Assembly (NCBI RefSeq): GCF_900168115.1
Contig: NZ_FUZC01000014.1
Span: 1 to 64,000, forward strand
Length of the DNA: 64,000 nt
Source of the DNA: Salegentibacter salinarum
Lineage (GTDB): Bacteria > Bacteroidota > Bacteroidia > Flavobacteriales > Flavobacteriaceae
Reading direction: 5' to 3'
Both the position numbers and the translations under genes were made by a program. Positions 1 to 64,000 of the stretch are shown here, one piece after another. The notes beneath the pieces are model-generated. The model was not told the origin of the DNA. It ran no database searches and saw only the letters and a list, made by a program, of their open reading frames with translations. Within the stretch, counting starts at the first letter, position 1; the number at the start of each line of letters is the position of its first letter.

Positions 1-322
1 TCTTGTTTCAACCATAGGCTCATACACTGTTTCACCTATGTCTGTGAGATCTCCCGCGGTAAGACATATCACTTTCATTCCATATATCCGCATCATCTAC
101 ACCCTGATCTCCGTATAGCTTTAGGACTTCGCTTTGTATGGCAAGCTCATCCAGATCAGCTATGCCTTATATGATGTTCGTGTTCCTCGGACCGGAACTT
201 TGCCGCAGGCTTCCTTCAGATTCCACCTCACGATGGACACCCTTGCCTTTGGCTAATGATAGGTAGCTATAAACCCCCATAACGGACTTGCACCGTCAAG
301 TGATATGCCATGCACGGCACAC
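1..322 (-). mobile_element. Group II intron, class C (IIC), 5' part of domain I, truncated by window edge
   Basis: Read on the minus strand, the segment starts with GTGTGCC (5' splice consensus GUGYG) at 322. It then carries the conserved domain I blocks of bacterial class C introns in the right order: CAAGGGTGTCC, GGAATCTGAAGGAAGC, GCGGCAAA, GAGGAACACGAAC, GGATGAG, CAAAGTCCT, GTAGATGATG and ACCGCGGGAGATCT. The order matches my memory of the Oceanobacillus iheyensis IIC intron. The upstream exon is an intrinsic terminator hairpin, the known target type of class C introns. Only about 320 nt are visible, so the reverse transcriptase/maturase gene, domains V-VI and the 3' end would lie outside the window. 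No reading frame is expected here. Confidence 0.88.
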
Positions 323-326
323 CACT

Positions 327-356
327 AAAAAACCCGAAGCTTTCACTTCGGGTTTT
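327..356 (-). terminator. Intrinsic terminator of the DUF4293 gene and insertion site of the group II intron
   Basis: A 9-bp stem (AACCCGAAG with CTTCGGGTT, 331-354) is followed on the minus strand by a run of T. It lies about 30 nt behind the stop codon of the DUF4293 gene. The intron 5' end begins 5 nt beyond it. Confidence 0.85.
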
Positions 357-385
357 CACGCACTAATACTACTAAGATGATAGGC

Positions 386-796
386 TTATCGTAATCGGTC
401 CACAGATTTTACGAGATCTTCGTCCTTTTTAATGGCCTTATTGGCCAAAACAAGAAAAACGATAGAAATGATTGGAAGAAACATCCCAATACCCTTCTCT
501 GAAATATCCATTTCTCCAGGTAAACTTAGCGACCAATAAACAAACACTCCTAGTAAAAAAAAGTTTAATAAAATATTTAGGCGCCCCAATACAAATTGAA
601 GCTTTCTGTTTTTGAACATAAAAATACTCACCAAAGATAATAAAGCTGAAGCAAGAAATGCAATAAAAACCATAAGATAATCTTCTGCAAACATTGCCAC
701 ACCTTCAGAATTTTCCCAAAGTGAAAATACGAAAATAAGTCCGCCACTTATAATGGCAGCAATAAGTAAATATACTGTTTGTATTCTTTGTAGCAT
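386..796 (-). CDS. DUF4293 family membrane protein
   Basis: A 136-residue protein with four likely transmembrane segments and a charged C-terminus; the start MLQRIQTVYLL is typical of the DUF4293 family of Bacteroidota. The reading frame stays open upstream to 904, but that extension looks non-hydrophobic and random, so the ATG at 796 is chosen. Function is unknown; no catalytic motif is visible. It stands head-to-head with rho, the usual arrangement in flavobacteria as I remember it. Its terminator at 327-356 has been used as the landing site of a group II intron. Confidence 0.8.
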   Translation of the reverse strand: MLQRIQTVYLLIAAIISGGLIFVFSLWENSEGVAMFAEDYLMVFIAFLASALLSLVSIFMFKNRKLQFVLGRLNILLNFFLLGVFVYWSLSLPGEMDISEKGIGMFLPIISIVFLVLANKAIKKDEDLVKSVDRLR

Positions 797-993
797 AACT
801 TCTGGTGGAATTCGCGAACAAAAATAAAGATTCTTTTTAGAAATGCTATTTAAAATATTAAAATAAAGTTGTATACTTGCAGGAACATTTCGTAACCAAT
901 TCAAAACAGGTTACTTAAGTCTCCAAATTTTTTTCGATTCTTCCTCGAGAAGTTTAACAATCAACCCAAACACAAATTTATTCTTAATTATTC

Positions 994-2661
994 ATGTTTG
1001 AAATTTCAGAATTAAAAGCTAAAAAGCTGCCTGAGCTGCAGGATATCGCTAAAACTTTAAATGTTCCCAAATTCAGGACTTTAAAAAAACTAGACCTTGT
1101 ATATCAAATCCTGGACTATCAGGCTGCAAATCCTAAAAAAGCTAAAGAAGCATTAACCGACGATACTAAAAAGGAAGAAACTCCTAAAAGTGACGAGCGC
1201 AATAAAACTGCAGAAAAGCCACAGCCTAAGAAAGGCGGGAAAGTAGGAAGCAATAAAAAACCACCAAGGGCTGCTGCAACGGCAGAAACCAAAGAGCCCC
1301 GCCCTGCCCCTGCCAGAAAGGAAAATTCTTCTCCTAAAAAAGAAGATACACCGGCAAAAGCCAGGGAGCCTAAAAAGCAGGAACAAAAACCAAGAGAAGA
1401 CAATAGCAATTCTTCTCACGCAAGTAAAAACAATCCTCGCGATCAGAAAAAAGATACACGTAGCAATAGCAGTAACAAAAGCAATGGAGGCCGCGATGTC
1501 GGCAACCGTGACGGACGAAACCGCTACCGTGAACCTGATTATGAGTTTGACGCGATTATAGAAAGTGAAGGTGTACTGGATATTATGCAGGATAACTACG
1601 GTTTCCTTAGATCTTCAGACTACAACTACCTTACTTCCCCAGATGATATTTATGTATCCCAGTCACAAATTCGTTTATTCGGATTAAAAACCGGAGATAC
1701 TGTTTTAGGGCAAATTCGACCTCCAAAAGAAGGCGAAAAATATTTCCCCTTAATCAAAATCAACAAAATTAACGGATTGGATCCGCAGGTAGTGAGAGAC
1801 CGTGTTTCTTTTGAGCACTTAACTCCGCTTTTCCCTAAGGAAAAATTCAATATTGCTGAAAAGCAAAGCAGCATGTCTACCCGTATTATGGACCTCTTTT
1901 CCCCTATTGGAAAAGGCCAACGTGGTATGATTGTTTCCCAGCCTAAAACCGGTAAAACAATGTTGCTTAAGGATATTGCAAACGCAATTGCGGCAAACCA
2001 TCCTGAAGTTTATCAAATAGTTTTACTAATTGATGAACGTCCTGAAGAGGTTACCGATATGCAACGTAACGTACGTGGTGAGGTAGTAGCTTCTACTTTT
2101 GATAAGGAAGCACACGAACACGTGAGAGTTGCCAATATTGTTTTAGAAAAAGCAAAACGTTTGGTAGAATGTGGTCACGATGTGGTAATCCTTCTGGATT
2201 CTATTACACGTCTGGCGCGTGCATATAACACGGTACAACCTGCCAGTGGTAAGGTTTTAAGTGGTGGTGTAGATGCCAACGCCCTTCACAAACCAAAACG
2301 ATTCTTCGGTGCTGCCCGTAATATTGAAAACGGAGGTTCGCTTTCAATTATAGCTACCGCCCTGACCGATACCGGTTCTAAAATGGACGAAGTGATTTTT
2401 GAAGAATTTAAAGGAACAGGAAATATGGAACTGCAATTAGACAGAAAAATTGCAAACCGTAGAATTTTCCCTGCAATAGATCTTACTTCTTCAAGTACAC
2501 GTCGCGACGATCTTTTATTAGACGAAGCTGCACTGCAAAGAATGTGGGTATTGCGTAAATATCTTGCCGATATGAACCCTATTGAAGCCATGGAGTTTAT
2601 AAACGACAGGATTAAGCAAACTAAAAACAACGAAGAGTTTCTAATCTCGATGAACGGATAA
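994..2661 (+). CDS. rho: Transcription termination factor Rho
   Basis: Hexameric RNA-dependent ATPase that ends transcription at Rho-dependent sites. The 555-residue product has a Rho_N (SAP-like) domain at about 1-47. A low-complexity, Lys/Arg/Asn/Ser/Pro-rich insert follows at about 48-185. The cold-shock-type RNA-binding domain spans about 186-260 and the RecA-like ATPase 270-555. Walker A is at 315-323 (QPKTGKT core) and Walker B at 397-402 (VVILLD, followed by [10 protein letters not shown]). The insert makes it over 100 residues longer than E. coli Rho; such inserts are common in Bacteroidota. It is a single gene with its own terminator, head-to-head with the DUF4293 gene. Confidence 0.98.
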
Positions 2662-2686
2662 AACCTTTTTTAGTTATAAATATAAA

Positions 2687-2719
2687 ATCCGGAAGCTTTA
2701 CAGTTTCCGGATTTTTTTA
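2687..2719 (+). terminator. Intrinsic terminator of rho
   Basis: An 8-bp stem ATCCGGAA/TTCCGGAT (2687-2694 and 2705-2712) is followed by seven T, 25 nt behind the rho stop codon. Confidence 0.88.
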
Positions 2720-2737
2720 TACTGAAATTTTAACTAA

Positions 2738-2820
2738 ATAATCTTTTCGCTCCTCCCCTTATTTCCAAAGGGAGCCCGCCTGAAAGACTAAGTCGGGCAG
2801 GGTGGCCGCAGGGGTTGTTT
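2738..2820. repeat. Possible dispersed intergenic repeat between rho and the TPP operon
   Basis: A stretch clearly richer in G and C than its surroundings, between two convergent genes. It contains the imperfect inverted pair GCCCGCCTGA and TCGGGCAGGG. It encodes nothing plausible and looks like the short dispersed repeats common in flavobacterial genomes. Copy number cannot be judged from one window. Confidence 0.35.
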
Positions 2821-3111
2821 CTATTCTTCTAAATTATTCACCCCTGTATCAACCAACCTGAAATTTTCAACTTTTTTACCTTTTAAATGTTTGTTCCATT
2901 TTTCTATTAGTGGGGCTTCCAGTTTTAATTCCCGGTATTCGTCTGGATTCATAATTGGAATGCCCTTTATTATTGGATAAATACGTTTACATTTCTTACA
3001 ACTTAAAAAACCTTCTATAATTTTTCCTTCAATATCCTTTGAAATTGAAGTGAGTTCCAGGTCATTTTTATCAAAAGGGCAGCATAATTTATCTATTGTG
3101 GAAGTTCTCAT
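2821..3111 (-). CDS. Trm112-like zinc-ribbon protein
   Basis: A 96-residue protein of the Trm112 family. CCPFDKNDLEL at about residues 10-20 and CKKCKRIYPIIKGIPIM at about 38-54 give the Cys pairs of a small zinc ribbon and the conserved family signature. Trm112 proteins are known to bind and activate class I methyltransferases in eukaryotes and archaea. It is the last gene of the TPP-riboswitch operon and overlaps the ThiE-like gene by 23 nt. The first gene of that operon is a class I methyltransferase, so the two may be partners; that pairing is inference. Confidence 0.8.
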   Translation of the reverse strand: MRTSTIDKLCCPFDKNDLELTSISKDIEGKIIEGFLSCKKCKRIYPIIKGIPIMNPDEYRELKLEAPLIEKWNKHLKGKKVENFRLVDTGVNNLEE

Positions 3112-3757
3112 TTTTTATTTTTTTAAATTCTGAATTATAATTTTCTGCTGAAATTGAAGGATTTTCGGCATTCATTATTCCTGAGATCACCGCAACTCCT
3201 TCAAAATCTAATTCTTTAAGTAAGTGCATATTGGAAGGTTTAATTCCTCCCGCCAGGAAAATAGGCATTTCGGTAATTTTCCGGGCTTCCTTAATAATCT
3301 CAAAATCTACTAAGTCACAACTATTGGCGGTTGAAGAAGGAAAAATTGAACAAAATGAAATATAATCCAACTTATTGATCGCGGCCCATTTTACAGTCTC
3401 AAGGTTATTATTACAGGTTAATCCCATTAAAGCATTTGATGAAATGTTTTTTTTAATCTCTTTGAAATTACTTGGGATCTCATCAAAATGCACCCCATTT
3501 GCTTCAGTTTGATTTAAAAGATTCCCGTTATTATTCAGTAAAACCGGAACCTGGTAGTTTTTAAAAATTTTACAGATTTCATTTATAAGCGAAATTTGAT
3601 TCTCAATATTTTTAAAATTATCCCACACCTGGACCGCGGCAATTTCACTTATATCCACAATCTGCTTTAGTTTGCTTATTAAAACAGTTTTCTCCATTTG
3701 CGGATCTACAACGAGGTATACTCCTTCTTTTATTTGTGGCTTTTTTATCATTTCCAA
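3089..3757 (-). CDS. Divergent thiamine phosphate synthase (ThiE/TenI) family protein
   Basis: A 222-residue TIM-barrel protein of the TMP synthase/TenI family. It is recognised by GVHFDEIPSNF at about 90-100, the phosphate-loop motif LAGGIKPSNMHLL at about 170-182 and GVAVISGIM near 190. The canonical ThiE signature QLREK is replaced by VQVWDNF, and the Asp pair that helps bind diphosphate is replaced by Asn (LLNNNGNLL). It is therefore unlikely to be an ordinary ThiE; a TenI-like or new role is possible. It overlaps the AIR-synthase-like gene by 10 nt and the Trm112-like gene by 23 nt, so translation is probably coupled. The start could also be the Met two codons downstream. Regulation by the TPP riboswitch is expected. 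Confidence 0.72.
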   Translation of the reverse strand: MEMIKKPQIKEGVYLVVDPQMEKTVLISKLKQIVDISEIAAVQVWDNFKNIENQISLINEICKIFKNYQVPVLLNNNGNLLNQTEANGVHFDEIPSNFKEIKKNISSNALMGLTCNNNLETVKWAAINKLDYISFCSIFPSSTANSCDLVDFEIIKEARKITEMPIFLAGGIKPSNMHLLKELDFEGVAVISGIMNAENPSISAENYNSEFKKIKNENFHNR

Positions 3758-4806
3758 CCAGATTTAATCGCGGTAAAAAAGGCTTTCCAGTAAGGATCTT
3801 CGGTTTTATATTCTAAACTTTTAATCTTATCAGCCTTAGCGATCTTAACACCCTCTTCTTGAGCTTTAATTACTCCAACGGCTGTGCAATTAATATTTTC
3901 CGCTTTTAAACGAGAAATAACTTGTTCTTCTTTTCCCTTTTCACAGGATATTATCATTGAACCCGCGCCTATAATCTCCCTGTAATCCAGTTTAAAAAGT
4001 TTACAAACTTCTTTTTGCCACGAAGTTACCGGCAAAGCTTCGTCATAAATAAGGGCGCCTTTACCCGAAGCTTTAACCATTTCATATACTGCCCCAAGCA
4101 CACCACCTTCAGTAACATCGTGCATAGCGTGAATTTCCGGAAATTTATCCCCGGCTCCTACGGCTGCAAGTCCGTCTTTTAAAGAAGAGGTTTGCCAAAA
4201 CATTTCACAGCCTGTCTCATAGGTTTGTGGTCCTAATTTGTTTTTTATGGTTTCAGGAAAACTCATCGTTAATAATGCAGAAGAAGAAAGCGCACAGGTT
4301 TTGGTTACCAGAATTACATCATTTTCCTCTGCGCCATTAGAAAGAATAATCTCTTTCTTGGGAGCCACGCTAAAAAAAGTTCCCCCGCCCGAAATTGTTG
4401 AATTCTGACCTTCTACAAATCCGGTATGTCCACCGGTTATAGCCACTCCAATTTCTTTGCAGAATTGATGAATATAATTCCAGTAAGTTTTAAAATCTTC
4501 CCTGGAAAGTGATGCCGGTAAGTTTAGCACCATTTGTGCATATTGGGGTGCAAATCCGGTAGTTGCCATATCGTTGGCCATAAGATGTACCGAAAGCCAG
4601 GCAGATTCTTCTAAGCCGAGCGTGGGAATAAGCGACAATGGATCACTTGTGGATATTAAGGCTAAGTTATCTGGTAAATCTACTAATGAAACATCTACCC
4701 CAAACCCGGGTTTTGTGCTGACTTCCTTACGAGTATGCCCACAATTTTCCAGGATAAATCCTTCTAATTCTGCTTCGGCTATTTTTCCTAATTTTTCACC
4801 CATCAT
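3748..4806 (-). CDS. AIR synthase-related protein (PurM/HypE/ThiL fold)
   Basis: A 352-residue ATP-dependent fold protein of the PurM/ThiL/HypE/SelD superfamily. Visible motifs are the N-terminal STSDPLSLIP and HLMANDMATTGFAPQY, then GGHTGFVEG, SGGGTFF and the C-domain signature HDVTEGGVLGAVYEM. ThiL of this superfamily phosphorylates TMP to TPP, while HypE dehydrates a thiocarboxamide. Which reaction this member performs cannot be told from the sequence. The TPP riboswitch and the ThiE-like neighbour favour a thiamine-related substrate. It overlaps the methyltransferase stop by 4 nt (ATGA); a second Met follows immediately and could also be the start. Confidence 0.75.
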   Translation of the reverse strand: MMGEKLGKIAEAELEGFILENCGHTRKEVSTKPGFGVDVSLVDLPDNLALISTSDPLSLIPTLGLEESAWLSVHLMANDMATTGFAPQYAQMVLNLPASLSREDFKTYWNYIHQFCKEIGVAITGGHTGFVEGQNSTISGGGTFFSVAPKKEIILSNGAEENDVILVTKTCALSSSALLTMSFPETIKNKLGPQTYETGCEMFWQTSSLKDGLAAVGAGDKFPEIHAMHDVTEGGVLGAVYEMVKASGKGALIYDEALPVTSWQKEVCKLFKLDYREIIGAGSMIISCEKGKEEQVISRLKAENINCTAVGVIKAQEEGVKIAKADKIKSLEYKTEDPYWKAFFTAIKSGWK

Positions 4807-5528
4807 TTTACATCTTTAAATTCTACATACAACCCGAAAAAATCACCATATGGTAATCCCCATTGCTGAACCGGGAACCATTTTGGCAAGCCGGTGCATG
4901 ACCATTCTATACTATACTCCCGTCCCTGGAGGGCTTCCTCTATGATTTTAGTAAGTTTTTTAGGCGTATAAAAAGTGGCGGTAAGATAAAATGGGTTAGC
5001 GCCAAAAATTTCCTGGACCCGCCGACGAACTACTTTGGTAGAATTCCTGTTCATCATTCCCAGGGCTATACCGTATTTTCCAACCCTGGCTGCTTCGCGA
5101 ATAACTTTTACCGGATCTTTGTAATATTCAAAAGTGGTTATAAAAGCCAGTGAGTCAAAAGTATGATCTTTAAAAGGCATATAGTGAGAATCTGCCATGA
5201 CAAGATCTCCTTCAAATAAATGTACTGCCTGCGAAAGCATAAGTGGAGAGATATCGCCACCGGTAGCCTCGATTCCTATTTCTTTCCACCATCTTGTGAA
5301 GCGCGTGGTCCCACAACCAAACTCTAGCAAGGTTTTTACTCGTATATCTTTAGAAACAAGTTGTTCCATTACCTTTTTCTGCCAGACCTCGGCACGCTTG
5401 TAACGGCCTTCGTACCACTGCTCGTAGGTGTCTGTATGTTTGCGGTTAAAAAACCATTCTTCCCTGTTTTGCCAGTTCTGATGATTTACGGGGAGTAATT
5501 CAAATCGGCTGCTCTTTTCAATTTCCAT
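4803..5528 (-). CDS. Class I SAM-dependent methyltransferase, first gene of the TPP operon
   Basis: A 241-residue Rossmann-fold methyltransferase. The SAM motif LLEFGCGTTRFTRWW is at about 67-81, the acidic motif II region ATGGDIS follows, and MADSHYMPFKDHTFDSLAF is typical of the Methyltransf_11 group. The substrate is unknown. It is the promoter-proximal gene of the operon, about 13 nt from the terminator of the riboswitch. A Trm112-like protein is encoded at the other end of the operon and is a candidate activator. No transmembrane segment or signal peptide is seen, so it should act in the cytoplasm. Confidence 0.82.
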   Translation of the reverse strand: MEIEKSSRFELLPVNHQNWQNREEWFFNRKHTDTYEQWYEGRYKRAEVWQKKVMEQLVSKDIRVKTLLEFGCGTTRFTRWWKEIGIEATGGDISPLMLSQAVHLFEGDLVMADSHYMPFKDHTFDSLAFITTFEYYKDPVKVIREAARVGKYGIALGMMNRNSTKVVRRRVQEIFGANPFYLTATFYTPKKLTKIIEEALQGREYSIEWSCTGLPKWFPVQQWGLPYGDFFGLYVEFKDVK

Positions 5529-5540
5529 CTTTATTTTTTA

Positions 5541-5587
5541 AAAAAGAAAAACTCCACGCTACCCGGAAAATGCCGAAAACATGGAGT
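5541..5587 (-). terminator. Intrinsic terminator serving as TPP riboswitch expression platform
   Basis: On the minus strand, ACTCCATG pairs with CGTGGAGT (one G-U pair) around a loop that itself can form CGG/CCG. A T-rich tract follows. It lies between the TPP aptamer and the methyltransferase start, so TPP binding probably favours this terminator. Confidence 0.8.
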
Positions 5588-5605
5588 CTTAAAATGGAAA
5601 TTTTA

Positions 5606-5685
5606 ATCCTGCATCCCTACGTTGGCATTATCCAAATCAGGTTTTCGGGTGTTATCTCAGCCTTGCGGCACCCCGTGCGTGAGTT
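5606..5685 (-). promoter_or_regulatory. TPP riboswitch (THI element)
   Basis: The minus strand contains the invariant blocks of the aptamer in order: ACGGGGTGCC, CTGAGATAACACCC, ACCTGATTTGGATAATGCCA and GCGTAGGGA. This is an essentially textbook THI element of about 80 nt. It stands directly upstream of the four-gene operon 5528-2821 and is followed by an intrinsic terminator, which implies repression at high TPP. Confidence 0.97.
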
Positions 5686-5882
5686 TATCTGGTTATATTA
5701 ACTCTTTATATTATTTATTTGACGAATTATCTGAAGGGAAAATACAAAATAAAGCAGGAAGAGGAAAGTTTTTCTCTGTTTGAAAATAATATAATATCCT
5801 ATATTTTTTCTTCTTATTATCAAGGATGCTACCACCCCTTTTGGAAACGGATGGCAGCCCGTAGGCCGTAAGAGTTTAATTT

Positions 5883-5960
5883 CGTCAAACTGAACTTGTT
5901 TCAGTTTCTAATATTTTACTAATTTTCACAACTTAGATCCTGAAATAAATTCAGGATGAC
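5883..5960. repeat. Intergenic element with two hairpins of the (T/A)TCCTGAA...TTCAGGAT type
   Basis: The first hairpin is AAACTGAA/TTCAGTTT (5887-5907). The second is ATCCTGAA/TTCAGGAT (5937-5944 with 5950-5957), followed by GACG. Elements of this type are scattered between genes in many flavobacteria. The surrounding stretch 5690-6170 holds no convincing gene. Confidence 0.5.
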
Positions 5961-6008
5961 GTAAAAAATTATATGGGACAGCCGGATCAAGCTCTAACCA
6001 GGGGCAGG

Positions 6009-6096
6009 CTTCTCACCCGGTGGTTTTCTTTTCATTCTTTTTATAAAAAAACCAACTTTTCTGTTGAGATTTTCTTTAGAGCGGGAGACCGGGTTC
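6009..6096 (-). repeat. Partial tandem copy of the tRNA-Gly 3' end and its terminator region
   Basis: The segment repeats 6135-6226 at an offset of 130 nt. It includes 16 identical bases of the tRNA 3' end (6081-6096 = 6211-6226) and the AACTTTTCTGTTGAG hairpin arm. The copy stops inside the T arm, so it cannot encode a tRNA. It may be a slippage duplication or the scar of an element that used the tRNA as attachment site. Confidence 0.75.
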
Positions 6097-6172
6097 CCCG
6101 ATATTACGCCCTACCGGCTTCAATCGGGATAAATTTCTCACCCCATGGGTTTCTTTTCTCATTCTCTTCCAT

Positions 6173-6206
6173 AAAAAAACCCCAACTTTTCTGTTGAGGT
6201 TTTCCC
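6173..6206 (-). terminator. Terminator of tRNA-Gly
   Basis: On the minus strand an AAAACCTCAAC/GTTGGGGTTTT hairpin (with one G-U pair) is followed by a T run, 5 nt downstream of the tRNA 3' end. Confidence 0.75.
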
Positions 6207-6210
6207 TAGA

Positions 6211-6282
6211 GCGGGAGACCGGGTTCGAACCGGCGACATTCAGCTTGGAAGGCTGACGCTCTACCAACTGAGCTACTCCCGC
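6211..6282 (-). tRNA. tRNA-Gly, anticodon UCC
   Basis: A 72-nt cloverleaf with acceptor stem GCGGGAG/CTCCCGC, D arm TAGCTCAGTTGGTAGAGC, anticodon arm TCAGC-CTTCCAA-GCTGA and T arm CCGG-TTCGAAC-CCGG. Positions 34-36 read UCC, which decodes GGA. The 3' CCA is not encoded and must be added after transcription. It is a single tRNA, not part of a cluster. Confidence 0.96.
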
Positions 6283-6290
6283 CTGCCCTG

Positions 6291-6298
6291 CAAATATA
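6291..6298 (-). promoter_or_regulatory. -7 box of the tRNA-Gly promoter
   Basis: TATATTTG on the minus strand matches the Bacteroidota sigma-A -7 consensus TAnnTTTG and ends 8 nt before the mature tRNA 5' end. The nearest -33 type TTG is at non-ideal spacing. Confidence 0.55.
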
Positions 6299-6488
6299 AA
6301 GTTTAAAGTTTTCAAATTCCAAAGGAAAATTAAAATTTTTCGGCTGTTTAATCCTCTGTAACTTGTATTCAGTAAAAAACCAAACTCAAGCGATAAAATC
6401 TTGTTAAATGGGTAATGAAAAAACGAGTGTTCCGACAAATAAATCTTATTTTTAATGCCTAACAGTATATATTTTAAAATAATTTTTT

Positions 6489-7040
6489 ATGAGCAATAAA
6501 CCCGGTAAAACCCAGGACCTAATAGACGCAAAATTCCTTAAAGAACGTAAAATCTTCCTTTGGGGTGAAGTAAATGATAAATCGGCTAAACATATTATAG
6601 ACAGGCTTTTATATCTTGATATGGAAGGCGATAAAGAAATCCAGTTTTTTATTAATAGTCCCGGTGGCTATGTAACCGATGGATTTGCAATTTACGATAC
6701 CATGCAGAGTTTAAATAGCCCTGTTTCTACAATTTGTAGCGGTTTGGCTGCCTCTATGGGTTCCATTTTACTTTCCGGAGGAACCAAAGGCAAAAGATTT
6801 ATACAACCCCACGGGAAAGTGATGATTCACCAACCTATGGGCGGTGCTCGCGGCCAAGCTTCCAATATTGAAATTCAGGCAAACGAGATCTTAAAAACAA
6901 GAGAACTTAGCGCTAAAATTCTTGCAGAAAACTGCGGGCAAACCCAGGAAAAAGTGCTTAAGGATTTTAACCGTGACTACTGGATGGACGCACAGGAATC
7001 TCAGGATTACGGAATTGTAGACGGTATTTTTAAGAAATAA
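6489..7040 (+). CDS. clpP: ATP-dependent Clp protease proteolytic subunit
   Basis: Serine peptidase ring that degrades proteins fed by ClpX or ClpA-type unfoldases in the cytoplasm. The 183-residue product carries the catalytic triad Ser89 (GLAASMGSILL), His114 (VMIHQPMGG) and Asp163 (NRDYWMDAQES). It is somewhat shorter than the main ClpP of flavobacteria, which normally has a longer N-terminus, so this may be the second paralogue of the genome. The GNAT gene follows 4 nt after its stop, which suggests one transcript. Confidence 0.93.
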   Translation: MSNKPGKTQDLIDAKFLKERKIFLWGEVNDKSAKHIIDRLLYLDMEGDKEIQFFINSPGGYVTDGFAIYDTMQSLNSPVSTICSGLAASMGSILLSGGTKGKRFIQPHGKVMIHQPMGGARGQASNIEIQANEILKTRELSAKILAENCGQTQEKVLKDFNRDYWMDAQESQDYGIVDGIFKK

Positions 7041-7044
7041 AACT

Positions 7045-7326
7045 ATGGATATTAAACACCGAGAAAATGATAGCCGCGGAATGTTTTTCGTGGAGGACGA
7101 AAAAGGCATCTATGCAGAATTAACGTATACCAAAAAGCCGGATGATGTTCTTACCATAGATCACACCGAGGTAAGACCGGAACTGGAAGGCCAGGGAATT
7201 GCCACAAAGCTTTTGGCGCATAGCGTAGATTTTGCTCGTGAGCATAACTATAAAATAGATCCTTTATGCCCTTTTGCCGAAGTCCAATTTGACCGAAATG
7301 AGTCTTACAAAGACGTAAGGGCATAA
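7045..7326 (+). CDS. Small GNAT-type N-acetyltransferase (YjdJ/GTPD1-like)
   Basis: A 93-residue single-domain protein of the small GNAT_acetyltr family. The acetyl-CoA loop appears as PELEGQGIATKLL at about 49-61. HTEV before it and CPFAE after it (near residue 72) are typical of this family. It lacks the N-terminal half of larger GNATs, which is normal for the group. The substrate is unknown. It lies 4 nt behind clpP and just before the L,D-transpeptidase gene, on the same strand. Confidence 0.85.
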   Translation: MDIKHRENDSRGMFFVEDEKGIYAELTYTKKPDDVLTIDHTEVRPELEGQGIATKLLAHSVDFAREHNYKIDPLCPFAEVQFDRNESYKDVRA

Positions 7327-7369
7327 TTCCCCGTTTATCCCCAAAAGACCTATGAACCTGCTTTTTCCT

Positions 7370-9013
7370 ATGAAGTTTTTTAAATTTTTAATGCTTTTTG
7401 TTTTTGTTTTTTTTATTTCCTGCGGGGATGACAAAAACAGGGAGCCCGGAATTGAAACTACTAAAGAGGAAGAAGCAGAAGTCATTGAAAAACTCGCTTC
7501 AGCCGATTTAATTGCCAAAAAATTTCCGGGGATTTCTAATTCGGTAGGAAATATTGATTTACAGCACGCTAATTTGCTGGATTCTATTTATTCAAAAAGG
7601 GATTATACCCCAATCTGGACCGAAAGAGCCCTGCGTGAAGATCTCTACCGAAGCATTGAAAGAGCCACTGAAGACGGCCTGGAACCCGAAGATTATCATT
7701 TAACTTATCTACAAAATTCACTCGCTAATTTATCGCAGTTAGATGATGAAGAACTCAGCCTAACCGAAATTATTCTTACCGATGCTTTTTTTGGCCTTGC
7801 TTCGGATTATAATTCGGGTAAGTTGAATCCCAAAGAAATTTATAGCATTTGGGGGGTTGAAAATAATATAATTGATCTTCCCGGGCTTTTAAATTATGGA
7901 GTTCAGCAGAACAATATCATTGCGGCAATAGATTCAGTTGTTCCTAAACACGAAGTTTATAAAGGACTGAAACGCTCTTTAAAAGAATACCGAAAGCTTG
8001 CTGAAAACGGAGAAAATCCCACGATAATTTCCGAAGAAGGGGAAAGTATTAAAGCCGATGAAAAGGATGACCGCATTCCTAATATAAAACGCCGCTTAAA
8101 AGAATTGGGATATTGGGATAAAGAGATTGTGGATACTGCAACAGTATACGATGAACCGCTACAAGAAGCGGTAAAGCAATACCAGGAAAAATATGGAATA
8201 GAAACAGATGGTGTGATTGGGGGCGGCACAATAAAGACCCTGAATAAAACTTATCAGGATCGCCTGGAACAAATACTCGTAAACCTGGAACGCTGGCGCT
8301 GGTATCCTAAAGATTTAGGCGATCAACATATTGTAGTGAATATTGCGAATTACCGGTTACATTTTGTTAGAAATGGAGATACCGTGGCTACGCATCGTAC
8401 AATGGTTGGTACTGAAGCCCGAAAGACCCCGGTTTTTTCCGATGAAGTAGAACATATAGTTTACAATCCTACCTGGACTATCCCTCCTACTATTAAAAGT
8501 AGAGATGTAATTCCTTCAGCAAAAAATGATTCCGATTATATTTCCCGAAAAAACTACAGCATTTTTAATCGCAGCGGACAGCGATTATCTGCACGTGAGG
8601 TTGACTGGTCTTCTTCTGAAGTAAAAAGCTATACTTTTAGGCAGGAAGCGGGGCCGGCGAATCCGCTTGGGTTGGTTAAGATTATTTATCCTAATAAATA
8701 TATGATCTATTTGCACGACACACCTTCAAAATCGCTTTTCAACAAAAATTTACGGGCGCAAAGTTCGGGTTGTGTTAGGGTACAGGATGTTTTAGAGCTG
8801 GCAAAAATGTTGCTTAGCGATCAGCCCGAATACGATGATGAAAAGATTAAGAAAATCCTTGATTCCGGTAAAACCACCACTATTAAGATCACACAAAAAG
8901 TGAAAGTACATCATCTTTACTGGACGGCCTGGAACGAAAATGGCAGCACCCGTTTTGCAGAAGATATCTACAAAAGAGATGCTGCCATTTATAAATTACT
9001 TACTGCGAATTAA
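7370..9013 (+). CDS. Murein L,D-transpeptidase, YcbB/LdtD type lipoprotein
   Basis: Makes 3-3 cross-links in peptidoglycan. The 547-residue product has a lipoprotein signal with lipobox FISC (Cys18), an N-terminal scaffold domain, and a peptidoglycan-binding domain (RRLKELGYWD...TDGVIGGGTIKTLN, about 240-290). The YkuD domain carries its catalytic Cys468 in SSGCVRV, with HDTP shortly before. The ATG at 7370 is chosen over that at 7352 because it gives a compact signal peptide. Its stop codon abuts the stop of the convergent gene 9014-9757 with no base between them. That neighbour is a second L,D-transpeptidase family member. Confidence 0.93.
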   Translation: MKFFKFLMLFVFVFFISCGDDKNREPGIETTKEEEAEVIEKLASADLIAKKFPGISNSVGNIDLQHANLLDSIYSKRDYTPIWTERALREDLYRSIERATEDGLEPEDYHLTYLQNSLANLSQLDDEELSLTEIILTDAFFGLASDYNSGKLNPKEIYSIWGVENNIIDLPGLLNYGVQQNNIIAAIDSVVPKHEVYKGLKRSLKEYRKLAENGENPTIISEEGESIKADEKDDRIPNIKRRLKELGYWDKEIVDTATVYDEPLQEAVKQYQEKYGIETDGVIGGGTIKTLNKTYQDRLEQILVNLERWRWYPKDLGDQHIVVNIANYRLHFVRNGDTVATHRTMVGTEARKTPVFSDEVEHIVYNPTWTIPPTIKSRDVIPSAKNDSDYISRKNYSIFNRSGQRLSAREVDWSSSEVKSYTFRQEAGPANPLGLVKIIYPNKYMIYLHDTPSKSLFNKNLRAQSSGCVRVQDVLELAKMLLSDQPEYDDEKIKKILDSGKTTTIKITQKVKVHHLYWTAWNENGSTRFAEDIYKRDAAIYKLLTAN

Positions 9014-9757
9014 TTAATTCAGCAGGGAAGAATTATTCAAATAATTATTATCGTTTTTGTGAATATATACTACAGATTCTTCTTTAATAGTATCTATCAC
9101 ATCTTTAGCGATTGTATTTGGTACTGCAGGACAACCGTAGCTTCTTCCTAATCTTCCTAACCTATCTATAAAATTAGGCTCAGCATAATCTGCCCCATGG
9201 ATTACCACATAACGCTTTCGTGCGTTGCTGTTAAAGCCTTTTTCCATTCCATCGATAAAAAGCGATAATCCGTTTTTACCATAATAAGTTTCAGCGGTAA
9301 CGTAAAATCCCAGAGAACTTTGCAGGGAATTCACGGTGTTAGAAAATTTGGTTGCAAATTCACCCCCGGTATTCTTTCCGTGGGAAACATAAGTATTAAA
9401 TAATACTTCTTTAGTTTCCATATTCATAATCCACATACGTTTTTGGGTAGAAGAAAGTCCGAAATCTATCACGGTAAGTATTTTCTTTCCTACTTTTCCT
9501 TTTTCTTCAAGTTGGTCATAGCCTTTCATAGCTTTTTCGAAAACAGGCTTTGCAGGAATACTGCTATTGTTGGTAGAGAACTCGCTGTATAGATCAGCGA
9601 CCTTAGTTTCAAAACTTGTTTTAGTATTATCTTCAAACACCGGCGAAGTGACTGCCGCTATTTCTGAATTTTCAAGGTTGGAATCTAAATTATCTGTAGT
9701 TGTAAATGCAAAAGAGAAGGTTAATACAGCAAATACAGTCAGAATTCTATAAATCAT
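9014..9757 (-). CDS. L,D-transpeptidase catalytic domain family protein (YkuD_2 type)
   Basis: A 247-residue exported protein with an N-terminal signal peptide (hydrophobic 3-20). The C-terminal domain holds VVIHGADYAEP and GRLGRSYGCPAVPN, the His and Cys motifs of the YkuD_2 family. The region before it (FGLSSTQKRMWIMNMET, then FNTYVSHGKNTGG) is also typical. A periplasmic role in peptidoglycan remodelling is expected from the family. It is tail-to-tail with the YcbB-type enzyme, but the two do not share a transcript. Confidence 0.88.
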   Translation of the reverse strand: MIYRILTVFAVLTFSFAFTTTDNLDSNLENSEIAAVTSPVFEDNTKTSFETKVADLYSEFSTNNSSIPAKPVFEKAMKGYDQLEEKGKVGKKILTVIDFGLSSTQKRMWIMNMETKEVLFNTYVSHGKNTGGEFATKFSNTVNSLQSSLGFYVTAETYYGKNGLSLFIDGMEKGFNSNARKRYVVIHGADYAEPNFIDRLGRLGRSYGCPAVPNTIAKDVIDTIKEESVVYIHKNDNNYLNNSSLLN

Positions 9758-10146
9758 ACACGTTGTTTTAAATTAATGTTCTGTTAATTTATTCCAAATG
9801 TGATGCCAACATACAAAATATTTCGGTTAATTAAATTTTTTAGGCCTGAGAATACAAATTTTAACATTTATAGGCTTATAAATCTAAACTTCAGCATATT
9901 ATCGTTTCACTTTGGGGTATTTCAAAAACGCAGTATTTATAAAAAAAGTATTCCAGAGTATGGCTAAGAATGTTAAAATTTTAAAATAATTTTTCTGATA
10001 GAAGATTTCAACTTTTATGTAAATGAAAAATTAGAGGAAATACTTCAAAAATTGGCTCAGCTTCTATATTTAATAAAAGATTAGGGAGTGTGCATTTAGC
10101 ATACCACCAATTTGTTTTTATCTTTATGCTCAAATTAACTAATATT
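9758..10146. other. Intergenic region between two divergent genes, no gene seen
   Basis: The 389 bp are strongly AT-rich. Open frames in the region are short and unlike proteins. It must hold the divergent promoters of the YkuD_2 gene and gpmI, but no clean TAnnTTTG box stands out; TATCTTTA near 10123 is the closest for gpmI. Confidence 0.5.
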
Positions 10147-11664
10147 ATGAATAAGAAAGTTCTACTAATGATTTTAGACGGCTGGGGAATCACGCAAAAC
10201 CCCGACGTATCAGCTATTGCCAAAGCAAAAACTCCTTTTATGGATAGTATCCTGGAAAAATACCCGCACGCCGAATTGCGCACTGACGGGATGCAGGTTG
10301 GACTTCCGGAAGGACAAATGGGAAATAGTGAAGTAGGACATATGAATCTTGGCGCCGGCCGAATTGTTTACCAGGATTTGGTAAAAATAAATATGGCGGT
10401 TGAAAAGAACACATTAAAAGACGAGCCTGTTTTAGAAGAGGCTTTTAATTATGCGATAAAGAACAACAAACCCATTCATTTTATGGGGCTTTTAAGTGAT
10501 GGTGGAGTGCATTCGCACATCAATCATTTAAAAGGATTGCTTTCGGCTGCAGAAGAATTTGGAGTAAAAGAAAAATACGTTCACGCTTTTACCGATGGTC
10601 GTGATGTAGACCCACATTCGGGAAAAGGTTTTATTGAAGAAATTGAAGAACATTTGGCAAAAACCAATGGAAAACTTGCTTCAGTTATAGGGCGTTATTT
10701 CGCGATGGACCGTGACAAACGCTGGGAAAGAGTTAAAAAAGCATACGATCTTATTGTAAAAGGTGAAGGAGCCAAAAGCACCAATGCTGCTGAAACCATT
10801 GCCAAAAGTTACAAAAATAAGGTAAGTGATGAGTTTATTGAACCAATTGTAATGACCAACGAGGCCGGCGAGCCCGTTGCAACTCTAAAAGAGAAGGAAG
10901 TTGTTATCTTTTTCAACTTTAGAACTGATAGAGGGCGACAACTTACCCAAGCCTTAACCCAGGACGATTTTCCTGAATATAATATGAAGAAATTACCCTT
11001 GTATTATGTAACGGTAACTAAATATGACGATAGTTTTGAGGGTATAAACGTAGTTTTCAAAAAAGATAATATTAAATCTACTTTGGGCGAGGTCCTGGAA
11101 TATATGGGTAAAAAGCAAATTAGAATTGCTGAAACCGAAAAATATCCCCACGTAACTTTCTTCTTTAGTGGTGGCCGGGAAAAACCATTTAAAGGCGAAA
11201 AACGTTTAATGTGCAGTTCTCCAAAAGTAGCCACATACGATCTTCAGCCAGAAATGAGCGCTTTTGAAATTAGGGATAAAATTATTCCTGAACTTAAAGA
11301 AGAGTCGGCAGATTTTATTTGTCTGAATTTCGCAAATCCAGATATGGTTGGCCACACCGGAGTTTTTGATGCAGCAGTAAAGGCCGTTGAAACCGTAGAT
11401 TCCTGTGCTAAAGATGTAGCTGAAGCAGCGTTAGAAAATGATTATTCGGTTTTAATAATTGCAGATCACGGGAATAGTGAGATTATGATTAACGAAGACG
11501 GTAGTCCGAACACGGCACATACCACCAGCCCGGTTCCGTTGATTTTACTGGATAAAGACGTAAAGTCTATTAAAAGTGGTAAGTTGGGGAACATCGCACC
11601 GACTATCTTAAAGCTAATGGGTATAGATCAGCCGGAAATGATGACTGAGGACCCACTAATTTAA
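10147..11664 (+). CDS. gpmI: 2,3-bisphosphoglycerate-independent phosphoglycerate mutase
   Basis: Interconverts 3- and 2-phosphoglycerate in glycolysis, using Mn2+. The 505-residue protein begins MNKKVLLMILDGWGI and has the phosphoserine site Ser61 in MGNSEVGHMNLGAGR. The metal-binding motifs FANPDMVGHTG and ADHGNSE are present, as is NTAHTTSPVP near the C-terminus. The ATG at 10147 is preferred over an upstream in-frame ATG at 10090 because the family always begins just before the DGWG motif. The thioredoxin-like gene follows 7 nt after the stop. Confidence 0.97.
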   Translation: MNKKVLLMILDGWGITQNPDVSAIAKAKTPFMDSILEKYPHAELRTDGMQVGLPEGQMGNSEVGHMNLGAGRIVYQDLVKINMAVEKNTLKDEPVLEEAFNYAIKNNKPIHFMGLLSDGGVHSHINHLKGLLSAAEEFGVKEKYVHAFTDGRDVDPHSGKGFIEEIEEHLAKTNGKLASVIGRYFAMDRDKRWERVKKAYDLIVKGEGAKSTNAAETIAKSYKNKVSDEFIEPIVMTNEAGEPVATLKEKEVVIFFNFRTDRGRQLTQALTQDDFPEYNMKKLPLYYVTVTKYDDSFEGINVVFKKDNIKSTLGEVLEYMGKKQIRIAETEKYPHVTFFFSGGREKPFKGEKRLMCSSPKVATYDLQPEMSAFEIRDKIIPELKEESADFICLNFANPDMVGHTGVFDAAVKAVETVDSCAKDVAEAALENDYSVLIIADHGNSEIMINEDGSPNTAHTTSPVPLILLDKDVKSIKSGKLGNIAPTILKLMGIDQPEMMTEDPLI

Positions 11665-11671
11665 TTTTAAA

Positions 11672-12205
11672 ATGGTTAATAAAGTATTATTACTTTTTTT
11701 GGGATTTTCAGTAATTTCAGGAGAGGTTTCAGATGAAAAATCTATTATAGAAAATAAAAATTCAGCAGAAATCCTTATAGGTGAATTCACTCAGGCCGAT
11801 TTGGAAAAAGCACCGCATTCCCGGTGGTTCACTCCCGGTTATGAAAATTACAAGCCTAAAAAAGAAGCTTTAGTAAGTATTAAAAAGAATATTCACGATT
11901 ATGAAATTCTTCTGTTTATGGGAACCTGGTGTGGTGATAGCCGTTACGAAATCCCAAAGTTTTTTAGGCTTTTAGATGAAGTTGATTTTAATAGAAAAAA
12001 TCTCAAGAATATTGCTGTAAACCGGGCTAAAAAAGCTCCCGGAGATTTGGATGAAGAATACAAAGTTCATCGTGTTCCTACCATTATTTTTCTGAAAGAT
12101 GGAAAGGAAGTGAACAGGTTTGTAGAGTATTCTATAGAAAGCCTCGAAGAAGATATCGCTAAAATAGTTGAAGGAAAAGAATACACAGATCCCTATTCTG
12201 AATAA
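11672..12205 (+). CDS. Thioredoxin-family protein with a monothiol CGDS site
   Basis: A 177-residue thioredoxin-fold protein. The active-site region is GTWCGDSRYEIP (Cys87-Gly-Asp-Ser90), so the resolving cysteine is replaced by Ser. The cis-proline motif RVPTIIFLKDGKE is intact. A hydrophobic N-terminus of about 17 residues suggests export, though the signal is weak. A CxxS site cannot run the normal dithiol cycle; it would fit a mixed-disulfide or glutaredoxin-like role, which is inference. It probably shares a transcript with gpmI. Confidence 0.82.
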   Translation: MVNKVLLLFLGFSVISGEVSDEKSIIENKNSAEILIGEFTQADLEKAPHSRWFTPGYENYKPKKEALVSIKKNIHDYEILLFMGTWCGDSRYEIPKFFRLLDEVDFNRKNLKNIAVNRAKKAPGDLDEEYKVHRVPTIIFLKDGKEVNRFVEYSIESLEEDIAKIVEGKEYTDPYSE

Positions 12206-12242
12206 AGAGACACTTCCGAAGTTAAAATTCGGTAAATCTTAC

Positions 12243-12250
12243 TAATTTTG
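12243..12250 (+). promoter_or_regulatory. -7 box upstream of the HAD-family gene
   Basis: TAATTTTG matches TAnnTTTG. Only 4 nt separate it from the ATG at 12255, so transcription should start at or very near the start codon, giving a leaderless or nearly leaderless mRNA. Confidence 0.6.
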
Positions 12251-12254
12251 CGTT

Positions 12255-12662
12255 ATGCCCCATACTTTAACCATTGCAGTAGATTTTGACGGAACTATTG
12301 TAGAAAATAAATTTCCGGAGATAGGGAAACCAAGGCTTTTTGCTTTTGAAACCCTTAAAAAACTTCAGGAGGATGGGCACCGATTGATTTTATGGACATA
12401 TCGGGCTGAGGATAAACTGGAGGAAGCAGTGAAATTTTGCGAAAAGCGAGGAATTCACTTTTACGCAGTTAACAAAAGTTACCCTGAAGAAGTTTTTGAA
12501 GAAAATATTAGTCGTAAGATCCTGGCCGATATTTTTATAGACGATCGCAATATAGGCGGGATGTGGGGTTGGGGAGAGATTTACCAAAGATTGAAAGACA
12601 GAGCTATAATTAGAGAAAATAAAAAGCAAAAGAAGAAATTCGGTTTTTTTGGCCGATTTTAA
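12255..12662 (+). CDS. HAD-superfamily protein of the BT0820 type
   Basis: A 135-residue protein with the HAD nucleophile motif DFDGTIVEN (Asp10, Asp12) and the later acidic motif DIFIDDRNIGG near residue 95. It has no large cap domain, so it is a minimal HAD fold; size and motifs recall BT0820 of Bacteroides thetaiotaomicron. The substrate is unknown. The C-terminus is very basic (KKQKKKFGFFGRF). It has its own near-leaderless promoter and lies 9 nt before map. Confidence 0.82.
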   Translation: MPHTLTIAVDFDGTIVENKFPEIGKPRLFAFETLKKLQEDGHRLILWTYRAEDKLEEAVKFCEKRGIHFYAVNKSYPEEVFEENISRKILADIFIDDRNIGGMWGWGEIYQRLKDRAIIRENKKQKKKFGFFGRF

Positions 12663-12671
12663 ATTCAGTAT

Positions 12672-13496
12672 ATGATAATTACCAAAAACCCTGAAGAAAT
12701 TGAACTGATGCGCGAAAGCGCACTAATCGTGTCTAAAACGCTGGGAATGCTTGCACCCCATATTAAACCCGGCGTAACTACTTTAGAGTTAGATAAAATG
12801 GCCGAGGAGTTTATTCGTGATCACGGTGCTGAACCGGGTTTTTTGGGAATGTACGATTTTCCGAACTCACTTTGTATGAGTCCTAATGCGCAGGTAGTAC
12901 ACGGGATTCCTAATGATAAACCTTTAGAAGAAGGCGATATTATCTCTATAGATTGTGGCGCTTTAAAAAACGGATTTTACGGTGATCACGCTTATACTTT
13001 TGAAGTTGGCGAGGTAAAAGCGGAAGTCAAAGACCTTTTAAAAGCCACCAAAGAATCGCTTTATGTTGGCATCAGGGAATTTAAAATTGGTAACCGTGTG
13101 GGTGATGTAGGTTATGCCATTCAAAAATATACTGAAGATAGAGGCTATGGCGTAGTGAGAGAATTGGTAGGTCACGGATTGGGTGCAAAGATGCACGAAG
13201 ATCCCGAAATGCCCAACTATGGAAAACGCGGTCGTGGGAAGAAATTTATAGAAGGCATGGTTGTGGCCATTGAACCTATGATAAACCTGGGCACCAGAAG
13301 AATAAAGCAATTGCCAGACGGGTGGACCATCTTAACTGCAGATAACAAACCTAGCGCTCATTTTGAACATGATGTAGCCCTAATAGACGGTAAACCACAA
13401 TTATTATCTACCTTCGGTTATATTTATGAAGCTTTAGGAATTGTGAGTGAGGAAGAAGATGAGTTTAAAGCCCAGGTGTATGGTAAAGAAATTTAG
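12672..13496 (+). CDS. map: Type I methionine aminopeptidase
   Basis: Removes the initiator Met from nascent proteins. The 274-residue enzyme shows all five metal ligands of the family: Asp94 (SIDCGA), Asp105 (GDHAYTF), His168 (VGHGLG), Glu201 (AIEPMI) and Glu232 (FEHDVA). There is no N-terminal zinc finger, so it is the short bacterial type. The last 17 nt overlap the start of the HNH-like gene. Confidence 0.96.
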   Translation: MIITKNPEEIELMRESALIVSKTLGMLAPHIKPGVTTLELDKMAEEFIRDHGAEPGFLGMYDFPNSLCMSPNAQVVHGIPNDKPLEEGDIISIDCGALKNGFYGDHAYTFEVGEVKAEVKDLLKATKESLYVGIREFKIGNRVGDVGYAIQKYTEDRGYGVVRELVGHGLGAKMHEDPEMPNYGKRGRGKKFIEGMVVAIEPMINLGTRRIKQLPDGWTILTADNKPSAHFEHDVALIDGKPQLLSTFGYIYEALGIVSEEEDEFKAQVYGKEI

Positions 13497-14043
13497 AGGT
13501 GAAATTTGGAAAAGACTTCATAAAGAAGAATGGCAGGACCGTTTTGTTTATGATGTTTCCAATTATGGCAGAATAATTAGCTATGTGCAAAATCCTGAAG
13601 GGGAATTAATAAATGGCGGTCGCACTAACGGGTACACCAGTTTCTCGCCAAGGCTTCAAAATGGAAAACACAAAGCTTACTACGTTCACCGCATTGTGGC
13701 CGAACTTTTTCTTGACAAGAAAGAGGACGATAAATTCGTAATACATAAGAATTTTAAAAAAGACGACAATCGCTTAGAGAATCTTGCCTGGACCACCCAG
13801 GAAGAATGGGTAAAACACCAACACAACAGTCCCGGAGTTAAGGAAAATAAGCGCAAAAGAAAATTGAGACGTGTTGTTACTTATTCTAAACTTACCTATG
13901 CTCAAGCTGTAATATTAAAAAAGAAACTTTTAGATCCAAAAAGGAAAACCAGGATCAAGGTTTTAGCTAAACAATTTGGAGTTTCGGAAATGCAACTTTA
14001 CCGAATTAAATCTGGTGAAAACTGGGGCGATATTAAAGTCTGA
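13480..14043 (+). CDS. HNH/NUMOD4-like protein with C-terminal helix-turn-helix
   Basis: A 187-residue basic protein. The N-terminal part (EEWQDRFVYDVSNYGRIIS) is like NUMOD4, a DNA-binding module of homing endonucleases. YVHRIVAELFL and then HKNFKKDDNRLENLAW correspond to an HNH_3 core in which the first Asn of the usual NNRVENL is Asp. The C-terminal region (LAKQFGVSEMQLYRIKSGENW) looks like a helix-turn-helix. The ATG at 13480, inside the end of map, is chosen over an in-frame start at 13447 because it removes most of the overlap. No intron or intein surrounds it; it sits in a housekeeping cluster and may have been domesticated. Confidence 0.68.
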   Translation: MVKKFRGEIWKRLHKEEWQDRFVYDVSNYGRIISYVQNPEGELINGGRTNGYTSFSPRLQNGKHKAYYVHRIVAELFLDKKEDDKFVIHKNFKKDDNRLENLAWTTQEEWVKHQHNSPGVKENKRKRKLRRVVTYSKLTYAQAVILKKKLLDPKRKTRIKVLAKQFGVSEMQLYRIKSGENWGDIKV

Positions 14044-14062
14044 ACCGCGTTAGCAAATTTTA

Positions 14063-14827
14063 ATGAGTAAGCTTTTTAAAGTAGTTTTAAACACCCTTCC
14101 AAGACCATTGCTTATCAGGTTAAGTTATTGGGTAAAACCTTTCTTTAAATATGCGTTGCGTGGGAATAAATATTCCGATCCTATTGATGGGAGAAGCTTT
14201 TCTAAATTTTTACCTTACGGATATATAAACCAGCGGGAGAATGTACTCTCTCCTTCTACCCTTTCTCTTGAACGGCACCGATTACTCTGGCTATATCTTA
14301 AAAATGAAACTGAATTTTTCAGTAAAAATCTTAAGGTATTACATTTTGCTCCTGAACAGGCTTTTTATAAGCGCTTTAAAAAACTAAAAAACCTGGCTTA
14401 CACTACCACCGATCTTAATTCACCTTTAGCCGATGTAAAGGCTGATATTTGCGATTTACCTTTTGAAGCAAATAAATTCGATTTTATTCTCTGCAACCAC
14501 GTTTTAGAACATATTCCCGATGATACTAAAGCGATTCAGGAACTATACCGCATTCTAAAACCCGGCGGCACGGCAATTTTGCAAATTCCGCAAGATTTAA
14601 ACAGGGAACAAACCTTTGAAGATGATTCCATAACCGACCGAAAAGAGCGAGAACGAATTTTTGGCCAATATGACCACGTTAGAATCTACGGCAGGGATTA
14701 TTTTGAAAAATTACGAAGTGTAGGATTTAAGGTAGAAGAAGTAAATTATACTGAAAATTTATCTCCAGAAGAAATCAACAAATATCGACTGGCTAAAGGG
14801 GAAGTGATACCGGTTTGTTATAAATGA
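14063..14827 (+). CDS. Class I SAM-dependent methyltransferase
   Basis: A 254-residue protein whose central part is a Methyltransf_11 domain: LKVLHFAPEQAFYKRF (motif I variant without the usual GxGxG), TTDLNSPLADVKADICDLP, FDFILCNHVLEHIPDD and YRILKPGGTAILQIP. The N-terminal 80 residues are basic. The substrate is not recognisable; size and motifs recall methyltransferases of surface polysaccharide loci, but no such genes are nearby. It follows the HNH-like gene after 19 nt. Confidence 0.82.
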   Translation: MSKLFKVVLNTLPRPLLIRLSYWVKPFFKYALRGNKYSDPIDGRSFSKFLPYGYINQRENVLSPSTLSLERHRLLWLYLKNETEFFSKNLKVLHFAPEQAFYKRFKKLKNLAYTTTDLNSPLADVKADICDLPFEANKFDFILCNHVLEHIPDDTKAIQELYRILKPGGTAILQIPQDLNREQTFEDDSITDRKERERIFGQYDHVRIYGRDYFEKLRSVGFKVEEVNYTENLSPEEINKYRLAKGEVIPVCYK

Positions 14828-14865
14828 AAAAATAAATTTGACTTCAAAAAAAAGAAAAACATTTA

Positions 14866-16261
14866 CTAATCACTAAAATCACCCTTTAGTACTTTTTCAA
14901 TTGCAAGGTCTGAAAATTTATTATTTGAATAGAAACTTTTATAAAATTTAAACCTTTCCGTGGGATAATTTAATTCGTAATCTACTGGAACCCCTTCTTT
15001 TTCGTAAGGACGCCCTTCCCTATCCATATAAACTTCATTAGAGAGACTATATTCCCAGCCAATGGGAAGTTTTTTCCATAATATTTCTGAAAAGATTCCT
15101 GCACTTTTCGTACCCAGAATTTCGATATTAGAATACCTAAGGGAACCAAGCGCAAAAATTTCGGCAGCACTAGCGGTTACAGGACTTATTAATAAGTAGA
15201 TTTTCTTAGGATTCTTTGTTTCTGGTTTTAAAGAAATTTTTTGAGCAGGTGTAAATCCATTTTCAATCCTTGCTTTTATTTTTATTATCTCTTTTTCTTC
15301 TGAAACAAAATAGCTTAACAACCTTAAGGCAACCGTTTCATATCCGCCGCCATTAAACCTAAGGTCTACTACCACTGAATCGTTATCTTTTAAATCAATG
15401 AGCACCTTTTTCATAATCCGGTTAATCCCGTTAATTTCATCCTGAAACTGCTCCAAAGGTTCTGCTGAGTATTTGCTCAGGTTATAAATACTATCAAATT
15501 TAGCGGTGTTTTGATATTCTTTTGGAACGTAATTCGCAAAATCATTCATATCGCTTATTCTTATATAACCAATATTAGAATCTTGCACACTACCCCATTT
15601 TATTACCCCGTTATTATAAGAATTTATTTCTTTCAGGTAGATTGAGTCTATTGCGGAAACTATGTGGTCTTTGGTAATTGAGCTTTCAACCGACTTAGAT
15701 TTTGACTGATTTTCCAAAATTGAATCTGGAATTTCAAGGTTTATATGTCCATCCTTGAATTTTCCTATTATCTCCTGCAGAACTAAAGCAAATTCGCGCT
15801 TAGTCTTTAGTTTTTTAACTTTTGGCAAGTAGTTATTATATACTTTTTGCCAGTTTAAATTTCTTTCTTCAAAAAAGGCATAATTTTTATCGAAGGTTTC
15901 CCAAAATGCCTTAAAATTGGTTTCGAAAGATTTTTCTTTTTTAGTGTTTCTCCGCCTACATGTTTCCGGTAATTCTTTAGTCCTTTTAAACCTATAATCT
16001 ACAATCCCTCCCGGATTCAAAATTAAGTGGTCGGCCGTGCTTTTTACAATCTTAAACCTTCCGGTAAATTTCCCCTCTACCAAAGTTGCGCACTCATATT
16101 TATCATTATTAAAATAGGAATAAGTAGAATCTTCAATTTTTTAAAATTCTATCGTAACCCTCCTGAATCCACACTGTATTTTTTAAGCTATCGGAAATTT
16201 GAGAATAGAGATTTATTCCGGAAAATATGAAAACAAGAAGGCATAATCTTTTAAATAACAT
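14866..16261 (-). pseudogene. S41-family peptidase gene with a single-base frameshift
   Basis: The long intact part (14866-16083, 405 codons) is an S41/C-terminal processing peptidase with PDZ-less layout: VVDLRFNGGGYETVALRLL, KIYLLISPVTASAAEIFALGSL (catalytic Ser in TASAAEI) and GTKSAG. It has no proper start. Upstream, an ATG at 16261 begins a clear signal peptide (MLFKRLCLLVFIFSG) that runs to ...GYDRILKN and then hits TGA. Removing one base from the run of six T at 16137-16142 (plus strand) joins both parts as DRILK-IEDSTYSYF without a break. Either a real inactivating frameshift, phase variation at a short homopolymer, or a sequencing error. Confidence 0.8.
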
Positions 16262-16329
16262 CAAAAAGGTTTTAATAAAGACAATTCAAATTATTGTTTG
16301 TTACTAATTACTAAGCGGAATGCTAATAT

Positions 16330-16956
16330 TTAGTTGGTAAATTCTATTTCAACTAAATAATAATGTGGAATATTGAATTCTTTACCAAAATTGTCAGGAT
16401 CTATTTCCGATTGTGCGACCCTGCAATAGGATGCTGATCCGTCCGGGTTTCTATTTGGAGTAATTATGGCTAAAATGTAAAAAGGATGATTCATATTTTC
16501 TTCCAGAACTGTTTTAGCTCCAAAGAAATCTTTGGCTACATAATTTCCATTTTTGTCATTAATAGGAAAGTACAATTGTTTGCTCCCAAAACTATTGCCT
16601 CTAATCCAGGTTTTAAGATCTTCGTTCCCAATTTTACTTAGAAATTTAAATGATGTTTGCGTAGAATCTATTTTAAAGTAGTCATTGCCCCTTTCATCAA
16701 ATAAAGTTGTTGTATTTATTAAATCGCCATTCGAAAATTCTTTCATTCTTATCACAAAATACTTCCCCTCAATTGATTTTCCCTGAAAAGAAAATTCAGA
16801 ATAATTAATATTTTCAAAATCAAATAAGGTTTGTAAATCTGAATCTTCCAGACCATTTTGTATGGAAACATTCACAACATCAGAATTCTCAATAGATTTT
16901 GCTTGAGCATTTGTGAGTATAGGAATTAGAAAAATGAGGAGTAAGAGTTGTTTCAT
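16330..16956 (-). CDS. Secreted protein of unknown function
   Basis: A 208-residue protein with a clean signal peptide (MKQLLLLIFLIPILTNAQA, cleavage about 19). The rest is mixed alpha/beta with no family I recognise; conserved-looking spots such as MKEFSNGDLINTTTLFDERG and WIRGNSFGSKQL may be landmarks. It contains one Cys in the mature part (YCRVAQSE). It lies upstream of the broken S41 gene on the same strand but about 70 nt apart, so they may or may not share a transcript. Confidence 0.65.
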   Translation of the reverse strand: MKQLLLLIFLIPILTNAQAKSIENSDVVNVSIQNGLEDSDLQTLFDFENINYSEFSFQGKSIEGKYFVIRMKEFSNGDLINTTTLFDERGNDYFKIDSTQTSFKFLSKIGNEDLKTWIRGNSFGSKQLYFPINDKNGNYVAKDFFGAKTVLEENMNHPFYILAIITPNRNPDGSASYCRVAQSEIDPDNFGKEFNIPHYYLVEIEFTN

Positions 16957-17115
16957 AATTTTAAAGTTCTTAATTACTCACCAATATAAGTTTTTACCAA
17001 TAAATGCTATATAATAGACATAAGGTTTCAGTAAATAACTTGAAAAAGGTGAACTATGAACTGAATGTACAACTATAAATTAATTAAGTACAGGAAGATA
17101 AAGCCTTAAAAGCAT

Positions 17116-18123
17116 TTAACGCAAAGCTTGCTCAAAACCGGTAGATGTAAAAACCCTTATACTTTCTTCATCATCGGCATAGATAAAATACACATCTATA
17201 TTTTCCAGATTTTCGAGCATTTTGAGGGACTTTTCATAACCTAAAGCCATAAAAGCGGTTGCATAAGCATCGGCCAGGGTACAATTTTCAGCGAGAACGG
17301 AAGCGCTAAGTAGATCACTTTTTTCGGCTTCGCCCGTTAGTGGGTTTATAGTATGTACAAAGCGTTTTCCGGTTGTGGTGTCTACCCTGAATTTCCTGTA
17401 ATTCCCGGAAGTTGCCATCGCCCGGTTTTTCAAGGCTAAGACGGTTTGTAAAGTCCGCTCATCCTCAGTTTGCTGAGGATTATCTATAGCAACGTTCCAA
17501 TTAGATTCCCTTTCTAAATTTTCTCCTTTAGCTACGAGTTCTCCACCCAATTCAATTAGGTAGTTTTCTACATTTTTGGAATCCAAATACTGGGCGATTA
17601 CATCTATGGTGTAACCTTTGGCAATAGCATTAAAGTCGATATAGATATCAGGATTTTCTTTCTGAATGGTATTAGCCTCAGTTAGTTTTACCTTTTCAAA
17701 ACCAACCAGTTGTTTTATGGAATCTAACACAGCTTCATCAGGCTCATTTAAAGGCTTATCAGGGCCAAATCCGTATGCATTGACCAAACTACCTACCGTG
17801 GGATCAAAATAACCATTGCTTTCCTTAAAAATCTGCTTGGAAAGCTGAAATACTTTTTGGAAATGAATATCCACCTCTATATCCTCATTTCCGGTATTAA
17901 TTCGGGAAATATCAGAATCATCCTGGTAAGTGCTCATTGAAGTATTGATTACTTCAAAAATAGAATCTAAAGCTTTTTCAGTATTTAAATTTTCAGATGA
18001 AAAATATTTTATCTGGTAGGTGGTTCCTAATGCTTTTCCGGTTTTGGTATAAGAATGAGGACCATTATTTTTACAGGAAATACTAAGAAAAACAAGAAGG
18101 AATAACACAGAGATTCTTTTCAT
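17116..18123 (-). CDS. apbE: FAD:protein FMN transferase (ApbE), lipoprotein
   Basis: Transfers FMN from FAD to a Thr of target flavoproteins in the periplasm. The 335-residue product has a lipobox (LSISC, Cys17) and the ApbE landmarks GTTYQIKYFS, DFNAIAKGYTID, LIELGGELVAKG and HTINPLTGEAE; the C-terminal LADAYATAFMALG carries the metal-binding Asp. It stands downstream of the nqr operon, whose NqrB and NqrC subunits are its classical substrates. It is separated from nqrF by the 118-residue gene and a terminator, so it is probably transcribed separately. Confidence 0.95.
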   Translation of the reverse strand: MKRISVLFLLVFLSISCKNNGPHSYTKTGKALGTTYQIKYFSSENLNTEKALDSIFEVINTSMSTYQDDSDISRINTGNEDIEVDIHFQKVFQLSKQIFKESNGYFDPTVGSLVNAYGFGPDKPLNEPDEAVLDSIKQLVGFEKVKLTEANTIQKENPDIYIDFNAIAKGYTIDVIAQYLDSKNVENYLIELGGELVAKGENLERESNWNVAIDNPQQTEDERTLQTVLALKNRAMATSGNYRKFRVDTTTGKRFVHTINPLTGEAEKSDLLSASVLAENCTLADAYATAFMALGYEKSLKMLENLENIDVYFIYADDEESIRVFTSTGFEQALR

Positions 18124-18188
18124 CTAAATAAGTTATTTACGGCTATTTTTTTTACAGAAGTTGATTCTAAGCTGATTGAGGTAAAAAT

Positions 18189-18545
18189 TTAAATTTCCTG
18201 CCATCCTTCATAATTTACCACATATTCTTCGTCGTGCATTACCGGTTTTTCATAATCTGAAGAATTGGCCAGACCTACCCCGGCGTAAAAAGTTCGGGCT
18301 TTAAATTTGGTTGCGTGGTCTTTTATAGATCTAAGAAAAGTGAGATCATAATCTTTGGGATTATGCGGATATTCTATTGCCCTAACGATTACAAAATGCA
18401 GTTTTTTATCTTTTAAGGCCACGAATTGCGGATCTTTTTTTAGCTCGCTGTTTACTCCAAGAAATTCGTAACCCTGTGCTTCGAGCTCTTTTCCTACAAT
18501 ATTCATTGCAAGATTATGCAGTTCCTGATCGTTTAACTTTGCCAT
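18189..18545 (-). CDS. Conserved small flavobacterial protein between nqrF and apbE
   Basis: A 118-residue soluble protein without signal peptide or membrane segment. It begins MAKLNDQELHNLAMNIVG and ends EEYVVNYEGWQEI. I know similar proteins only from flavobacterial genomes, where they are sometimes labelled as an NQR subunit because of the position; the sequence has no subunit-like feature. It has its own -7 box 4 nt before the ATG. A role in NQR biogenesis is conceivable but rests on location alone. Confidence 0.75.
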   Translation of the reverse strand: MAKLNDQELHNLAMNIVGKELEAQGYEFLGVNSELKKDPQFVALKDKKLHFVIVRAIEYPHNPKDYDLTFLRSIKDHATKFKARTFYAGVGLANSSDYEKPVMHDEEYVVNYEGWQEI

Positions 18546-18549
18546 AGTG

Positions 18550-18557
18550 CAAAAATA
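18550..18557 (-). promoter_or_regulatory. -7 box of the 118-residue gene, embedded in the nqr terminator tail
   Basis: TATTTTTG on the minus strand matches TAnnTTTG and lies 4 nt before the ATG at 18545. It overlaps the T tract of the nqr terminator, so terminator and promoter share bases. Confidence 0.55.
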
Positions 18558-18584
18558 AAAAATCCCGCTTTAAAAAGCGGGATT
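18555..18584 (-). terminator. Intrinsic terminator of the nqrABCDEF operon
   Basis: A 10-bp perfect stem AATCCCGCTT/AAGCGGGATT (18561-18570 with 18575-18584) with a 4-nt loop is followed on the minus strand by TTTTTATTTTT, 9 nt behind the nqrF stop. Confidence 0.92.
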
Positions 18585-18592
18585 CTATTTTA

Positions 18593-19879
18593 TTAACCTC
18601 CAAAATCATCAAACCTGATGTTTTCGGGCGGCATTCCAAAGTCTTCACCCATTTTCTGAACAGCTTTGTTCATTAATGGTGGTCCACAGAAATACAATTC
18701 AATGTCTTCCGGCTCTTCGTGATGACTTAAATAATTATCTATTACAACCTGGTGAATAAATCCAACAAAGCCGTCTCCTTCATCGTCAAGGCTTTCCTTC
18801 ACCTTCCAGTTATCTTCTTCCATTGGTTCAGAAAGCGCTAAGTAAAATTTAAAGTTAGGGAAATCTCTTTCCAAGGCTCTAAAGTGTTCTATATAGAATA
18901 ATTCTCTTTTAGAACGACCCCCATACCAGTAAGTCACTTTTCTACCCGTTTTAAGGGTACGGAATAAATGGTAAAGGTGAGAACGCATTGGCGCCATACC
19001 GGCTCCACCACCTACGTAAAGCATTTCTGCTTCACTATGATTAATGAAGAACTCTCCGTAAGGACCAGATATTGTTACTTTATCCCCTTTTTTTCTTGAG
19101 AAAATATAAGAAGAAGCAATACCAGGATTTACATCCATCCAGGTATCTTTGGATCTATCCCATGGCGGAGTTGCAACACGCACGTTAAGCATAATCTCAC
19201 GCCCTTCAGCAGGGTAAGAAGCCATAGAATAAGCACGCTCTACAGTTTCCGGGTTTTTCATTACCAGTGGACGAAGTTTAAACTTATCCCACTCGGCCTC
19301 AAACATATCAGGGACATCGTGTTCTTCAGGGTGAGCAGTGATATCCATATCACTAAATTTAACCTCACACTTAGGAATCTCGATCTGAATATATCCACCG
19401 GCCTTATAATCCATATCTTCAGGAATTTCAACTACAAATTCCTTGATAAAGGAGGCAACGTTGTAATTTCTTACTACGGTAGCTTCCCATTTTTTAATTC
19501 CGAATACTTCTTCCGGAATGGTGATTTTCATATCTTCTTTCACCTTCACCTGGCAACCTAGTCGCCATCCCTGTGCAATCTCCTTACGGGTAAAGTGAGG
19601 CTCCTCTGTAGGAAGAATGGCACCGCCACCTTCTTTTACAATACATTTACACTGTACACAGGTTCCACCACCACCACAGGCAGAAGGTAAAAAGAGTTTA
19701 TTATCTCCCAGGGTAGAAAGTAAAGTTCCACCGGAACCAACTTCCATATCCCTTTCCCCATTGACGTTTATGGTAACAGGACCAGAAGGCGCTAATTTTG
19801 CCTTTGCTCCCAGTAACACAGAAACCAATATAAGTATCAATGCTAAAAATACTACTATACTTGCTATAATAACTGTCAT
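18593..19879 (-). CDS. nqrF: Na+-translocating NADH:quinone reductase subunit F
   Basis: NADH-oxidising subunit of the respiratory sodium pump. The 428-residue protein has one N-terminal membrane anchor (about 3-24). A plant-type 2Fe-2S domain follows with Cys68, Cys74, Cys77 and Cys109 ([12 protein letters not shown] and GWRLGC). The FAD-binding motif is [10 protein letters not shown] and the NADH-binding region [12 protein letters not shown]; the C-terminus FDDFGG is typical. It is the last gene of the operon, 17 nt after nqrE. Confidence 0.98.
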
Positions 19880-19895
19880 AATCTTTCTTTTGCGA

Positions 19896-20510
19896 TTATA
19901 ATTTAATTCCCATAAAACTCATAAAACCTAATGCCATAAGTCCGGTGATAATAAATGTTATCCCTAAACCTTTTAATGGGGCTGGCACATTAGAGTATGC
20001 TATCTTTTCACGAATAGCTGCAATACCAAGAATTGCAAGGAACCATCCAATTCCACTACCAAACCCGTAGGTGATAGCTTCGGTTATAACTCCAAAATCT
20101 TTTTGTTGCATAAATAGCGCACCACCAAGTATAGCACAGTTTACAGCAATAAGCGGTAGGAAAATACCTAATGCACCGTATAATGCAGGAGCAAATTTCT
20201 CAACGATCATCTCTACTAATTGAACCATAGATGCAATTACCGCAATAAACATTATAAAGCTTAGGAAGCTAAGGTCTACATCGGCAAATTCGGCACCCAG
20301 CCAGGATAAAGCTCCAGGTCTTAAAAGGTAATTATCCAGCAAATAGTTAATAGGCACAGTAATGGTAAGTACAAAGATTACCGCCGCACCTAACCCAACA
20401 GCTGTTTTCACGGTTTTTGACACTGCTAAATAGGAACACATTCCCAAGAAGTAGGCAAAAATCATATTTTCTATGAAAATACTTCTAACAAATAAATTTA
20501 TAAAATCCAT
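19896..20510 (-). CDS. nqrE: Na+-translocating NADH:quinone reductase subunit E
   Basis: A 204-residue integral membrane subunit with six predicted helices. It begins [25 protein letters not shown], whose Cys25 region matches the cysteine that in NqrE helps hold the iron centre shared with NqrD; the second such Cys lies in [11 protein letters not shown]. Length is normal for the family. Confidence 0.97.
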
Positions 20511-20539
20511 AATTTAGTTTTATTTAAGCTGTTGTGCTT

Positions 20540-21286
20540 TTAGTTCTCTTCTATCAGTTTACGGTTTCTGGCACGTTGCACCCAAATGAGCAAACCAACC
20601 ACAATAAGTGCCATTGGTGAAAGCAACATTAAACCGTTATTTTCATAACCTAAAGCATATAAACCAGTAGAATCTGCTACAGTTGCTGCTTTATGTCCTA
20701 AAACTTCAAATCCGAATAATTTTCCTGATCCTAAAAGCTCACGGAAAAATGCAACGATTATAAGAATTAAACCATATCCTGCAGCGTTTCCTATTCCATC
20801 AAGGAAAGACTTGTAAACCCCGTTCCCTAAGGCAAAAGCTTCAAGACGTCCCATTACAATACAGTTGGTAATAATAAGACCAATAAATACCGAAAGCTGT
20901 TTACTTACATCGTAAGCGTAAGCCTTAAGAACCTGGTCTACTAAAGCCACAAGGGACGCAACCACTACAAGCTGTACAATAATCCTGATTCGACTTGGGA
21001 TCAGATTACGCAGCATAGAAACAATAATGTTACTAAATGCCATTACAAATACAACCGCAATTGCCATAACCACTGCGGGTTCTAATTGTACCGTAATTGC
21101 CAGTGCCGAACATATACCCAGTACCTGTACGGTAATTGGGTTGTTATCGTCTAAAGGATCTGACAATAATTTTCTATTGCCCTTAGAAAGGAAATGTTCT
21201 TTTTCTTCTGAACTGGATAGAAAAAGGATCATTTCTTTCTTTTTGGCTTCTTTCTCTTCTGAAATATTTTTTTTCTCTGTAGCCAT
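20540..21286 (-). CDS. nqrD: Na+-translocating NADH:quinone reductase subunit D
   Basis: A 248-residue membrane subunit. About 35 charged N-terminal residues ([15 protein letters not shown]...) precede the conserved part, which starts near [40 protein letters not shown] contains the conserved Cys of the NqrD/NqrE iron site. The N-terminal extension makes it longer than the proteobacterial subunit of about 210 residues; an internal start is not obvious, since no Met follows until the core. Confidence 0.96.
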
Positions 21287-21288
21287 AA

Positions 21289-22032
21289 TTACTTTGTTGC
21301 AACTTTAATATCTGTTTGCTTTTTGAAGTAAGGCAGATAACGCTGAAGTCTTTCAGAAATCATATCAGAAACCCCGTCTCCGGTAATTGTAGCTCCCGAT
21401 ATTGCATCTACCTGGTTATCGTCTTTATCTGAAGGGTCTATATCACCTTTTACAACCGATACTCCAACAAGATTTCCGCTTTCGTCAAAAATCTTTTCTT
21501 CGGCAAAACTTTCTTTAAACCATTCTTTGGTGATTTCTGCACCAAGACCAGGAGTTTCCCCAAGGTGGTCAAAAGTAGCACCTTTAATGGTGTTTACATC
21601 ATCTTCTAAAGATATGTAGCCAAAGATCGCGTTCCATAACCCGTTACCTCTAAGTGGAACTATATAATAAGTTTCACCCTCGTACTCGGCAATATAAAGG
21701 GGGAAGTTTTGCTCTTCATCTTCCCTCTTAATCTCCTTGGCCAAATCTACGGTAAAGGCATCAACACCTTCTCTTTCTTCACCCTGGTAATCAAGGGTTA
21801 CCGCTTCTGTAATATAACGGTTATAAAGCTCTTCAGCTCCTGCCCTGTCGGTTTCAACACCAATAGTAGCAAGAATACTTTGCATCTTTTCCTGTCGTAC
21901 GTTTTCCCTTTGAATAGGTTGAAGCGATGTTGCTGTAAAAGCCAATACTGAGGCCACAACAATCACCATAATCACCGCAAAAAGAAACGTATAACCGTTA
22001 CTATTTGTTTTATTTACTGATTTCTCTTCCAT
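21289..22032 (-). CDS. nqrC: Na+-translocating NADH:quinone reductase subunit C
   Basis: A 247-residue subunit with one N-terminal membrane helix (about 12-33) and a periplasmic FMN-binding domain. The flavinylation motif is [10 protein letters not shown], whose Thr receives FMN from Apb[11 protein letters not shown] precedes it. It overlaps nothing but is only 2 nt from both neighbours, which indicates tight translational coupling. Confidence 0.97.
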
Positions 22033-22034
22033 AA

Positions 22035-23216
22035 CTAAACTGTTGTTTTCACCTGTGCGGTGGCGGATTGAATTCTTTTCTTTCTACGCTTAATATTCGA
22101 CTGAATTACATAGTGATCTATCGTAGGCGCAAAAACGTTCATAAGTAAGATTGCAAGCATTACCCCTTCTGGATATGCCGGGTTAAATACCCTAATCATT
22201 ACCGATAGAAAACCTATTAAAAATCCGTAGATCCACTTTCCTTTCAATGTTTGTGCTGCCGATACAGGATCCGTAGCCATAAACACGATACCAAAAGCAA
22301 GACCTCCTATTATAAGGTGACCATACCATGGGAAGTTTGTAAGATCGTTACCGGTAACTCCCATTGCAGGTAAAGCGTTAAAAATAAGCGCCATTGCAGC
22401 GGCTCCTATAAATGCACTTAACATAATTCTCCAGCTTCCTACTTTTGTTAGAATTAAAAGTAAGGCTCCTACAAGTATTAAAAGCGTTGAAGTTTCGGAA
22501 ACGGAACCCGGAATAATTCCGTAGAACATATCCATCATCCCATAACTTACATTATCTCCTGCTGCCAGTGAACCAAGAATTGTTTCACCGGAGATTGCAT
22601 CTACATTGCTGGCCTCACTAACCCAAACCTGGTTACCAGACATATAGGTAGGATAAGCAAAAAAGGCAAATGCTCTCGCTGTAAGCGCCGGATTAAGAAT
22701 ATTCATTCCTGTTCCTCCAAAAGCTTCTTTACCAATAAGTACAGCAAATACTACAGATAATGCCAACATCCAAAGTGGAAGGTCTATAGGCATAATCATT
22801 GGTATCAATAAACCTGTTACCAGGTAACCTTCGTTAACCTCGTGCCCTCTAAAGATGGCAAAGGCAAACTCAATTCCGAGGCCTACTGCATAAGAAACCA
22901 CGATCATTGGAATAAATTTCAATGCCCCGTGGCCAAGTGCTTCCCAAAAGGTAAATGCTTCACCTAATTGAGAAAAGTGCTGGTAACCTGCATTCCACAT
23001 CCCGAAAAGTAAAGCCGGAACAAGTGCAAGTACCACTGTAATCATCGTACGCTTTAAATCTACTGCGTCACGAATATGAGCTCCCTTTTGAGTGGTATGA
23101 TTTGGAGTAAATAAGAAAGTATCTATGGCGTTAACCGCAGGTGCATACTTTTCATATTTTTTTCCCGGTGCAAAGGGCTCTTTTATTTTATCTAATCTTT
23201 GTCTAATCCATTCCAT
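22035..23216 (-). CDS. nqrB: Na+-translocating NADH:quinone reductase subunit B
   Basis: A 393-residue polytopic membrane protein, the main Na+ translocating subunit. It begins with the conserved soluble segment (LDKIKEPFAPGKKYEKYAP) and has about ten helices. The FMN attachment region is GSVSETSTLLIL, and NPALTARAFAFFAYP and ATDPVSAAQT are family landmarks. Confidence 0.97.
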   Translation of the reverse strand: MEWIRQRLDKIKEPFAPGKKYEKYAPAVNAIDTFLFTPNHTTQKGAHIRDAVDLKRTMITVVLALVPALLFGMWNAGYQHFSQLGEAFTFWEALGHGALKFIPMIVVSYAVGLGIEFAFAIFRGHEVNEGYLVTGLLIPMIMPIDLPLWMLALSVVFAVLIGKEAFGGTGMNILNPALTARAFAFFAYPTYMSGNQVWVSEASNVDAISGETILGSLAAGDNVSYGMMDMFYGIIPGSVSETSTLLILVGALLLILTKVGSWRIMLSAFIGAAAMALIFNALPAMGVTGNDLTNFPWYGHLIIGGLAFGIVFMATDPVSAAQTLKGKWIYGFLIGFLSVMIRVFNPAYPEGVMLAILLMNVFAPTIDHYVIQSNIKRRKKRIQSATAQVKTTV

Positions 23217-23229
23217 ATTCTACTGCTTT

Positions 23230-24573
23230 TTAACCTACTTCAGTAATCATTAAATCTAAGCCAAGACGAATCACCTCCTGAATTTCAATCTTAGATGTAT
23301 TCACATATTCTACCAAAGCAAAATCTTCAGGAGATACTTCATAAATTCCAAGATTTTCCATTTTCTCAATATCCCCGGCCATACAGGCTTTAATAAGCTG
23401 CATAGGGTAAACATCCATAGGTAAAACTTCTTCCATTTCGCCTGTAACTACAAGAGCCCGCTCTTCACCATTTAAATTGGTTGTAGGCTTAAACTTCTTG
23501 TTTGGAAACAAAAAGGATAATGAAGTTCTTGAGTTAGAGTGAATGTTATTATATGTAAAAGGCAACCAACCAAACGCCCTGTAATTATTTCCTTCGGGAA
23601 TTAGGGTTACTTCGTTAGAAAAGAAGCTTATGTGTTGATCGTAGGCTAACTTAAGTCCCGTAAGCACATTACCTGAAATGATTCGCACATCCTCATCAAC
23701 TTTATTGATAATATCTGCCACCTCAGCTCCAATTGTAATAGAGAAATACTTACGGTTAGTAGCTTCGCTTCCTGTGACAGCAACGGTTTTATCGGCTATA
23801 AATTTTCCGGTTAGGAAAAGGTTACCAATAATAGTTACATCTTCAGGATTCACTGTCCAAACTCTATCTCCCTGATTAATAGGATCTATTTTATGAATTT
23901 GAACCCCAACATTTCCTGCCGGGTGCGGTCCTTTTACATTATGAAGTTCTACGCCCTTAATATCTTTTAAATACTGCGCTGAACTTGCATCTACAGCCAG
24001 GTGAACTTTACCCGGAGTAAGTTTTTTAAGCGCATCTACTCCTTCCTGAAAGGCTGCTACCTTATCTTTTAAGATAAAGCCCCAATCTGGAGCTAAAGGC
24101 GCCGTACTTACTGCAGAAATAAAGATAGCTTTTGGCGTATCTTTTGGATCGGCTACAATATCGTAGGGACGTTGATTAATAAATGCACCACAACCGCTTT
24201 CTAAAACGCGTTGTTTTACAGCTTCCGCATCAGAAGAAGCAGCGTCCATTTTTCCAAAATCTCTGTAAGTGTCTTCAGGATCGGCCTCTATAATCACTTC
24301 CATGATTTTACGCTTCTCACCACGCTTAATTTCTTTAAGCGTCCCACTAACGGGGCTGGTAAAACGTAATTCATCAGTGTATTTTGAAAAGAAAAGTTCA
24401 TCACCGGCAAGGACTTTAGCTCCTTCTTTTAAGACCATTTTTGGTACCAAAGCATGAAAATCTGGCGGTTTAATTGCGTAGGTTTTAGACCTTGGAGCTT
24501 TTACAAGCTCTTTTTCCGCCTCCCCTTCTAATTTTAGAGATAATCCTCTTTTAATTCGAATGTCTTTTGACAT
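23230..24573 (-). CDS. nqrA: Na+-translocating NADH:quinone reductase subunit A
   Basis: A 447-residue cytoplasmic subunit, first gene of the operon. Landmarks are IKRGLSLKLEGEAE at the N-terminus, GDELFFSKYTDELRFTSPVSG, GCGAFINQRPYD, KGPHPAGNVGVQIHKIDP and the C-terminal EVIRLGLDLM. No membrane helices are present. It lies 13 nt upstream of nqrB, and a TAnnTTTG box is found at 24615-24622. Confidence 0.98.
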   Translation of the reverse strand: MSKDIRIKRGLSLKLEGEAEKELVKAPRSKTYAIKPPDFHALVPKMVLKEGAKVLAGDELFFSKYTDELRFTSPVSGTLKEIKRGEKRKIMEVIIEADPEDTYRDFGKMDAASSDAEAVKQRVLESGCGAFINQRPYDIVADPKDTPKAIFISAVSTAPLAPDWGFILKDKVAAFQEGVDALKKLTPGKVHLAVDASSAQYLKDIKGVELHNVKGPHPAGNVGVQIHKIDPINQGDRVWTVNPEDVTIIGNLFLTGKFIADKTVAVTGSEATNRKYFSITIGAEVADIINKVDEDVRIISGNVLTGLKLAYDQHISFFSNEVTLIPEGNNYRAFGWLPFTYNNIHSNSRTSLSFLFPNKKFKPTTNLNGEERALVVTGEMEEVLPMDVYPMQLIKACMAGDIEKMENLGIYEVSPEDFALVEYVNTSKIEIQEVIRLGLDLMITEVG

Positions 24574-24614
24574 AGGATGGAGTGTATGTTAAAAATATTA
24601 TGTTTTGAGTCGTG

Positions 24615-24622
24615 CAAATTTA
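24615..24622 (-). promoter_or_regulatory. -7 box of the nqr operon
   Basis: TAAATTTG on the minus strand fits TAnnTTTG and gives a leader of about 35-40 nt to nqrA. A TTG on that strand lies 22 nt upstream, slightly further than ideal. Confidence 0.6.
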
Positions 24623-24698
24623 GGAATTTTAACTGCACTTATCCCAAGAAAACAAAGAATTTTAAGTACTTAAAACTGTTAAAATGAAATGTTAAAAA

Positions 24699-24727
24699 TT
24701 GCGGAATAAGATTTGTAAGTACATTTG
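24699..24727 (+). promoter_or_regulatory. Promoter of the T9SS plug gene (TTG-N18-TACATTTG)
   Basis: TTG at 24699-24701 and TACATTTG at 24720-24727 are 18 nt apart, which is the full Bacteroidota -33/-7 arrangement. The ATG follows 16 nt later. Confidence 0.75.
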
Positions 24728-24743
24728 CGTAGATTCTATTTTA

Positions 24744-25994
24744 ATGAAAAACTATTTTTTATTCTTTCTTTTATCAATTTCCTCGCTAAACCTGGTCGCC
24801 CAGGTAGAAGAAACACCACCGCCTAATTATATAAGAAGCGTGCAGCTGTCAGGCAATACACAAAGCAATAAAGGAAATCCCATCTTACAAATGGGAGAGC
24901 AGCTAACTTTAAACTTTGATGATATTATTGGTGACGAAGCCGACTATTATTACACTATAGAACATTATAACTACGATTGGACCCCTAACCAACTGGCAAA
25001 ATCTGAATATTTAATTGGTTTTGATGATATCAGGATTTTTAATTATTCAAACTCCTATAATACGCTACAGCCTTTTTCACATTATGAGCTTAAAATCCCC
25101 AACGAAGATACCGGCGGATTTAAGTTAAGCGGAAATTATATGATAAATATCTTTAACGGGGAGAAAGAACTGGTCTTTTCGCGAAAATTTATGATTTACG
25201 AAAATATTGCCCGGGTTAAACTAAATCTTAGACGCTCAAGGGACTTGAATTTTATAGATGAAAAACAGGTGGTGAATTTTACCATAGAATCTCCGGACTT
25301 GATACTTAAAAATCCGGATAATACGGTAAATGTTCTCATCACTCAGAACCACAATTTAAAGTCCGCAATTAAAAATATTAAACCGCAATATACGGTGGGA
25401 AATGACCTGGTTTATCGTTACGATTCTGAAACCGCTTTTTGGGGCGGCAACGAATATATTCAGTTTGATAATAAGGAATTAAGAGCATCTTCAGCAGATA
25501 TTAGTTCGGTTTCGCTTAATGAACTTTATCACCATTATTTATTTGCAGATCGCACTAGGGCTAATGAACCATATACTTATAATCCCGATATTAACGGGCA
25601 ATTTGTGATAAGAAGCCTGCCAGCCGCAAATCCTTCAATTGAAGCTGAATATGTTTGGGTTCATTTTAAACTTCAGAATTATTCCGAATTAAACGGAGGC
25701 GAAGTACATATTTATGGATGTTTTAATAACTTCACCTTAGATAATAGTACCCAACTTACTTATAACAAAAATACCGATCTTTATGAGGGAGCCAGGTTAT
25801 TTAAACAAGGCTTCTATAACTATAAGTATGTATTAAAACGCCCAGACGGAACAATTGATGAAGGTTTTTTTAGCGGAAATTTTGACGAAACCGAAAACTC
25901 TTACCAGGTTTTGGTTTATTATAGAAGTCCGGGTGCCAGATACGACCGTTTAATTGGCGTAGGTTCCGGAAATTCTACCAGGATTACCAATTAG
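24744..25994 (+). CDS. Type IX secretion system plug protein (DUF5103 family)
   Basis: A 416-residue exported protein with signal peptide MKNYFLFFLLSISSLNLVAQ. It shows the DUF5103 pattern: YIRSVQLSG and GEQLTLNFDDI at the start, DYYYTIEHYNYDWTPN, SNSYNTLQPFSHYELKIPN, and a C-terminal beta domain with VHIYGCFNNF and YNYKYVL. In Flavobacterium johnsoniae a protein of this family was found as the plug that closes the SprA translocon from the periplasmic side. The ATG at 24744 is chosen over 24699 because it gives a proper signal peptide and follows the promoter. Substrates such as the giant proteins at 30582-46197 would use this system. Confidence 0.85.
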   Translation: MKNYFLFFLLSISSLNLVAQVEETPPPNYIRSVQLSGNTQSNKGNPILQMGEQLTLNFDDIIGDEADYYYTIEHYNYDWTPNQLAKSEYLIGFDDIRIFNYSNSYNTLQPFSHYELKIPNEDTGGFKLSGNYMINIFNGEKELVFSRKFMIYENIARVKLNLRRSRDLNFIDEKQVVNFTIESPDLILKNPDNTVNVLITQNHNLKSAIKNIKPQYTVGNDLVYRYDSETAFWGGNEYIQFDNKELRASSADISSVSLNELYHHYLFADRTRANEPYTYNPDINGQFVIRSLPAANPSIEAEYVWVHFKLQNYSELNGGEVHIYGCFNNFTLDNSTQLTYNKNTDLYEGARLFKQGFYNYKYVLKRPDGTIDEGFFSGNFDETENSYQVLVYYRSPGARYDRLIGVGSGNSTRITN

Positions 25995-26023
25995 ATTGAG
26001 AGACTAAGCAACTCGTTATAAAT

Positions 26024-27103
26024 ATGGCAGGTAGCAGATACGATTTAAAATACAGGGGCACTAGGTGTCTTAACTGTGAGCATCCGCTGGATAAGAGTGA
26101 CAAATATTGTCCTAGCTGCGGGCAGTTAAACAGCACTAAAAAATTAAAATTCGACGATTTTTTTTCAGAATTTTTCTCCGGAATATTTGCCTACGATTCT
26201 CGTTTTCACCGCACAGTTCGGGTTTTACTGTTTTCCCCTGGTAAAATTTCTAAAGATTATATACAGGGAAAAAGGATGCGTTATGCGAATCCTTTTAAAT
26301 TTTACTTAAGCGCTTCTATTATCTTTTTTTTAATCTGGGGCTTTGGGAATTCTTTTGAAAACGTGGAACCCATAGTAGACGATGAAGAAATTGAAAAATT
26401 AGTTCAGGATAGTATTACCGGTCCAAATATGATCCCTACACCGGGTGGAAAAGAAATTAATTTAGATTCTTTAATTGTAAATCAACAACGTAACGCCAAA
26501 AGATCTTACCGGGAATTATATAAGCCGAATGAAGAATTGGATACTATGAGTTACCTGGATGCGGGAAATGTGAAATTTGATCTTTATTCCAGGTTTTATA
26601 AAGAAACTACAATTAGAAATGCTGAAACTGCAATGGACAGTCTTTCGTATCCACAAACCAGTTATAACCACTGGCTCTATAAAAAGGCGGTAGATTGGAA
26701 TACTTTAAAAGAGAATCCGGGGTTGTTCTTAAATTACTTTATCAATAAACTTCCATTTATCATCTTCTTCTATTTACCGGTTTTCGCACTCTTTATCTGG
26801 CTATTATATATTAGACGGCCTTTTAATTATATTGAACATTTAATTTTTACTTTTCACGTACAAACTACCTTTTTTATCCTCTTAAGCCTTGCTTTATTCG
26901 TGGATTATTTGTTTCCCGGAAACTGGGCTTTCTTACTTTTCAATTTTATTTTTGCCTTTTATTTATATAAAGCCTTACGTGGATTCTATGCACAGGGTCG
27001 TGTTAAAACGGTTGTAAAGTTTGTGCTCTTAAACTTTATATTTTTTATTTTAGCAGGAATCGCATCAATAATTTCAATTTTAGCATCTTTTGCTATATAC
27101 TAG
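26024..27103 (+). CDS. DUF3667 membrane protein with N-terminal zinc ribbon
   Basis: A 359-residue protein. A zinc ribbon is formed by Cys15-x2-Cys18 and Cys29-x2-Cys32 (CLNC...CPSC). The family signature FHRTVRVLLFSPGKISKDYIQGKRMRYANPFKFYL follows in segments, then about five hydrophobic segments (near 93-110 and 235-355). Function is unknown. It lies 29 nt behind the plug gene and 3 nt before apaG, so one transcript is likely. Confidence 0.82.
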   Translation: MAGSRYDLKYRGTRCLNCEHPLDKSDKYCPSCGQLNSTKKLKFDDFFSEFFSGIFAYDSRFHRTVRVLLFSPGKISKDYIQGKRMRYANPFKFYLSASIIFFLIWGFGNSFENVEPIVDDEEIEKLVQDSITGPNMIPTPGGKEINLDSLIVNQQRNAKRSYRELYKPNEELDTMSYLDAGNVKFDLYSRFYKETTIRNAETAMDSLSYPQTSYNHWLYKKAVDWNTLKENPGLFLNYFINKLPFIIFFYLPVFALFIWLLYIRRPFNYIEHLIFTFHVQTTFFILLSLALFVDYLFPGNWAFLLFNFIFAFYLYKALRGFYAQGRVKTVVKFVLLNFIFFILAGIASIISILASFAIY

Positions 27104-27106
27104 TAT

Positions 27107-27493
27107 ATGATTCAACAAGTTACAAGAGGCATAAAGATTTCGGTTCACACCAATTTTGAAGGTACTTTCTTAAAGAACCTTGGCTCTCGTTTTGCTTTTT
27201 CTTATCATATAACAATAGAAAATCAGAGTAACGATTCAGTACAACTAACCTCGCGTTTCTGGAAAATTAAAGATGCCCTAAACCATACCGAAATTGTTCA
27301 GGGGGAAGGCGTAATTGGACAAAAACCGGTCTTAAAACCCGGTGAATCCCATACTTACCAGAGCGGTTGTTTGCTTAGTTCTCCGTTTGGCTCTATGAGC
27401 GGTTACTATAATATGATAAGCTTTACCTCAACCCGAAAATTCAGGGTTAAGATTCCTACTTTTAAATTAAGCGCTCCATTTGCCTTAAATTAA
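27107..27493 (+). CDS. apaG: ApaG-family protein
   Basis: A 128-residue fibronectin-III-like fold protein. The family motif GEGVIGQKPVLKPG is followed by YQSGCLLSSPFGSM. Molecular function is not settled; in enterobacteria it is linked to Co2+ resistance and Mg2+ efflux. The last 4 nt overlap the 3' end of the convergent TANGO2-like gene. Confidence 0.93.
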   Translation: MIQQVTRGIKISVHTNFEGTFLKNLGSRFAFSYHITIENQSNDSVQLTSRFWKIKDALNHTEIVQGEGVIGQKPVLKPGESHTYQSGCLLSSPFGSMSGYYNMISFTSTRKFRVKIPTFKLSAPFALN

Positions 27494-28206
27494 AGTCTGG
27501 GAAATTCTTTTTCACTTATTTTTCCCTGTTCCAGGTCTTCATATTTAAAATTTAATTTACCGGGTAAAAATTCTATCTGGGAAATACTCTTGGTTTTCAG
27601 AAATCCACGATCTATAATCAAATCGATCTCCTTATCTCCTTTTCCCGCCGAATGATGAAACTCCCATAAATTTTCAGCTGAAAGATTTTTCTCCTTTTGA
27701 AATGTAGAAAACCATTCTTCCCGTAGTTTTTTCATTGCTGAAGTATATAAAGGAGAAGAAGACCATATTTGTGGCTGAACCGGCAATTCTTTAAAATGCT
27801 TCTGCGCACCATCCCAAACAAATTCAGCAAAAAATAATTCTGAAGACCAATCGGCTATCACTACTGTGAAGGGTTCTATGTTTTTGAGATTGTAGTTTTC
27901 AATTTCGGTTTTAATATCTTCCGCAATTAGCCAGTCCTTTAATACCACGCCCCTGCTTTTTCGATAAGAATCTTCGCGTTTATGAGCTTCAAAACCGCCA
28001 TTCATCAAACATAAAACCCGTTGTTTTTCACTCACACCAATCCAGCTTCCACCGGCCACGGCATCTTCAGGAAAAAGTAATAAAGTATTTTTTTCGATTT
28101 TAAAATCGGGCGGATAGGTTTCCCGCTCTGTAGCTTCGTCTCTATTAGATGTTAAGATAAATCCGTTTGAATTTTTGAGATGAGGCGTGAGACTTATGGT
28201 GCACAT
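27490..28206 (-). CDS. NRDE family protein (TANGO2 homologue)
   Basis: A 238-residue protein that starts MCTISLTPH, with Cys2 in the position of an N-terminal nucleophile, and contains the name-giving motif TSNRDEATERET. GGSWIGVSEKQRVLCLMNGG is a further landmark. The family includes human TANGO2, recently linked to haem handling; the bacterial role is not established. It converges on apaG with a 4-nt overlap and has a TATTTTTG box at 28237-28244. Confidence 0.88.
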   Translation of the reverse strand: MCTISLTPHLKNSNGFILTSNRDEATERETYPPDFKIEKNTLLLFPEDAVAGGSWIGVSEKQRVLCLMNGGFEAHKREDSYRKSRGVVLKDWLIAEDIKTEIENYNLKNIEPFTVVIADWSSELFFAEFVWDGAQKHFKELPVQPQIWSSSPLYTSAMKKLREEWFSTFQKEKNLSAENLWEFHHSAGKGDKEIDLIIDRGFLKTKSISQIEFLPGKLNFKYEDLEQGKISEKEFPRL

Positions 28207-28236
28207 AAAATTATCTTAATAAAAGTATTGAATTTA

Positions 28237-28244
28237 CAAAAATA
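28237..28244 (-). promoter_or_regulatory. -7 box of the NRDE gene
   Basis: TATTTTTG on the minus strand, 31 nt before the ATG at 28206; matches TAnnTTTG. Confidence 0.5.
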
Positions 28245-28346
28245 GTTAAGCTTTCGTGAATGCGCTTTCATAAGGATTCAAAATCACCTAATTTTTTTAC
28301 CTTTATACTCACAATAATTAAAAACCAAAAAAAACATACAATAACT

Positions 28347-29990
28347 ATGGGAAAAGGATTTTTTCACGTTCCACAGGCGGTCAACGAGCCGGTAAAAACT
28401 TATGCTCCGGGGACCCCGGAAAGGGAAGAAGTTTTACTCACTTATAAAGATCTCTACAACTCCAATATGGAAGTACCACTTTATATTGGATCTGAAGAAA
28501 TAAAGACAGGAGATACTGCCGATATTCGTCCTCCTCATGATCATAAACATAAGGTAGGAACTTACCACCGTGCCGAGAAGAAGCACGTTCAACAAGCGAT
28601 AGACGAGGCTTTAAAGGCCAGAGAAAAATGGGCAAAACTGGAATGGGAACAACGTGCTGCGATTTTCTTAAAAGCAGCCGACTTAATTGCAGGGCCTTAC
28701 AGATCAAGAATTAATGCTGCTACGATGATTGGGCAGTCAAAAAATATATACCAGGCAGAAATTGATTCGGCTTGTGAACTTTGTGACTTTTTACGTTTTA
28801 ACGTAGAATATATGTCAGATATGTACAATGAACAACCTGAATCTTCTGACGGCAACTGGAACCGAGTAGAATATAGACCATTAGAAGGTTTTGTATACGC
28901 AATTACGCCTTTCAACTTTACCGCTATTTCTGGTAACCTTCCTTCCAGTGCAGCCCTTATGGGAAATGTAGCTGTTTGGAAACCCAGTGACAGCCAGATT
29001 TTCTCTGCACAGGTGATTATGGAAGTATTCCAGGAAGCCGGTTTACCAGATGGTGTAATTAATATGGTCATGGGAGATCCTGAAATGATCACCAATACCG
29101 TGCTTGACAGTCCTGATTTCTCCGGAATTCACTTTACCGGGAGTACAGACGTATTTAAAGGAATTTGGGGTAAGATTGGTAACAACATCAATAAATATAA
29201 AACCTACCCAAGAATTGTAGGAGAAACCGGTGGTAAAGACTTTATCGTGGTTCACCCAACATCTAATGCAAAAGAAGTTGCTACTGCAATTTCCCGTGGT
29301 GCTTTTGAATACCAGGGACAAAAATGTAGTGCCGCTTCCAGGGTTTACCTCCCAGAAAGCCTTTGGCCAGAAATTAAAGAGTTTGTAAAAACCGATTTGG
29401 AATCCTTTAAAATGGGTTCTCCGGAAGACATGTCTAACTTTATAAATGCCGTTATTCACGAAGGAGCATTTGATAAACTAGCAGGCTATATAGACAGGGC
29501 TAAAAAAGACAAGAATGCTGAAGTAGTAATTGGAGGAAATTACGATAAATCTGAAGGTTACTTTATTGAACCTACGGTGATTCTTACCTCAGATCCCCAC
29601 TATACAACAATGGAAACCGAATTATTTGGACCTGTTGTGACCATCTATGTTTATGATGATAAAAACTATAGTGAAGAAAAGTGGAGAGACCTTCTTAAAA
29701 CTGTAGACAACACCAGTATCTACGGGCTTACAGGAGCAGTTTTCTCTGGAGATCGTTATATGGCTGCACTCGCAACCGATTTATTACAAAATGCGGCTGG
29801 TAACTTCTATATAAACGACAAACCTACCGGCGCAGTAGTTGGGCAGCAACCTTTTGGTGGCGCACGCGGTAGCGGTACTAATGATAAAGCCGGTTCTAAA
29901 ATGAACCTACTAAGGTGGGCATCAGTTAGATTAATTAAAGAAACTTTTGTACCAGCAAAAGATTACAGATACCCATTTTTGGGAGAATAA
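28347..29990 (+). CDS. pruA: L-glutamate gamma-semialdehyde dehydrogenase (P5C dehydrogenase)
   Basis: Oxidises glutamate semialdehyde to glutamate with NAD+, the second step of proline catabolism. The 547-residue ALDH-superfamily protein has the catalytic Cys327 in YQGQKCSAASRVYLP, the general base Glu in GETGGKDFIVVHP, and FTGSTDVFKGIW in the cofactor site. The N-terminus MGKGFFHVPQAVNEPV and the length are those of stand-alone PruA. The ATG at 28347 is chosen over 28260 because the extra residues are unlike the family. No proline dehydrogenase gene is adjacent. Confidence 0.96.
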   Translation: MGKGFFHVPQAVNEPVKTYAPGTPEREEVLLTYKDLYNSNMEVPLYIGSEEIKTGDTADIRPPHDHKHKVGTYHRAEKKHVQQAIDEALKAREKWAKLEWEQRAAIFLKAADLIAGPYRSRINAATMIGQSKNIYQAEIDSACELCDFLRFNVEYMSDMYNEQPESSDGNWNRVEYRPLEGFVYAITPFNFTAISGNLPSSAALMGNVAVWKPSDSQIFSAQVIMEVFQEAGLPDGVINMVMGDPEMITNTVLDSPDFSGIHFTGSTDVFKGIWGKIGNNINKYKTYPRIVGETGGKDFIVVHPTSNAKEVATAISRGAFEYQGQKCSAASRVYLPESLWPEIKEFVKTDLESFKMGSPEDMSNFINAVIHEGAFDKLAGYIDRAKKDKNAEVVIGGNYDKSEGYFIEPTVILTSDPHYTTMETELFGPVVTIYVYDDKNYSEEKWRDLLKTVDNTSIYGLTGAVFSGDRYMAALATDLLQNAAGNFYINDKPTGAVVGQQPFGGARGSGTNDKAGSKMNLLRWASVRLIKETFVPAKDYRYPFLGE

Positions 29991-30010
29991 TTTTGTAAAA
30001 ATATAATTTC

Positions 30011-30046
30011 AAAAAGCCGCGTAATGAAAATTGCGCGGCTTTTTTA
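30011..30046 (+). terminator. Intrinsic terminator of pruA
   Basis: AAAAGCCGCG pairs with CGCGGCTTTT around an A/T-rich loop and continues in a T run, about 20 nt behind the pruA stop. Confidence 0.92.
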
Positions 30047-30543
30047 TTTATTAATTTTCTGCAGGTCTCTTCTATACTTCTTCCTTATTTTCATCTCCTT
30101 ACCACTGGCTAATTTTTCAGTACTTTATTAATTCCTGGGAGAATTAAAAAGATGGAAACGCTTCAGGAAAACACCTCCACTGCCCTACACTCCACGAGTA
30201 AACGGGCACCTTAGGGCTACCAATGATACCTGGACTCATATTGAGGTTTGATGTCCCAAACCGCACCGGAATTCCAGGAGTACCTATTTATCGCACACCC
30301 CTCTAAATCCAGACTTCAGAGGACGGTATGGGGCAGCCGACAGGGTCAGTACTTCTCCAAAATAAAATATCTTCATTCTTAATCTTGTAGGTGGCAGAGT
30401 AGGAAACTAATACGGTTGTATTATGAAATAAGAAAGTCTTTTCTTACAAATGAAACCATTCATCCTGTACAATAGGCATTTTATCTGATTTTTAGCGTTT
30501 TAAGCTAAAATTCTGACTTAATTTCTTGTTAAGATAGTTTTTT
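30047..30543. other. Long intergenic region with a GC-richer core, no gene seen
   Basis: About 500 bp lie between pruA and the first giant gene. The core, about 30180-30355, is visibly richer in G and C than its surroundings and contains inverted pairs such as CCTGGA/TCCAGG (spanning about 30218-30280) and CTCT...CAGAG near 30302. No open frame looks like a protein. It could be a folded RNA or a decayed gene. Confidence 0.4.
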
Positions 30544-30581
30544 TATATGTAATTTTACCCTTCGTAACATTTAAGTTGCCT
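30544..30581 (+). promoter_or_regulatory. Leader of giant gene 1, shared with giant gene 2
   Basis: These 38 nt align without gaps to 39788-39825 upstream of the second giant gene, starting TATATGTA and ending GCCT before ATG. The centre (TTTTACCCTTCG versus TTTTACCTTCTG) resembles a degenerate TAnnTTTG box. Similarity extends less clearly a further 60 nt upstream. Confidence 0.6.
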
Positions 30582-33500
30582 ATGGGTAAAATTACTCCCC
30601 GGTATTTATTAATAATTCTTATTTACGGCTTGTTTATTCACTCCGCAAATTCCCTGTTTGCCAATACCACCTATAGGCCTGAAAAACCTGTTATAATAGA
30701 TAAAACTTCAAATGAATTTTTTTTTATTGGGTTCTATTTAAATGCAGCACCATCCATTACCGCTCCTGATGATAAAACAGTGGACAGTAATCCTGGACAA
30801 TGTTACGCTTTAAATGTAAATTTAGGTTCTCCCCAGACAAGTGGTGGAGGAAACGTTACTAATGATGCCCCAAACCAATTTCCATTAGGTAACACTACCG
30901 TCACCTGGACTATAACCAATGAAGAAGGGACTGCTACCGACAGTCAACTGGTCACTATTACTGATAATGAAAAACCAAGTATTTCCAGTAACGGAAACAG
31001 GGAAGTTAATCAAGACCCGGGGGAATGTGGCGCCATAGTTTCCGTTGAAGCTAGTGCAAATGACAACTGTTCAGTAAATAATCCCACAGGCACACGAAGT
31101 GATGGTCAAAACTTAAACGCACTGTATCCGGTTGGAACAACTACCATAACCTGGGAGGTAACTGATGAAAATGGAAATGAGGCTGAGACGGTTACTCAAA
31201 CTGTTACCGTAATAGATAATAAAAAACCGATTATTTCTCATAATGGCAACAAAGAGGTTAATAATGACCCGGGGGAATGTGGCGCCTTAGTTTCAGTTGA
31301 AGCTAGTGCAAATGACAACTGTTCAGTAAATAATCCCACAGGCACACGGAGTGATGGTCAAAACTTAAACGCACTGTATCCGGTTGGAACAACTACCATA
31401 ACCTGGGAGGTAACTGATGAAAATGGAAATGAGGCTGAGACGGTTACTCAAACTGTTACAGTAGCTGATAATGAAGCTCCTACAGCACCAGTCTTACAAG
31501 ATTTGGAATGGACCTGCGCTACAACAATTACAGATTACCCCACGACTACCGATAATTGCGATACAGAAATTACTGGAACTACCAGTGATCCCCTGGAATT
31601 GGACTCTTATGGAGAATACACAATAATCTGGACTTTTACTGATTCATCTGAAAATTCGGTAACTGCTGAACAAATAATTTCCATTCCAGAACCTACTGTG
31701 GAAATTCCGGTGATCAATGGTAACGAATATTGCAATACAGAACAAGTCCCCGGTATCACATTTACAGGAAATAATCTACCAAATAAAAAATACGAATGGT
31801 TTTACGAAACCGATAATAATGCAAATATAGGCCTGGCTTCTAGCGGAACTGACGAGATTCCAGAGTTTACAGCAACCAACAATACGAGCAGTCCCATAGA
31901 AGTAAAATTCACTGTAATTCCATTTGGAAGAAATTGCGAAGGAGAAGAAAATTATTTTTTTATTACTATTAACCCTACTCCCACCATTACTACACCCAAC
32001 GATATTGAAATTTGCGAGGGTGAAACCGTCAATACTATTGATCTTTCCGGTTTTTCGGTAACTGGAAGTACCGTGGAATGGTCTAATGATAATCCCAATA
32101 TAGGTCTCGGCACTTCGGGTACAGGAAATATCAACTCATTTACAGCAAATAATAATACTAACGAGCCGCAAATAGCAACGATTTCATTAGTCCCTTCAGC
32201 CAATAACTGTGTGGGCGAAGTACAAACATTTACAATAGAAGTTAAACCAAAACCTGAATTAGAAAACCCTGTAATTCCCGAACTTTGCAACGGAGAACCC
32301 ACTCAAGAAATAGAATTGACGGGGGATGTTCCAGGACTCACATTTGATATTTCCGGAGGTTCTTCTGTGGGGCTTTCCAACCGAACAAACGTGACCGAGA
32401 TTCCGATTTTTACACCGGTAAACAATTCAGACATTCTAGTAAACACTACCATTACCATCACACCAAAAGCGGACGGTTGTATAGGAGTACCGGTTCAAAT
32501 CCCGGTAACTGTAAAACCAAGTCCGTTGGTAGACGCTTCATTTAGCAATCAAATCTGCTCAGGAGAAACAACGGATATTTCATTGTCGAGTCCGGTAGCA
32601 AATACAGGGTTCACCTGGACGGTTGATGCCCCGCCAGGTATCGAAGGAGCAGCAAATGGAAGTTTACAAGGGGAAGGAACGATAGAACACGAACTTATTA
32701 ATACCACTTCTCAGCCCCAAAAAGTAACCTACAGAATTACTCCGGAAGCAGACGAATGTACAGGATCCACCATCCCTGTGGCTATTACTGTAAATCCAAT
32801 GCCTGATTTTGAAATTACTGATCCAGAACCGGGATGTTCTCCTATTGAAATAGATCTTACAGCGTCAGAAATCACAGCCGGTTCCTCTTCCGGTTTGACA
32901 TTTACTTACTGGAATAATGAAGCCGCAACTGACGAGTTTGAAAATCCTACCTCTGCCGGGGCGGGCACCTATTACATTAAAGCTACCACGAATAATAGTT
33001 GTTCTGTGGTAAAGTCGGTGACTGTGGTTGAAAACCAAACACCTGAATTAACCAGTCCACTTCAAGCACCTGGTTTTTGTTCTGAAACTGCTTTTGAATA
33101 TGAATTTTCCAGTACTGTTCCAGATACTGAATTTAACTGGACAAGAGAAAACATAGCAGGAATTTCTACCTCTGGCAATAGTGATTCCGGGTCCATAAAT
33201 GAAGTTCTAGTAAATGAAACTACAAATCCAATTGAAGTTGTTTATGAAGTGACTTTAATAAGTCCTGAAGGCTGTAGTAACCAGCAGGAAATAACAACTA
33301 TTGTAACCCCAACCCCCCTTCTGACAAGTACTCTTACTCCAGAAGGAATTTGCAGTGGTATTAATTTCAATTATAATCCAACCAGTGAAACTGGAGGAAC
33401 CGTATTTTCCTGGACAAGAGAGAGGGTAGACGGGATCTCCAACCCTCCAGCAAATGGAACGGGACCCATTAATGAAATATTAGAAAACACCACTACTCAA

Positions 33501-36500
33501 CCTATTGGTGTTACTTACACCTATACACTTGCCTCAAATAATTGCGAAAACCCTGATGAATATAATGTTAATGTTGTAGTTACTCCATCTCCCGACACTC
33601 AAGTTCAGGTTTCAACAGCTGGCGAGAACAATAAACAAAATGAAATAGAAATTTGTTCCGGCACCAATGTAGATTTATTTTCGACTACTTCATTCGTTGA
33701 TAACACCTCTCTACCATTCGAATTATTTAGATCCAATTTTAACAATGGGAACCAGGGATGGGAGACAAATCCCAGCGGCGGAAGTTCAAGATGGCAACTT
33801 ACCAATTCTGGGACAGAGGCCTACACCTATGAATGCGAATGGTGGGAAGAATATTTTTACGGCTGCCAGGATGAAAGGATAGATTTCCAATCTAACTCCA
33901 ATGATCAATTTTTCTTAGTAAACAGTCATGATTCTAATGATGATTTTAACAATATAAGCCTCACAAGCCCGGTATTTAATACCCAGGGATATAATACTTT
34001 AAATTTATCGTTCTGGCACCATTACAGGGATGGGGGAGCCAGTCGGTGGAATCAACGAGATATAGGATTACTGGAATACAGGTATGAAAATAGTAACGGA
34101 AGCTGGACGAATTGGCAGAATATTGATACATACACCTCAACGGAAGGCAATGCCGATAATTTCGTGCAGAGAAATTACAATATTGATAATTTAATTAACC
34201 GTAATGCTGTACAAATTCGGTTTAGATATGACAATGCCAGTGATGACTGGTATTGGGCGATTGATAATGTTTTAGTTACAGGAGATGGAATTTCAACTTC
34301 TCCGGAAGTAGAATGGACCTCTGACGTGAGCGATTGGACTTCTAATGAAGTAAACCCTACTAACGTGTCCACAGCACAAACCACTACTTACACCGCTACT
34401 TATATTAATCCTGAGACCGGGTGCCCGGGAAGTGCATCAGTAAAAGTAACTGTACGGGAACCACTTCAACCTAGAATCATAGCGGATTATTGTTTGTTTG
34501 CAGAATCAAACAGAATTAGATTATCCTCAGACCAGGAATTCGACAGTTACAGATGGGAATCAGCAGGAGAAAGACTCTCGAGTAATTCCTCTATAGATAT
34601 TAGTTTAGCCCGAACCTACACTTTATATGTAACCAAGGATGGTTGTGAAGCTTCAACCTCCATTACTCCTAATGAAAATTTAGTTCCCAATGGTGACTTT
34701 GACAACCCCGACTACCCCCTACCCTACTCTGAATCAACAAATTACGGGGAACGTGATATTCTAAGTAATGGAGATGTATTATTCTCCACCCTGTACGATT
34801 TTAAAGTTAACCCCAATGACAACCAGAACACATGGGGAGCACTGGGTCCGGAAGGAACAATGGCTGTTGGTGATAACGCCAATGATTACCACTCCAATTT
34901 TAACGGCCGGGGCCACGGTGGACAGGGTAATTTTTTAATTGTAAATGGCGATAGATCTATCGGAAACATAGTTTGGGAATCGCATACATTTGAGATCACA
35001 CCAGATACCGATTACTATTTTAGTGCCTGGACTTCGAATGTAAACCCCGCAAGTCCAGCCAGGCTGAGGCTTCAAGTATTAGTGCCCGGCAATAACACTC
35101 CTGAAGTTGAAAGTACCCTGGGAGACCTAACCAATGAGCCAGTAGGGAATTGGATTAACTTCTATAACCCTGAATTGTGGAATTCTGGCAATAATACAGA
35201 GGTAGTTCTAAGAATAATAAATGAAAATCCTACAGCAGGCGGAAATGATTTTGGAATTGACGATATTTCATTTTCTGCCTTTCGATCTTTTGATTTTGAG
35301 TTTACTCCAGAAAACAATGGTGCGATTTGCGAAAACGAAACTTTAGAATTAGCAGCAAACCTGGATGGCGGTCGTTTCCCAATAACATTTAACTGGACGG
35401 GACCGAATGGTTTTAGCAGATCAAAAACCATTTCTGAAGAAAGTGAGCGTGTTGCGGCAGATACAATTCGCATCCCGAACGCTACCGCGGAAATGGCTGG
35501 GGAATATTCCTTACAAATTACCGATTTCTATGGCTGTAACCTGGAATCTAAAACCACATCAGTAGAAGTAATTGAAAAAGCTGTGGTTTTCGCAGGAGAT
35601 GATGTAGAAATTTGTTCTAATAATCCTGTTATAGATCTCTCTTCAGCTTCAATAACGCATCCAAGTATAGATTCAGGCTTTTGGAGCACCGCAGAAGGAG
35701 ATAATTCAGGGTTTACAGATCCTAATACACTTAATACTACTTATCATCCTAGTGAAGAGGAAATTGCTGCCGGCGAAATAGAATTAATACTAACTTCCAA
35801 TGAAGATGCCGGGGCCGTTTGTGAAACTGTAACCGACACTATAAATATTATTTTCAATATTAGTCCGGAACTGGAACTCGTTGCGCAAGATGTAAACTGT
35901 TTTGAAGGAGATAATGGTAAAATAGAAGTTAATATAATTGAAAATACCGGCACGGCTCCGTTTACTTTCGAATGGAGTGATGGCCAAACCGGAAGAATCG
36001 CAGAAAACCTGGTTGCCGGAGAATACTATGCCGATATAACCGACGCAAAAGGATGTACTGTAAGAACAGAAACTTATACCATCCGGCAACCTGAAGAACT
36101 GATTGTTGGTTCTCCTATTGGATTAGAAGAGGCTTCCTGTTTTGATGAATTTGGAGCTGTAGTTTCAATACCAGTAAGCGGCGGACTTTTTGCTGAAGAA
36201 ACGATTGAACCTGAAAACATTCCCTACGTCCTTGAAATACTTGATGCTGACGGAAATCAAATTAATTTAGCGCAGGAACAGATAAATTATGATATCGCCA
36301 CAGAACGTTTTATTATTTCAGGATTGCAAGGTGGAAAAGGATACACCTTCCTGGTAAGTTCCAGTGAAAATTGCGCTGCTGAAGTAAAAACATTTACCAC
36401 CCTTACTCCTCCTGAAATAAATGCCGGGGAAGTTCCTGAAATTTCCGAATGTGGAATAAAAACACTTTGGCTGGCCGCCTCTCCTATAGATCCTGAAATA

Positions 36501-39401
36501 GGCACCGGCTCCTGGTCTTATAATAATGGAGAGACAGTCTTACTTGGGGACCCGGATAATCCGAATACCAGTTTTACAGGTCAACCGGGACAAACATACA
36601 CCCTTAGCTGGAGTGTTTCTTCTGTTACAAATGAAAGCTGTAGTGTGACCGATGAAATTGAGATCACCTTCCCTCCTTCCTGTAGTCAGTTAAATTTTGA
36701 TGGAATTGACGATTTTGTAGATTTAGGAGATCATTATAATATTAATTCGAGCTTTTCTATTGAAGCCTGGGTAAAACCACATTCAACATCCCGCACCAAA
36801 ACTATACTTTCTAAAAGATCTGCCACCAATTTAAACTCAGGTTACGATTTATTCCTAAACAACGGCTCACCTACATTTCAGGTTAACAATACAAGTGTTG
36901 TAGCCAGAAGTAAAATCAATACAGATCGTTGGTATCATATCGCTGCAGTTTATAGCCAGGGCTCAGCCCTTAAAATTTATGTTGATGGTATTGAAATTCA
37001 AACAAACACCACTAATATTCCCCAATCAGTAGGAGCAACTGATACTCCTACACTAATTGGGGCGACCTATGCCCCGGATGAATCTATAGAAAGCAAAGAT
37101 CACTTTGAAGGTTATATTGAAGAAGTCAGGCTTTGGAATACGGCAATTCCAATCGACCAAATAAGATTTTTTATGAACCAACGTCTTGAAAAAGATGGTA
37201 CAAATGTGAGTGGGACCGTATTAACTAACAATCTGAACCTTCCAAATGCCCCGGAAACGATTGAATGGAGTAGTTTAGTTGGTTATTATCAGCTTCTTGC
37301 GCAGAATGATCTTATTAGCGATGGCTTCACGGATAATCTCGGAAGTACAGGTGGAACAGCCAATGGATTACTAAAAAATATACAGGAAATGCAGGAAAAC
37401 ACCGCTCCCCTTCCATATATTCTTTATACAAGCGGCCAGGAGTGGTTTAATAAAACAACCTGGAAATTACCTGCACAAATTGATGGACAGAATATAAGGG
37501 AAAGAGATGTTTGGGATGCACCGAGCAGCCCGGGAATTAATAATAGTCCAATAAACTGGAATATCGTAAAGCTTTCTAAAGATATAGAAAACCCGGCTAC
37601 TCAAAATAACCACAATAATATAAGCCTACTGGGTTTAATTTCTGAAAATGGAACTCTCAATATGAAAGGTGAAAATAATATGGGGGGAAGCCAAACCGGA
37701 TTTGGAACCGGGAATGCTTTAACCATTACACATTACCTGGAGCTTGACGGGTATATAGATCTCAATGGCGAATCGCAGTTAATACAAACAGAAGGAAGCG
37801 AAATTAGTGGTTCTGGTAGCCTGGAACGAGACCAGCAAGGGACAGCAAGTAGTTATAATTATAACTACTGGAGTTCTCCAGTAGTACCAACTTCTAATAG
37901 CCCAAACTACAAAGTTAACCAAGTGATGAAAGACGGTTCTACTGTAGGTACCAAAGACTTTCAAAATATCAATTTTAAATGGCCCCATACGCATGCTGAC
38001 GGGCAGAAAGCAAATCCTATTAAAATTAGTGATTACTGGATAAATGCTTTCAGAGCCAGAAAAGCAAACGAGTATAGCCAGTGGGAACAAATTGGAAGCT
38101 ACACTGCCTTAAAACCTGGTGAAGGATATACCATGAAAGGTACAACCGGAGAGGCACGAATAATTGATCTTCAAAATTATACATTCACCGGTTTTCCCAA
38201 TAACGGCACTATTGAAGTTAGCGAGATTAAAGCGGGTCAAAATTATCTTTTGGGAAATCCTTATCCTTCTGCAATAAGTGTAGAAGAATTTATACTGGAT
38301 AATATTAAAGACAGCGGAGGTCGCAATAACAAAAATCTTTTAAACGGAGCCGTCTATTTTTGGGATCATTTCGGGGGGCAAACTCATTACCTGTCACAGT
38401 ATGTTGGAGGCTACGCTGTGAGAAATTTAATCGATGGAGTTTCGGCCATTTCCAATGATTCCAGGATCAATGATTCGGGGGCCCAAAGTACTAAAAAGGC
38501 CGGGCCTTATATTCCGGTAGGCCAGGGATTTTTTGTAAACACTACCCTGGATGCACAGGCCGAAGATATTGATGAGTTTGGGTCGGGAACAATTGTTTTT
38601 AAAAATAGCCAGCGTTCTTTTGTAATGGAGCGAGGACAAAGTTCTTCCTTCTTTCTAAAACCAAGCGATAATACAAAAAACAATAAAAATGTTGAAGAAA
38701 AAAGCGAAGATGGCCGATATAAAATAAGATTGAAGTTTAATTCTCCTACCGGCTATCATCGAGAAATATTAGTGGGTGCAGATGCAAGAACTAGCCAGGA
38801 CTTTGATCTGGGCTTCGATGCACCCTTAATAGATAAAGGCAAAGAAGATATGTATTGGGTGATTGGCGAAAGAAATTATGTAATCCAGGGAGTTCCTCAT
38901 TTCAACCTCGATCAAAAGTTACCCTTGGGTATTAAAATTGCCGAAGAAAAAGAGTTCAGTATAGAAATTGGGGAACTTCATAATCTTCCTGATATTATAG
39001 AAATTTATTTGCATAACAATATTGACAGCACGTATCACGATTTACGAAAAGAAGCTTTTAAAGCCACACTACCCGTGGGAGAATACAAGGATTTATATGA
39101 GATTGTTTTTCAGGATATAACCACCATTCGAAAAGACAAAGAACCCGGGGAAGGACCTGTTGATTTTTACTATTCAATGGAAAACAGGGAATTTGTAATT
39201 AACAACCCCGAATTTCATAAAATTGAACATATAAATGTTTACAATATTGCCGGCCAGTTGGTAGATCAGCATTTTGGAATACCCGACATTAAAGAGATTC
39301 ATATTCCGCAGGAAAAATCTTTGAGTTCAGCAGTGTATATAGTGAAAATCTTTACCAGTGCAGGAGATTATGCCAAGAAGGTAATTATTCGTAAGGACTA
39401 A
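30582..39401 (+). CDS. Giant T9SS-secreted surface protein 1 (HYR, PKD-like and LamG domains)
   Basis: A 2939-residue exported protein. A signal peptide (about 1-28) is followed by three HYR-type domains (about 55-300, two of them near-identical), an Ig-like domain, and a long row of PKD-like domains of about 80 residues (about 380-1000). A jelly-roll/MAM-like region (FNNGNQGWETN to about 1220) and a carbohydrate-binding-like domain (NLVPNGDFDNP to about 1580) follow. Then come SprB-like repeats (CFEGDNGKIEVNI), a LamG/concanavalin-like domain (LNFDGIDDFVDLGD, about 2036-2225), a conserved C-terminal module and the T9SS type A sorting domain (NVYNIAGQLVDQHFG...YAKKVIIRKD). The ATG at 30582 is preferred over a TTG two codons upstream because the paralogue starts there. 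A role in adhesion or carbohydrate contact is inferred from the domains; no enzyme motif is seen. Confidence 0.9.
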   Translation: MGKITPRYLLIILIYGLFIHSANSLFANTTYRPEKPVIIDKTSNEFFFIGFYLNAAPSITAPDDKTVDSNPGQCYALNVNLGSPQTSGGGNVTNDAPNQFPLGNTTVTWTITNEEGTATDSQLVTITDNEKPSISSNGNREVNQDPGECGAIVSVEASANDNCSVNNPTGTRSDGQNLNALYPVGTTTITWEVTDENGNEAETVTQTVTVIDNKKPIISHNGNKEVNNDPGECGALVSVEASANDNCSVNNPTGTRSDGQNLNALYPVGTTTITWEVTDENGNEAETVTQTVTVADNEAPTAPVLQDLEWTCATTITDYPTTTDNCDTEITGTTSDPLELDSYGEYTIIWTFTDSSENSVTAEQIISIPEPTVEIPVINGNEYCNTEQVPGITFTGNNLPNKKYEWFYETDNNANIGLASSGTDEIPEFTATNNTSSPIEVKFTVIPFGRNCEGEENYFFITINPTPTITTPNDIEICEGETVNTIDLSGFSVTGSTVEWSNDNPNIGLGTSGTGNINSFTANNNTNEPQIATISLVPSANNCVGEVQTFTIEVKPKPELENPVIPELCNGEPTQEIELTGDVPGLTFDISGGSSVGLSNRTNVTEIPIFTPVNNSDILVNTTITITPKADGCIGVPVQIPVTVKPSPLVDASFSNQICSGETTDISLSSPVANTGFTWTVDAPPGIEGAANGSLQGEGTIEHELINTTSQPQKVTYRITPEADECTGSTIPVAITVNPMPDFEITDPEPGCSPIEIDLTASEITAGSSSGLTFTYWNNEAATDEFENPTSAGAGTYYIKATTNNSCSVVKSVTVVENQTPELTSPLQAPGFCSETAFEYEFSSTVPDTEFNWTRENIAGISTSGNSDSGSINEVLVNETTNPIEVVYEVTLISPEGCSNQQEITTIVTPTPLLTSTLTPEGICSGINFNYNPTSETGGTVFSWTRERVDGISNPPANGTGPINEILENTTTQPIGVTYTYTLASNNCENPDEYNVNVVVTPSPDTQVQVSTAGENNKQNEIEICSGTNVDLFSTTSFVDNTSLPFELFRSNFNNGNQGWETNPSGGSSRWQLTNSGTEAYTYECEWWEEYFYGCQDERIDFQSNSNDQFFLVNSHDSNDDFNNISLTSPVFNTQGYNTLNLSFWHHYRDGGASRWNQRDIGLLEYRYENSNGSWTNWQNIDTYTSTEGNADNFVQRNYNIDNLINRNAVQIRFRYDNASDDWYWAIDNVLVTGDGISTSPEVEWTSDVSDWTSNEVNPTNVSTAQTTTYTATYINPETGCPGSASVKVTVREPLQPRIIADYCLFAESNRIRLSSDQEFDSYRWESAGERLSSNSSIDISLARTYTLYVTKDGCEASTSITPNENLVPNGDFDNPDYPLPYSESTNYGERDILSNGDVLFSTLYDFKVNPNDNQNTWGALGPEGTMAVGDNANDYHSNFNGRGHGGQGNFLIVNGDRSIGNIVWESHTFEITPDTDYYFSAWTSNVNPASPARLRLQVLVPGNNTPEVESTLGDLTNEPVGNWINFYNPELWNSGNNTEVVLRIINENPTAGGNDFGIDDISFSAFRSFDFEFTPENNGAICENETLELAANLDGGRFPITFNWTGPNGFSRSKTISEESERVAADTIRIPNATAEMAGEYSLQITDFYGCNLESKTTSVEVIEKAVVFAGDDVEICSNNPVIDLSSASITHPSIDSGFWSTAEGDNSGFTDPNTLNTTYHPSEEEIAAGEIELILTSNEDAGAVCETVTDTINIIFNISPELELVAQDVNCFEGDNGKIEVNIIENTGTAPFTFEWSDGQTGRIAENLVAGEYYADITDAKGCTVRTETYTIRQPEELIVGSPIGLEEASCFDEFGAVVSIPVSGGLFAEETIEPENIPYVLEILDADGNQINLAQEQINYDIATERFIISGLQGGKGYTFLVSSSENCAAEVKTFTTLTPPEINAGEVPEISECGIKTLWLAASPIDPEIGTGSWSYNNGETVLLGDPDNPNTSFTGQPGQTYTLSWSVSSVTNESCSVTDEIEITFPPSCSQLNFDGIDDFVDLGDHYNINSSFSIEAWVKPHSTSRTKTILSKRSATNLNSGYDLFLNNGSPTFQVNNTSVVARSKINTDRWYHIAAVYSQGSALKIYVDGIEIQTNTTNIPQSVGATDTPTLIGATYAPDESIESKDHFEGYIEEVRLWNTAIPIDQIRFFMNQRLEKDGTNVSGTVLTNNLNLPNAPETIEWSSLVGYYQLLAQNDLISDGFTDNLGSTGGTANGLLKNIQEMQENTAPLPYILYTSGQEWFNKTTWKLPAQIDGQNIRERDVWDAPSSPGINNSPINWNIVKLSKDIENPATQNNHNNISLLGLISENGTLNMKGENNMGGSQTGFGTGNALTITHYLELDGYIDLNGESQLIQTEGSEISGSGSLERDQQGTASSYNYNYWSSPVVPTSNSPNYKVNQVMKDGSTVGTKDFQNINFKWPHTHADGQKANPIKISDYWINAFRARKANEYSQWEQIGSYTALKPGEGYTMKGTTGEARIIDLQNYTFTGFPNNGTIEVSEIKAGQNYLLGNPYPSAISVEEFILDNIKDSGGRNNKNLLNGAVYFWDHFGGQTHYLSQYVGGYAVRNLIDGVSAISNDSRINDSGAQSTKKAGPYIPVGQGFFVNTTLDAQAEDIDEFGSGTIVFKNSQRSFVMERGQSSSFFLKPSDNTKNNKNVEEKSEDGRYKIRLKFNSPTGYHREILVGADARTSQDFDLGFDAPLIDKGKEDMYWVIGERNYVIQGVPHFNLDQKLPLGIKIAEEKEFSIEIGELHNLPDIIEIYLHNNIDSTYHDLRKEAFKATLPVGEYKDLYEIVFQDITTIRKDKEPGEGPVDFYYSMENREFVINNPEFHKIEHINVYNIAGQLVDQHFGIPDIKEIHIPQEKSLSSAVYIVKIFTSAGDYAKKVIIRKD
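31009..31474 (+). repeat. Tandem 252-bp DNA repeat inside giant gene 1
   Basis: Two copies with a period of 252 bp (84 codons); for example GGGGGAATGTGGCGCC occurs at 31019 and 31271. The copies are nearly identical in DNA, not only in protein, over about 210 bp, which implies recent duplication or gene conversion. They encode HYR domains 2 and 3. Confidence 0.88.
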
Positions 39402-39787
39402 GATTCATCCTTAAATTCCCGAACTACCTTTTAATAACCGAATTTCCTCTCAAAGTTAATCCCAGTTTTTTTAAAAGACCTGCGCATTAGTATGGTCTAC
39501 CCCAAACGTGCTCCCTCGTTAAAGACACAGAAGTATTATAGTCCTTGCGCTTCATTTATTTTGGGAGCTTTCCCTTACCAAATACAGAAATTCCGCCTTA
39601 ATTTATTTCTAAAAATGATCCTAAAAATTTCAGTAGAAAGGTGATAGTTAGAGGAAAATATCATTTCAAAAAAAGAAGGTTTTTTCCTACAATTTGGTTT
39701 ATTACGCTCTAAAAAATAGCCTTTCATCTGATATATAGGGTTTTATATCTCCAATTTTGGCTTGAATTCCTGTTAATATAGATTTAT
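39402..39787. other. Intergenic region between the two giant genes, no gene seen
   Basis: The 386 bp contain no credible frame and no clear terminator hairpin with T run behind giant gene 1. The last 60 bp resemble the region before giant gene 1 (for example TTTCATCTGAT here and TTTATCTGATT there), so the duplication unit probably included the upstream DNA. Confidence 0.45.
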
Positions 39788-39825
39788 TATATGTATTTTT
39801 ACCTTCTGTACTAATACAGTAGCCT
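39788..39825 (+). promoter_or_regulatory. Leader of giant gene 2, shared with giant gene 1
   Basis: Gap-free counterpart of 30544-30581. It argues that the two genes are under the same type of control. Confidence 0.6.
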
Positions 39826-42800
39826 ATGGGTAAAATTACTCCCCGGTTTTTTTTAATAGCACTTATTTCTGGATGGTTCTTACTTTCCGGAAATTCACTA
39901 TTGGCTAATATCTCCTATGGGCCCGAAAAACCTGTTTTAAAAGAAAAGCAGCAAAAGAATTTATTTTTCGTCGGTTTTTTATTAGAGCTTGCTCCCTCTA
40001 TTACTTTATCAAAAAATACTCCTGCCACTTGTAGCAATGCCCAGGATGGCGCATTAAATATTGATGTTTCTGGTGGTGTTTCCCCCTATTCCTATTCCTG
40101 GAGTGGTCCAAATAATTTTTCGAGTACAAGCCAGGGAATTACCGGTCTCGCATCCGGAAGTTATACCGTAACGGTAACCGATAGTAATAAGGATACGGCT
40201 ACTAAAAGTTTTACGGTTGAATTTGAAGACTCTGAAGCTCCTACCGTTAATTTTAGAAATATTACCGTTGAATTAGCATTGAGCGGGTCTGTTTCAATCC
40301 AAGCGAGCGATATTAACAACGGCTCTTCAGATAACTGCGGAATTGACCAGATTTCGATAAATAAAACAAATTTTAGCTGTACTGATGTTGGAGATAATAC
40401 TGTTACACTAAGTGTAACTGATGTGAACGGAAATACAGCTACAGGGAACGCTACCGTTACCGTTCAGGACAATATTGCTCCTAATGTTAGCACGCAGAAC
40501 ATAACAGTTCAATTGGATGAAAACGGCACTGCAAACATCACCCCAGACCAAATAGACAATGGCTCTACTGATGCCTGCGGAATTCAATCAACTTCACTGG
40601 ATATTTCCACATTTGATTGTACTAATATCGGTGCTAATACTGTTACTCTTTCAGTAACCGATAATAACAATAATACTTCGACAAAAACAGCCACCGTCAC
40701 TGTAGAAGATAATATTGCCCCTCAGGTAATTACGCAAAATATAACTGTGCAACTTGATGAAAACGGTACGACCAGCATCACCCCAGATCAAATAGACAAT
40801 GGATCTACTGATGCCTGCGGAATTCAATCAACTTCACTGGATATTTCCACATTTGATTGTTCTAATATCGGCGCGAATACTGTTACTCTTTCCGTAATCG
40901 ATAATAATAACAATACTGCCACAAAAACTGCCAGCGTCACTGTTGAAGATAATGTAGCCCCTCAGGTAGTTACACAAAATATAACTGTGCAACTTGATGA
41001 AAACGGTACGGCCAGTATAACCGCAGCTCAAATAGACAACGGTTCTACTGATGCCTGCGGAATTGATTCCAGTTCTCTGGATGTTTCCACATTTGATTGT
41101 TCTCATATCGGTGCGAATACCATTACACTTTCAGTAACCGACATTCACAATAATACGGCCTCAAATACAGCTACTATAACTGTAGAAGATAAGATAAAGC
41201 CTGTTTTACCAACAGTCAACGATATTACCTGGGGCTGTGAATATACTGTGGAAACTCCGGTTGCACTAGATAATTGTGGAGGTGAGATTACCGCAGAAGC
41301 GAACAGGTCTACCATTTTTGCTGAATCCGGTACAATTATATGGACTTTTACTGACACATCAGGAAATACAGATAGCATAGAACAAAATGTTACCATTAAT
41401 CAGATAGAATTAAATGTTAAGGTTGATGATATTTTATGTAACGGGTTTGCTTCTGGCGAAGCCCAGGCTATCGTTACCGGTGGAGTTGGAGAAATCATCT
41501 ATGACTGGGGAGAATTAGGAAACGGGGCAGCCAAAGACGGGTTAAGTCCGGGCACCTATTCAGTTACAGCTACCGATGTGAATGGATGTTCGGCAACCAA
41601 AGAATTTACCATTACTGAGCCAGAGAGTTTTATTGAAACAACCAGTATCAATATCAATGAAGGATGTTTTGAGGAAAACAACGCCTCTATAACTGTTGAA
41701 GCTCAGGGAGGAACAGGGCAGTTAACTTATAATTGGAGTAATGGCCAAACGGGAGCCGCTATTAATAACGTAAATAATACGTCAGCTTCCAATAATCTTA
41801 TTTTAACTATTACCGATGAAAATGGATGTTCTATTGAAGAAACCATTACAGTTTATCCTCCGGAAGAATTAGTAATCACCAATATTGTTGATACTGAAAC
41901 TAATACTTTTGGTTCTGCTACCGGAACTGCCACTGCCATTATTGAAGGTGGAACAGCTAATTTTGAATTTTTATGGTCTGATGGCCAAACAGGTCAAACT
42001 GCAAAGAATCTTGCTGCGGGAACATATAGCGTTATAGTAACTGATGCAAACGGATGTACCGATGAAGAGACCATTACCATTATAGACCCGTTAGAAGCGA
42101 GTATGATTCCCACTTCAAAATGTTTAAGTGATGCGGGCGGATTAAGAACTTCAACTTTTGAACTTGACTCTGTTCAGGGAGGAATTGCACCTTATAATTA
42201 TAAGTGGGATTTTGCCGGGGAAACTGTAGAATTTGGTGATACCAACAATCAAACCGAAGGTCCCGGAGTACACGTAGTCAATTATTTAGAAGGAGGAGTA
42301 TATCCTGTTTCTCTTACAGTTACAGATTCTGCGGGGAATGAATACACTGAAATATTTAATCATTATGTAGGGGAATGTTTTGAACCTTGTGGCCAAACTG
42401 GAAATTTAGATTTCGAATTGGATACATTTTATATAGGAAAAGAGGACAGCAGCCCACTTACTGGTGCCGAATGCCAGTCTTATACCGGAAAGCGTTATAT
42501 ATATCTTCGTATAGAACAAAATGCAAATGCCTATAATCCTTCAGTAGAATTTATTTATTCAATATCCCAGGGTGGGGAATTTATCTCTGAAGAAAGAATA
42601 ACGGGATGTATAGATATTGGTGATGAAAAAATACCCGAATTATTGCGAATTGGAGAAGTGCAAAACTGGTCTTGCGGAAATGCTATCACCCTGGAAAGCT
42701 TTTACATGGATTGGACCAATAATCACAAAAAAGCCTGTGGGGACGTACGCCAGAGAATGTGTGTTTCAACCAACGAGAACGATGAAATTCACTTCCCTTT

Positions 42801-45800
42801 ATCTGCACGAATAGAGAAAATAAACAATTTTTGTCACGGGGATGAAAAAGGAGCAATAGAAATAATACCCACGGGAGGGGTTGGAACCTACCACTACGAA
42901 ATACAAAATACCCTAACCGGAGATATTTATGGTCCTAAAGACACACGAAAATTCGAGGGTCTACCGGCCGGAACTTACAAAGCAATGGTTCATGACGACA
43001 ATGAATCATATACCGTAAATAATATTATAATTACTCAACCAGAAAATCCGCTTTTACTGGAGGAAATTGACCAGACACCATTAGTTTGTTTTGGGGGTAG
43101 TAATGCTACAGCTACCGTAGAAGCTTCAGGTGGTACAGCTCCATACACTATAGTTTGGGATCATATTAGTCAAACTTCAACTGAAACAACGGGAACCGCT
43201 AACAATCTTTCTGCAGGCGCTTACACAGTAAATGTTGTTGATGCTAATGGGTGTGAATTTACTACCGAAGTAACTATAGCCCAGCCTGAAGAATTAATTG
43301 CCAATGCAGGAAGTGATCAGGTTTTAGAATGTGGTGTAAACCAGGTGAATTTAGGAGGAGTTTTTGAAGGCTATATCAATCCAAGAACCGAAGAAGAAGA
43401 ATTTGGAACCTGGCGAATTATAAACGGCCCCTCGGGAGCTGTAATTTCAGACCCAAATAATCCCGAAAGTCTTTTCACTATTACCACAACAGGAACTTAC
43501 ACCCTGGAATGGACAATTCCCTGCGGAAGTACCGATAGAGTTAAAATAATTTTCAGTAACTGCAGCACTATAGATTTTGATGGCGTAGACGATTATATAG
43601 ATTTTGGTAATAACCTAAATCTCCCTTCCGGGTTTACTTTAGAAGCCTGGGTAAAACAAGATCCAAGCGCTGGCACCACGAGAAAAACTATTCTTTCAAA
43701 AAGGGATAATAATAATCCTGCCGCGGGGGGATACGATTTAATTATTGAAAATAATACCCCTACATTTAGATGGAATAATGAAACTATTTCTTCAACTCAT
43801 CAAATTGATTCTGACCGCTGGTATCACATCGCGGTAATTCAGGGTGGAAATGATGCCGGAATCTATATAGATGGTATCAAAACAGGTGAAACTGCACCGG
43901 GGATCCCCACCAGTACCGATAACAGGTTTTTAATTGGGGCTATGCATGACAGTACTTTAGAACCGCTTCCCACGCACTTTTTCCACGGGTGGATTGAAGA
44001 AGTAAGGGTTTGGAATACTTCCTTAGATCAGGCTCAACTCCAATTTATGATGAACCAACGCATTACTGATAATAATGCGACCAATGTAAAAGGTGAAATT
44101 GTCCCTTTAAATGTTCCTAATAACCTTGAATGGGCAAATCTCACGGGATATTATAGACTTATAACTTCTGAAGCTACAAACGGTATCACCAAAAACAAAA
44201 TACCCAATGGCATTGACGGTCGATTAAAAAATATTCAAAGCACCCAGCAGAATACTGCCCCCCTTCCATATATCGCTACGGGTGGGGATTGGTGGAACAT
44301 TAACTCCTGGAAGCAGCCCCAGGTATGGGACACTCCCAACAGCACAGGCGTAAATGGTGAGAAAATTAACTGGAATATAGCCCGGTTAGACGGCAAGACT
44401 TTAACCAATGCTGCAACTACCGATAATTCAAATAGCATAACTTTACTAGGACTTTTAGATGATGGAGGTTCTTTAATCATGGATGGAACCAACCAAACTT
44501 CCGGCAATGAATTACACATTAGTCATTATCTCGAACTAAACGGGCATATAGATCTTAATGGCGAATCACAACTAGTACAACCCGAAAACAGCCAGATTAT
44601 CGGTTCCGGAAGCCTGGAACGCGATCAACAAGGTACTGCAAGTAGTTTCAATTATAATTACTGGAGTTCTCCAGTAATTTCAGATCCTGCAAATACTACT
44701 TACAAGGTTAACCGGGTTATGAAAGATGGATCTACCTTAGGTACCAATAAATTTCAAAATATCAACTTTAAGTGGCCTCATACCCACGCTGATGGCCCCA
44801 AAGCGAATCCTATTAAAATAAGTGACTACTGGATTAATGCTTTTAGAGCCAGGCAAGCCAATGAATATAGCCAGTGGGAACAAATTGGAAGTTATACAGC
44901 TTTAAAGCCCGGCGAAGGGTATACAATGAAAGGAACCGAAAATATAGATATTGCCGAAGGAAAACTTCAGAATTATACATTTAATGGCTTTCCAAATAAC
45001 GGGATAATAGAAGTCAGTGAAATTAAATCGGGACAAAATTACCTTCTGGGTAATCCTTACCCGTCTGCCATTAGTGTTGAAGAATTCATCTTAGACAATA
45101 TTAGAGAAGGTGAAGGCCGTAACGATAAAAACCTTTTAAACGGAGCCGTTTATTTTTGGGATCATTTTGCGGGTAAAACTCATTATCTTTCACAGTATGT
45201 TGGAGGATACGCGGTGCGAAATTTAATAGATGGGGTTCCTGCCATTTCTAACGACTCCAGGATCAATGCTTCGGGTGCTGAAAGCAACAAACGTCCCGGC
45301 GCCTATATCCCGGTAGCTCAAGGGTTTTTTGTAAATACCACACAAGATTCTCAAGCAGGAAGTTTTGGTAGTTTTGATACAGGAAATATCATCTTTAAAA
45401 ACAGTCAACGTTATTACAAAACCGAAATTGAACGAGAAATTTCATTTTTTCTACAAGCTCGAGACAATTCAAAATCTAAGCAGGAGACAGAAGGAAAAAG
45501 CGAAGATGGACGATATAAAATAAGGTTGTTGTTCCGTTCTCCTACCGGTTATCACCGGGAACTTCTTGTTGGCGCAGACGCCAGAAGCAGTCAGGGCTTT
45601 GATCTTGGCTTTGATGCCCCATTAATTGATAAAGGTCCTGAAGATATGTATTGGGTTGTAGGGGAAGGCAAATATGTTATACAGGGTGTGCCCCACTTTA
45701 ATCTGGACCAGGTGCTCCCTTTAGGCTTTAAGATTGCCGAAGAAAAAGAATTCAGTATAGAAATCGGGGAGCTGGAAAACCTACCGGAAATCACCGAAAT

Positions 45801-46197
45801 TTATTTACGGGATAATAGCGATAGCACCTATCACGATTTACGGAAAGAAGCTTATAAAGCTACTTTACCTGCAGGTGAATACCAGGAATTATATGAAATT
45901 GTATTTCAGGACATCACCTCGACCCGGGAAGATAAAGAACCCGGCGAAGGCCCCATTGATTACTTCTATTCCATGGAAGAAAGAGAATTTGTTATCAGTA
46001 ACCCGGAACTTTATGAAATTGAACACATAAATATTTACAATATCGCAGGTCAATTGGTAGATCAACATTTTGGAATACCAGACATTAAAGAAATCCATAT
46101 TCTGCAGAAAAAATCTTTAAGCTCGGGTGTTTATATTGTAAAGGTTTACACCAGTGCAGGCGATTATGCTAAAAAAGTAATTATTAGAAAAGATTAA
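39826..46197 (+). CDS. Giant T9SS-secreted surface protein 2 (SprB repeats, 80-residue repeats, LamG)
   Basis: A 2123-residue exported protein, paralogue of the upstream gene. The signal peptide region (MGKITPRFFLIALISG) matches that of protein 1. A SprB-type repeat (CSNAQDGALNIDVSGG) comes first. Four tandem 80-residue repeats follow (about 137-457; core NGSTDACGI). Then come an Ig-like domain, three or more SprB-like repeats (for example TYSVTATDVNGCSATKEF), a PKD-like region (KWDFAGETVEFGDTN), another SprB-like pair, LamG (about 1246-1435; FDGVDDYIDFGNN), the shared C-terminal module and the T9SS type A sorting domain (NIYNIAGQLVDQ...). SprB repeats are named after the gliding adhesin of Flavobacterium johnsoniae. 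The last 4 nt overlap the 3' end of rsmG on the other strand. Confidence 0.9.
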   Translation: MGKITPRFFLIALISGWFLLSGNSLLANISYGPEKPVLKEKQQKNLFFVGFLLELAPSITLSKNTPATCSNAQDGALNIDVSGGVSPYSYSWSGPNNFSSTSQGITGLASGSYTVTVTDSNKDTATKSFTVEFEDSEAPTVNFRNITVELALSGSVSIQASDINNGSSDNCGIDQISINKTNFSCTDVGDNTVTLSVTDVNGNTATGNATVTVQDNIAPNVSTQNITVQLDENGTANITPDQIDNGSTDACGIQSTSLDISTFDCTNIGANTVTLSVTDNNNNTSTKTATVTVEDNIAPQVITQNITVQLDENGTTSITPDQIDNGSTDACGIQSTSLDISTFDCSNIGANTVTLSVIDNNNNTATKTASVTVEDNVAPQVVTQNITVQLDENGTASITAAQIDNGSTDACGIDSSSLDVSTFDCSHIGANTITLSVTDIHNNTASNTATITVEDKIKPVLPTVNDITWGCEYTVETPVALDNCGGEITAEANRSTIFAESGTIIWTFTDTSGNTDSIEQNVTINQIELNVKVDDILCNGFASGEAQAIVTGGVGEIIYDWGELGNGAAKDGLSPGTYSVTATDVNGCSATKEFTITEPESFIETTSININEGCFEENNASITVEAQGGTGQLTYNWSNGQTGAAINNVNNTSASNNLILTITDENGCSIEETITVYPPEELVITNIVDTETNTFGSATGTATAIIEGGTANFEFLWSDGQTGQTAKNLAAGTYSVIVTDANGCTDEETITIIDPLEASMIPTSKCLSDAGGLRTSTFELDSVQGGIAPYNYKWDFAGETVEFGDTNNQTEGPGVHVVNYLEGGVYPVSLTVTDSAGNEYTEIFNHYVGECFEPCGQTGNLDFELDTFYIGKEDSSPLTGAECQSYTGKRYIYLRIEQNANAYNPSVEFIYSISQGGEFISEERITGCIDIGDEKIPELLRIGEVQNWSCGNAITLESFYMDWTNNHKKACGDVRQRMCVSTNENDEIHFPLSARIEKINNFCHGDEKGAIEIIPTGGVGTYHYEIQNTLTGDIYGPKDTRKFEGLPAGTYKAMVHDDNESYTVNNIIITQPENPLLLEEIDQTPLVCFGGSNATATVEASGGTAPYTIVWDHISQTSTETTGTANNLSAGAYTVNVVDANGCEFTTEVTIAQPEELIANAGSDQVLECGVNQVNLGGVFEGYINPRTEEEEFGTWRIINGPSGAVISDPNNPESLFTITTTGTYTLEWTIPCGSTDRVKIIFSNCSTIDFDGVDDYIDFGNNLNLPSGFTLEAWVKQDPSAGTTRKTILSKRDNNNPAAGGYDLIIENNTPTFRWNNETISSTHQIDSDRWYHIAVIQGGNDAGIYIDGIKTGETAPGIPTSTDNRFLIGAMHDSTLEPLPTHFFHGWIEEVRVWNTSLDQAQLQFMMNQRITDNNATNVKGEIVPLNVPNNLEWANLTGYYRLITSEATNGITKNKIPNGIDGRLKNIQSTQQNTAPLPYIATGGDWWNINSWKQPQVWDTPNSTGVNGEKINWNIARLDGKTLTNAATTDNSNSITLLGLLDDGGSLIMDGTNQTSGNELHISHYLELNGHIDLNGESQLVQPENSQIIGSGSLERDQQGTASSFNYNYWSSPVISDPANTTYKVNRVMKDGSTLGTNKFQNINFKWPHTHADGPKANPIKISDYWINAFRARQANEYSQWEQIGSYTALKPGEGYTMKGTENIDIAEGKLQNYTFNGFPNNGIIEVSEIKSGQNYLLGNPYPSAISVEEFILDNIREGEGRNDKNLLNGAVYFWDHFAGKTHYLSQYVGGYAVRNLIDGVPAISNDSRINASGAESNKRPGAYIPVAQGFFVNTTQDSQAGSFGSFDTGNIIFKNSQRYYKTEIEREISFFLQARDNSKSKQETEGKSEDGRYKIRLLFRSPTGYHRELLVGADARSSQGFDLGFDAPLIDKGPEDMYWVVGEGKYVIQGVPHFNLDQVLPLGFKIAEEKEFSIEIGELENLPEITEIYLRDNSDSTYHDLRKEAYKATLPAGEYQELYEIVFQDITSTREDKEPGEGPIDYFYSMEEREFVISNPELYEIEHINIYNIAGQLVDQHFGIPDIKEIHILQKKSLSSGVYIVKVYTSAGDYAKKVIIRKD
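40237..41196 (+). repeat. Four tandem 240-bp repeats inside giant gene 2
   Basis: The motif GG(C/A/T)TCT(A/T)C followed by TGCGG recurs at 40321, 40561, 40801 and 41041, an exact period of 240 bp (80 codons). Copies 2 and 3 are the most alike, with a stretch of more than 50 identical bases before TTTGATTGT; copy 1 is the most diverged. The pattern fits expansion by unequal recombination. Confidence 0.9.
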
Positions 46198-46841
46198 GGC
46201 TTATATTTTAAAGGAAGATAAACCACTTTTTTAGTGTCATAGAATTCTTCGTCGAAATAATCACGGAGTTCATAAATTCTCGCTTTCGGATAATCGCGAA
46301 GTTCTACGGTGAGATCTCCGCCTTTAAGGTAAAGAATTCCGTTTTTGAGTTCGTGCTGACTTTTCTTCGCAATTTTTCCTTTGGTCCAATGCACAAAAGT
46401 AGGCATCGCTGCCACTGCCCTGCTTACTATAAAATCGTAATTTCCTGAAATTTCCTCTACCCTGGCATTGGTGGTTTTAACATTGGTAAGCTGCAAACCT
46501 TCTACCACTTCATTTACCACTTTCATCTTTTTTCCTATAGAATCTACTAAATGAAAATTGGTTTCAGGAAATAATATAGCCAATGGAATTCCAGGGAAAC
46601 CGCCGCCTGTTCCTACATCTAAAATATTTGCTCCCGGATTAAATTGTTGAATTTTTGCAATTCCCAGCGAGTGTAAAACATGCCTGAGATAAATTTCATC
46701 TATATCCTTACGGGAGACCACGTTAATTTTAAGATTCCAGTCTTTGTAAAGCGATTCCATTTGCGCGAATTTCGCGTATTGGTCATCGGTTAAATCGGGG
46801 AAATATTTCTTTATTAAATCCAAAGTTTTCACAATTTCCAC
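46194..46841 (-). CDS. rsmG: 16S rRNA (guanine527-N7)-methyltransferase
   Basis: Methylates G527 of 16S rRNA. The 215-residue protein shows ANILDVGTGGGFPGIPLAI (SAM motif), HLVDSIGKKMKVV and FIVSRAVAAMPTFVHW, all typical of RsmG/GidB. It is convergent with giant gene 2 and shares 4 nt with its stop codon, so there is no intergenic terminator between them. Confidence 0.96.
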   Translation of the reverse strand: MEIVKTLDLIKKYFPDLTDDQYAKFAQMESLYKDWNLKINVVSRKDIDEIYLRHVLHSLGIAKIQQFNPGANILDVGTGGGFPGIPLAILFPETNFHLVDSIGKKMKVVNEVVEGLQLTNVKTTNARVEEISGNYDFIVSRAVAAMPTFVHWTKGKIAKKSQHELKNGILYLKGGDLTVELRDYPKARIYELRDYFDEEFYDTKKVVYLPLKYKP

Positions 46842-46943
46842 AAAAATACATAATTTGGTGCTGAATTTGCAGCGTATATTAATACGGTATAGATTATAGA
46901 TTAACTATTTAAATATTTTACCTTTACCGCTTACAAAAATTAC

Positions 46944-48047
46944 ATGGAAAACATTCAAAATCATATTAAATTCTCCAGAAAGGATTCCACAAAATTCTTT
47001 AGAATCCTCAATAAAAGAGTAAACAGTTACTTTAAGGATAACAACATTAAAAAAACCGGAAACTGGAAACTGCATCTTAAAGCAGTAGCTATGTTTTCTT
47101 TGTTTTTAACCCCATACTTTTTAATTCTCACCCTTGATATTTCCCAGTGGTGGATGCTACTCCTTACTGTAGTAATGGGCGCCGGAATGGCAGGAGTAGG
47201 AATGAATATTATGCACGATGGTAACCACGGCTCTTATTCTTCTAAAAAGTGGGTAAATAAATTTATGGGTGGCACTATTTACGTTCTTGCCGGGAATGTT
47301 TATAACTGGCAGGTCCAACACAACGTTTTACACCATACCTACACCAATATCCACGGTCACGATGAAGATTTAGACGCCGGAAGGATTATTAGGTTTTCTG
47401 AACACGCTAAATGGTACAGCTTTCATCGCTTTCAGCATTATTATTCCGTTTTTTTATATGGTTTATTAACTTTCAACTGGGCTTTAACTACAGATTTTAA
47501 ACAAACCAGGAATTATCTGAAGCGAAAACTTTCTTACGGAAAAATGCCAAATCCGGTAAAGCAATGGAGTATTATCGCGATCACTAAACTTATTTACGTA
47601 TCAATCTGGATCGTAATTCCAATGCTTATTTTATCGGTTTCCTGGTGGAAAATTCTAATAGGCTTTTTCGTGATGCATTATACCGCAGGTTTAATTCTTA
47701 GTATTGTATTTCAGTTAGCCCACGTAGTAAAAGAAACCGAAATGCCTTTGCCGGATGACACAGGATCTATGAAAAACACCTGGGCAATTCACCAGCTGTT
47801 TACTACGGTTAATTTTTCGACAAAAAATAAAATAGTAAACTGGTTTACCGGCGGATTAAACCACCAGGTAGAACATCATATTTTTCCGAATATCAGTCAT
47901 ATTCACTACACCAAAATAGCAAAAATAGTTAAGGAAACTGCTGCAGAATGCAACCTTCCTTACCACGAATACAAAACCACACGCGCAGCAATAATTGCCC
48001 ATTTTAAACATTTAAAAGAAATGGGTGCGAAACCTGCAATTTCGTAA
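46944..48047 (+). CDS. Membrane fatty acid desaturase (acyl-CoA desaturase type)
   Basis: A 367-residue di-iron membrane enzyme. The three histidine boxes are HDGNH (91-95), HNVLHH (126-131) and QVEHH (308-312); the Gln in the last box is seen in front-end desaturases. Hydrophobic pairs near 48-90 and 205-260 fit four membrane helices. It should introduce a double bond into acyl chains; position specificity cannot be told. It is a single gene, divergent from rsmG. Confidence 0.92.
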   Translation: MENIQNHIKFSRKDSTKFFRILNKRVNSYFKDNNIKKTGNWKLHLKAVAMFSLFLTPYFLILTLDISQWWMLLLTVVMGAGMAGVGMNIMHDGNHGSYSSKKWVNKFMGGTIYVLAGNVYNWQVQHNVLHHTYTNIHGHDEDLDAGRIIRFSEHAKWYSFHRFQHYYSVFLYGLLTFNWALTTDFKQTRNYLKRKLSYGKMPNPVKQWSIIAITKLIYVSIWIVIPMLILSVSWWKILIGFFVMHYTAGLILSIVFQLAHVVKETEMPLPDDTGSMKNTWAIHQLFTTVNFSTKNKIVNWFTGGLNHQVEHHIFPNISHIHYTKIAKIVKETAAECNLPYHEYKTTRAAIIAHFKHLKEMGAKPAIS

Positions 48048-48125
48048 ATTTTCCTGGGGGCGAGTCCCTCAAAATTGAGATTAGGAAAGTAAATTCGTAT
48101 TCCAAATGTGAGAAACTTTTCCGGT

Positions 48126-48138
48126 CTCACTAAGTGAG
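48126..48138. repeat. 13-bp palindromic motif CTCACTAAGTGAG
   Basis: The motif lies 25 nt before the aminotransferase gene. Its exact reverse complement is found at 63942-63954 behind rpsO. Two such sites in one window may indicate a small dispersed element or a protein-binding site. Confidence 0.4.
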
Positions 48139-48163
48139 TAATTAATTAGTAACCAATTAAAGA

Positions 48164-49357
48164 ATGCAAGAACAATTATCCAACCGAATTAACAACTTAG
48201 CGACTTCCCAAACTTTAGCTATGGCTGCAAAAGCGCGTGAACTTAGAGCCGAAGGGAAAGACATTATTGGGTTAAGCCTGGGAGAACCAGATTTTAATAC
48301 CCCAGATTTTATTAAAGAAGCCGCGATACAGGCCATTAACGACAATTATAATTCTTACACTCCCGTAGACGGTTATGTGGAATTAAAAGATGCCATCATC
48401 AAGAAATTTAAGCGGGATAACAACCTCACTTATAATCATTCTCAGATTGTAGTTTCTACAGGTGCCAAACAATCTTTGGCTAATGTGGCTATGGTTTTAT
48501 TAAATCCCGGTGATGAAGTTATTCTCCCCTGCCCATACTGGGTAAGCTATGCTGAAATAGTGAAGCTTGCTGAAGGTGTACCGGTAGAAGTTCCAACTTC
48601 GGTTGAAACAGATTTTAAAATGACTCCTGAGCAACTGGAAGCCGCTATCACACCAAAGACTAAAATGATTTGGTACAGCTCTCCCTGCAATCCCAGCGGA
48701 ATGGTTTATAGCAAAGAAGAATTAAGAGGTCTTGCCGATGTGCTTAAAAAGCATCCCGATATTATTATTGTAAGTGATGAAATTTACGAACATATCAATT
48801 TCGTAGGGGGTCATGCTTCTATGGCACAATTTGAAGATATGTACGATCGTGTAGTTACCGTAAACGGTGTTTCTAAAGCTTTTGCAATGACGGGCTGGAG
48901 AATTGGTTATATAGGGGCACCGGCCTGGATTGCCCGTGCTACCAATAAAATGCAGGGCCAAATCACCAGTGGTGCTAACTGTATTGCCCAACGTGCGGTA
49001 ATTACAGCTTTGGAAGCTCCCGTGAGCAAGATTAGCTATATGGTAGATACCTTTAAATCAAGGAGAAAGCTTATTATAGATCTTTTAAACGGAATTGAAG
49101 GTTTTGTTACTACAGAGCCCGAAGGTGCTTTTTATGTTTTCCCAAATATTTCTCATTTCTTCGGAAAAACAATTAAGGGCCATAAGATTGAAAATGCTAC
49201 AGATTTCTCTATGTTTTTATTAGAAGAAGCACTTGTAGCCACCGTAACCGGTGATGCTTTTGGAAATCCAGATTGTATAAGAATTTCTTACGCTGCCAGT
49301 GAAGACCAGATTGAAGAAGCAATGAAGCGAATAAAGTCAGCTTTATCTGAAGCATAG
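48164..49357 (+). CDS. Pyridoxal phosphate-dependent aspartate aminotransferase (class I/II)
   Basis: A 397-residue fold-type I aminotransferase of the AspAT Ib group. The PLP lysine is Lys238 in NGVSKAFAMTGWRIGY. SLGEPDFNTPDF near the start, YSSPCNPSGMVYS, and VSDEIYEHI (PLP Asp/Tyr) are the other landmarks, and DCIRISYAASE carries the substrate-binding Arg. It should interconvert aspartate and oxaloacetate with glutamate/2-oxoglutarate; prephenate as substrate cannot be excluded. It is a single gene with its own terminator. Confidence 0.95.
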   Translation: MQEQLSNRINNLATSQTLAMAAKARELRAEGKDIIGLSLGEPDFNTPDFIKEAAIQAINDNYNSYTPVDGYVELKDAIIKKFKRDNNLTYNHSQIVVSTGAKQSLANVAMVLLNPGDEVILPCPYWVSYAEIVKLAEGVPVEVPTSVETDFKMTPEQLEAAITPKTKMIWYSSPCNPSGMVYSKEELRGLADVLKKHPDIIIVSDEIYEHINFVGGHASMAQFEDMYDRVVTVNGVSKAFAMTGWRIGYIGAPAWIARATNKMQGQITSGANCIAQRAVITALEAPVSKISYMVDTFKSRRKLIIDLLNGIEGFVTTEPEGAFYVFPNISHFFGKTIKGHKIENATDFSMFLLEEALVATVTGDAFGNPDCIRISYAASEDQIEEAMKRIKSALSEA

Positions 49358-49386
49358 ATTTTTCAGCTTATAAAATTATATTTTTT

Positions 49387-49427
49387 AAAATCCTGATGCG
49401 GTTTAAAAACCTATCAGGATTTTTTTA
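49387..49427 (+). terminator. Intrinsic terminator of the aminotransferase gene
   Basis: AAATCCTGAT (49387-49396) pairs with ATCAGGATTT (49413-49422) and is followed by a T run. Confidence 0.9.
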
Positions 49428-49784
49428 TGGACTATAAATTACTCATGAATAAACAATTTGTCTAATTCTTAAAGAACTAAATCGTACTGTCAAGAAGAAA
49501 GTTTCCTTATGCCAAAAAATGTTAAAGCCAGTTGAGAGGAAAGCGATGATTGTATATCAATCATCCAACTTATTCTTAATTTAATAATCTTGTTTTTTAA
49601 CTAATTCACTTTAGATACGGATTTCGGTTGTGATTAAAAAAAAATTCACCGCAATTTTTAACAACCCAGAGCGTAACAAATAATAAAAAACTGCGCCCTA
49701 TACCTGTTGATCTTTTGAAGATTTAATCTAATAAAACCTTTCTTTTTTTCTTTATTTTAATTTTAATATCATTAAAAACTTTCG
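49428..49784. other. Intergenic region with a perfect 8-bp hairpin, no gene seen
   Basis: The 357 bp mark the start of the accessory region. GATGATTG and CAATCATC (49545-49552 with 49558-49565) form a perfect hairpin without T run. No frame looks coding. Confidence 0.45.
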
Positions 49785-50327
49785 ATGAAATATTTTTTAT
49801 TTATTGCTGCAATGCTTTTGTCGGTTTTCGGCGTTAAAGCACAAAATGAACAAATAAATCCATACCAGAAAAACAACGAAATAAAAATTGACGTAATCCA
49901 ACCCTTACTTAGTGGATCAGTTGAAGCAGTTTACGAAAGGAATTTCAATCATAAATCATCCTTGGGAATTTCGGGAGTCTATTTGTTTACTGAGAAAATA
50001 GATGATGATATGAATTATTCCCTCACACCATATTACAGAAGGTATTTTGGGAAAAAATATGCCGCAGGTTTTTTTCTGGAAGGATTTGGAATGTTCAGTT
50101 CAATTGACGGCAAAAAAGTCTATGATACTGAGGAGCGGCTAACATTTACTGAGGGCTCTGATGTATATGATTTATCCCTTGGGATAGGATTAGGAAGTAA
50201 ATGGATCACCAAAAGCGGATTTATTGTTGAAGCTAACTTTGGGTTTGGAAAACAACTTTTTAATGCTGAAAAAACGGATCACAATCAGGTTATTCGCTAT
50301 GGGATTAAATTAGGTTATCGATTTTAA
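49785..50327 (+). CDS. Small outer membrane beta-barrel protein, unknown function
   Basis: A 180-residue protein with signal peptide MKYFLFIAAMLLSVFGVKAQ. The mature part has alternating beta strands (VEAVYERNFNHKSSLG, YSLTPYYRRYFGKKYAAGFF, IRYGIKLGYRF) and ends in Phe, as outer membrane barrels do. About eight strands fit its length; DUF3575-like proteins look similar. No partner gene is obvious. Confidence 0.7.
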   Translation: MKYFLFIAAMLLSVFGVKAQNEQINPYQKNNEIKIDVIQPLLSGSVEAVYERNFNHKSSLGISGVYLFTEKIDDDMNYSLTPYYRRYFGKKYAAGFFLEGFGMFSSIDGKKVYDTEERLTFTEGSDVYDLSLGIGLGSKWITKSGFIVEANFGFGKQLFNAEKTDHNQVIRYGIKLGYRF

Positions 50328-50377
50328 AATATATGTATAGAGAGAGTAGAATAAATAATTATTAAATAAAACTTGAA

Positions 50378-51325
50378 ATGAAAAACAGTAAATTTTCAAA
50401 AATATTCGTAGGGTTATTTTTATCTATTGGTATTGCCTCTTGCAGTAATGATGATGAAGTGTCTACTATACAACCTTCAACCAGCTTAATTGAAATGGAG
50501 GCAGAAGGTGGTGAAACAGCAATATCTTTTACTAACGGTGATTGGCAAATCGCAGAGGTCATCAACCATAATAGTAATTATAGTATTCAAGGAAACATCT
50601 ATTCACAAGACGGGGAAGTGATAAGGGTAAATTCAGTGTTATCTTTAGAAGATCAGGGCAAAATCGAAGCTTTGTGGGATATTAAAGGTTTTGTAATTAC
50701 CAGAGATACTCCTTCTTCGCTTGAAATTATGTTAAAAGAAAACAGTTCGAGTGAAGAATTTGGTTTTACCGTAGTGCTAAATTCAGGAGAAGAGGTCAAA
50801 GAGATTGATGTATTTCAGAAAAAATCCCAGGGATACCGGTTTGATAGCATCGCATACACTTTAAAAGAAGATGATGGTGATTCTCTTTTTGTTAGAAAGG
50901 GAACAACTTACACATTCAATGTACTGGAATCCCAGGAAATTTCAATTTCCCCATATGGAGGGGTTGATATTCATAATCAATCGCATTTTAAAAGCCCTCA
51001 AGACGATGCATTTATTTGGTTAAAGAATGATTCTTTAATGGTTGAAGTTCCCACAGACATTTATCAAAATGAAATTTATTTTAATGGCGATGAAAGGTTG
51101 TATAGTGAGTACTCTTCGATAAATCCACACGGTTTCGAAGAAATGAAATCAGTTTCTATTCCGGCTGGTGAGTCTGAATTTTTCGTTAAACAGGAGTGGC
51201 GAAAGCGCAAGGTTTCTTATAGACTTAGCTTAATTAACAATAGAACCGGGGAAGAAAAAATTATAGAAGGTAGTTGGATTGAGATTGCTCCTACAGGCGG
51301 ATATTCGATACATTGGGAAGATTAA
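50378..51325 (+). CDS. Lipoprotein of unknown function
   Basis: A 315-residue protein with lipobox IASC (Cys22) followed by SNDDE; the acidic residues after the Cys suggest export to the cell surface, as known for flavobacterial lipoproteins. The first part (LIEMEAEGGETAISFTNGDWQI) resembles a BACON/Ig-like beta module. Two similar beta domains may be present (about 35-145 and 150-310). It follows the barrel gene by 50 nt on the same strand. Confidence 0.65.
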   Translation: MKNSKFSKIFVGLFLSIGIASCSNDDEVSTIQPSTSLIEMEAEGGETAISFTNGDWQIAEVINHNSNYSIQGNIYSQDGEVIRVNSVLSLEDQGKIEALWDIKGFVITRDTPSSLEIMLKENSSSEEFGFTVVLNSGEEVKEIDVFQKKSQGYRFDSIAYTLKEDDGDSLFVRKGTTYTFNVLESQEISISPYGGVDIHNQSHFKSPQDDAFIWLKNDSLMVEVPTDIYQNEIYFNGDERLYSEYSSINPHGFEEMKSVSIPAGESEFFVKQEWRKRKVSYRLSLINNRTGEEKIIEGSWIEIAPTGGYSIHWED

Positions 51326-51381
51326 AATCAAGATCGTCCACTGTTTTTATAGTAAGGTCGGAATGCATTTAACAAAAACCA

Positions 51382-51660
51382 ATGAACAATAATCTTCTTA
51401 AAGTGGGAGACCAATATATTGTAACTGATTGGAAGGGAAATGTAAAAACCATCATTGAAACTATGGAAGTTGAAAAAGTTCTTTATAAAAAAATTACGGC
51501 AGAATTTGCTGAGATGGAAGGCAAAGCAGATAAGTCTTTAAACTACTGGAAAAAGTCCACGAAGCTTACTACAAAAGAGAAATGGAACCTCACGGAAGGG
51601 TTTTCGATGAAATATGATTATTCTCTGGTAATACTTCCAATATATTTAAATAATGAATAA
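51382..51660 (+). CDS. C-terminal part of an ASCH-domain protein, probably truncated
   Basis: A 92-residue frame. VGDQYIVTDWKGNVKTIIET and then EFAEMEGKADKSLNYWKK match the second half of ASCH-domain proteins (usual pattern EFA-x-EGEGD-x-SL-x-YW). The N-terminal half of about 50-60 residues, with the conserved Lys/Thr entry motif, is missing, and the DNA before the ATG does not supply it. It may therefore be a remnant. ASCH proteins are RNA-binding folds, some with amidohydrolase activity. It overlaps the next gene by 8 nt and is more AT-rich than the core genes. Confidence 0.6.
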   Translation: MNNNLLKVGDQYIVTDWKGNVKTIIETMEVEKVLYKKITAEFAEMEGKADKSLNYWKKSTKLTTKEKWNLTEGFSMKYDYSLVILPIYLNNE

Positions 51661-52174
51661 AAGTAAATACATACTAAAAGAAATAGAACAGAGCGATATA
51701 AATAATATTCATAAAGGATTATCCAATTCTGAAATAACAGAATTTTATGATGTTCATTTTTCAACATTAGAGGAAACAGAAGAACAAATGGAATGGTATC
51801 AAAATTTAAAGAAAGAAGGTACGGGAATTTGGTGGGGAATTTATGATAAAAAAGATAATGAATTTTGTGGTGCTGGAGGTTTTAATGGTTTGGATAAGAA
51901 CCACCAAAAAGCTGAAATTGGCTTATGGTTATTAAAAGAATATTGGGGGAAAGAAATTTTTAAAGAAGTAATGCCACAACTATTTGAACAAGGTTTTAAA
52001 AACTTAAATTTAAATAGAATAGAAGGTTATGTAGTAAGTAAAAACACAAAATGCAAAAGCGCTTTAGAGAAAATTAACTTTCAATATGAGGGTACGATGC
52101 GAGAATGTGAAATTAAAAACGGAGAAAAAATAAGCGTAGATTTTTATTCAGTTTTAAAAAGTGAATGGGAATAA
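51653..52174 (+). CDS. GNAT-family N-acetyltransferase (RimJ/RimL type)
   Basis: A 173-residue acetyltransferase. WWGIYDKKDNEFCGAGGFNG, AEIGLWLLKEYWGKEIFKEV (acetyl-CoA binding helix region) and NRIEGYVVSKNTKCKSALEKINFQYEG are the typical RimJ/L pattern. The substrate is unknown. The gene is strongly AT-rich and Lys/Asn/Glu-heavy compared with the core genes, which suggests recent arrival. It starts inside the end of the ASCH fragment. Confidence 0.82.
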   Translation: MNKSKYILKEIEQSDINNIHKGLSNSEITEFYDVHFSTLEETEEQMEWYQNLKKEGTGIWWGIYDKKDNEFCGAGGFNGLDKNHQKAEIGLWLLKEYWGKEIFKEVMPQLFEQGFKNLNLNRIEGYVVSKNTKCKSALEKINFQYEGTMRECEIKNGEKISVDFYSVLKSEWE

Positions 52175-52182
52175 ATACCCTC

Positions 52183-52298
52183 TACAACAAAATAACCCCA
52201 ATTACGGCGGATTCAACTAAGTCCGCATCCACTCGGATTTGCTATAGCCTGTACCTAAACGAAAATTAACGCATAGGATCCCGTAACTGATTGTTATA
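52183..52298. other. Folded non-coding element, attC-like
   Basis: The element is bounded by TACAACAA (52183) and TTGTTATA (52291), which are near-complementary. Inside, GCGGATT/AGTCCGC (52207-52213 with 52220-52226) and ATCC/GGAT (52227-52238) form further stems. Size (116 nt), position directly behind a GNAT gene and box-like ends recall integron attC sites, but the right-hand box does not fit the core GTTRRRY exactly. No integrase gene is in the window. Confidence 0.3.
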
Positions 52299-52360
52299 CG
52301 TATCCCTTGGCAGAAAGTAAAATTAAAACTCAATTATTAATTTGAACGATAAATCGTCGC

Positions 52361-53218
52361 ATGAATAAAATCCTTTTAATCTTATTTTTTTTAATAAGTG
52401 CATTTAGCTATTCTCAATCTAATATTAAAGGCAAAGTAATAGATGCAGAAACTAAATCAGAATTACCTTACGCCAATATTGGAATCCAAGGAACAAATAT
52501 TGGCACCGTTTCGGATAAAAAGGGAGATTTTAATCTTAATTTAAAGAAAAACCTAAGGCCATATGATACTTTACAGTTTTCATTTCTTGGATATAAAACG
52601 AATTTAATTCAAATATCTTCTTTACTAAATAAAGAAAATGTAGTGGAAATGATACCACAATCAGATCAACTCACCGAAGTTATTATTCCGAGTAAAAAAC
52701 CAAAAGAAAAAACAATAGGAAGAAGCCATATTGGTACGGGAACATTATGGTTTAATTTTTATAGTGCAGGTGAAGTACAAGATGACAAATTGGGTACAGA
52801 AGCAGGGATGAAATTTAATTTGAACGGTGACTATAGGCTGAAAAGTTTAAATTTTTATGTTGGAAGTAATCAATATAATTCTGTAAAGTTTAGGTTAAAT
52901 ATCTATAGATTAGCTAATAATGAGCCCACTGAATTACTTAATAGAGAAGACATTATTTTTGATGTTGGAGATATTCAGTCAGATTGGTTTAAAGTTGATT
53001 TAGATACTTATAATATTTATTTAAAAGAAGAATTAGGTAGTTTCGCCGTTACTATTCAATGGTTAGAAAGTATAAAGAAAGCTCCAGATAGTAAGTTTTT
53101 CGCGATTCCTTTAGGTATTAATCCTTTGGATACAAAATATTTTAGGGAAAAAGGAATGTCTACATGGGAATCATCAAATCATAATTTGAGCTTTTATTTG
53201 GAAGTTGATCGTTATTGA
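52361..53218 (+). CDS. Secreted protein with CarboxypepD_reg-like domain
   Basis: A 285-residue protein with signal peptide MNKILLILFFLISAFSYSQ. Residues about 20-105 form a carboxypeptidase regulatory-like domain: IKGKVIDAETKSELPYANI, GTNIGTVSDKKGDFNLNL and DTLQFSFLGYKT. This module is usual at the start of TonB-dependent receptors, but no plug or barrel follows. The rest, about 120-285, is a beta-rich domain (FRLNIYRL, LGSFAVTIQWLE). Function unknown. Confidence 0.75.
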   Translation: MNKILLILFFLISAFSYSQSNIKGKVIDAETKSELPYANIGIQGTNIGTVSDKKGDFNLNLKKNLRPYDTLQFSFLGYKTNLIQISSLLNKENVVEMIPQSDQLTEVIIPSKKPKEKTIGRSHIGTGTLWFNFYSAGEVQDDKLGTEAGMKFNLNGDYRLKSLNFYVGSNQYNSVKFRLNIYRLANNEPTELLNREDIIFDVGDIQSDWFKVDLDTYNIYLKEELGSFAVTIQWLESIKKAPDSKFFAIPLGINPLDTKYFREKGMSTWESSNHNLSFYLEVDRY

Positions 53219-53640
53219 AAAGGTGTTTCCATTGATGAGAAGTAAATCTAATGGACAAAACACTGTTATCGCGGAATACCAAATTACTGATTAGTACTAA
53301 ACTATAGATCTAACTGAATTTCTTAGTATTTTTTCGAGAAATAAGGTAAAAATCACTGTATTTTTCGAAATTTTACTAAAGTTGAGTTTAAGCGAATTTA
53401 TAAAAGAGCGATTGTCCTTCGAGAAATATACTTTTACCTGGAATGAATTAGTTGAAAGCACATCCGGTAAATCGGAATCCTTGATATGTAATGATCTCTA
53501 ATATGTCGTGGGAAATGGTGATATTGTTTTTTAAGGGCATAAGTTTTAAATGATTATTCCGCCCAGATATTCCTAGTAGGACGATCGCCTAGTGCTACTT
53601 TTAAAACACGCATCCTTTTTTCCTTAAATCTAAATTAGAA
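53219..53640. other. Intergenic region at the end of the accessory islet, no gene seen
   Basis: The 422 bp separate convergent genes. Frames are broken by stops in all directions. No clear terminator hairpin or repeat could be recognised. Confidence 0.45.
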
Positions 53641-55137
53641 TCACCTATTCCTCCAGAAAAATGGAGTTAACAGGATTAGAACCGTAAAGAGTTCTAACCT
53701 TCCTATGAGCATTAAAAATGCGCACCACCATTTACCAATAGGTGGAAGAATGTCAAAATTATTCACCGGCCCTAATGCGCCAAAGGCAGGGCCGATATTC
53801 CCAAGGGAAGAGGCTGCACCACCAATAGCTGTTTCAAAATCAAGCCCCAGGCCTCCCAGAACCACAGAGCCAATAATAAAAGAAAGCATATAAAGAATAA
53901 AAAAGCCAAGAATATTAAAGGTTACACCTTTTCCAATAGATTTTCCGTTAAATCGTACCGGAAGGATTGCGTTGGGGTGTAAAGCACGTTTAAATTCTAT
54001 CCCACCGTTTCTAATCATTATAATGTGACGCATCACTTTAACCCCACCCGAAGTTGACCCGGCAGAGCCCCCCAAAAAGAACATACCGAAGAAGAGAATA
54101 GTAAGAAAGGGGGTCCACATAGTATAATCGGCGGTAACAAAACCTGTGGTAGTTATAATCGCTAAAACCTGGAAAAGAGCGTGTCTAAACGCACTTTCAG
54201 CATCTCCCCAAACCATGGGGTGGTCTATTTGTGAAAGCGCAACATCGGCTTCAAAATAAATAAATGCAGAAGCTACTACTGTGAATATTGCTATAAAAAA
54301 GAAATACCATTTAAATTCATCGTCGTGCAGTACTTTTTGAACCCGACCTTTAAAACTGTAATAACTTAAAACGAAATTGGTCCCTGCTAAAAACATAAAA
54401 AGCATGATGATATACTGAATAATAGGCCTGTCGTTCCAATAAGCTACACTAATATTTTTTGTTGAAAAGCCGCCGGTAGAAAGTGTACTTAAAGAATGGT
54501 TTATTGCATCAAAAAAGCTCATTCCAGCTACTTTCAGCAAAATTGTTTCAGCAACGGTATAGCTCACGTAGATTAACCAAAGACGCTTGGCGGTATCGGT
54601 AATTCTGGGCTTTAACTTATCGGCACTTGGCCCAGGCGCTTCAGCAGCAAACAGCTGCATCCCTCCTATTCCCAGTAAAGGTAAAATTGCAATGGCTAAG
54701 ACTATAATTCCCATCCCGCCAATCCAATGGGTTAAACTTCGCCAGAAAAGGATTCCTTTAGGAATAGATTCAATATCATTTAAAACCGACGCCCCCGTGG
54801 TGGTATACCCAGACATGGTTTCAAAAAAAGCATCGGTAAATGCAGGGATAGATTCGCTTAAAACGTAAGGCAATGTTCCGCTTAAAGCCATAAAAATCCA
54901 GCCAAAGGTTACAATTATATAACCTTCCCGTTTTTTCACTTCCTTGCGGTGGCCCCTGGTAGTAAACATTAGTAACACTCCAAGAAAAAGGGTGGTAAAA
55001 GCAGCTGCAAGAATATGCACCGTGACCCCATCTTCATAAAACCAGCTCACTAACACCGCCAAAAGCATAAAACCACCGTTGCATAAAAGCAACAGCCCCA
55101 TAACGTGCAGAATAATCTGGTGATTAAGTCTTGGCAT
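53641..55137 (-). CDS. trkH: Trk/Ktr-type potassium transporter, membrane subunit TrkH
   Basis: K+-translocating subunit. The 498-residue protein has the fourfold pore-loop pattern with a filter Gly in each: TTTGASVL, LSTGGFST, TTTGFVTA and LGNIGPAF. About ten membrane helices are predicted. Its ATG shares one base with the stop of trkA (TAATG overlap), so both are made from one transcript. Confidence 0.96.
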   Translation of the reverse strand: MPRLNHQIILHVMGLLLLCNGGFMLLAVLVSWFYEDGVTVHILAAAFTTLFLGVLLMFTTRGHRKEVKKREGYIIVTFGWIFMALSGTLPYVLSESIPAFTDAFFETMSGYTTTGASVLNDIESIPKGILFWRSLTHWIGGMGIIVLAIAILPLLGIGGMQLFAAEAPGPSADKLKPRITDTAKRLWLIYVSYTVAETILLKVAGMSFFDAINHSLSTLSTGGFSTKNISVAYWNDRPIIQYIIMLFMFLAGTNFVLSYYSFKGRVQKVLHDDEFKWYFFFIAIFTVVASAFIYFEADVALSQIDHPMVWGDAESAFRHALFQVLAIITTTGFVTADYTMWTPFLTILFFGMFFLGGSAGSTSGGVKVMRHIIMIRNGGIEFKRALHPNAILPVRFNGKSIGKGVTFNILGFFILYMLSFIIGSVVLGGLGLDFETAIGGAASSLGNIGPAFGALGPVNNFDILPPIGKWWCAFLMLIGRLELFTVLILLTPFFWRNR

Positions 55138-56486
55138 TAGAGAAAGAGTTTTTCAACCTTTTTAATAGATCTTGGCAAGCAACACACCACAATACGATCT
55201 CCCCGGGTGATGGTAAAATCTCCCAGGGCAATAATTCCCTCGCCATCTCTTATGATTCCTCCAATAATTGCCGATCTTGGGAAATCAAGATTCTTAATTT
55301 TCTTATTGCAAACCTGTGAATTTGGTTTCACAATAAATTCAAGTAACTCGGCATTCATGTTATTGATCTTGGTCATTGCCACCACTTCCCCTTTTCTCAC
55401 ATATCTAAAAATATTATTTGCGGCAAGAAGTTTTTTATTGATCAAAGTATCAATCCCAATGGAATGACTTAGCTGGTAATAATCCATATTCTCTACCAAA
55501 GAGATTGTTTTTTTTACACTCTTGGATTTCGCAACCAGGCAGGACATAATGTTGGTTTCAGAATTACCCGTCACGGCAATAAATGCATCCATATCATGCA
55601 CATTTTCTTCTTCCAGTAATTCTACGTTTCTACCGTCGCCATGAATGATTAGCGCATTGGGGAGTTCATCGGCAAGATCGTAAGCTTTCTCTTTATCGCT
55701 CTCTACCAGTTTTACGTGAAAGTTATTTCTGCAAAGGTCCCTCGCTGTTTTTTTACCAATTTTACTTCCGCCCAAAATCATTACATTTTTTATGGCATGT
55801 TTGGTTTTACCGGTAAGTTTATAAAGGTTTTCCACGCCGCTTTTAAGCGTAATAAAATTTACCTGGTCTCCTTCTTTAAATTGAGTATCACCACGTGGAA
55901 TAAGAGTATATTGAGTACCATAACGCTGTATAGCGATTGGCACAAAATTGAGATCGGGGAAAATATTGGCTGCTTCTTTTACCGTTTTACCTACAAACAA
56001 AGCATTTCGGGACAGGCTGAGGCCTATCATTGTTAAAGCGCCGTTTTCAAATTCATAGCTATCGTTAAATGCCGACTGATTCAGCAATAAAGCAATTTCT
56101 CTTGCCGCTAGGGCTTCAGGAGAAATTAATTCGTCTATTCCAAAACTGGTAAAACCTATCTCCTCTTTATTTTCAAGAAATTCGGTATTAGAAATACGGG
56201 CAATGGTTCTTTTAGCTCCCAATTGTTTTGCCAGTACACAACAGGTAATATTAGTAGCTTCGCTGGAAGTCACGCTTATAAGCATATCTACATGCTTGAC
56301 CTGTGCATCTTTTAAAATTGAAATTGAGGTTGCATCTCCTTTTATTGTTCTAATATCTAGATGCGTATCAGCATAAGTAAGATTATCCCGGCTGGTATCA
56401 ATAAGTGTGATATCCTGGGACTCAAAAGAAAGCAATTTTGCCAAATGAAAGCCGACTTCACCTGCTCCGGCAATAATTATCTTCAT
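55137..56486 (-). CDS. trkA: Trk potassium uptake system, NAD-binding regulatory subunit TrkA
   Basis: Cytoplasmic gating ring subunit. The 449-residue protein has two RCK units, each with a Rossmann NAD-binding motif (AGAGEVGFHLAKLL near the start; LGGSKIGKKTARDL near 230) and a following RCK_C domain. MKIIIAGAGEV at 56486 is chosen as the start; the ten upstream codons to 56516 are unlike the family. It is translated just before trkH. Confidence 0.96.
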   Translation of the reverse strand: MKIIIAGAGEVGFHLAKLLSFESQDITLIDTSRDNLTYADTHLDIRTIKGDATSISILKDAQVKHVDMLISVTSSEATNITCCVLAKQLGAKRTIARISNTEFLENKEEIGFTSFGIDELISPEALAAREIALLLNQSAFNDSYEFENGALTMIGLSLSRNALFVGKTVKEAANIFPDLNFVPIAIQRYGTQYTLIPRGDTQFKEGDQVNFITLKSGVENLYKLTGKTKHAIKNVMILGGSKIGKKTARDLCRNNFHVKLVESDKEKAYDLADELPNALIIHGDGRNVELLEEENVHDMDAFIAVTGNSETNIMSCLVAKSKSVKKTISLVENMDYYQLSHSIGIDTLINKKLLAANNIFRYVRKGEVVAMTKINNMNAELLEFIVKPNSQVCNKKIKNLDFPRSAIIGGIIRDGEGIIALGDFTITRGDRIVVCCLPRSIKKVEKLFL

Positions 56487-56600
56487 ATAACAGCTTGAAA
56501 TTGAAAAGAAGAACAAAGGTACAGTATTTTAGACAAACCCAAAACCAAAGCATAGATCAACAAATTCTAAAAGTTTCAACCTCAATTATTTCATATCGTG

Positions 56601-56608
56601 TATCTTTG
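56601..56608 (+). promoter_or_regulatory. -7 box of the ubiE-porT operon
   Basis: TATCTTTG fits TAnnTTTG and lies 16 nt before the ubiE ATG. Confidence 0.6.
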
Positions 56609-56624
56609 ACCCAAAATTGTTATT

Positions 56625-57353
56625 ATGAGTAAAAAGGTTACTCCTTATCAGGACTCCGGTCTTAATAAGAAAAAACAGGTGGAACAGATGTTTGATAAAA
56701 TATCTGGTAATTACGACGGGCTAAATCGGGTAATCTCTATGGGAACCGATGTTAAATGGCGCAAAAAGGTAATTGCACTGGTTAAAGCCCAGCAGCCAAA
56801 ATCCGTTTTAGATATTGCCACGGGTACGGGAGACCTTGCCATACAAATGGCAGATATTAATGCTGAAAAAATAGTTGGTCTTGATCTTTCGGAAGGCATG
56901 CTGAAAGTAGGCCGAAAGAAAATTGCGGCAAAACAGTTAACCGATAAAATTGAAATGGTCCAGGGAGACTCTGAAGCATTACCTTTTGAAAATAACTCTT
57001 TTGATGCCATAACCGTCGCCTTTGGTGTTCGTAATTTTGAAAATTTAGAAAAAGGATTATCTGAAATTCAAAGGGTTCTAAAACCCGGCGGAATTTTTGT
57101 AGTTTTGGAGACTTCTGTCCCTACCAGATTTCCGTTCAAACAAGGTTATAAATTATACTCCGGCTATATGTTGCCCCTCATTGGGCGGGTATTTTCTAAA
57201 GACCGCGAAGCTTACTCCTACTTAAGTAAAAGTGCCGCTGCATTTCCTTATGGAGAAACTTTCAACAATATTTTAAAGAAAACGGGGTTTATAGATGTAG
57301 AAGACAAACCTCAAACATTTGGGGTTGCCACCATTTACACGGCTTCAAAATAA
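56625..57353 (+). CDS. ubiE: Demethylmenaquinone methyltransferase
   Basis: Last step of menaquinone synthesis, a C-methylation with SAM. The 242-residue protein shows [20 protein letters not shown] at the N-terminus, [15 protein letters not shown] (SAM motif) and [10 protein letters not shown]-like [12 protein letters not shown], plus [15 protein letters not shown], all diagnostic for UbiE/MenG. Menaquinone would be the acceptor of the NQR pump. porT follows 4 nt later. Confidence 0.96.
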
Positions 57354-57357
57354 AACT

Positions 57358-58020
57358 ATGAAGAAATTTTTTGTTATTGTCTTACTTTTTTGCGTTCAGT
57401 TTGGTTATGCGCAAATTTTTGGAGGAGACAAAATTATAAACAACGAGAACTTTGATAAGCAACGTTGGTCCTGGGGCTACTACCTGGGATTTAATACCTA
57501 CGATTTTAAATTTAAATATAATGATGAAATAACTTCTAACGGGAACGATCTCATCATTGAAAAAACTATGGGCTTCAATGTTGGTCTGGTCGGTAATTTA
57601 CGACTTAACAATAATTTAGACCTTCGTCTTGAACCGGGAGTTACGTTTAATACCCGTAATTTCAGACCTCCCTACAGTCAGGATATCGAAGAAGTAAATT
57701 CTACTTATGTCCATATACCATTACTGTTAAAATTTTCAGCCGATAGGCATAATAACTTTAAGCCTTTTGTAGTTGGCGGTTTATCTACATCTATAAATCT
57801 CTCAAGTAACGAAAATAACCCAGATGTAGATACGCGTTTAAAAACCAACAACTATCATTATGAAGTGGGACTGGGAATAGATCTTTATCTCTATTATTTT
57901 AAATTTTCCCCTTCTATTAGAGGAGTTTTTACTATAAATAATGAAATGGTGGAAACTCAATATCAGGTTGTAGATGCCATGCGTTCACAAGCCGTGTTCC
58001 TTAATTTTACATTTCAATAG
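57358..58020 (+). CDS. porT: Type IX secretion protein PorT-like beta-barrel
   Basis: A 220-residue outer membrane protein with signal peptide MKKFFVIVLLFCVQFGYAQ. The barrel pattern (WSWGYYLGFNTYDFKFKY, LRLNNNLDLRLEPGVTFNTRNF, YHYEVGLGIDLYLYYFKFSPSIRG, ending FLNFTFQ) is that of PorT/SprT. The position directly behind ubiE is the one I remember for flavobacterial porT. The ATG at 57358 lies 4 nt after the ubiE stop and gives the signal peptide, so it is preferred over 57319. Confidence 0.83.
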   Translation: MKKFFVIVLLFCVQFGYAQIFGGDKIINNENFDKQRWSWGYYLGFNTYDFKFKYNDEITSNGNDLIIEKTMGFNVGLVGNLRLNNNLDLRLEPGVTFNTRNFRPPYSQDIEEVNSTYVHIPLLLKFSADRHNNFKPFVVGGLSTSINLSSNENNPDVDTRLKTNNYHYEVGLGIDLYLYYFKFSPSIRGVFTINNEMVETQYQVVDAMRSQAVFLNFTFQ

Positions 58021-58044
58021 AATAACAATACATTTCTAAAAGAA

Positions 58045-58779
58045 TTAGCGTGTAAAATCCTTACGCTTAAATTCACTTAAAAGAATTGCGGTGGCGGTTG
58101 CCACGTTTAGGCTTTCGGTTTCTTTAAGTTCCCCAAAACGCGGAATGCTTATCTTCTTTTGTATTAATTCTTCGATTTCAGCTGATATCCCATTGGCTTC
58201 ATTACCCATTACCAGGATGGCTTTTTCTTCGGTTTTACTTTTATAAATATTCTCCCCTTCCATAAAAGCACCATATACCGGTAGTTCAGAATTTTCAAGA
58301 AAAGTTTTTAAATCGCAGTACGAAATATTCACCCTGGCCAAAGATCCCATCGTGGCCTGCACCACTTTCGGGTTAAAACAATCTACCGAATCCTGAGAAC
58401 AAACCAGGTTTGTTATTCCGAACCAATCGCAAAGCCTAATAATGGTTCCTAAATTTCCGGGATCGCGAACACCATCTAAAGCAAGTGTGAGAATGTTTTC
58501 CCTACTAATTTTTTCTTCCGGAATTTCAAACAATGCCAAAGCAGTCTGCGGAGTTTTAAGAAAACTGATCTTCTTAAGTTCGCGCTCCTCAATTTTCTGA
58601 ATTTCATCAGGTTTAAGCCCAAAATCTGCATCTAAAGTAAAGAGCCGGTTTAGTTTAAAGTTCGAATTTATAAGCTCGTTAATTAGCTTAAAACCTTCGG
58701 CCACAAAAAGTCCGTGTTTATAACGGTATTTTTTTTGTGCAAGACTGGTTATTAACTTAATTTGGCTTTTACTAACCAT
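58045..58779 (-). CDS. TrmH/SpoU-family RNA methyltransferase
   Basis: A 244-residue SPOUT methyltransferase with an N-terminal substrate-binding domain (QKKYRYKHGLFVAEGFKLI) and the three SpoU motifs: LDGVRDPGNLGTIIRLCDW, ILVMGNEANGIS and SIPRFGELKETESLNVATA. It should 2'-O-methylate rRNA or tRNA; the target nucleotide is unknown. The ATG at 58779 is chosen over 58956, because the long form overlaps tamL and adds residues not seen in the family. Confidence 0.92.
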   Translation of the reverse strand: MVSKSQIKLITSLAQKKYRYKHGLFVAEGFKLINELINSNFKLNRLFTLDADFGLKPDEIQKIEERELKKISFLKTPQTALALFEIPEEKISRENILTLALDGVRDPGNLGTIIRLCDWFGITNLVCSQDSVDCFNPKVVQATMGSLARVNISYCDLKTFLENSELPVYGAFMEGENIYKSKTEEKAILVMGNEANGISAEIEELIQKKISIPRFGELKETESLNVATATAILLSEFKRKDFTR

Positions 58780-58789
58780 ACAAAAAATG

Positions 58790-58797
58790 TAATTTTG
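58790..58797 (+). promoter_or_regulatory. -7 box of tamL
   Basis: TAATTTTG fits TAnnTTTG and lies 13 nt before the tamL ATG, in the 31-nt gap to the divergent RNA methyltransferase gene. Confidence 0.6.
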
Positions 58798-58810
58798 ATC
58801 TCTTAAAAAT

Positions 58811-61390
58811 GTGTGTTTGAATCGGCATTTCGCAAAAATATCATTATTTTTTTTAAGCCTGCTTTTTTTAATTTCCTGTAATGCCGTTAAACGCGTAGAG
58901 GGTAATGATAAATTGCTCACTGAGAATGAAATTTTCGTTAACGACGAAAAGATCAAAGAGGCACGTATTTACAATCAACTTTACCAGGAACCCAACACCA
59001 GTTTCCTGGGGATACCGCTAAGACTTCATTTTTACAATCTCGCCAGGCCAGATATTGATTCTATTTTAAGTGAAAAATACCTGGAAAATGAAAGCAAGAA
59101 AAATACCCTGGTAGATATCCTTTCTTACAAGCAATTTGAGAAATTTCTGCATTCGCGAAAATCTTTTAATGAGTGGATAAAAAGAACCGGTGAAGAACCG
59201 GTTATTGTAAGCGAAGAAGAAACCCGGAAATCGGTTAATCGCCTTAACTCCTGGTACTGGAACAACGGCTGGTTTAATGTAGAAACCGATTACGAGATTA
59301 TTCCTTCAGAAAACAAAAAAAAACGCGCCCGTGTTGAATATGAAGTAAGCACCGGGGAAGCATATCATTTAGACTCTATCACCACAAATATTGCTTCAAG
59401 AGTTATAGATTCTTTATACGAACTTCATAAAAATGAATCTGTTATTCAGGAAGGCGTTCAATACAGAACCCTGGACATTAATGAAGAACGAGACCGCTTA
59501 ACTTCTCTTTTTAGAAATAACGGGATTTATAATTTTGACCAGGAATATATAAGCTTTGATGCTGATACTATTAATACCGGCGGAAAAGTTAATACTACTG
59601 TAATTATAAAAAACCGATTTGCTTCTGAAGAAGATACCACCTCACGGGTACCTTTTAAAATTCACGAAATTAGTAAGGTTAATATTTTTACCGATTATAA
59701 ATACGCCAATAGAAACCAGCCGTTAACCGATAGTGTTACTACCGACGAAGGCTATATGCTTTATAGTTTTGACGAACTGCGTTATAAACCCGAAGCCATA
59801 ACCGATGCTGTTTTTATCAGACCCGGAAACACTTATAGCGATCTTTCCCGTTCCAGAACTTATAATCGTTTAAACTCCTTACGGGTTTTTAAATATCCAA
59901 ACGTACAATTTACACCAGACCCCGCCGATTCTACCCGAACCGACTTGGTGGCTAATATTTTTCTAACTCCGCAGCCGAAATATTCGCTGGGCTTTGATTT
60001 TGATGTTTCCCAAAGTAATATTCAAAAATTCGGAATTGGTTTTGGAGGTTCCCTTTTAATCAGAAATGTTTTTCGGGGTGCCGAGAATTTTGAAATTTCC
60101 GGCCGCGGAAGTATAGGTTCTTCTACAGATGCTGCAATAAGCGGAAATGACGATCGCTTTTTTGATATTTCAGAAGTTGGAGCCGATCTCAAGCTTACTT
60201 TTCCGCGTATATTCCTGCCAATTAATACTGATAAATTTATTCCCAAATATATGCAGCCTTTTACTTCACTGAGTTTAGGGGTGAGCACACAAAATAATAT
60301 TGGTCTGGATAAAAGAAACCTTTCAGGGATTATGAATTATAGGTGGAACCCTTCCCGCCAGCTCTCTAATCGTGTAGATCTTTTGAATATTCAATATGTA
60401 AGAAATTTAAATATTGATAATTATTTTAATGTTTACCGAAATTCGTACAACGACCTTAACGAGATTATCCAGTCCGGAAGTATAGTTACAGACCCTGATT
60501 ATTTAAATGAAGAAGGCCTGCTAAGAATCCCAACAGGCGCCGAAAGTTTTATCCGGGATGTTTCTAATAACACCGGAGGCACAACAGGCCTAGATGAAGA
60601 TCAAATTCAGTTAGTAAATAATATTGGCGAAAGAAAAACTCGTTTAACAGAGAACAACCTCATTTTCGCATCTAATTACACCTACCTGTGGAATACTAAA
60701 AAGAATCTTTACGATCAGGAATTTACCCGCTTTCGCTTTAAAGTTGAAACAGCCGGGAATGTACTTTCTGCAGTTTCCTCTTTGGCCGGTTTTGAGAAGA
60801 ACGAGAACGGAAATTATGATGTTCTGGGTGTAAACTTCTCTCAATATATTAAAACCGAACTCGATTTTATAAAGCACTGGGATATGGGGCAGAGTAATAT
60901 CTTAGCTTTTCGGGCTTTTGGCGGAGTGGCCATTCCCTATGGCAACGCCAATAGTATCCCATTTGTTAGAAGTTTCTTTGGCGGCGGTCCTAACGATAAT
61001 AGGGCGTGGCGTGCTTATGACCTTGGCCCCGGCAGCAGCGGTGGCCGTAACGAATTTAACGAAGCTAATATGAAGTTAGCTTTCAATTTGGAATACCGCT
61101 ACAATCTTTTTGGAGCTTTAAATTCAGCGGTTTTTGTAGATGTTGGTAACATCTGGAACGTACTGGATATCGTTGAAGATGAAGATGCTACTTTTGAATC
61201 TTTTTCCGATCTTAAAAATATTGCCGTAGGCTCCGGTTTTGGACTTAGATACGATTTTAACTTCTTTGTACTACGGTTTGATATTGGCTTTAAAACCTAC
61301 GACCCTGCCCAGCCGGACGACAAACGCTGGTTTAGAAATTACAACTTTAACCACGCGGTATATAATGTAGGGATCAATTATCCTTTCTAA
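58811..61390 (+). CDS. tamL: Translocation and assembly module lipoprotein TamL (BamA/Omp85 family)
   Basis: An 859-residue Omp85-superfamily protein that carries a lipoprotein signal (lipobox LISC, Cys23) instead of the usual signal peptide, as Bacteroidota TamL does. POTRA-type repeats occupy about 35-400. A C-terminal barrel follows with RSFFGGGPNDNRAWRAYDLGPG and the end GSGFGLRYDFNFFVLRFDIGFK...VGINYPF. Together with a TamB-like partner it should help insert outer membrane proteins. No tamB gene is adjacent here. Confidence 0.92.
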   Translation: MCLNRHFAKISLFFLSLLFLISCNAVKRVEGNDKLLTENEIFVNDEKIKEARIYNQLYQEPNTSFLGIPLRLHFYNLARPDIDSILSEKYLENESKKNTLVDILSYKQFEKFLHSRKSFNEWIKRTGEEPVIVSEEETRKSVNRLNSWYWNNGWFNVETDYEIIPSENKKKRARVEYEVSTGEAYHLDSITTNIASRVIDSLYELHKNESVIQEGVQYRTLDINEERDRLTSLFRNNGIYNFDQEYISFDADTINTGGKVNTTVIIKNRFASEEDTTSRVPFKIHEISKVNIFTDYKYANRNQPLTDSVTTDEGYMLYSFDELRYKPEAITDAVFIRPGNTYSDLSRSRTYNRLNSLRVFKYPNVQFTPDPADSTRTDLVANIFLTPQPKYSLGFDFDVSQSNIQKFGIGFGGSLLIRNVFRGAENFEISGRGSIGSSTDAAISGNDDRFFDISEVGADLKLTFPRIFLPINTDKFIPKYMQPFTSLSLGVSTQNNIGLDKRNLSGIMNYRWNPSRQLSNRVDLLNIQYVRNLNIDNYFNVYRNSYNDLNEIIQSGSIVTDPDYLNEEGLLRIPTGAESFIRDVSNNTGGTTGLDEDQIQLVNNIGERKTRLTENNLIFASNYTYLWNTKKNLYDQEFTRFRFKVETAGNVLSAVSSLAGFEKNENGNYDVLGVNFSQYIKTELDFIKHWDMGQSNILAFRAFGGVAIPYGNANSIPFVRSFFGGGPNDNRAWRAYDLGPGSSGGRNEFNEANMKLAFNLEYRYNLFGALNSAVFVDVGNIWNVLDIVEDEDATFESFSDLKNIAVGSGFGLRYDFNFFVLRFDIGFKTYDPAQPDDKRWFRNYNFNHAVYNVGINYPF

Positions 61391-61405
61391 GCCAACATAT
61401 TTTCT

Positions 61406-61413
61406 TATTTTTG
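61406..61413 (+). promoter_or_regulatory. -7 box of fba
   Basis: TATTTTTG fits TAnnTTTG and lies 22 nt before the fba ATG. Confidence 0.5.
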
Positions 61414-61435
61414 CTTTTCTAATTCAACTAAAATT

Positions 61436-62503
61436 ATGAGTCACAACATTAAACCAGGCGTAGCCACAGGAAAAGAAGTACAGGAAATATTTAATTATGC
61501 CAAGGAAAAGGGATTTGCCCTTCCGGCAGTAAATATTATAGGCTCCAGTAGTGCAAATGCAGTAATGGAAACCGCCGCAGAACTAAATTCACCCGTAATT
61601 ATTCAATTCTCAAATGGAGGTGCACAGTTTAACGCTGGAAAGGGACTTTCTAACGATGGTGAAAAAGCCGCTGTTGCAGGTGCCGTTGCAGGTGCAAAAC
61701 ACATTCACGAACTTGCTGAAGCTTATGGTGCTGTAGTAATTCTACATACTGACCATTGTGCAAAAAAATTGCTTCCATGGATAGACGGTATGCTAGATGC
61801 CAGTGAAAAACATTATGAGCAATTTGGAAAACCACTTTACAGCTCGCATATGATAGATCTTTCTGAAGAACCTCTAGAAGAAAATATAGAGATCTGCAAG
61901 AAGTATCTTGAAAGAATGAGCAAAATGGGAATGACCCTTGAAATTGAACTTGGGGTTACAGGTGGTGAAGAAGACGGTGTAGATAATACTGATATTGATT
62001 CTTCCAAATTATACACGCAGCCAGAAGAGGTTGCTTATGCTTACGAAGAATTAAGCAAAGTAAGTGACCAATTCACAATCGCTGCCGCTTTTGGTAACGT
62101 ACACGGGGTTTACAAACCAGGTAACGTAAAACTTACCCCGGTAATTCTTAAAAACTCTCAGGAGCATATCACTAAGAAATACGGTGTAGAAGAAAATCAT
62201 ATAGACTTTGTATTCCACGGTGGTAGTGGTTCTACAGTTGAAGAAATTCGCGAAGGAATTGGTTATGGGGTAATTAAAATGAACATTGATACCGATCTTC
62301 AATACGCATATCTCGAAGGAATTCGTGACTATATGGGCAGTAAAAAAGATTATCTTGCAGCGCAAATTGGTAATCCAGAAGGAGATGATGTACCAAATAA
62401 AAAACATTACGATCCAAGAAAATGGCTACGTGAAGGAGAACTTACATTTAAAGCCCGACTTAAAAAGGCTTTTGAAGATCTAAACAACGTAAATACTTTA
62501 TAA
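61436..62503 (+). CDS. fbaA: Class II fructose-bisphosphate aldolase
   Basis: Zn2+-dependent aldolase of glycolysis and gluconeogenesis. The 355-residue protein has the zinc and substrate motifs VVILHTDHCAKKLLPW, EIELGVTGGEEDGVDN, AAFGNVHGVYKPGNV and DFVFHGGSGSTVEEI, and INIDTD-like KMNIDTDLQYA. Length and motifs fit class IIA. It is a single gene with terminator. Confidence 0.97.
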   Translation: MSHNIKPGVATGKEVQEIFNYAKEKGFALPAVNIIGSSSANAVMETAAELNSPVIIQFSNGGAQFNAGKGLSNDGEKAAVAGAVAGAKHIHELAEAYGAVVILHTDHCAKKLLPWIDGMLDASEKHYEQFGKPLYSSHMIDLSEEPLEENIEICKKYLERMSKMGMTLEIELGVTGGEEDGVDNTDIDSSKLYTQPEEVAYAYEELSKVSDQFTIAAAFGNVHGVYKPGNVKLTPVILKNSQEHITKKYGVEENHIDFVFHGGSGSTVEEIREGIGYGVIKMNIDTDLQYAYLEGIRDYMGSKKDYLAAQIGNPEGDDVPNKKHYDPRKWLREGELTFKARLKKAFEDLNNVNTL

Positions 62504-62515
62504 ATCTAATTTTAT

Positions 62516-62550
62516 AACAGCTGGAATTTTTTAGAATTCCGGCTGTTTTT
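62516..62550 (+). terminator. Intrinsic terminator of fba
   Basis: ACAGCTGGAATT pairs with AATTCCGGCTGT (one mismatch-like T-G pair) and is followed by TTTTT, about 14 nt behind the stop. Confidence 0.85.
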
Positions 62551-62615
62551 ATTTTAAGTAAAACTTTCGGTTTATTCCCTATATAGATAAACTGAAACCT
62601 GAAACCTGAAAATAA

Positions 62616-63473
62616 ATGGCTTGGTTTAAAAGAACACAAAAAGGAATTCAAACCCCAACCGAACACAAAAAAGATGTTCCCAAGGGACTTTGGTACAAAT
62701 CACCTACCGGAAAAATTGTAGATGCAGAGCAGCTGGAAAGCAATTTTTATGTGAGTCCCGAAGACGGCTACCACGTAAGAATTGGTAGTAAAGAATATTT
62801 TAAAATCCTTTTTGATGATAATGAATTCAAAGAATTGGATAAGGATATGACTTCCAAAGATCCTTTGGATTTTAAGGATACCAAAAAATACAGTGATCGT
62901 TTAAAAGCAGCCCAGGAAAAAACCGATCTTAAAGACGCAGTACGTACTGCGGTTGGAAAATCTAAAGGAAAAGAACTGGTAATTGCGTGTATGGATTTTA
63001 GATTTATTGGGGGTTCAATGGGATCTGTTGTTGGTGAAAAAATTGCCCGCGCAGCAGATTATGCTATAAAGAATCAACTTCCTTTAATGGTTATTTCTAA
63101 ATCCGGTGGTGCAAGAATGCAGGAAGCAGCTTTATCTTTAATGCAGTTGGCAAAAACTTCGGTGAGGTTAGCACAGCTTGCAGAAGCCCGTCTTCCCTAT
63201 ATCTCTCTGGCTACTGATCCCACCACGGGAGGGACCACAGCTTCTTTTGCAATGTTAGGTGATATTAATATTTCTGAACCCGGTGCCTTAATTGGTTTTG
63301 CCGGCCCAAGGGTAGTAAAAGATACCACCGGGAAAGACCTGCCAAAAGATTTTCAAACTTCAGAATTTCTTAAGGAAAAAGGCTTTTTAGATTTCATAAC
63401 ACAACGGTCTGAGCTTAAGAATAAAGTGAACCTTTATTTGGATCTTATTCAAAATCAACCGGTAAGAGCTTAA
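62616..63473 (+). CDS. accD: Acetyl-CoA carboxylase carboxyltransferase subunit beta
   Basis: With AccA it transfers CO2 from carboxybiotin to acetyl-CoA in fatty acid synthesis. The 285-residue protein has the normal N-terminal layout [11 protein letters not shown] and DVPKGLWYK, and the carboxyltransferase motifs [28 protein letters not shown] and [15 protein letters not shown]. In the zinc-ribbon region all four expected Cys are replaced (SPTGK for CPxCx, SPEDGYH for CPxCGYH). The fold is therefore probably kept without zinc; I believe other flavobacteria share this. Confidence 0.95.
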
Positions 63474-63523
63474 AATAAAATAGAAAAAGATATTCTATAA
63501 ATAGGTAATTATTTAGAAAGTAG

Positions 63524-63531
63524 TATCTTTG
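63524..63531 (+). promoter_or_regulatory. -7 box of rpsO
   Basis: TATCTTTG fits TAnnTTTG and would place the transcription start near 63536-63538, with a leader of about 50 nt. Confidence 0.65.
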
Positions 63532-63536
63532 CCGCC

Positions 63537-63553
63537 TGACAGAAAAACTGTCA
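63537..63553 (+). promoter_or_regulatory. Hairpin at the 5' end of the rpsO leader
   Basis: TGACAG and CTGTCA form a perfect 6-bp stem with an AAAAA loop. It would be at the very 5' end of the mRNA and could protect it or take part in S15 autoregulation; neither is shown. Confidence 0.5.
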
Positions 63554-63584
63554 ATACATAAAAATCATTAAAATTAATATTGGA

Positions 63585-63854
63585 ATGTATTTAGCCAAAG
63601 AAAGAAAAGAAGAAATTTTTGAGAAGCACGGAAAGAGCAAAACCGACACCGGTTCTGCTGAAGGACAAATTGCTTTGTTCACCTACCGAATCTCTCACCT
63701 TTCTGATCACTTAAAAAAGAATCGTAAAGACTACAACTCAGAGCGTTCTTTGGTAATGTTGGTTGGTAAAAGAAGGAGCTTACTTGATTACTTAATGAAG
63801 AAAGATATTATGAGATATCGTGCTATCGTAAAAGAATTAGGATTAAGAAAATAA
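63585..63854 (+). CDS. rpsO: 30S ribosomal protein S15
   Basis: Binds 16S rRNA and helps assemble the central domain of the small subunit. The 89-residue protein has the classic landmarks KSKTDTGSAEGQIALFTYRI, HLKKNRKDYNSERSL and LVGKRRSLLDYL. It has its own promoter, a leader hairpin and a strong terminator. In many bacteria pnp follows; here that would be outside the window. Confidence 0.98.
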   Translation: MYLAKERKEEIFEKHGKSKTDTGSAEGQIALFTYRISHLSDHLKKNRKDYNSERSLVMLVGKRRSLLDYLMKKDIMRYRAIVKELGLRK

Positions 63855-63859
63855 ATTTC

Positions 63860-63887
63860 AAAAGGGGGCTTTACGCCCCCTTTTTTT
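63860..63887 (+). terminator. Intrinsic terminator of rpsO
   Basis: AAAGGGGGC pairs with GCCCCCTTT around TTTAC and runs into seven T. Confidence 0.95.
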
Positions 63888-63941
63888 ATATAATAGTAAG
63901 TTGTAAATTACTTGAAATCCCAAATATTATTGGGAATAAAT

Positions 63942-63954
63942 CTCACTTAGTGAG
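63942..63954. repeat. 13-bp palindromic motif CTCACTTAGTGAG
   Basis: Exact reverse complement of the motif at 48126-48138. It sits in the non-coding tail 63888-64000, next to a TCCCAA...TTGGGA hairpin (63919-63935). No gene begins before the window ends. Confidence 0.4.
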
Positions 63955-64000
63955 GAAAATTGTCGCTCAACGAGAGTAGTTTTTCATTGGTCTACACAAC

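Follow-up and report, generated by a model that had tools for sequence, protein, structure and literature searches.

The closest described systems in Bacteroidota are the TPP-riboswitch units of B. thetaiotaomicron, described as thiSEGCHF-tenI, OMthi and pnuT-tnr3 (PMC5613172). Outside this phylum, a bacimethrin operon of paenibacilli, described as putatively TPP-led, contains a SAM methyltransferase, thiM, thiD, thiE and thiaminase I (PMC5627462). As for Trm112 proteins, a 2017 review describes partners acting on tRNA, rRNA or eRF1, not on vitamins, and calls the function of bacterial Trm112 unknown (PMC5372719).

Here we analyzed a window of 64,000 nucleotides from Salegentibacter salinarum, in which a TPP riboswitch leads four genes on the minus strand (2821-5685). 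The aptamer (RF00059, 5597..5685, minus strand) scored 63.6 bits in the Rfam cmscan search of the window against a gathering threshold of 54.3, with an E-value of 3.7e-10. It is followed by an expression platform recognized by folding and sequence (5535..5592, minus strand), a terminator hairpin and then a U-run directly ahead of gene 1. The stretch 5592-5535 (-) folds with an MFE of -21.1 kcal/mol (z -5.2), and 0 of 200 shuffles were equally stable. With a score over the gathering threshold and a terminator platform in place, the element belongs to RF00059. A simple terminator scan, which gave 4 sites against a shuffle mean of 3.3, missed this hairpin, perhaps because its stem is bulged.

The four genes, all on the minus strand, encode proteins whose Pfam matches exceed the curated cut-offs. 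First, gene 1 (4803..5528) encodes a class I SAM methyltransferase (MT) of 241 aa (PF08241 Methyltransf_11, 5.9e-16). Second, gene 2 (3748..4806) encodes an AIRS-like protein of 351 aa (PF00586 AIRS and PF02769 AIRS_C); its end is at 3748 and its start is ambiguous, with two possible ATG codons at 4803 or 4806. Third, gene 3 (3089..3751) encodes a ThiE/TenI-fold TIM barrel of 220 aa (PF02581 TMP-TENI, 4.9e-29), for which an upstream TTG at 3757 is an alternative possible start. Fourth, gene 4 (2821..3111) encodes a Trm112-like zinc-knuckle protein of 96 aa (PF03966 Trm112p, 1.5e-8).

Like the TPP-riboswitch thiamin operons of Bacteroidota, this cassette is a tight operon led by an aptamer and includes a ThiE/TenI-fold protein. 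However, it has neither thiC, thiG, thiD nor a transporter, and carries the MT, AIRS-like and Trm112-like genes; without ThiC, ThiG, ThiD and a true ThiE, the unit falls outside the canonical thiamin operons. The first-pass annotation of this DNA had described a TPP aptamer with a terminator ahead of four overlapping genes, and both points hold, every gene overlapping its successor. Its view of a TPP-controlled unit outside the standard thiamin pathways also agrees with our data, namely four genes with no conserved fifth; the unrecognised step in making, salvaging or repairing thiamin that it suggested would be one candidate function. Its further statement, that thiC, thiG and other thiamin genes are absent, stands for the four-gene operon but not for the genome, where another contig holds a canonical TPP-led operon with thiC, a TenI-like gene, thiD, thiE and thiG, together with genes whose translations we read as thiS, thiH and thiF. 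Salvage thus cannot be the sole source of thiamin in this strain. The titles and abstract openings that we searched, mostly from outside the subscription journals, contained no published assignment of the four genes.

We then examined 91 fetched loci (88 distinct), the named ones being the best 80 of 555 AIRS relatives, so that the counts lean to near relatives. The aptamer lies upstream of the MT gene in 91/91 of these loci, with a median spacing of 62 nt, as checked by Rfam in 8 of 8 loci and by a model made from nine cassette aptamers in 84 of 84 (locus L053 is common to both sets and is included in the model). The pairing of TPP aptamer and operon is therefore not chance, and an operon arising by chance or misannotation is ruled out by conservation across the loci. 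The four-gene order is fixed in 88 of the 91 loci, the remaining three being contig ends after the AIRS gene, and MT and AIRS co-occur in the identical 11 of 296 genomes of our phylum sample. No conserved fifth gene was found among up to 8 ORFs on each side (fewer at contig ends) of the 91 loci; the best neighbour cluster is present in 12 of them, its members scattered in position and lying on either strand. The first-pass annotation had asked whether the set might occur mostly without a riboswitch or beside unrelated pathways. The 91 loci answer against both, since all have the riboswitch and no pathway gene is conserved alongside.

The alignments leave out three of the 91 loci that duplicate a genome; alignment A2 comprises the window plus 63 loci and A3 the window plus 49. 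The window's ClpP was considered as a conservation yardstick and set aside, because its paralogues mix, and the four genes were compared mutually instead. Of the 3655 pairs formed by the window and 85 loci, all 3655 show higher conservation of MT than of the AIRS-like and ThiE-like proteins; the median identity of MT over these pairs, 75%, is the highest among the four proteins. Pairwise distances correlate at 0.80 between MT and the Trm112-like protein and at 0.77 between the AIRS-like protein and the barrel (window and 85 loci).

The cassette ranges over Bacteroidota and Balneolota. In a concatenated tree the taxonomic orders are mixed, their labels requiring 19 changes against a minimum of 5, and close pairs from different orders occur, among them Pedobacter chinensis and Ferruginibacter paludis; this suggests that the cassette has moved between orders by horizontal transfer. 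The order labels were our own assignment by genus name or else by family code f23 (genome G229 shares this code with a named Balneolaceae locus), and 5 of the 86 rows are unlabelled. The mixing of orders could also reflect old duplications and losses.

A phage or plasmid origin was considered and rejected, as there is a single weak viral match (35%, query residues 90-150) and the plasmid relatives reach 30% identity for AIRS and 34% for MT among the matches listed (40 of 60 records in one search, 10 of 10 in another). Phage and defence libraries gave generic matches only (phrog_22502, methyltransferase; phrog_36592, unknown; mad2 at 1.1e-5 for MT). Ten plasmid-match neighbourhoods were inspected, seven for AIRS, two for MT and one for ThiE. 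Three of the seven AIRS homologues, all in Haloarcula, adjoin thiamine-binding protein genes; another three have no thiamin genes nearby, nor have the two MT matches, and one lacks annotation. The Haloarcula link comes from three closely related plasmids. The ThiE match lies within an ordinary thiC-thiD-thiM-thiE cluster.

The barrel shares its fold with ThiE and TenI (AF2 model pLDDT 95.4), the best Foldseek match being ThiE at 4.4e-14 and the top matches also including TenI and a complex of ThiE with carboxythiazole phosphate, and it retains the phosphate-end motifs GGI and ISGI-type. However, it scores 96.1 bits against ThiE TIGR00693 (equivalog-domain cut-off 145.1) and 51.3 bits against TenI NF005819 (cut-off 251). 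Of 14 cassette rows compared, all 14 lack QxRxK, GQxD and the TxTK lysine, and 13 lack the ND aspartate; these four motifs hold the HMP-diphosphate/Mg residues of ThiE, and the title of PDB 3o16 names K159. Q-x-W replaces QxRxK, FPSxTxxSC replaces the TxTK region, and W43, C134 and C145 are invariant in 64 sequences. The motifs were also checked by aligning the 64-row profile with ThiE of B. subtilis.

The AIRS-like protein has the AIRS N-terminal and C-terminal domains of HypE, SelD, ThiL and PurM, and several of its acidic positions align with ThiL. In profile searches of the PDB it matched HypE at 1e-16 and ThiL at 1.6e-11. Unlike those enzymes, it stays under every equivalog cut-off: 69.6 bits for HypE TIGR02124 (cut-off 251.6), 66.2 bits for ThiL TIGR01379 (184.15), 55.1 bits for SelD TIGR00476 (125), and below that of PurM too; an additional, over-cut-off ThiL coexists with it. 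It shares a GGHT motif with SelD and lacks the C-terminal cysteine of HypE. Gene 2 thus encodes a member of the HypE/SelD/ThiL/PurM-fold superfamily, presumably ATP-dependent.

The Trm112-like protein reaches 34.9 bits for PF03966 (gathering 22) and lies below the archaeal Trm112 equivalog NF038101 (62.8 against 77 bits); its PDB matches include 6zxw_H (1.3e-7) and 6f5z_C, a chain of the Haloferax complex (1.9e-6). In MT, 120 of 241 columns are at least 95% conserved (89 sequences). Its profile matches an 18S rRNA guanine-N7 methyltransferase (BUD23, 3.6e-6) and the Trm112-bound Hvo_0019 (6f5z_A, 0.0015), both ranking behind other methyltransferases; in Foldseek 6f5z_A/B stand at ranks 5-6, from a predicted model that is moderate (pLDDT 78.3, weak N-terminus). 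The best profile and fold matches are 1vlm, 3l8d, 2gs9 and others, not known as Trm112 binders. Homologues of both partners of the described complexes (Hvo_0019-Trm112, 6f5z; BUD23-TRMT112) are therefore detectable in the cassette, where, unlike in those complexes, the pair is co-encoded under a TPP switch. The matches to both chains of 6f5z and the correlated divergence of the two proteins make MT the probable partner of the Trm112-like protein.

Such a pair might methylate a macromolecule under thiamin starvation, for instance a tRNA, an rRNA, a release factor or a TPP enzyme, while the other two proteins would make or modify an attached group. The Trm112 partners described in the review (PMC5372719) act on tRNA, rRNA or eRF1, the MT profile matches to the 18S rRNA methyltransferase and Hvo_0019 point the same way, and the strong constraint on MT would suit a large substrate surface. 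Nevertheless, we consider this unlikely, as presence in 11 of 296 genomes and an order-mixing tree fit core translation poorly, and a TPP switch in 91/91 loci together with a partner of ThiE fold points to thiamin.

The paenibacilli provide a precedent for another possibility, synthesis by the cassette of a modified thiamin or an antivitamin in the manner of the bacimethrin operon, which likewise includes a SAM methyltransferase and is described as putatively TPP-controlled (PMC5627462). The partners differ, however: a thymidylate-synthase-like enzyme, a deoxyribosyltransferase and thiaminase I are absent from the four families, and with no conserved fifth gene beside them there is no conserved export or resistance gene either. 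The cassette thus lies outside the bacimethrin group, and we regard antivitamin synthesis by analogy with it as rather improbable.

We further compared thiamin genes in 40 cassette genomes, which were our own choice, and 40 cassette-free genomes, every fifth of the phylum sample without G151. ThiC is present in 5 of the cassette genomes and absent from 35, so that the carriers are mostly predicted thiamin auxotrophs; this absence is non-specific, since 27 of the 40 cassette-free genomes also lack ThiC (13 have it) and family make-up confounds the comparison. ThiG above 300 bits was found in 4 of 40 cassette genomes (36 without), ThiD above 100 bits in 6 (34 without), TenA in none, and a second TMP-TENI/ThiE-family match above 60 bits in 9 (31 without), and the cassette is therefore independent of the HMP-diphosphate route. 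An over-cut-off ThiL is present in 40 of 40 cassette genomes (310.5 bits in the window's genome, elsewhere than the cassette) and in 30 of 40 cassette-free ones; there it persists without a visible TMP source, so ThiL is no sign of a link between the cassette and TMP. TPK was found in 16 and 20 genomes, respectively; the ThiC, ThiL and TPK differences are not read causally, given the uneven representation of families. Two or more TPP matches occur in 40 of 40 cassette genomes, and in 10 of 11 inspected another match lies ahead of a large gene that we read as an OMthi-type TonB receptor, by Pfam for the receptor of the window's genome.

These counts also bear on a reading in which the cassette supplies the thiazole or pyrimidine half by another route, in place of ThiG/ThiH or ThiC. 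G359, the genome of locus L064, would fit, having ThiC, ThiD and a 154-bit ThiE-family protein and no ThiG above 300 bits; yet it is a single genome, and where another TMP-TENI protein (31/40) or ThiD (34/40) is lacking, there would be no known way to couple a free precursor, which leaves this reading with odds as low as those of antivitamin synthesis. A more ordinary view, in which the barrel is a divergent TMP synthase (ThiE), the AIRS-like protein a divergent TMP kinase (ThiL) and the other two genes are passengers, is highly improbable although both proteins belong to the right superfamilies, as the HMP-diphosphate motifs are lost, both scores are far below the ThiE and ThiL cut-offs, an over-cut-off ThiL is already present in all 40 cassette genomes, and MT, which would be one of the passengers, shows the strongest constraint among the four.

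We therefore favour, with a probability of roughly 40%, a self-contained, apparently transferred thiamin-starvation cassette acting on a phosphorylated-thiazole or thiamin-phosphate-like compound to recover thiamin phosphate; what it acts on, what it yields and which way the reactions run are inferred. By analogy with its riboswitch family, TPP would switch the cassette off, and at low TPP transcription would run past the terminator. The four proteins would then act jointly on a thiamin-related compound carrying a phosphorylated thiazole, or on a thiamin-phosphate-like molecule, so that cells mostly unable to make thiamin could regain usable thiamin phosphate. MT and the Trm112-like protein may pair as a single heterodimer and methylate either the compound or an intermediate, the AIRS-like protein may phosphorylate or activate a heteroatom at the expense of ATP, and the barrel may grip the phosphate end and perform bond chemistry via its invariant cysteines. 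In one concrete version, a ring-opened or oxidised thiamin phosphate would be re-closed by PurM-like ATP activation of a formamide oxygen.

It is a tentative and somewhat doubtful further step that the cassette represents a new four-protein route, yielding thiamin phosphate from a compound unusable by known enzyme sets in bacteria without ThiC, ThiD, ThiE or TenA, that it would give bacterial Trm112 its first assigned role, and that MT, given how strongly it is constrained, may do more than catalyse ordinary turnover. With the cassette, a gap in vitamin B1 metabolism becomes open to direct testing, and bacterial Trm112 gains a candidate partner and a candidate pathway. Being compact and self-regulated, it could be transferred whole to a laboratory test host.

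On the minus strand at window positions 5685-2821, a TPP aptamer (63.6 bits) heads a cassette in which a terminator hairpin with a U-run is followed by four overlapping genes. These encode a methyltransferase (MT, 5528-4803), an AIR-synthase-superfamily protein (AIRS, 4803 or 4806 to 3748), a divergent ThiE/TenI-fold barrel (3751-3089) and a Trm112-like protein (3111-2821). All four proteins are assigned to their Pfam superfamilies over cut-off, and none reaches an NCBIfam cut-off. The genome (4.3 Mb, 40 contigs) is Salegentibacter-like, and its AIRS is 90% and 88% identical to the counterparts in S. agarivorans and S. lacus, respectively. At the contig's very end lies a group II intron domain (RF02001, 153 bits; 64-237, minus strand), perhaps at a point where a repeat interrupted the assembly, and an S15-Flavobacteria ribosomal protein leader (RF03161) is located at 63524-63587.

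We then considered the cassette in 91 loci, comprising 80 from named genomes (the best 80 of 555 relatives) and 11 from genome searches; three of the 91 repeat a genome already included. MT and AIRS are present in all 91, and all four genes occur in one order and on one strand in 88, while the contig stops after AIRS in the other three. The aptamer was found at every locus by two combined sets, 8/8 with Rfam and 84/84 with a custom model built from nine cassette aptamers, at a median distance of 62 nt from MT; eight negative distances are probably caused by over-long start calls. Together with the hairpin and the gene overlaps, these results confirm the TPP-led four-gene unit proposed in the first-pass annotation. 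Only two further matches of the custom model were obtained across the 84 loci. In a Christiangramia genome, the cassette is closely followed by a second TPP-like match (47 bits, model R1) that runs on the other strand (L098:10098-10189, minus). An extra weak AIRS homologue (E 1.6e-5) lies directly behind the cassette of a Balneolales MAG (L104:10239-11243, plus), which is one of the 88 loci with all four genes.

In a phylum sample, AIRS (E <= 1e-20) and the MT profile (E <= 1e-40) matched the identical 11 genomes out of 296, one of them being that of the window, so the two are jointly present or absent there. Among 60 genomes of the window's own family, strong matches were limited to two (G000, the window's genome, and G022), with weak ones (E 4e-9 or worse) in 28 more. 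No neighbouring family is conserved across the 91 loci, the best occurring in 12 at scattered positions, and the cassette looks portable. A quick tree was built on the concatenation of all four proteins (LG+G4, no bootstrap; 86 rows), and we assigned order labels to 81 of the rows. These labels need 19 changes against a possible minimum of 5; even when just the starred branches are counted, 7 are required for Cytophagales, 5 for Flavobacteriales and 4 for Sphingobacteriales. A close pair is formed by Pedobacter chinensis and Ferruginibacter paludis, Algoriphagus alkaliphilus groups with Arenibacter, and Arenibacter itself contains two distant cassette types. Horizontal transfer between orders is the simplest reading, although ancient duplication followed by loss is a possible source of the same mixing, and much vertical signal is also evident, since shuffled labels need 45.6 changes on average. 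Two complete cassettes, separated by about 32 kb, occur in a single Arenibacter genome (L182:3033-5730 and L183:15167-17864).

The four proteins differ in conservation. Over 3655 pairs from 86 rows (the window and 85 loci), median identity is 75% for MT, 55% for AIRS, 43% for the barrel and 51% for the Trm112-like protein, and in no pair does AIRS or the barrel reach the identity of MT. The seven pairs checked agree at just 28-39% of the four-fold degenerate sites of MT, so the constraint acts on the protein and does not reflect recent copying. Distances correlate at 0.80 between MT and the Trm112-like protein and at 0.77 between AIRS and the barrel, against 0.51-0.72 for the other combinations, which suggests that the proteins function in two pairs. 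In the Haloferax complex 6f5z of a methyltransferase with Trm112, one chain is matched by MT and the other by the Trm112-like protein; with a moderate MT model, Foldseek placed the 6f5z methyltransferase at ranks 5 and 6, and the better-ranked matches, by profile and Foldseek alike, are other methyltransferases.

The predicted barrel model (confidence 95.4) matches ThiE, its complex with carboxythiazole phosphate, and TenI. Compared with canonical Bacteroidota ThiE and TenI, the barrel retains the GGI and ISGI-type motifs, which we take to be the phosphate end, whereas all 14 compared rows have lost QxRxK, GQxD and the TxTK lysine, and 13 of the 14 the ND aspartate. In ThiE, the lost motifs are HMP-diphosphate/Mg residues; one ThiE residue, K159, is named in the title of PDB 3o16. 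In an alignment of 64 barrel sequences, W43, C134 and C145 are invariant, and conservation is at least 90% at F89 and D90. For AIRS, the nearest solved structures are HypE and then ThiL, with SelD and PurM further back; several acidic positions are kept, and GGHT stands where ThiL has GGDT. AIRS homologues adjoin thiamine-binding proteins on three Haloarcula plasmids, and three other homologues do not.

We searched 40 cassette-bearing and 40 cassette-free genomes for seven protein families and RF00059. As the groups differ in family make-up, the counts (cassette-bearing versus cassette-free) are descriptions and not association tests: ThiC 5 versus 13, ThiG (>300 bits) 4 versus 14, ThiD (>100 bits) 6 versus 14, TenA 0 versus 4, ThiL over cut-off 40 versus 30, and TPK 16 versus 20. 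Most carriers thus do not have the HMP-diphosphate route, and in these the cassette cannot feed it. A full canonical thi operon, itself TPP-led (locus L174), is present in the window's genome, which shares this feature with few other carriers. Besides the cassette's own, TMP-TENI matches >60 bits occur in nine cassette genomes, with weaker or partial ones of 20-44 bits set aside; that of G377 is partial, and that of G357 looks diverged at the same motifs as the cassette barrel. ThiL over cut-off, with neither TPK nor a non-cassette TMP-TENI protein over cut-off, was seen in 15 cassette-bearing and 7 cassette-free genomes, in which the families searched reveal no apparent source of TMP, the ThiL substrate. 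Genome G359 (locus L064) has the cassette, ThiC, ThiD and a ThiE-family protein, without ThiG >300 bits.

Each of the 40 cassette genomes contains two or more TPP matches with E <= 0.001, and some of these fall below the gathering score. Behind the second match, 10 of 11 genomes inspected have a large gene that, in our reading, encodes an OMthi-type TonB-dependent receptor, an assignment checked with Pfam for the window genome's receptor; the exception (L190, 41.9 bits) has no receptor-like gene behind it. Another strong aptamer (74 bits; L173:9694-9780, minus, or G000:C35:158193-158279) recurs in S. agarivorans (L177), an arrangement thus found in two Salegentibacter. It is followed by what we read as a terminator-like hairpin, lacks a nearby large gene downstream on its strand, and is flanked by murB (our reading) and a convergent fasciclin-domain gene; it may be an orphan switch or a small RNA. 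At L176:1263-2285 and L186:5776-6888, TPP-controlled pnuT-like transporter genes are followed by an acyl-CoA-dehydrogenase-superfamily-like protein (weak matches), which is unusual for a thiamin regulon.

Its switch and its barrel assign the cassette to thiamin metabolism. A role in thiamin breakdown is disfavoured, since expression is expected at low TPP, as is supply of free thiazole or pyrimidine, because most carriers are predicted auxotrophs without the coupling enzymes. With both argued against, recovery of a thiamin-related phosphate is the best reading: MT and the Trm112-like protein would methylate, AIRS would spend ATP to activate a heteroatom, and the barrel would grip the phosphate end and use its cysteines. 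AIRS-superfamily enzymes phosphorylate amide oxygen, selenide or phosphate. Thiamin whose ring has opened carries a formamide and a thiol and so belongs to the substrate class that PurM closes to an azole; a concrete version of the reading would accordingly be ring repair. The step at which the methyl group enters is the weakest link. The interpretation in the first-pass annotation is partly supported: a single TPP-controlled unit apart from the standard thiamin pathways is borne out, and a salvage or repair role is the best reading.

No description of the four-gene set was found in the titles and abstract openings covered, a collection outside which most subscription journals fall; there, work combining two of Trm112, thiamin, AIR synthase and UPF0434 concerned tRNA modification, yeast and other subjects. 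In the available text of a TPP regulon survey, the Bacteroidetes table entry names Bacteroidaceae, and the word methyltransferase is absent from the main text (PMC3766115). A putatively TPP-led bacimethrin/thiaminase operon, as described in the accessible part of its report, shares a methyltransferase with the cassette but differs in its partner genes (PMC5627462). The chemistry of this TPP-controlled vitamin operon may turn out to be new.
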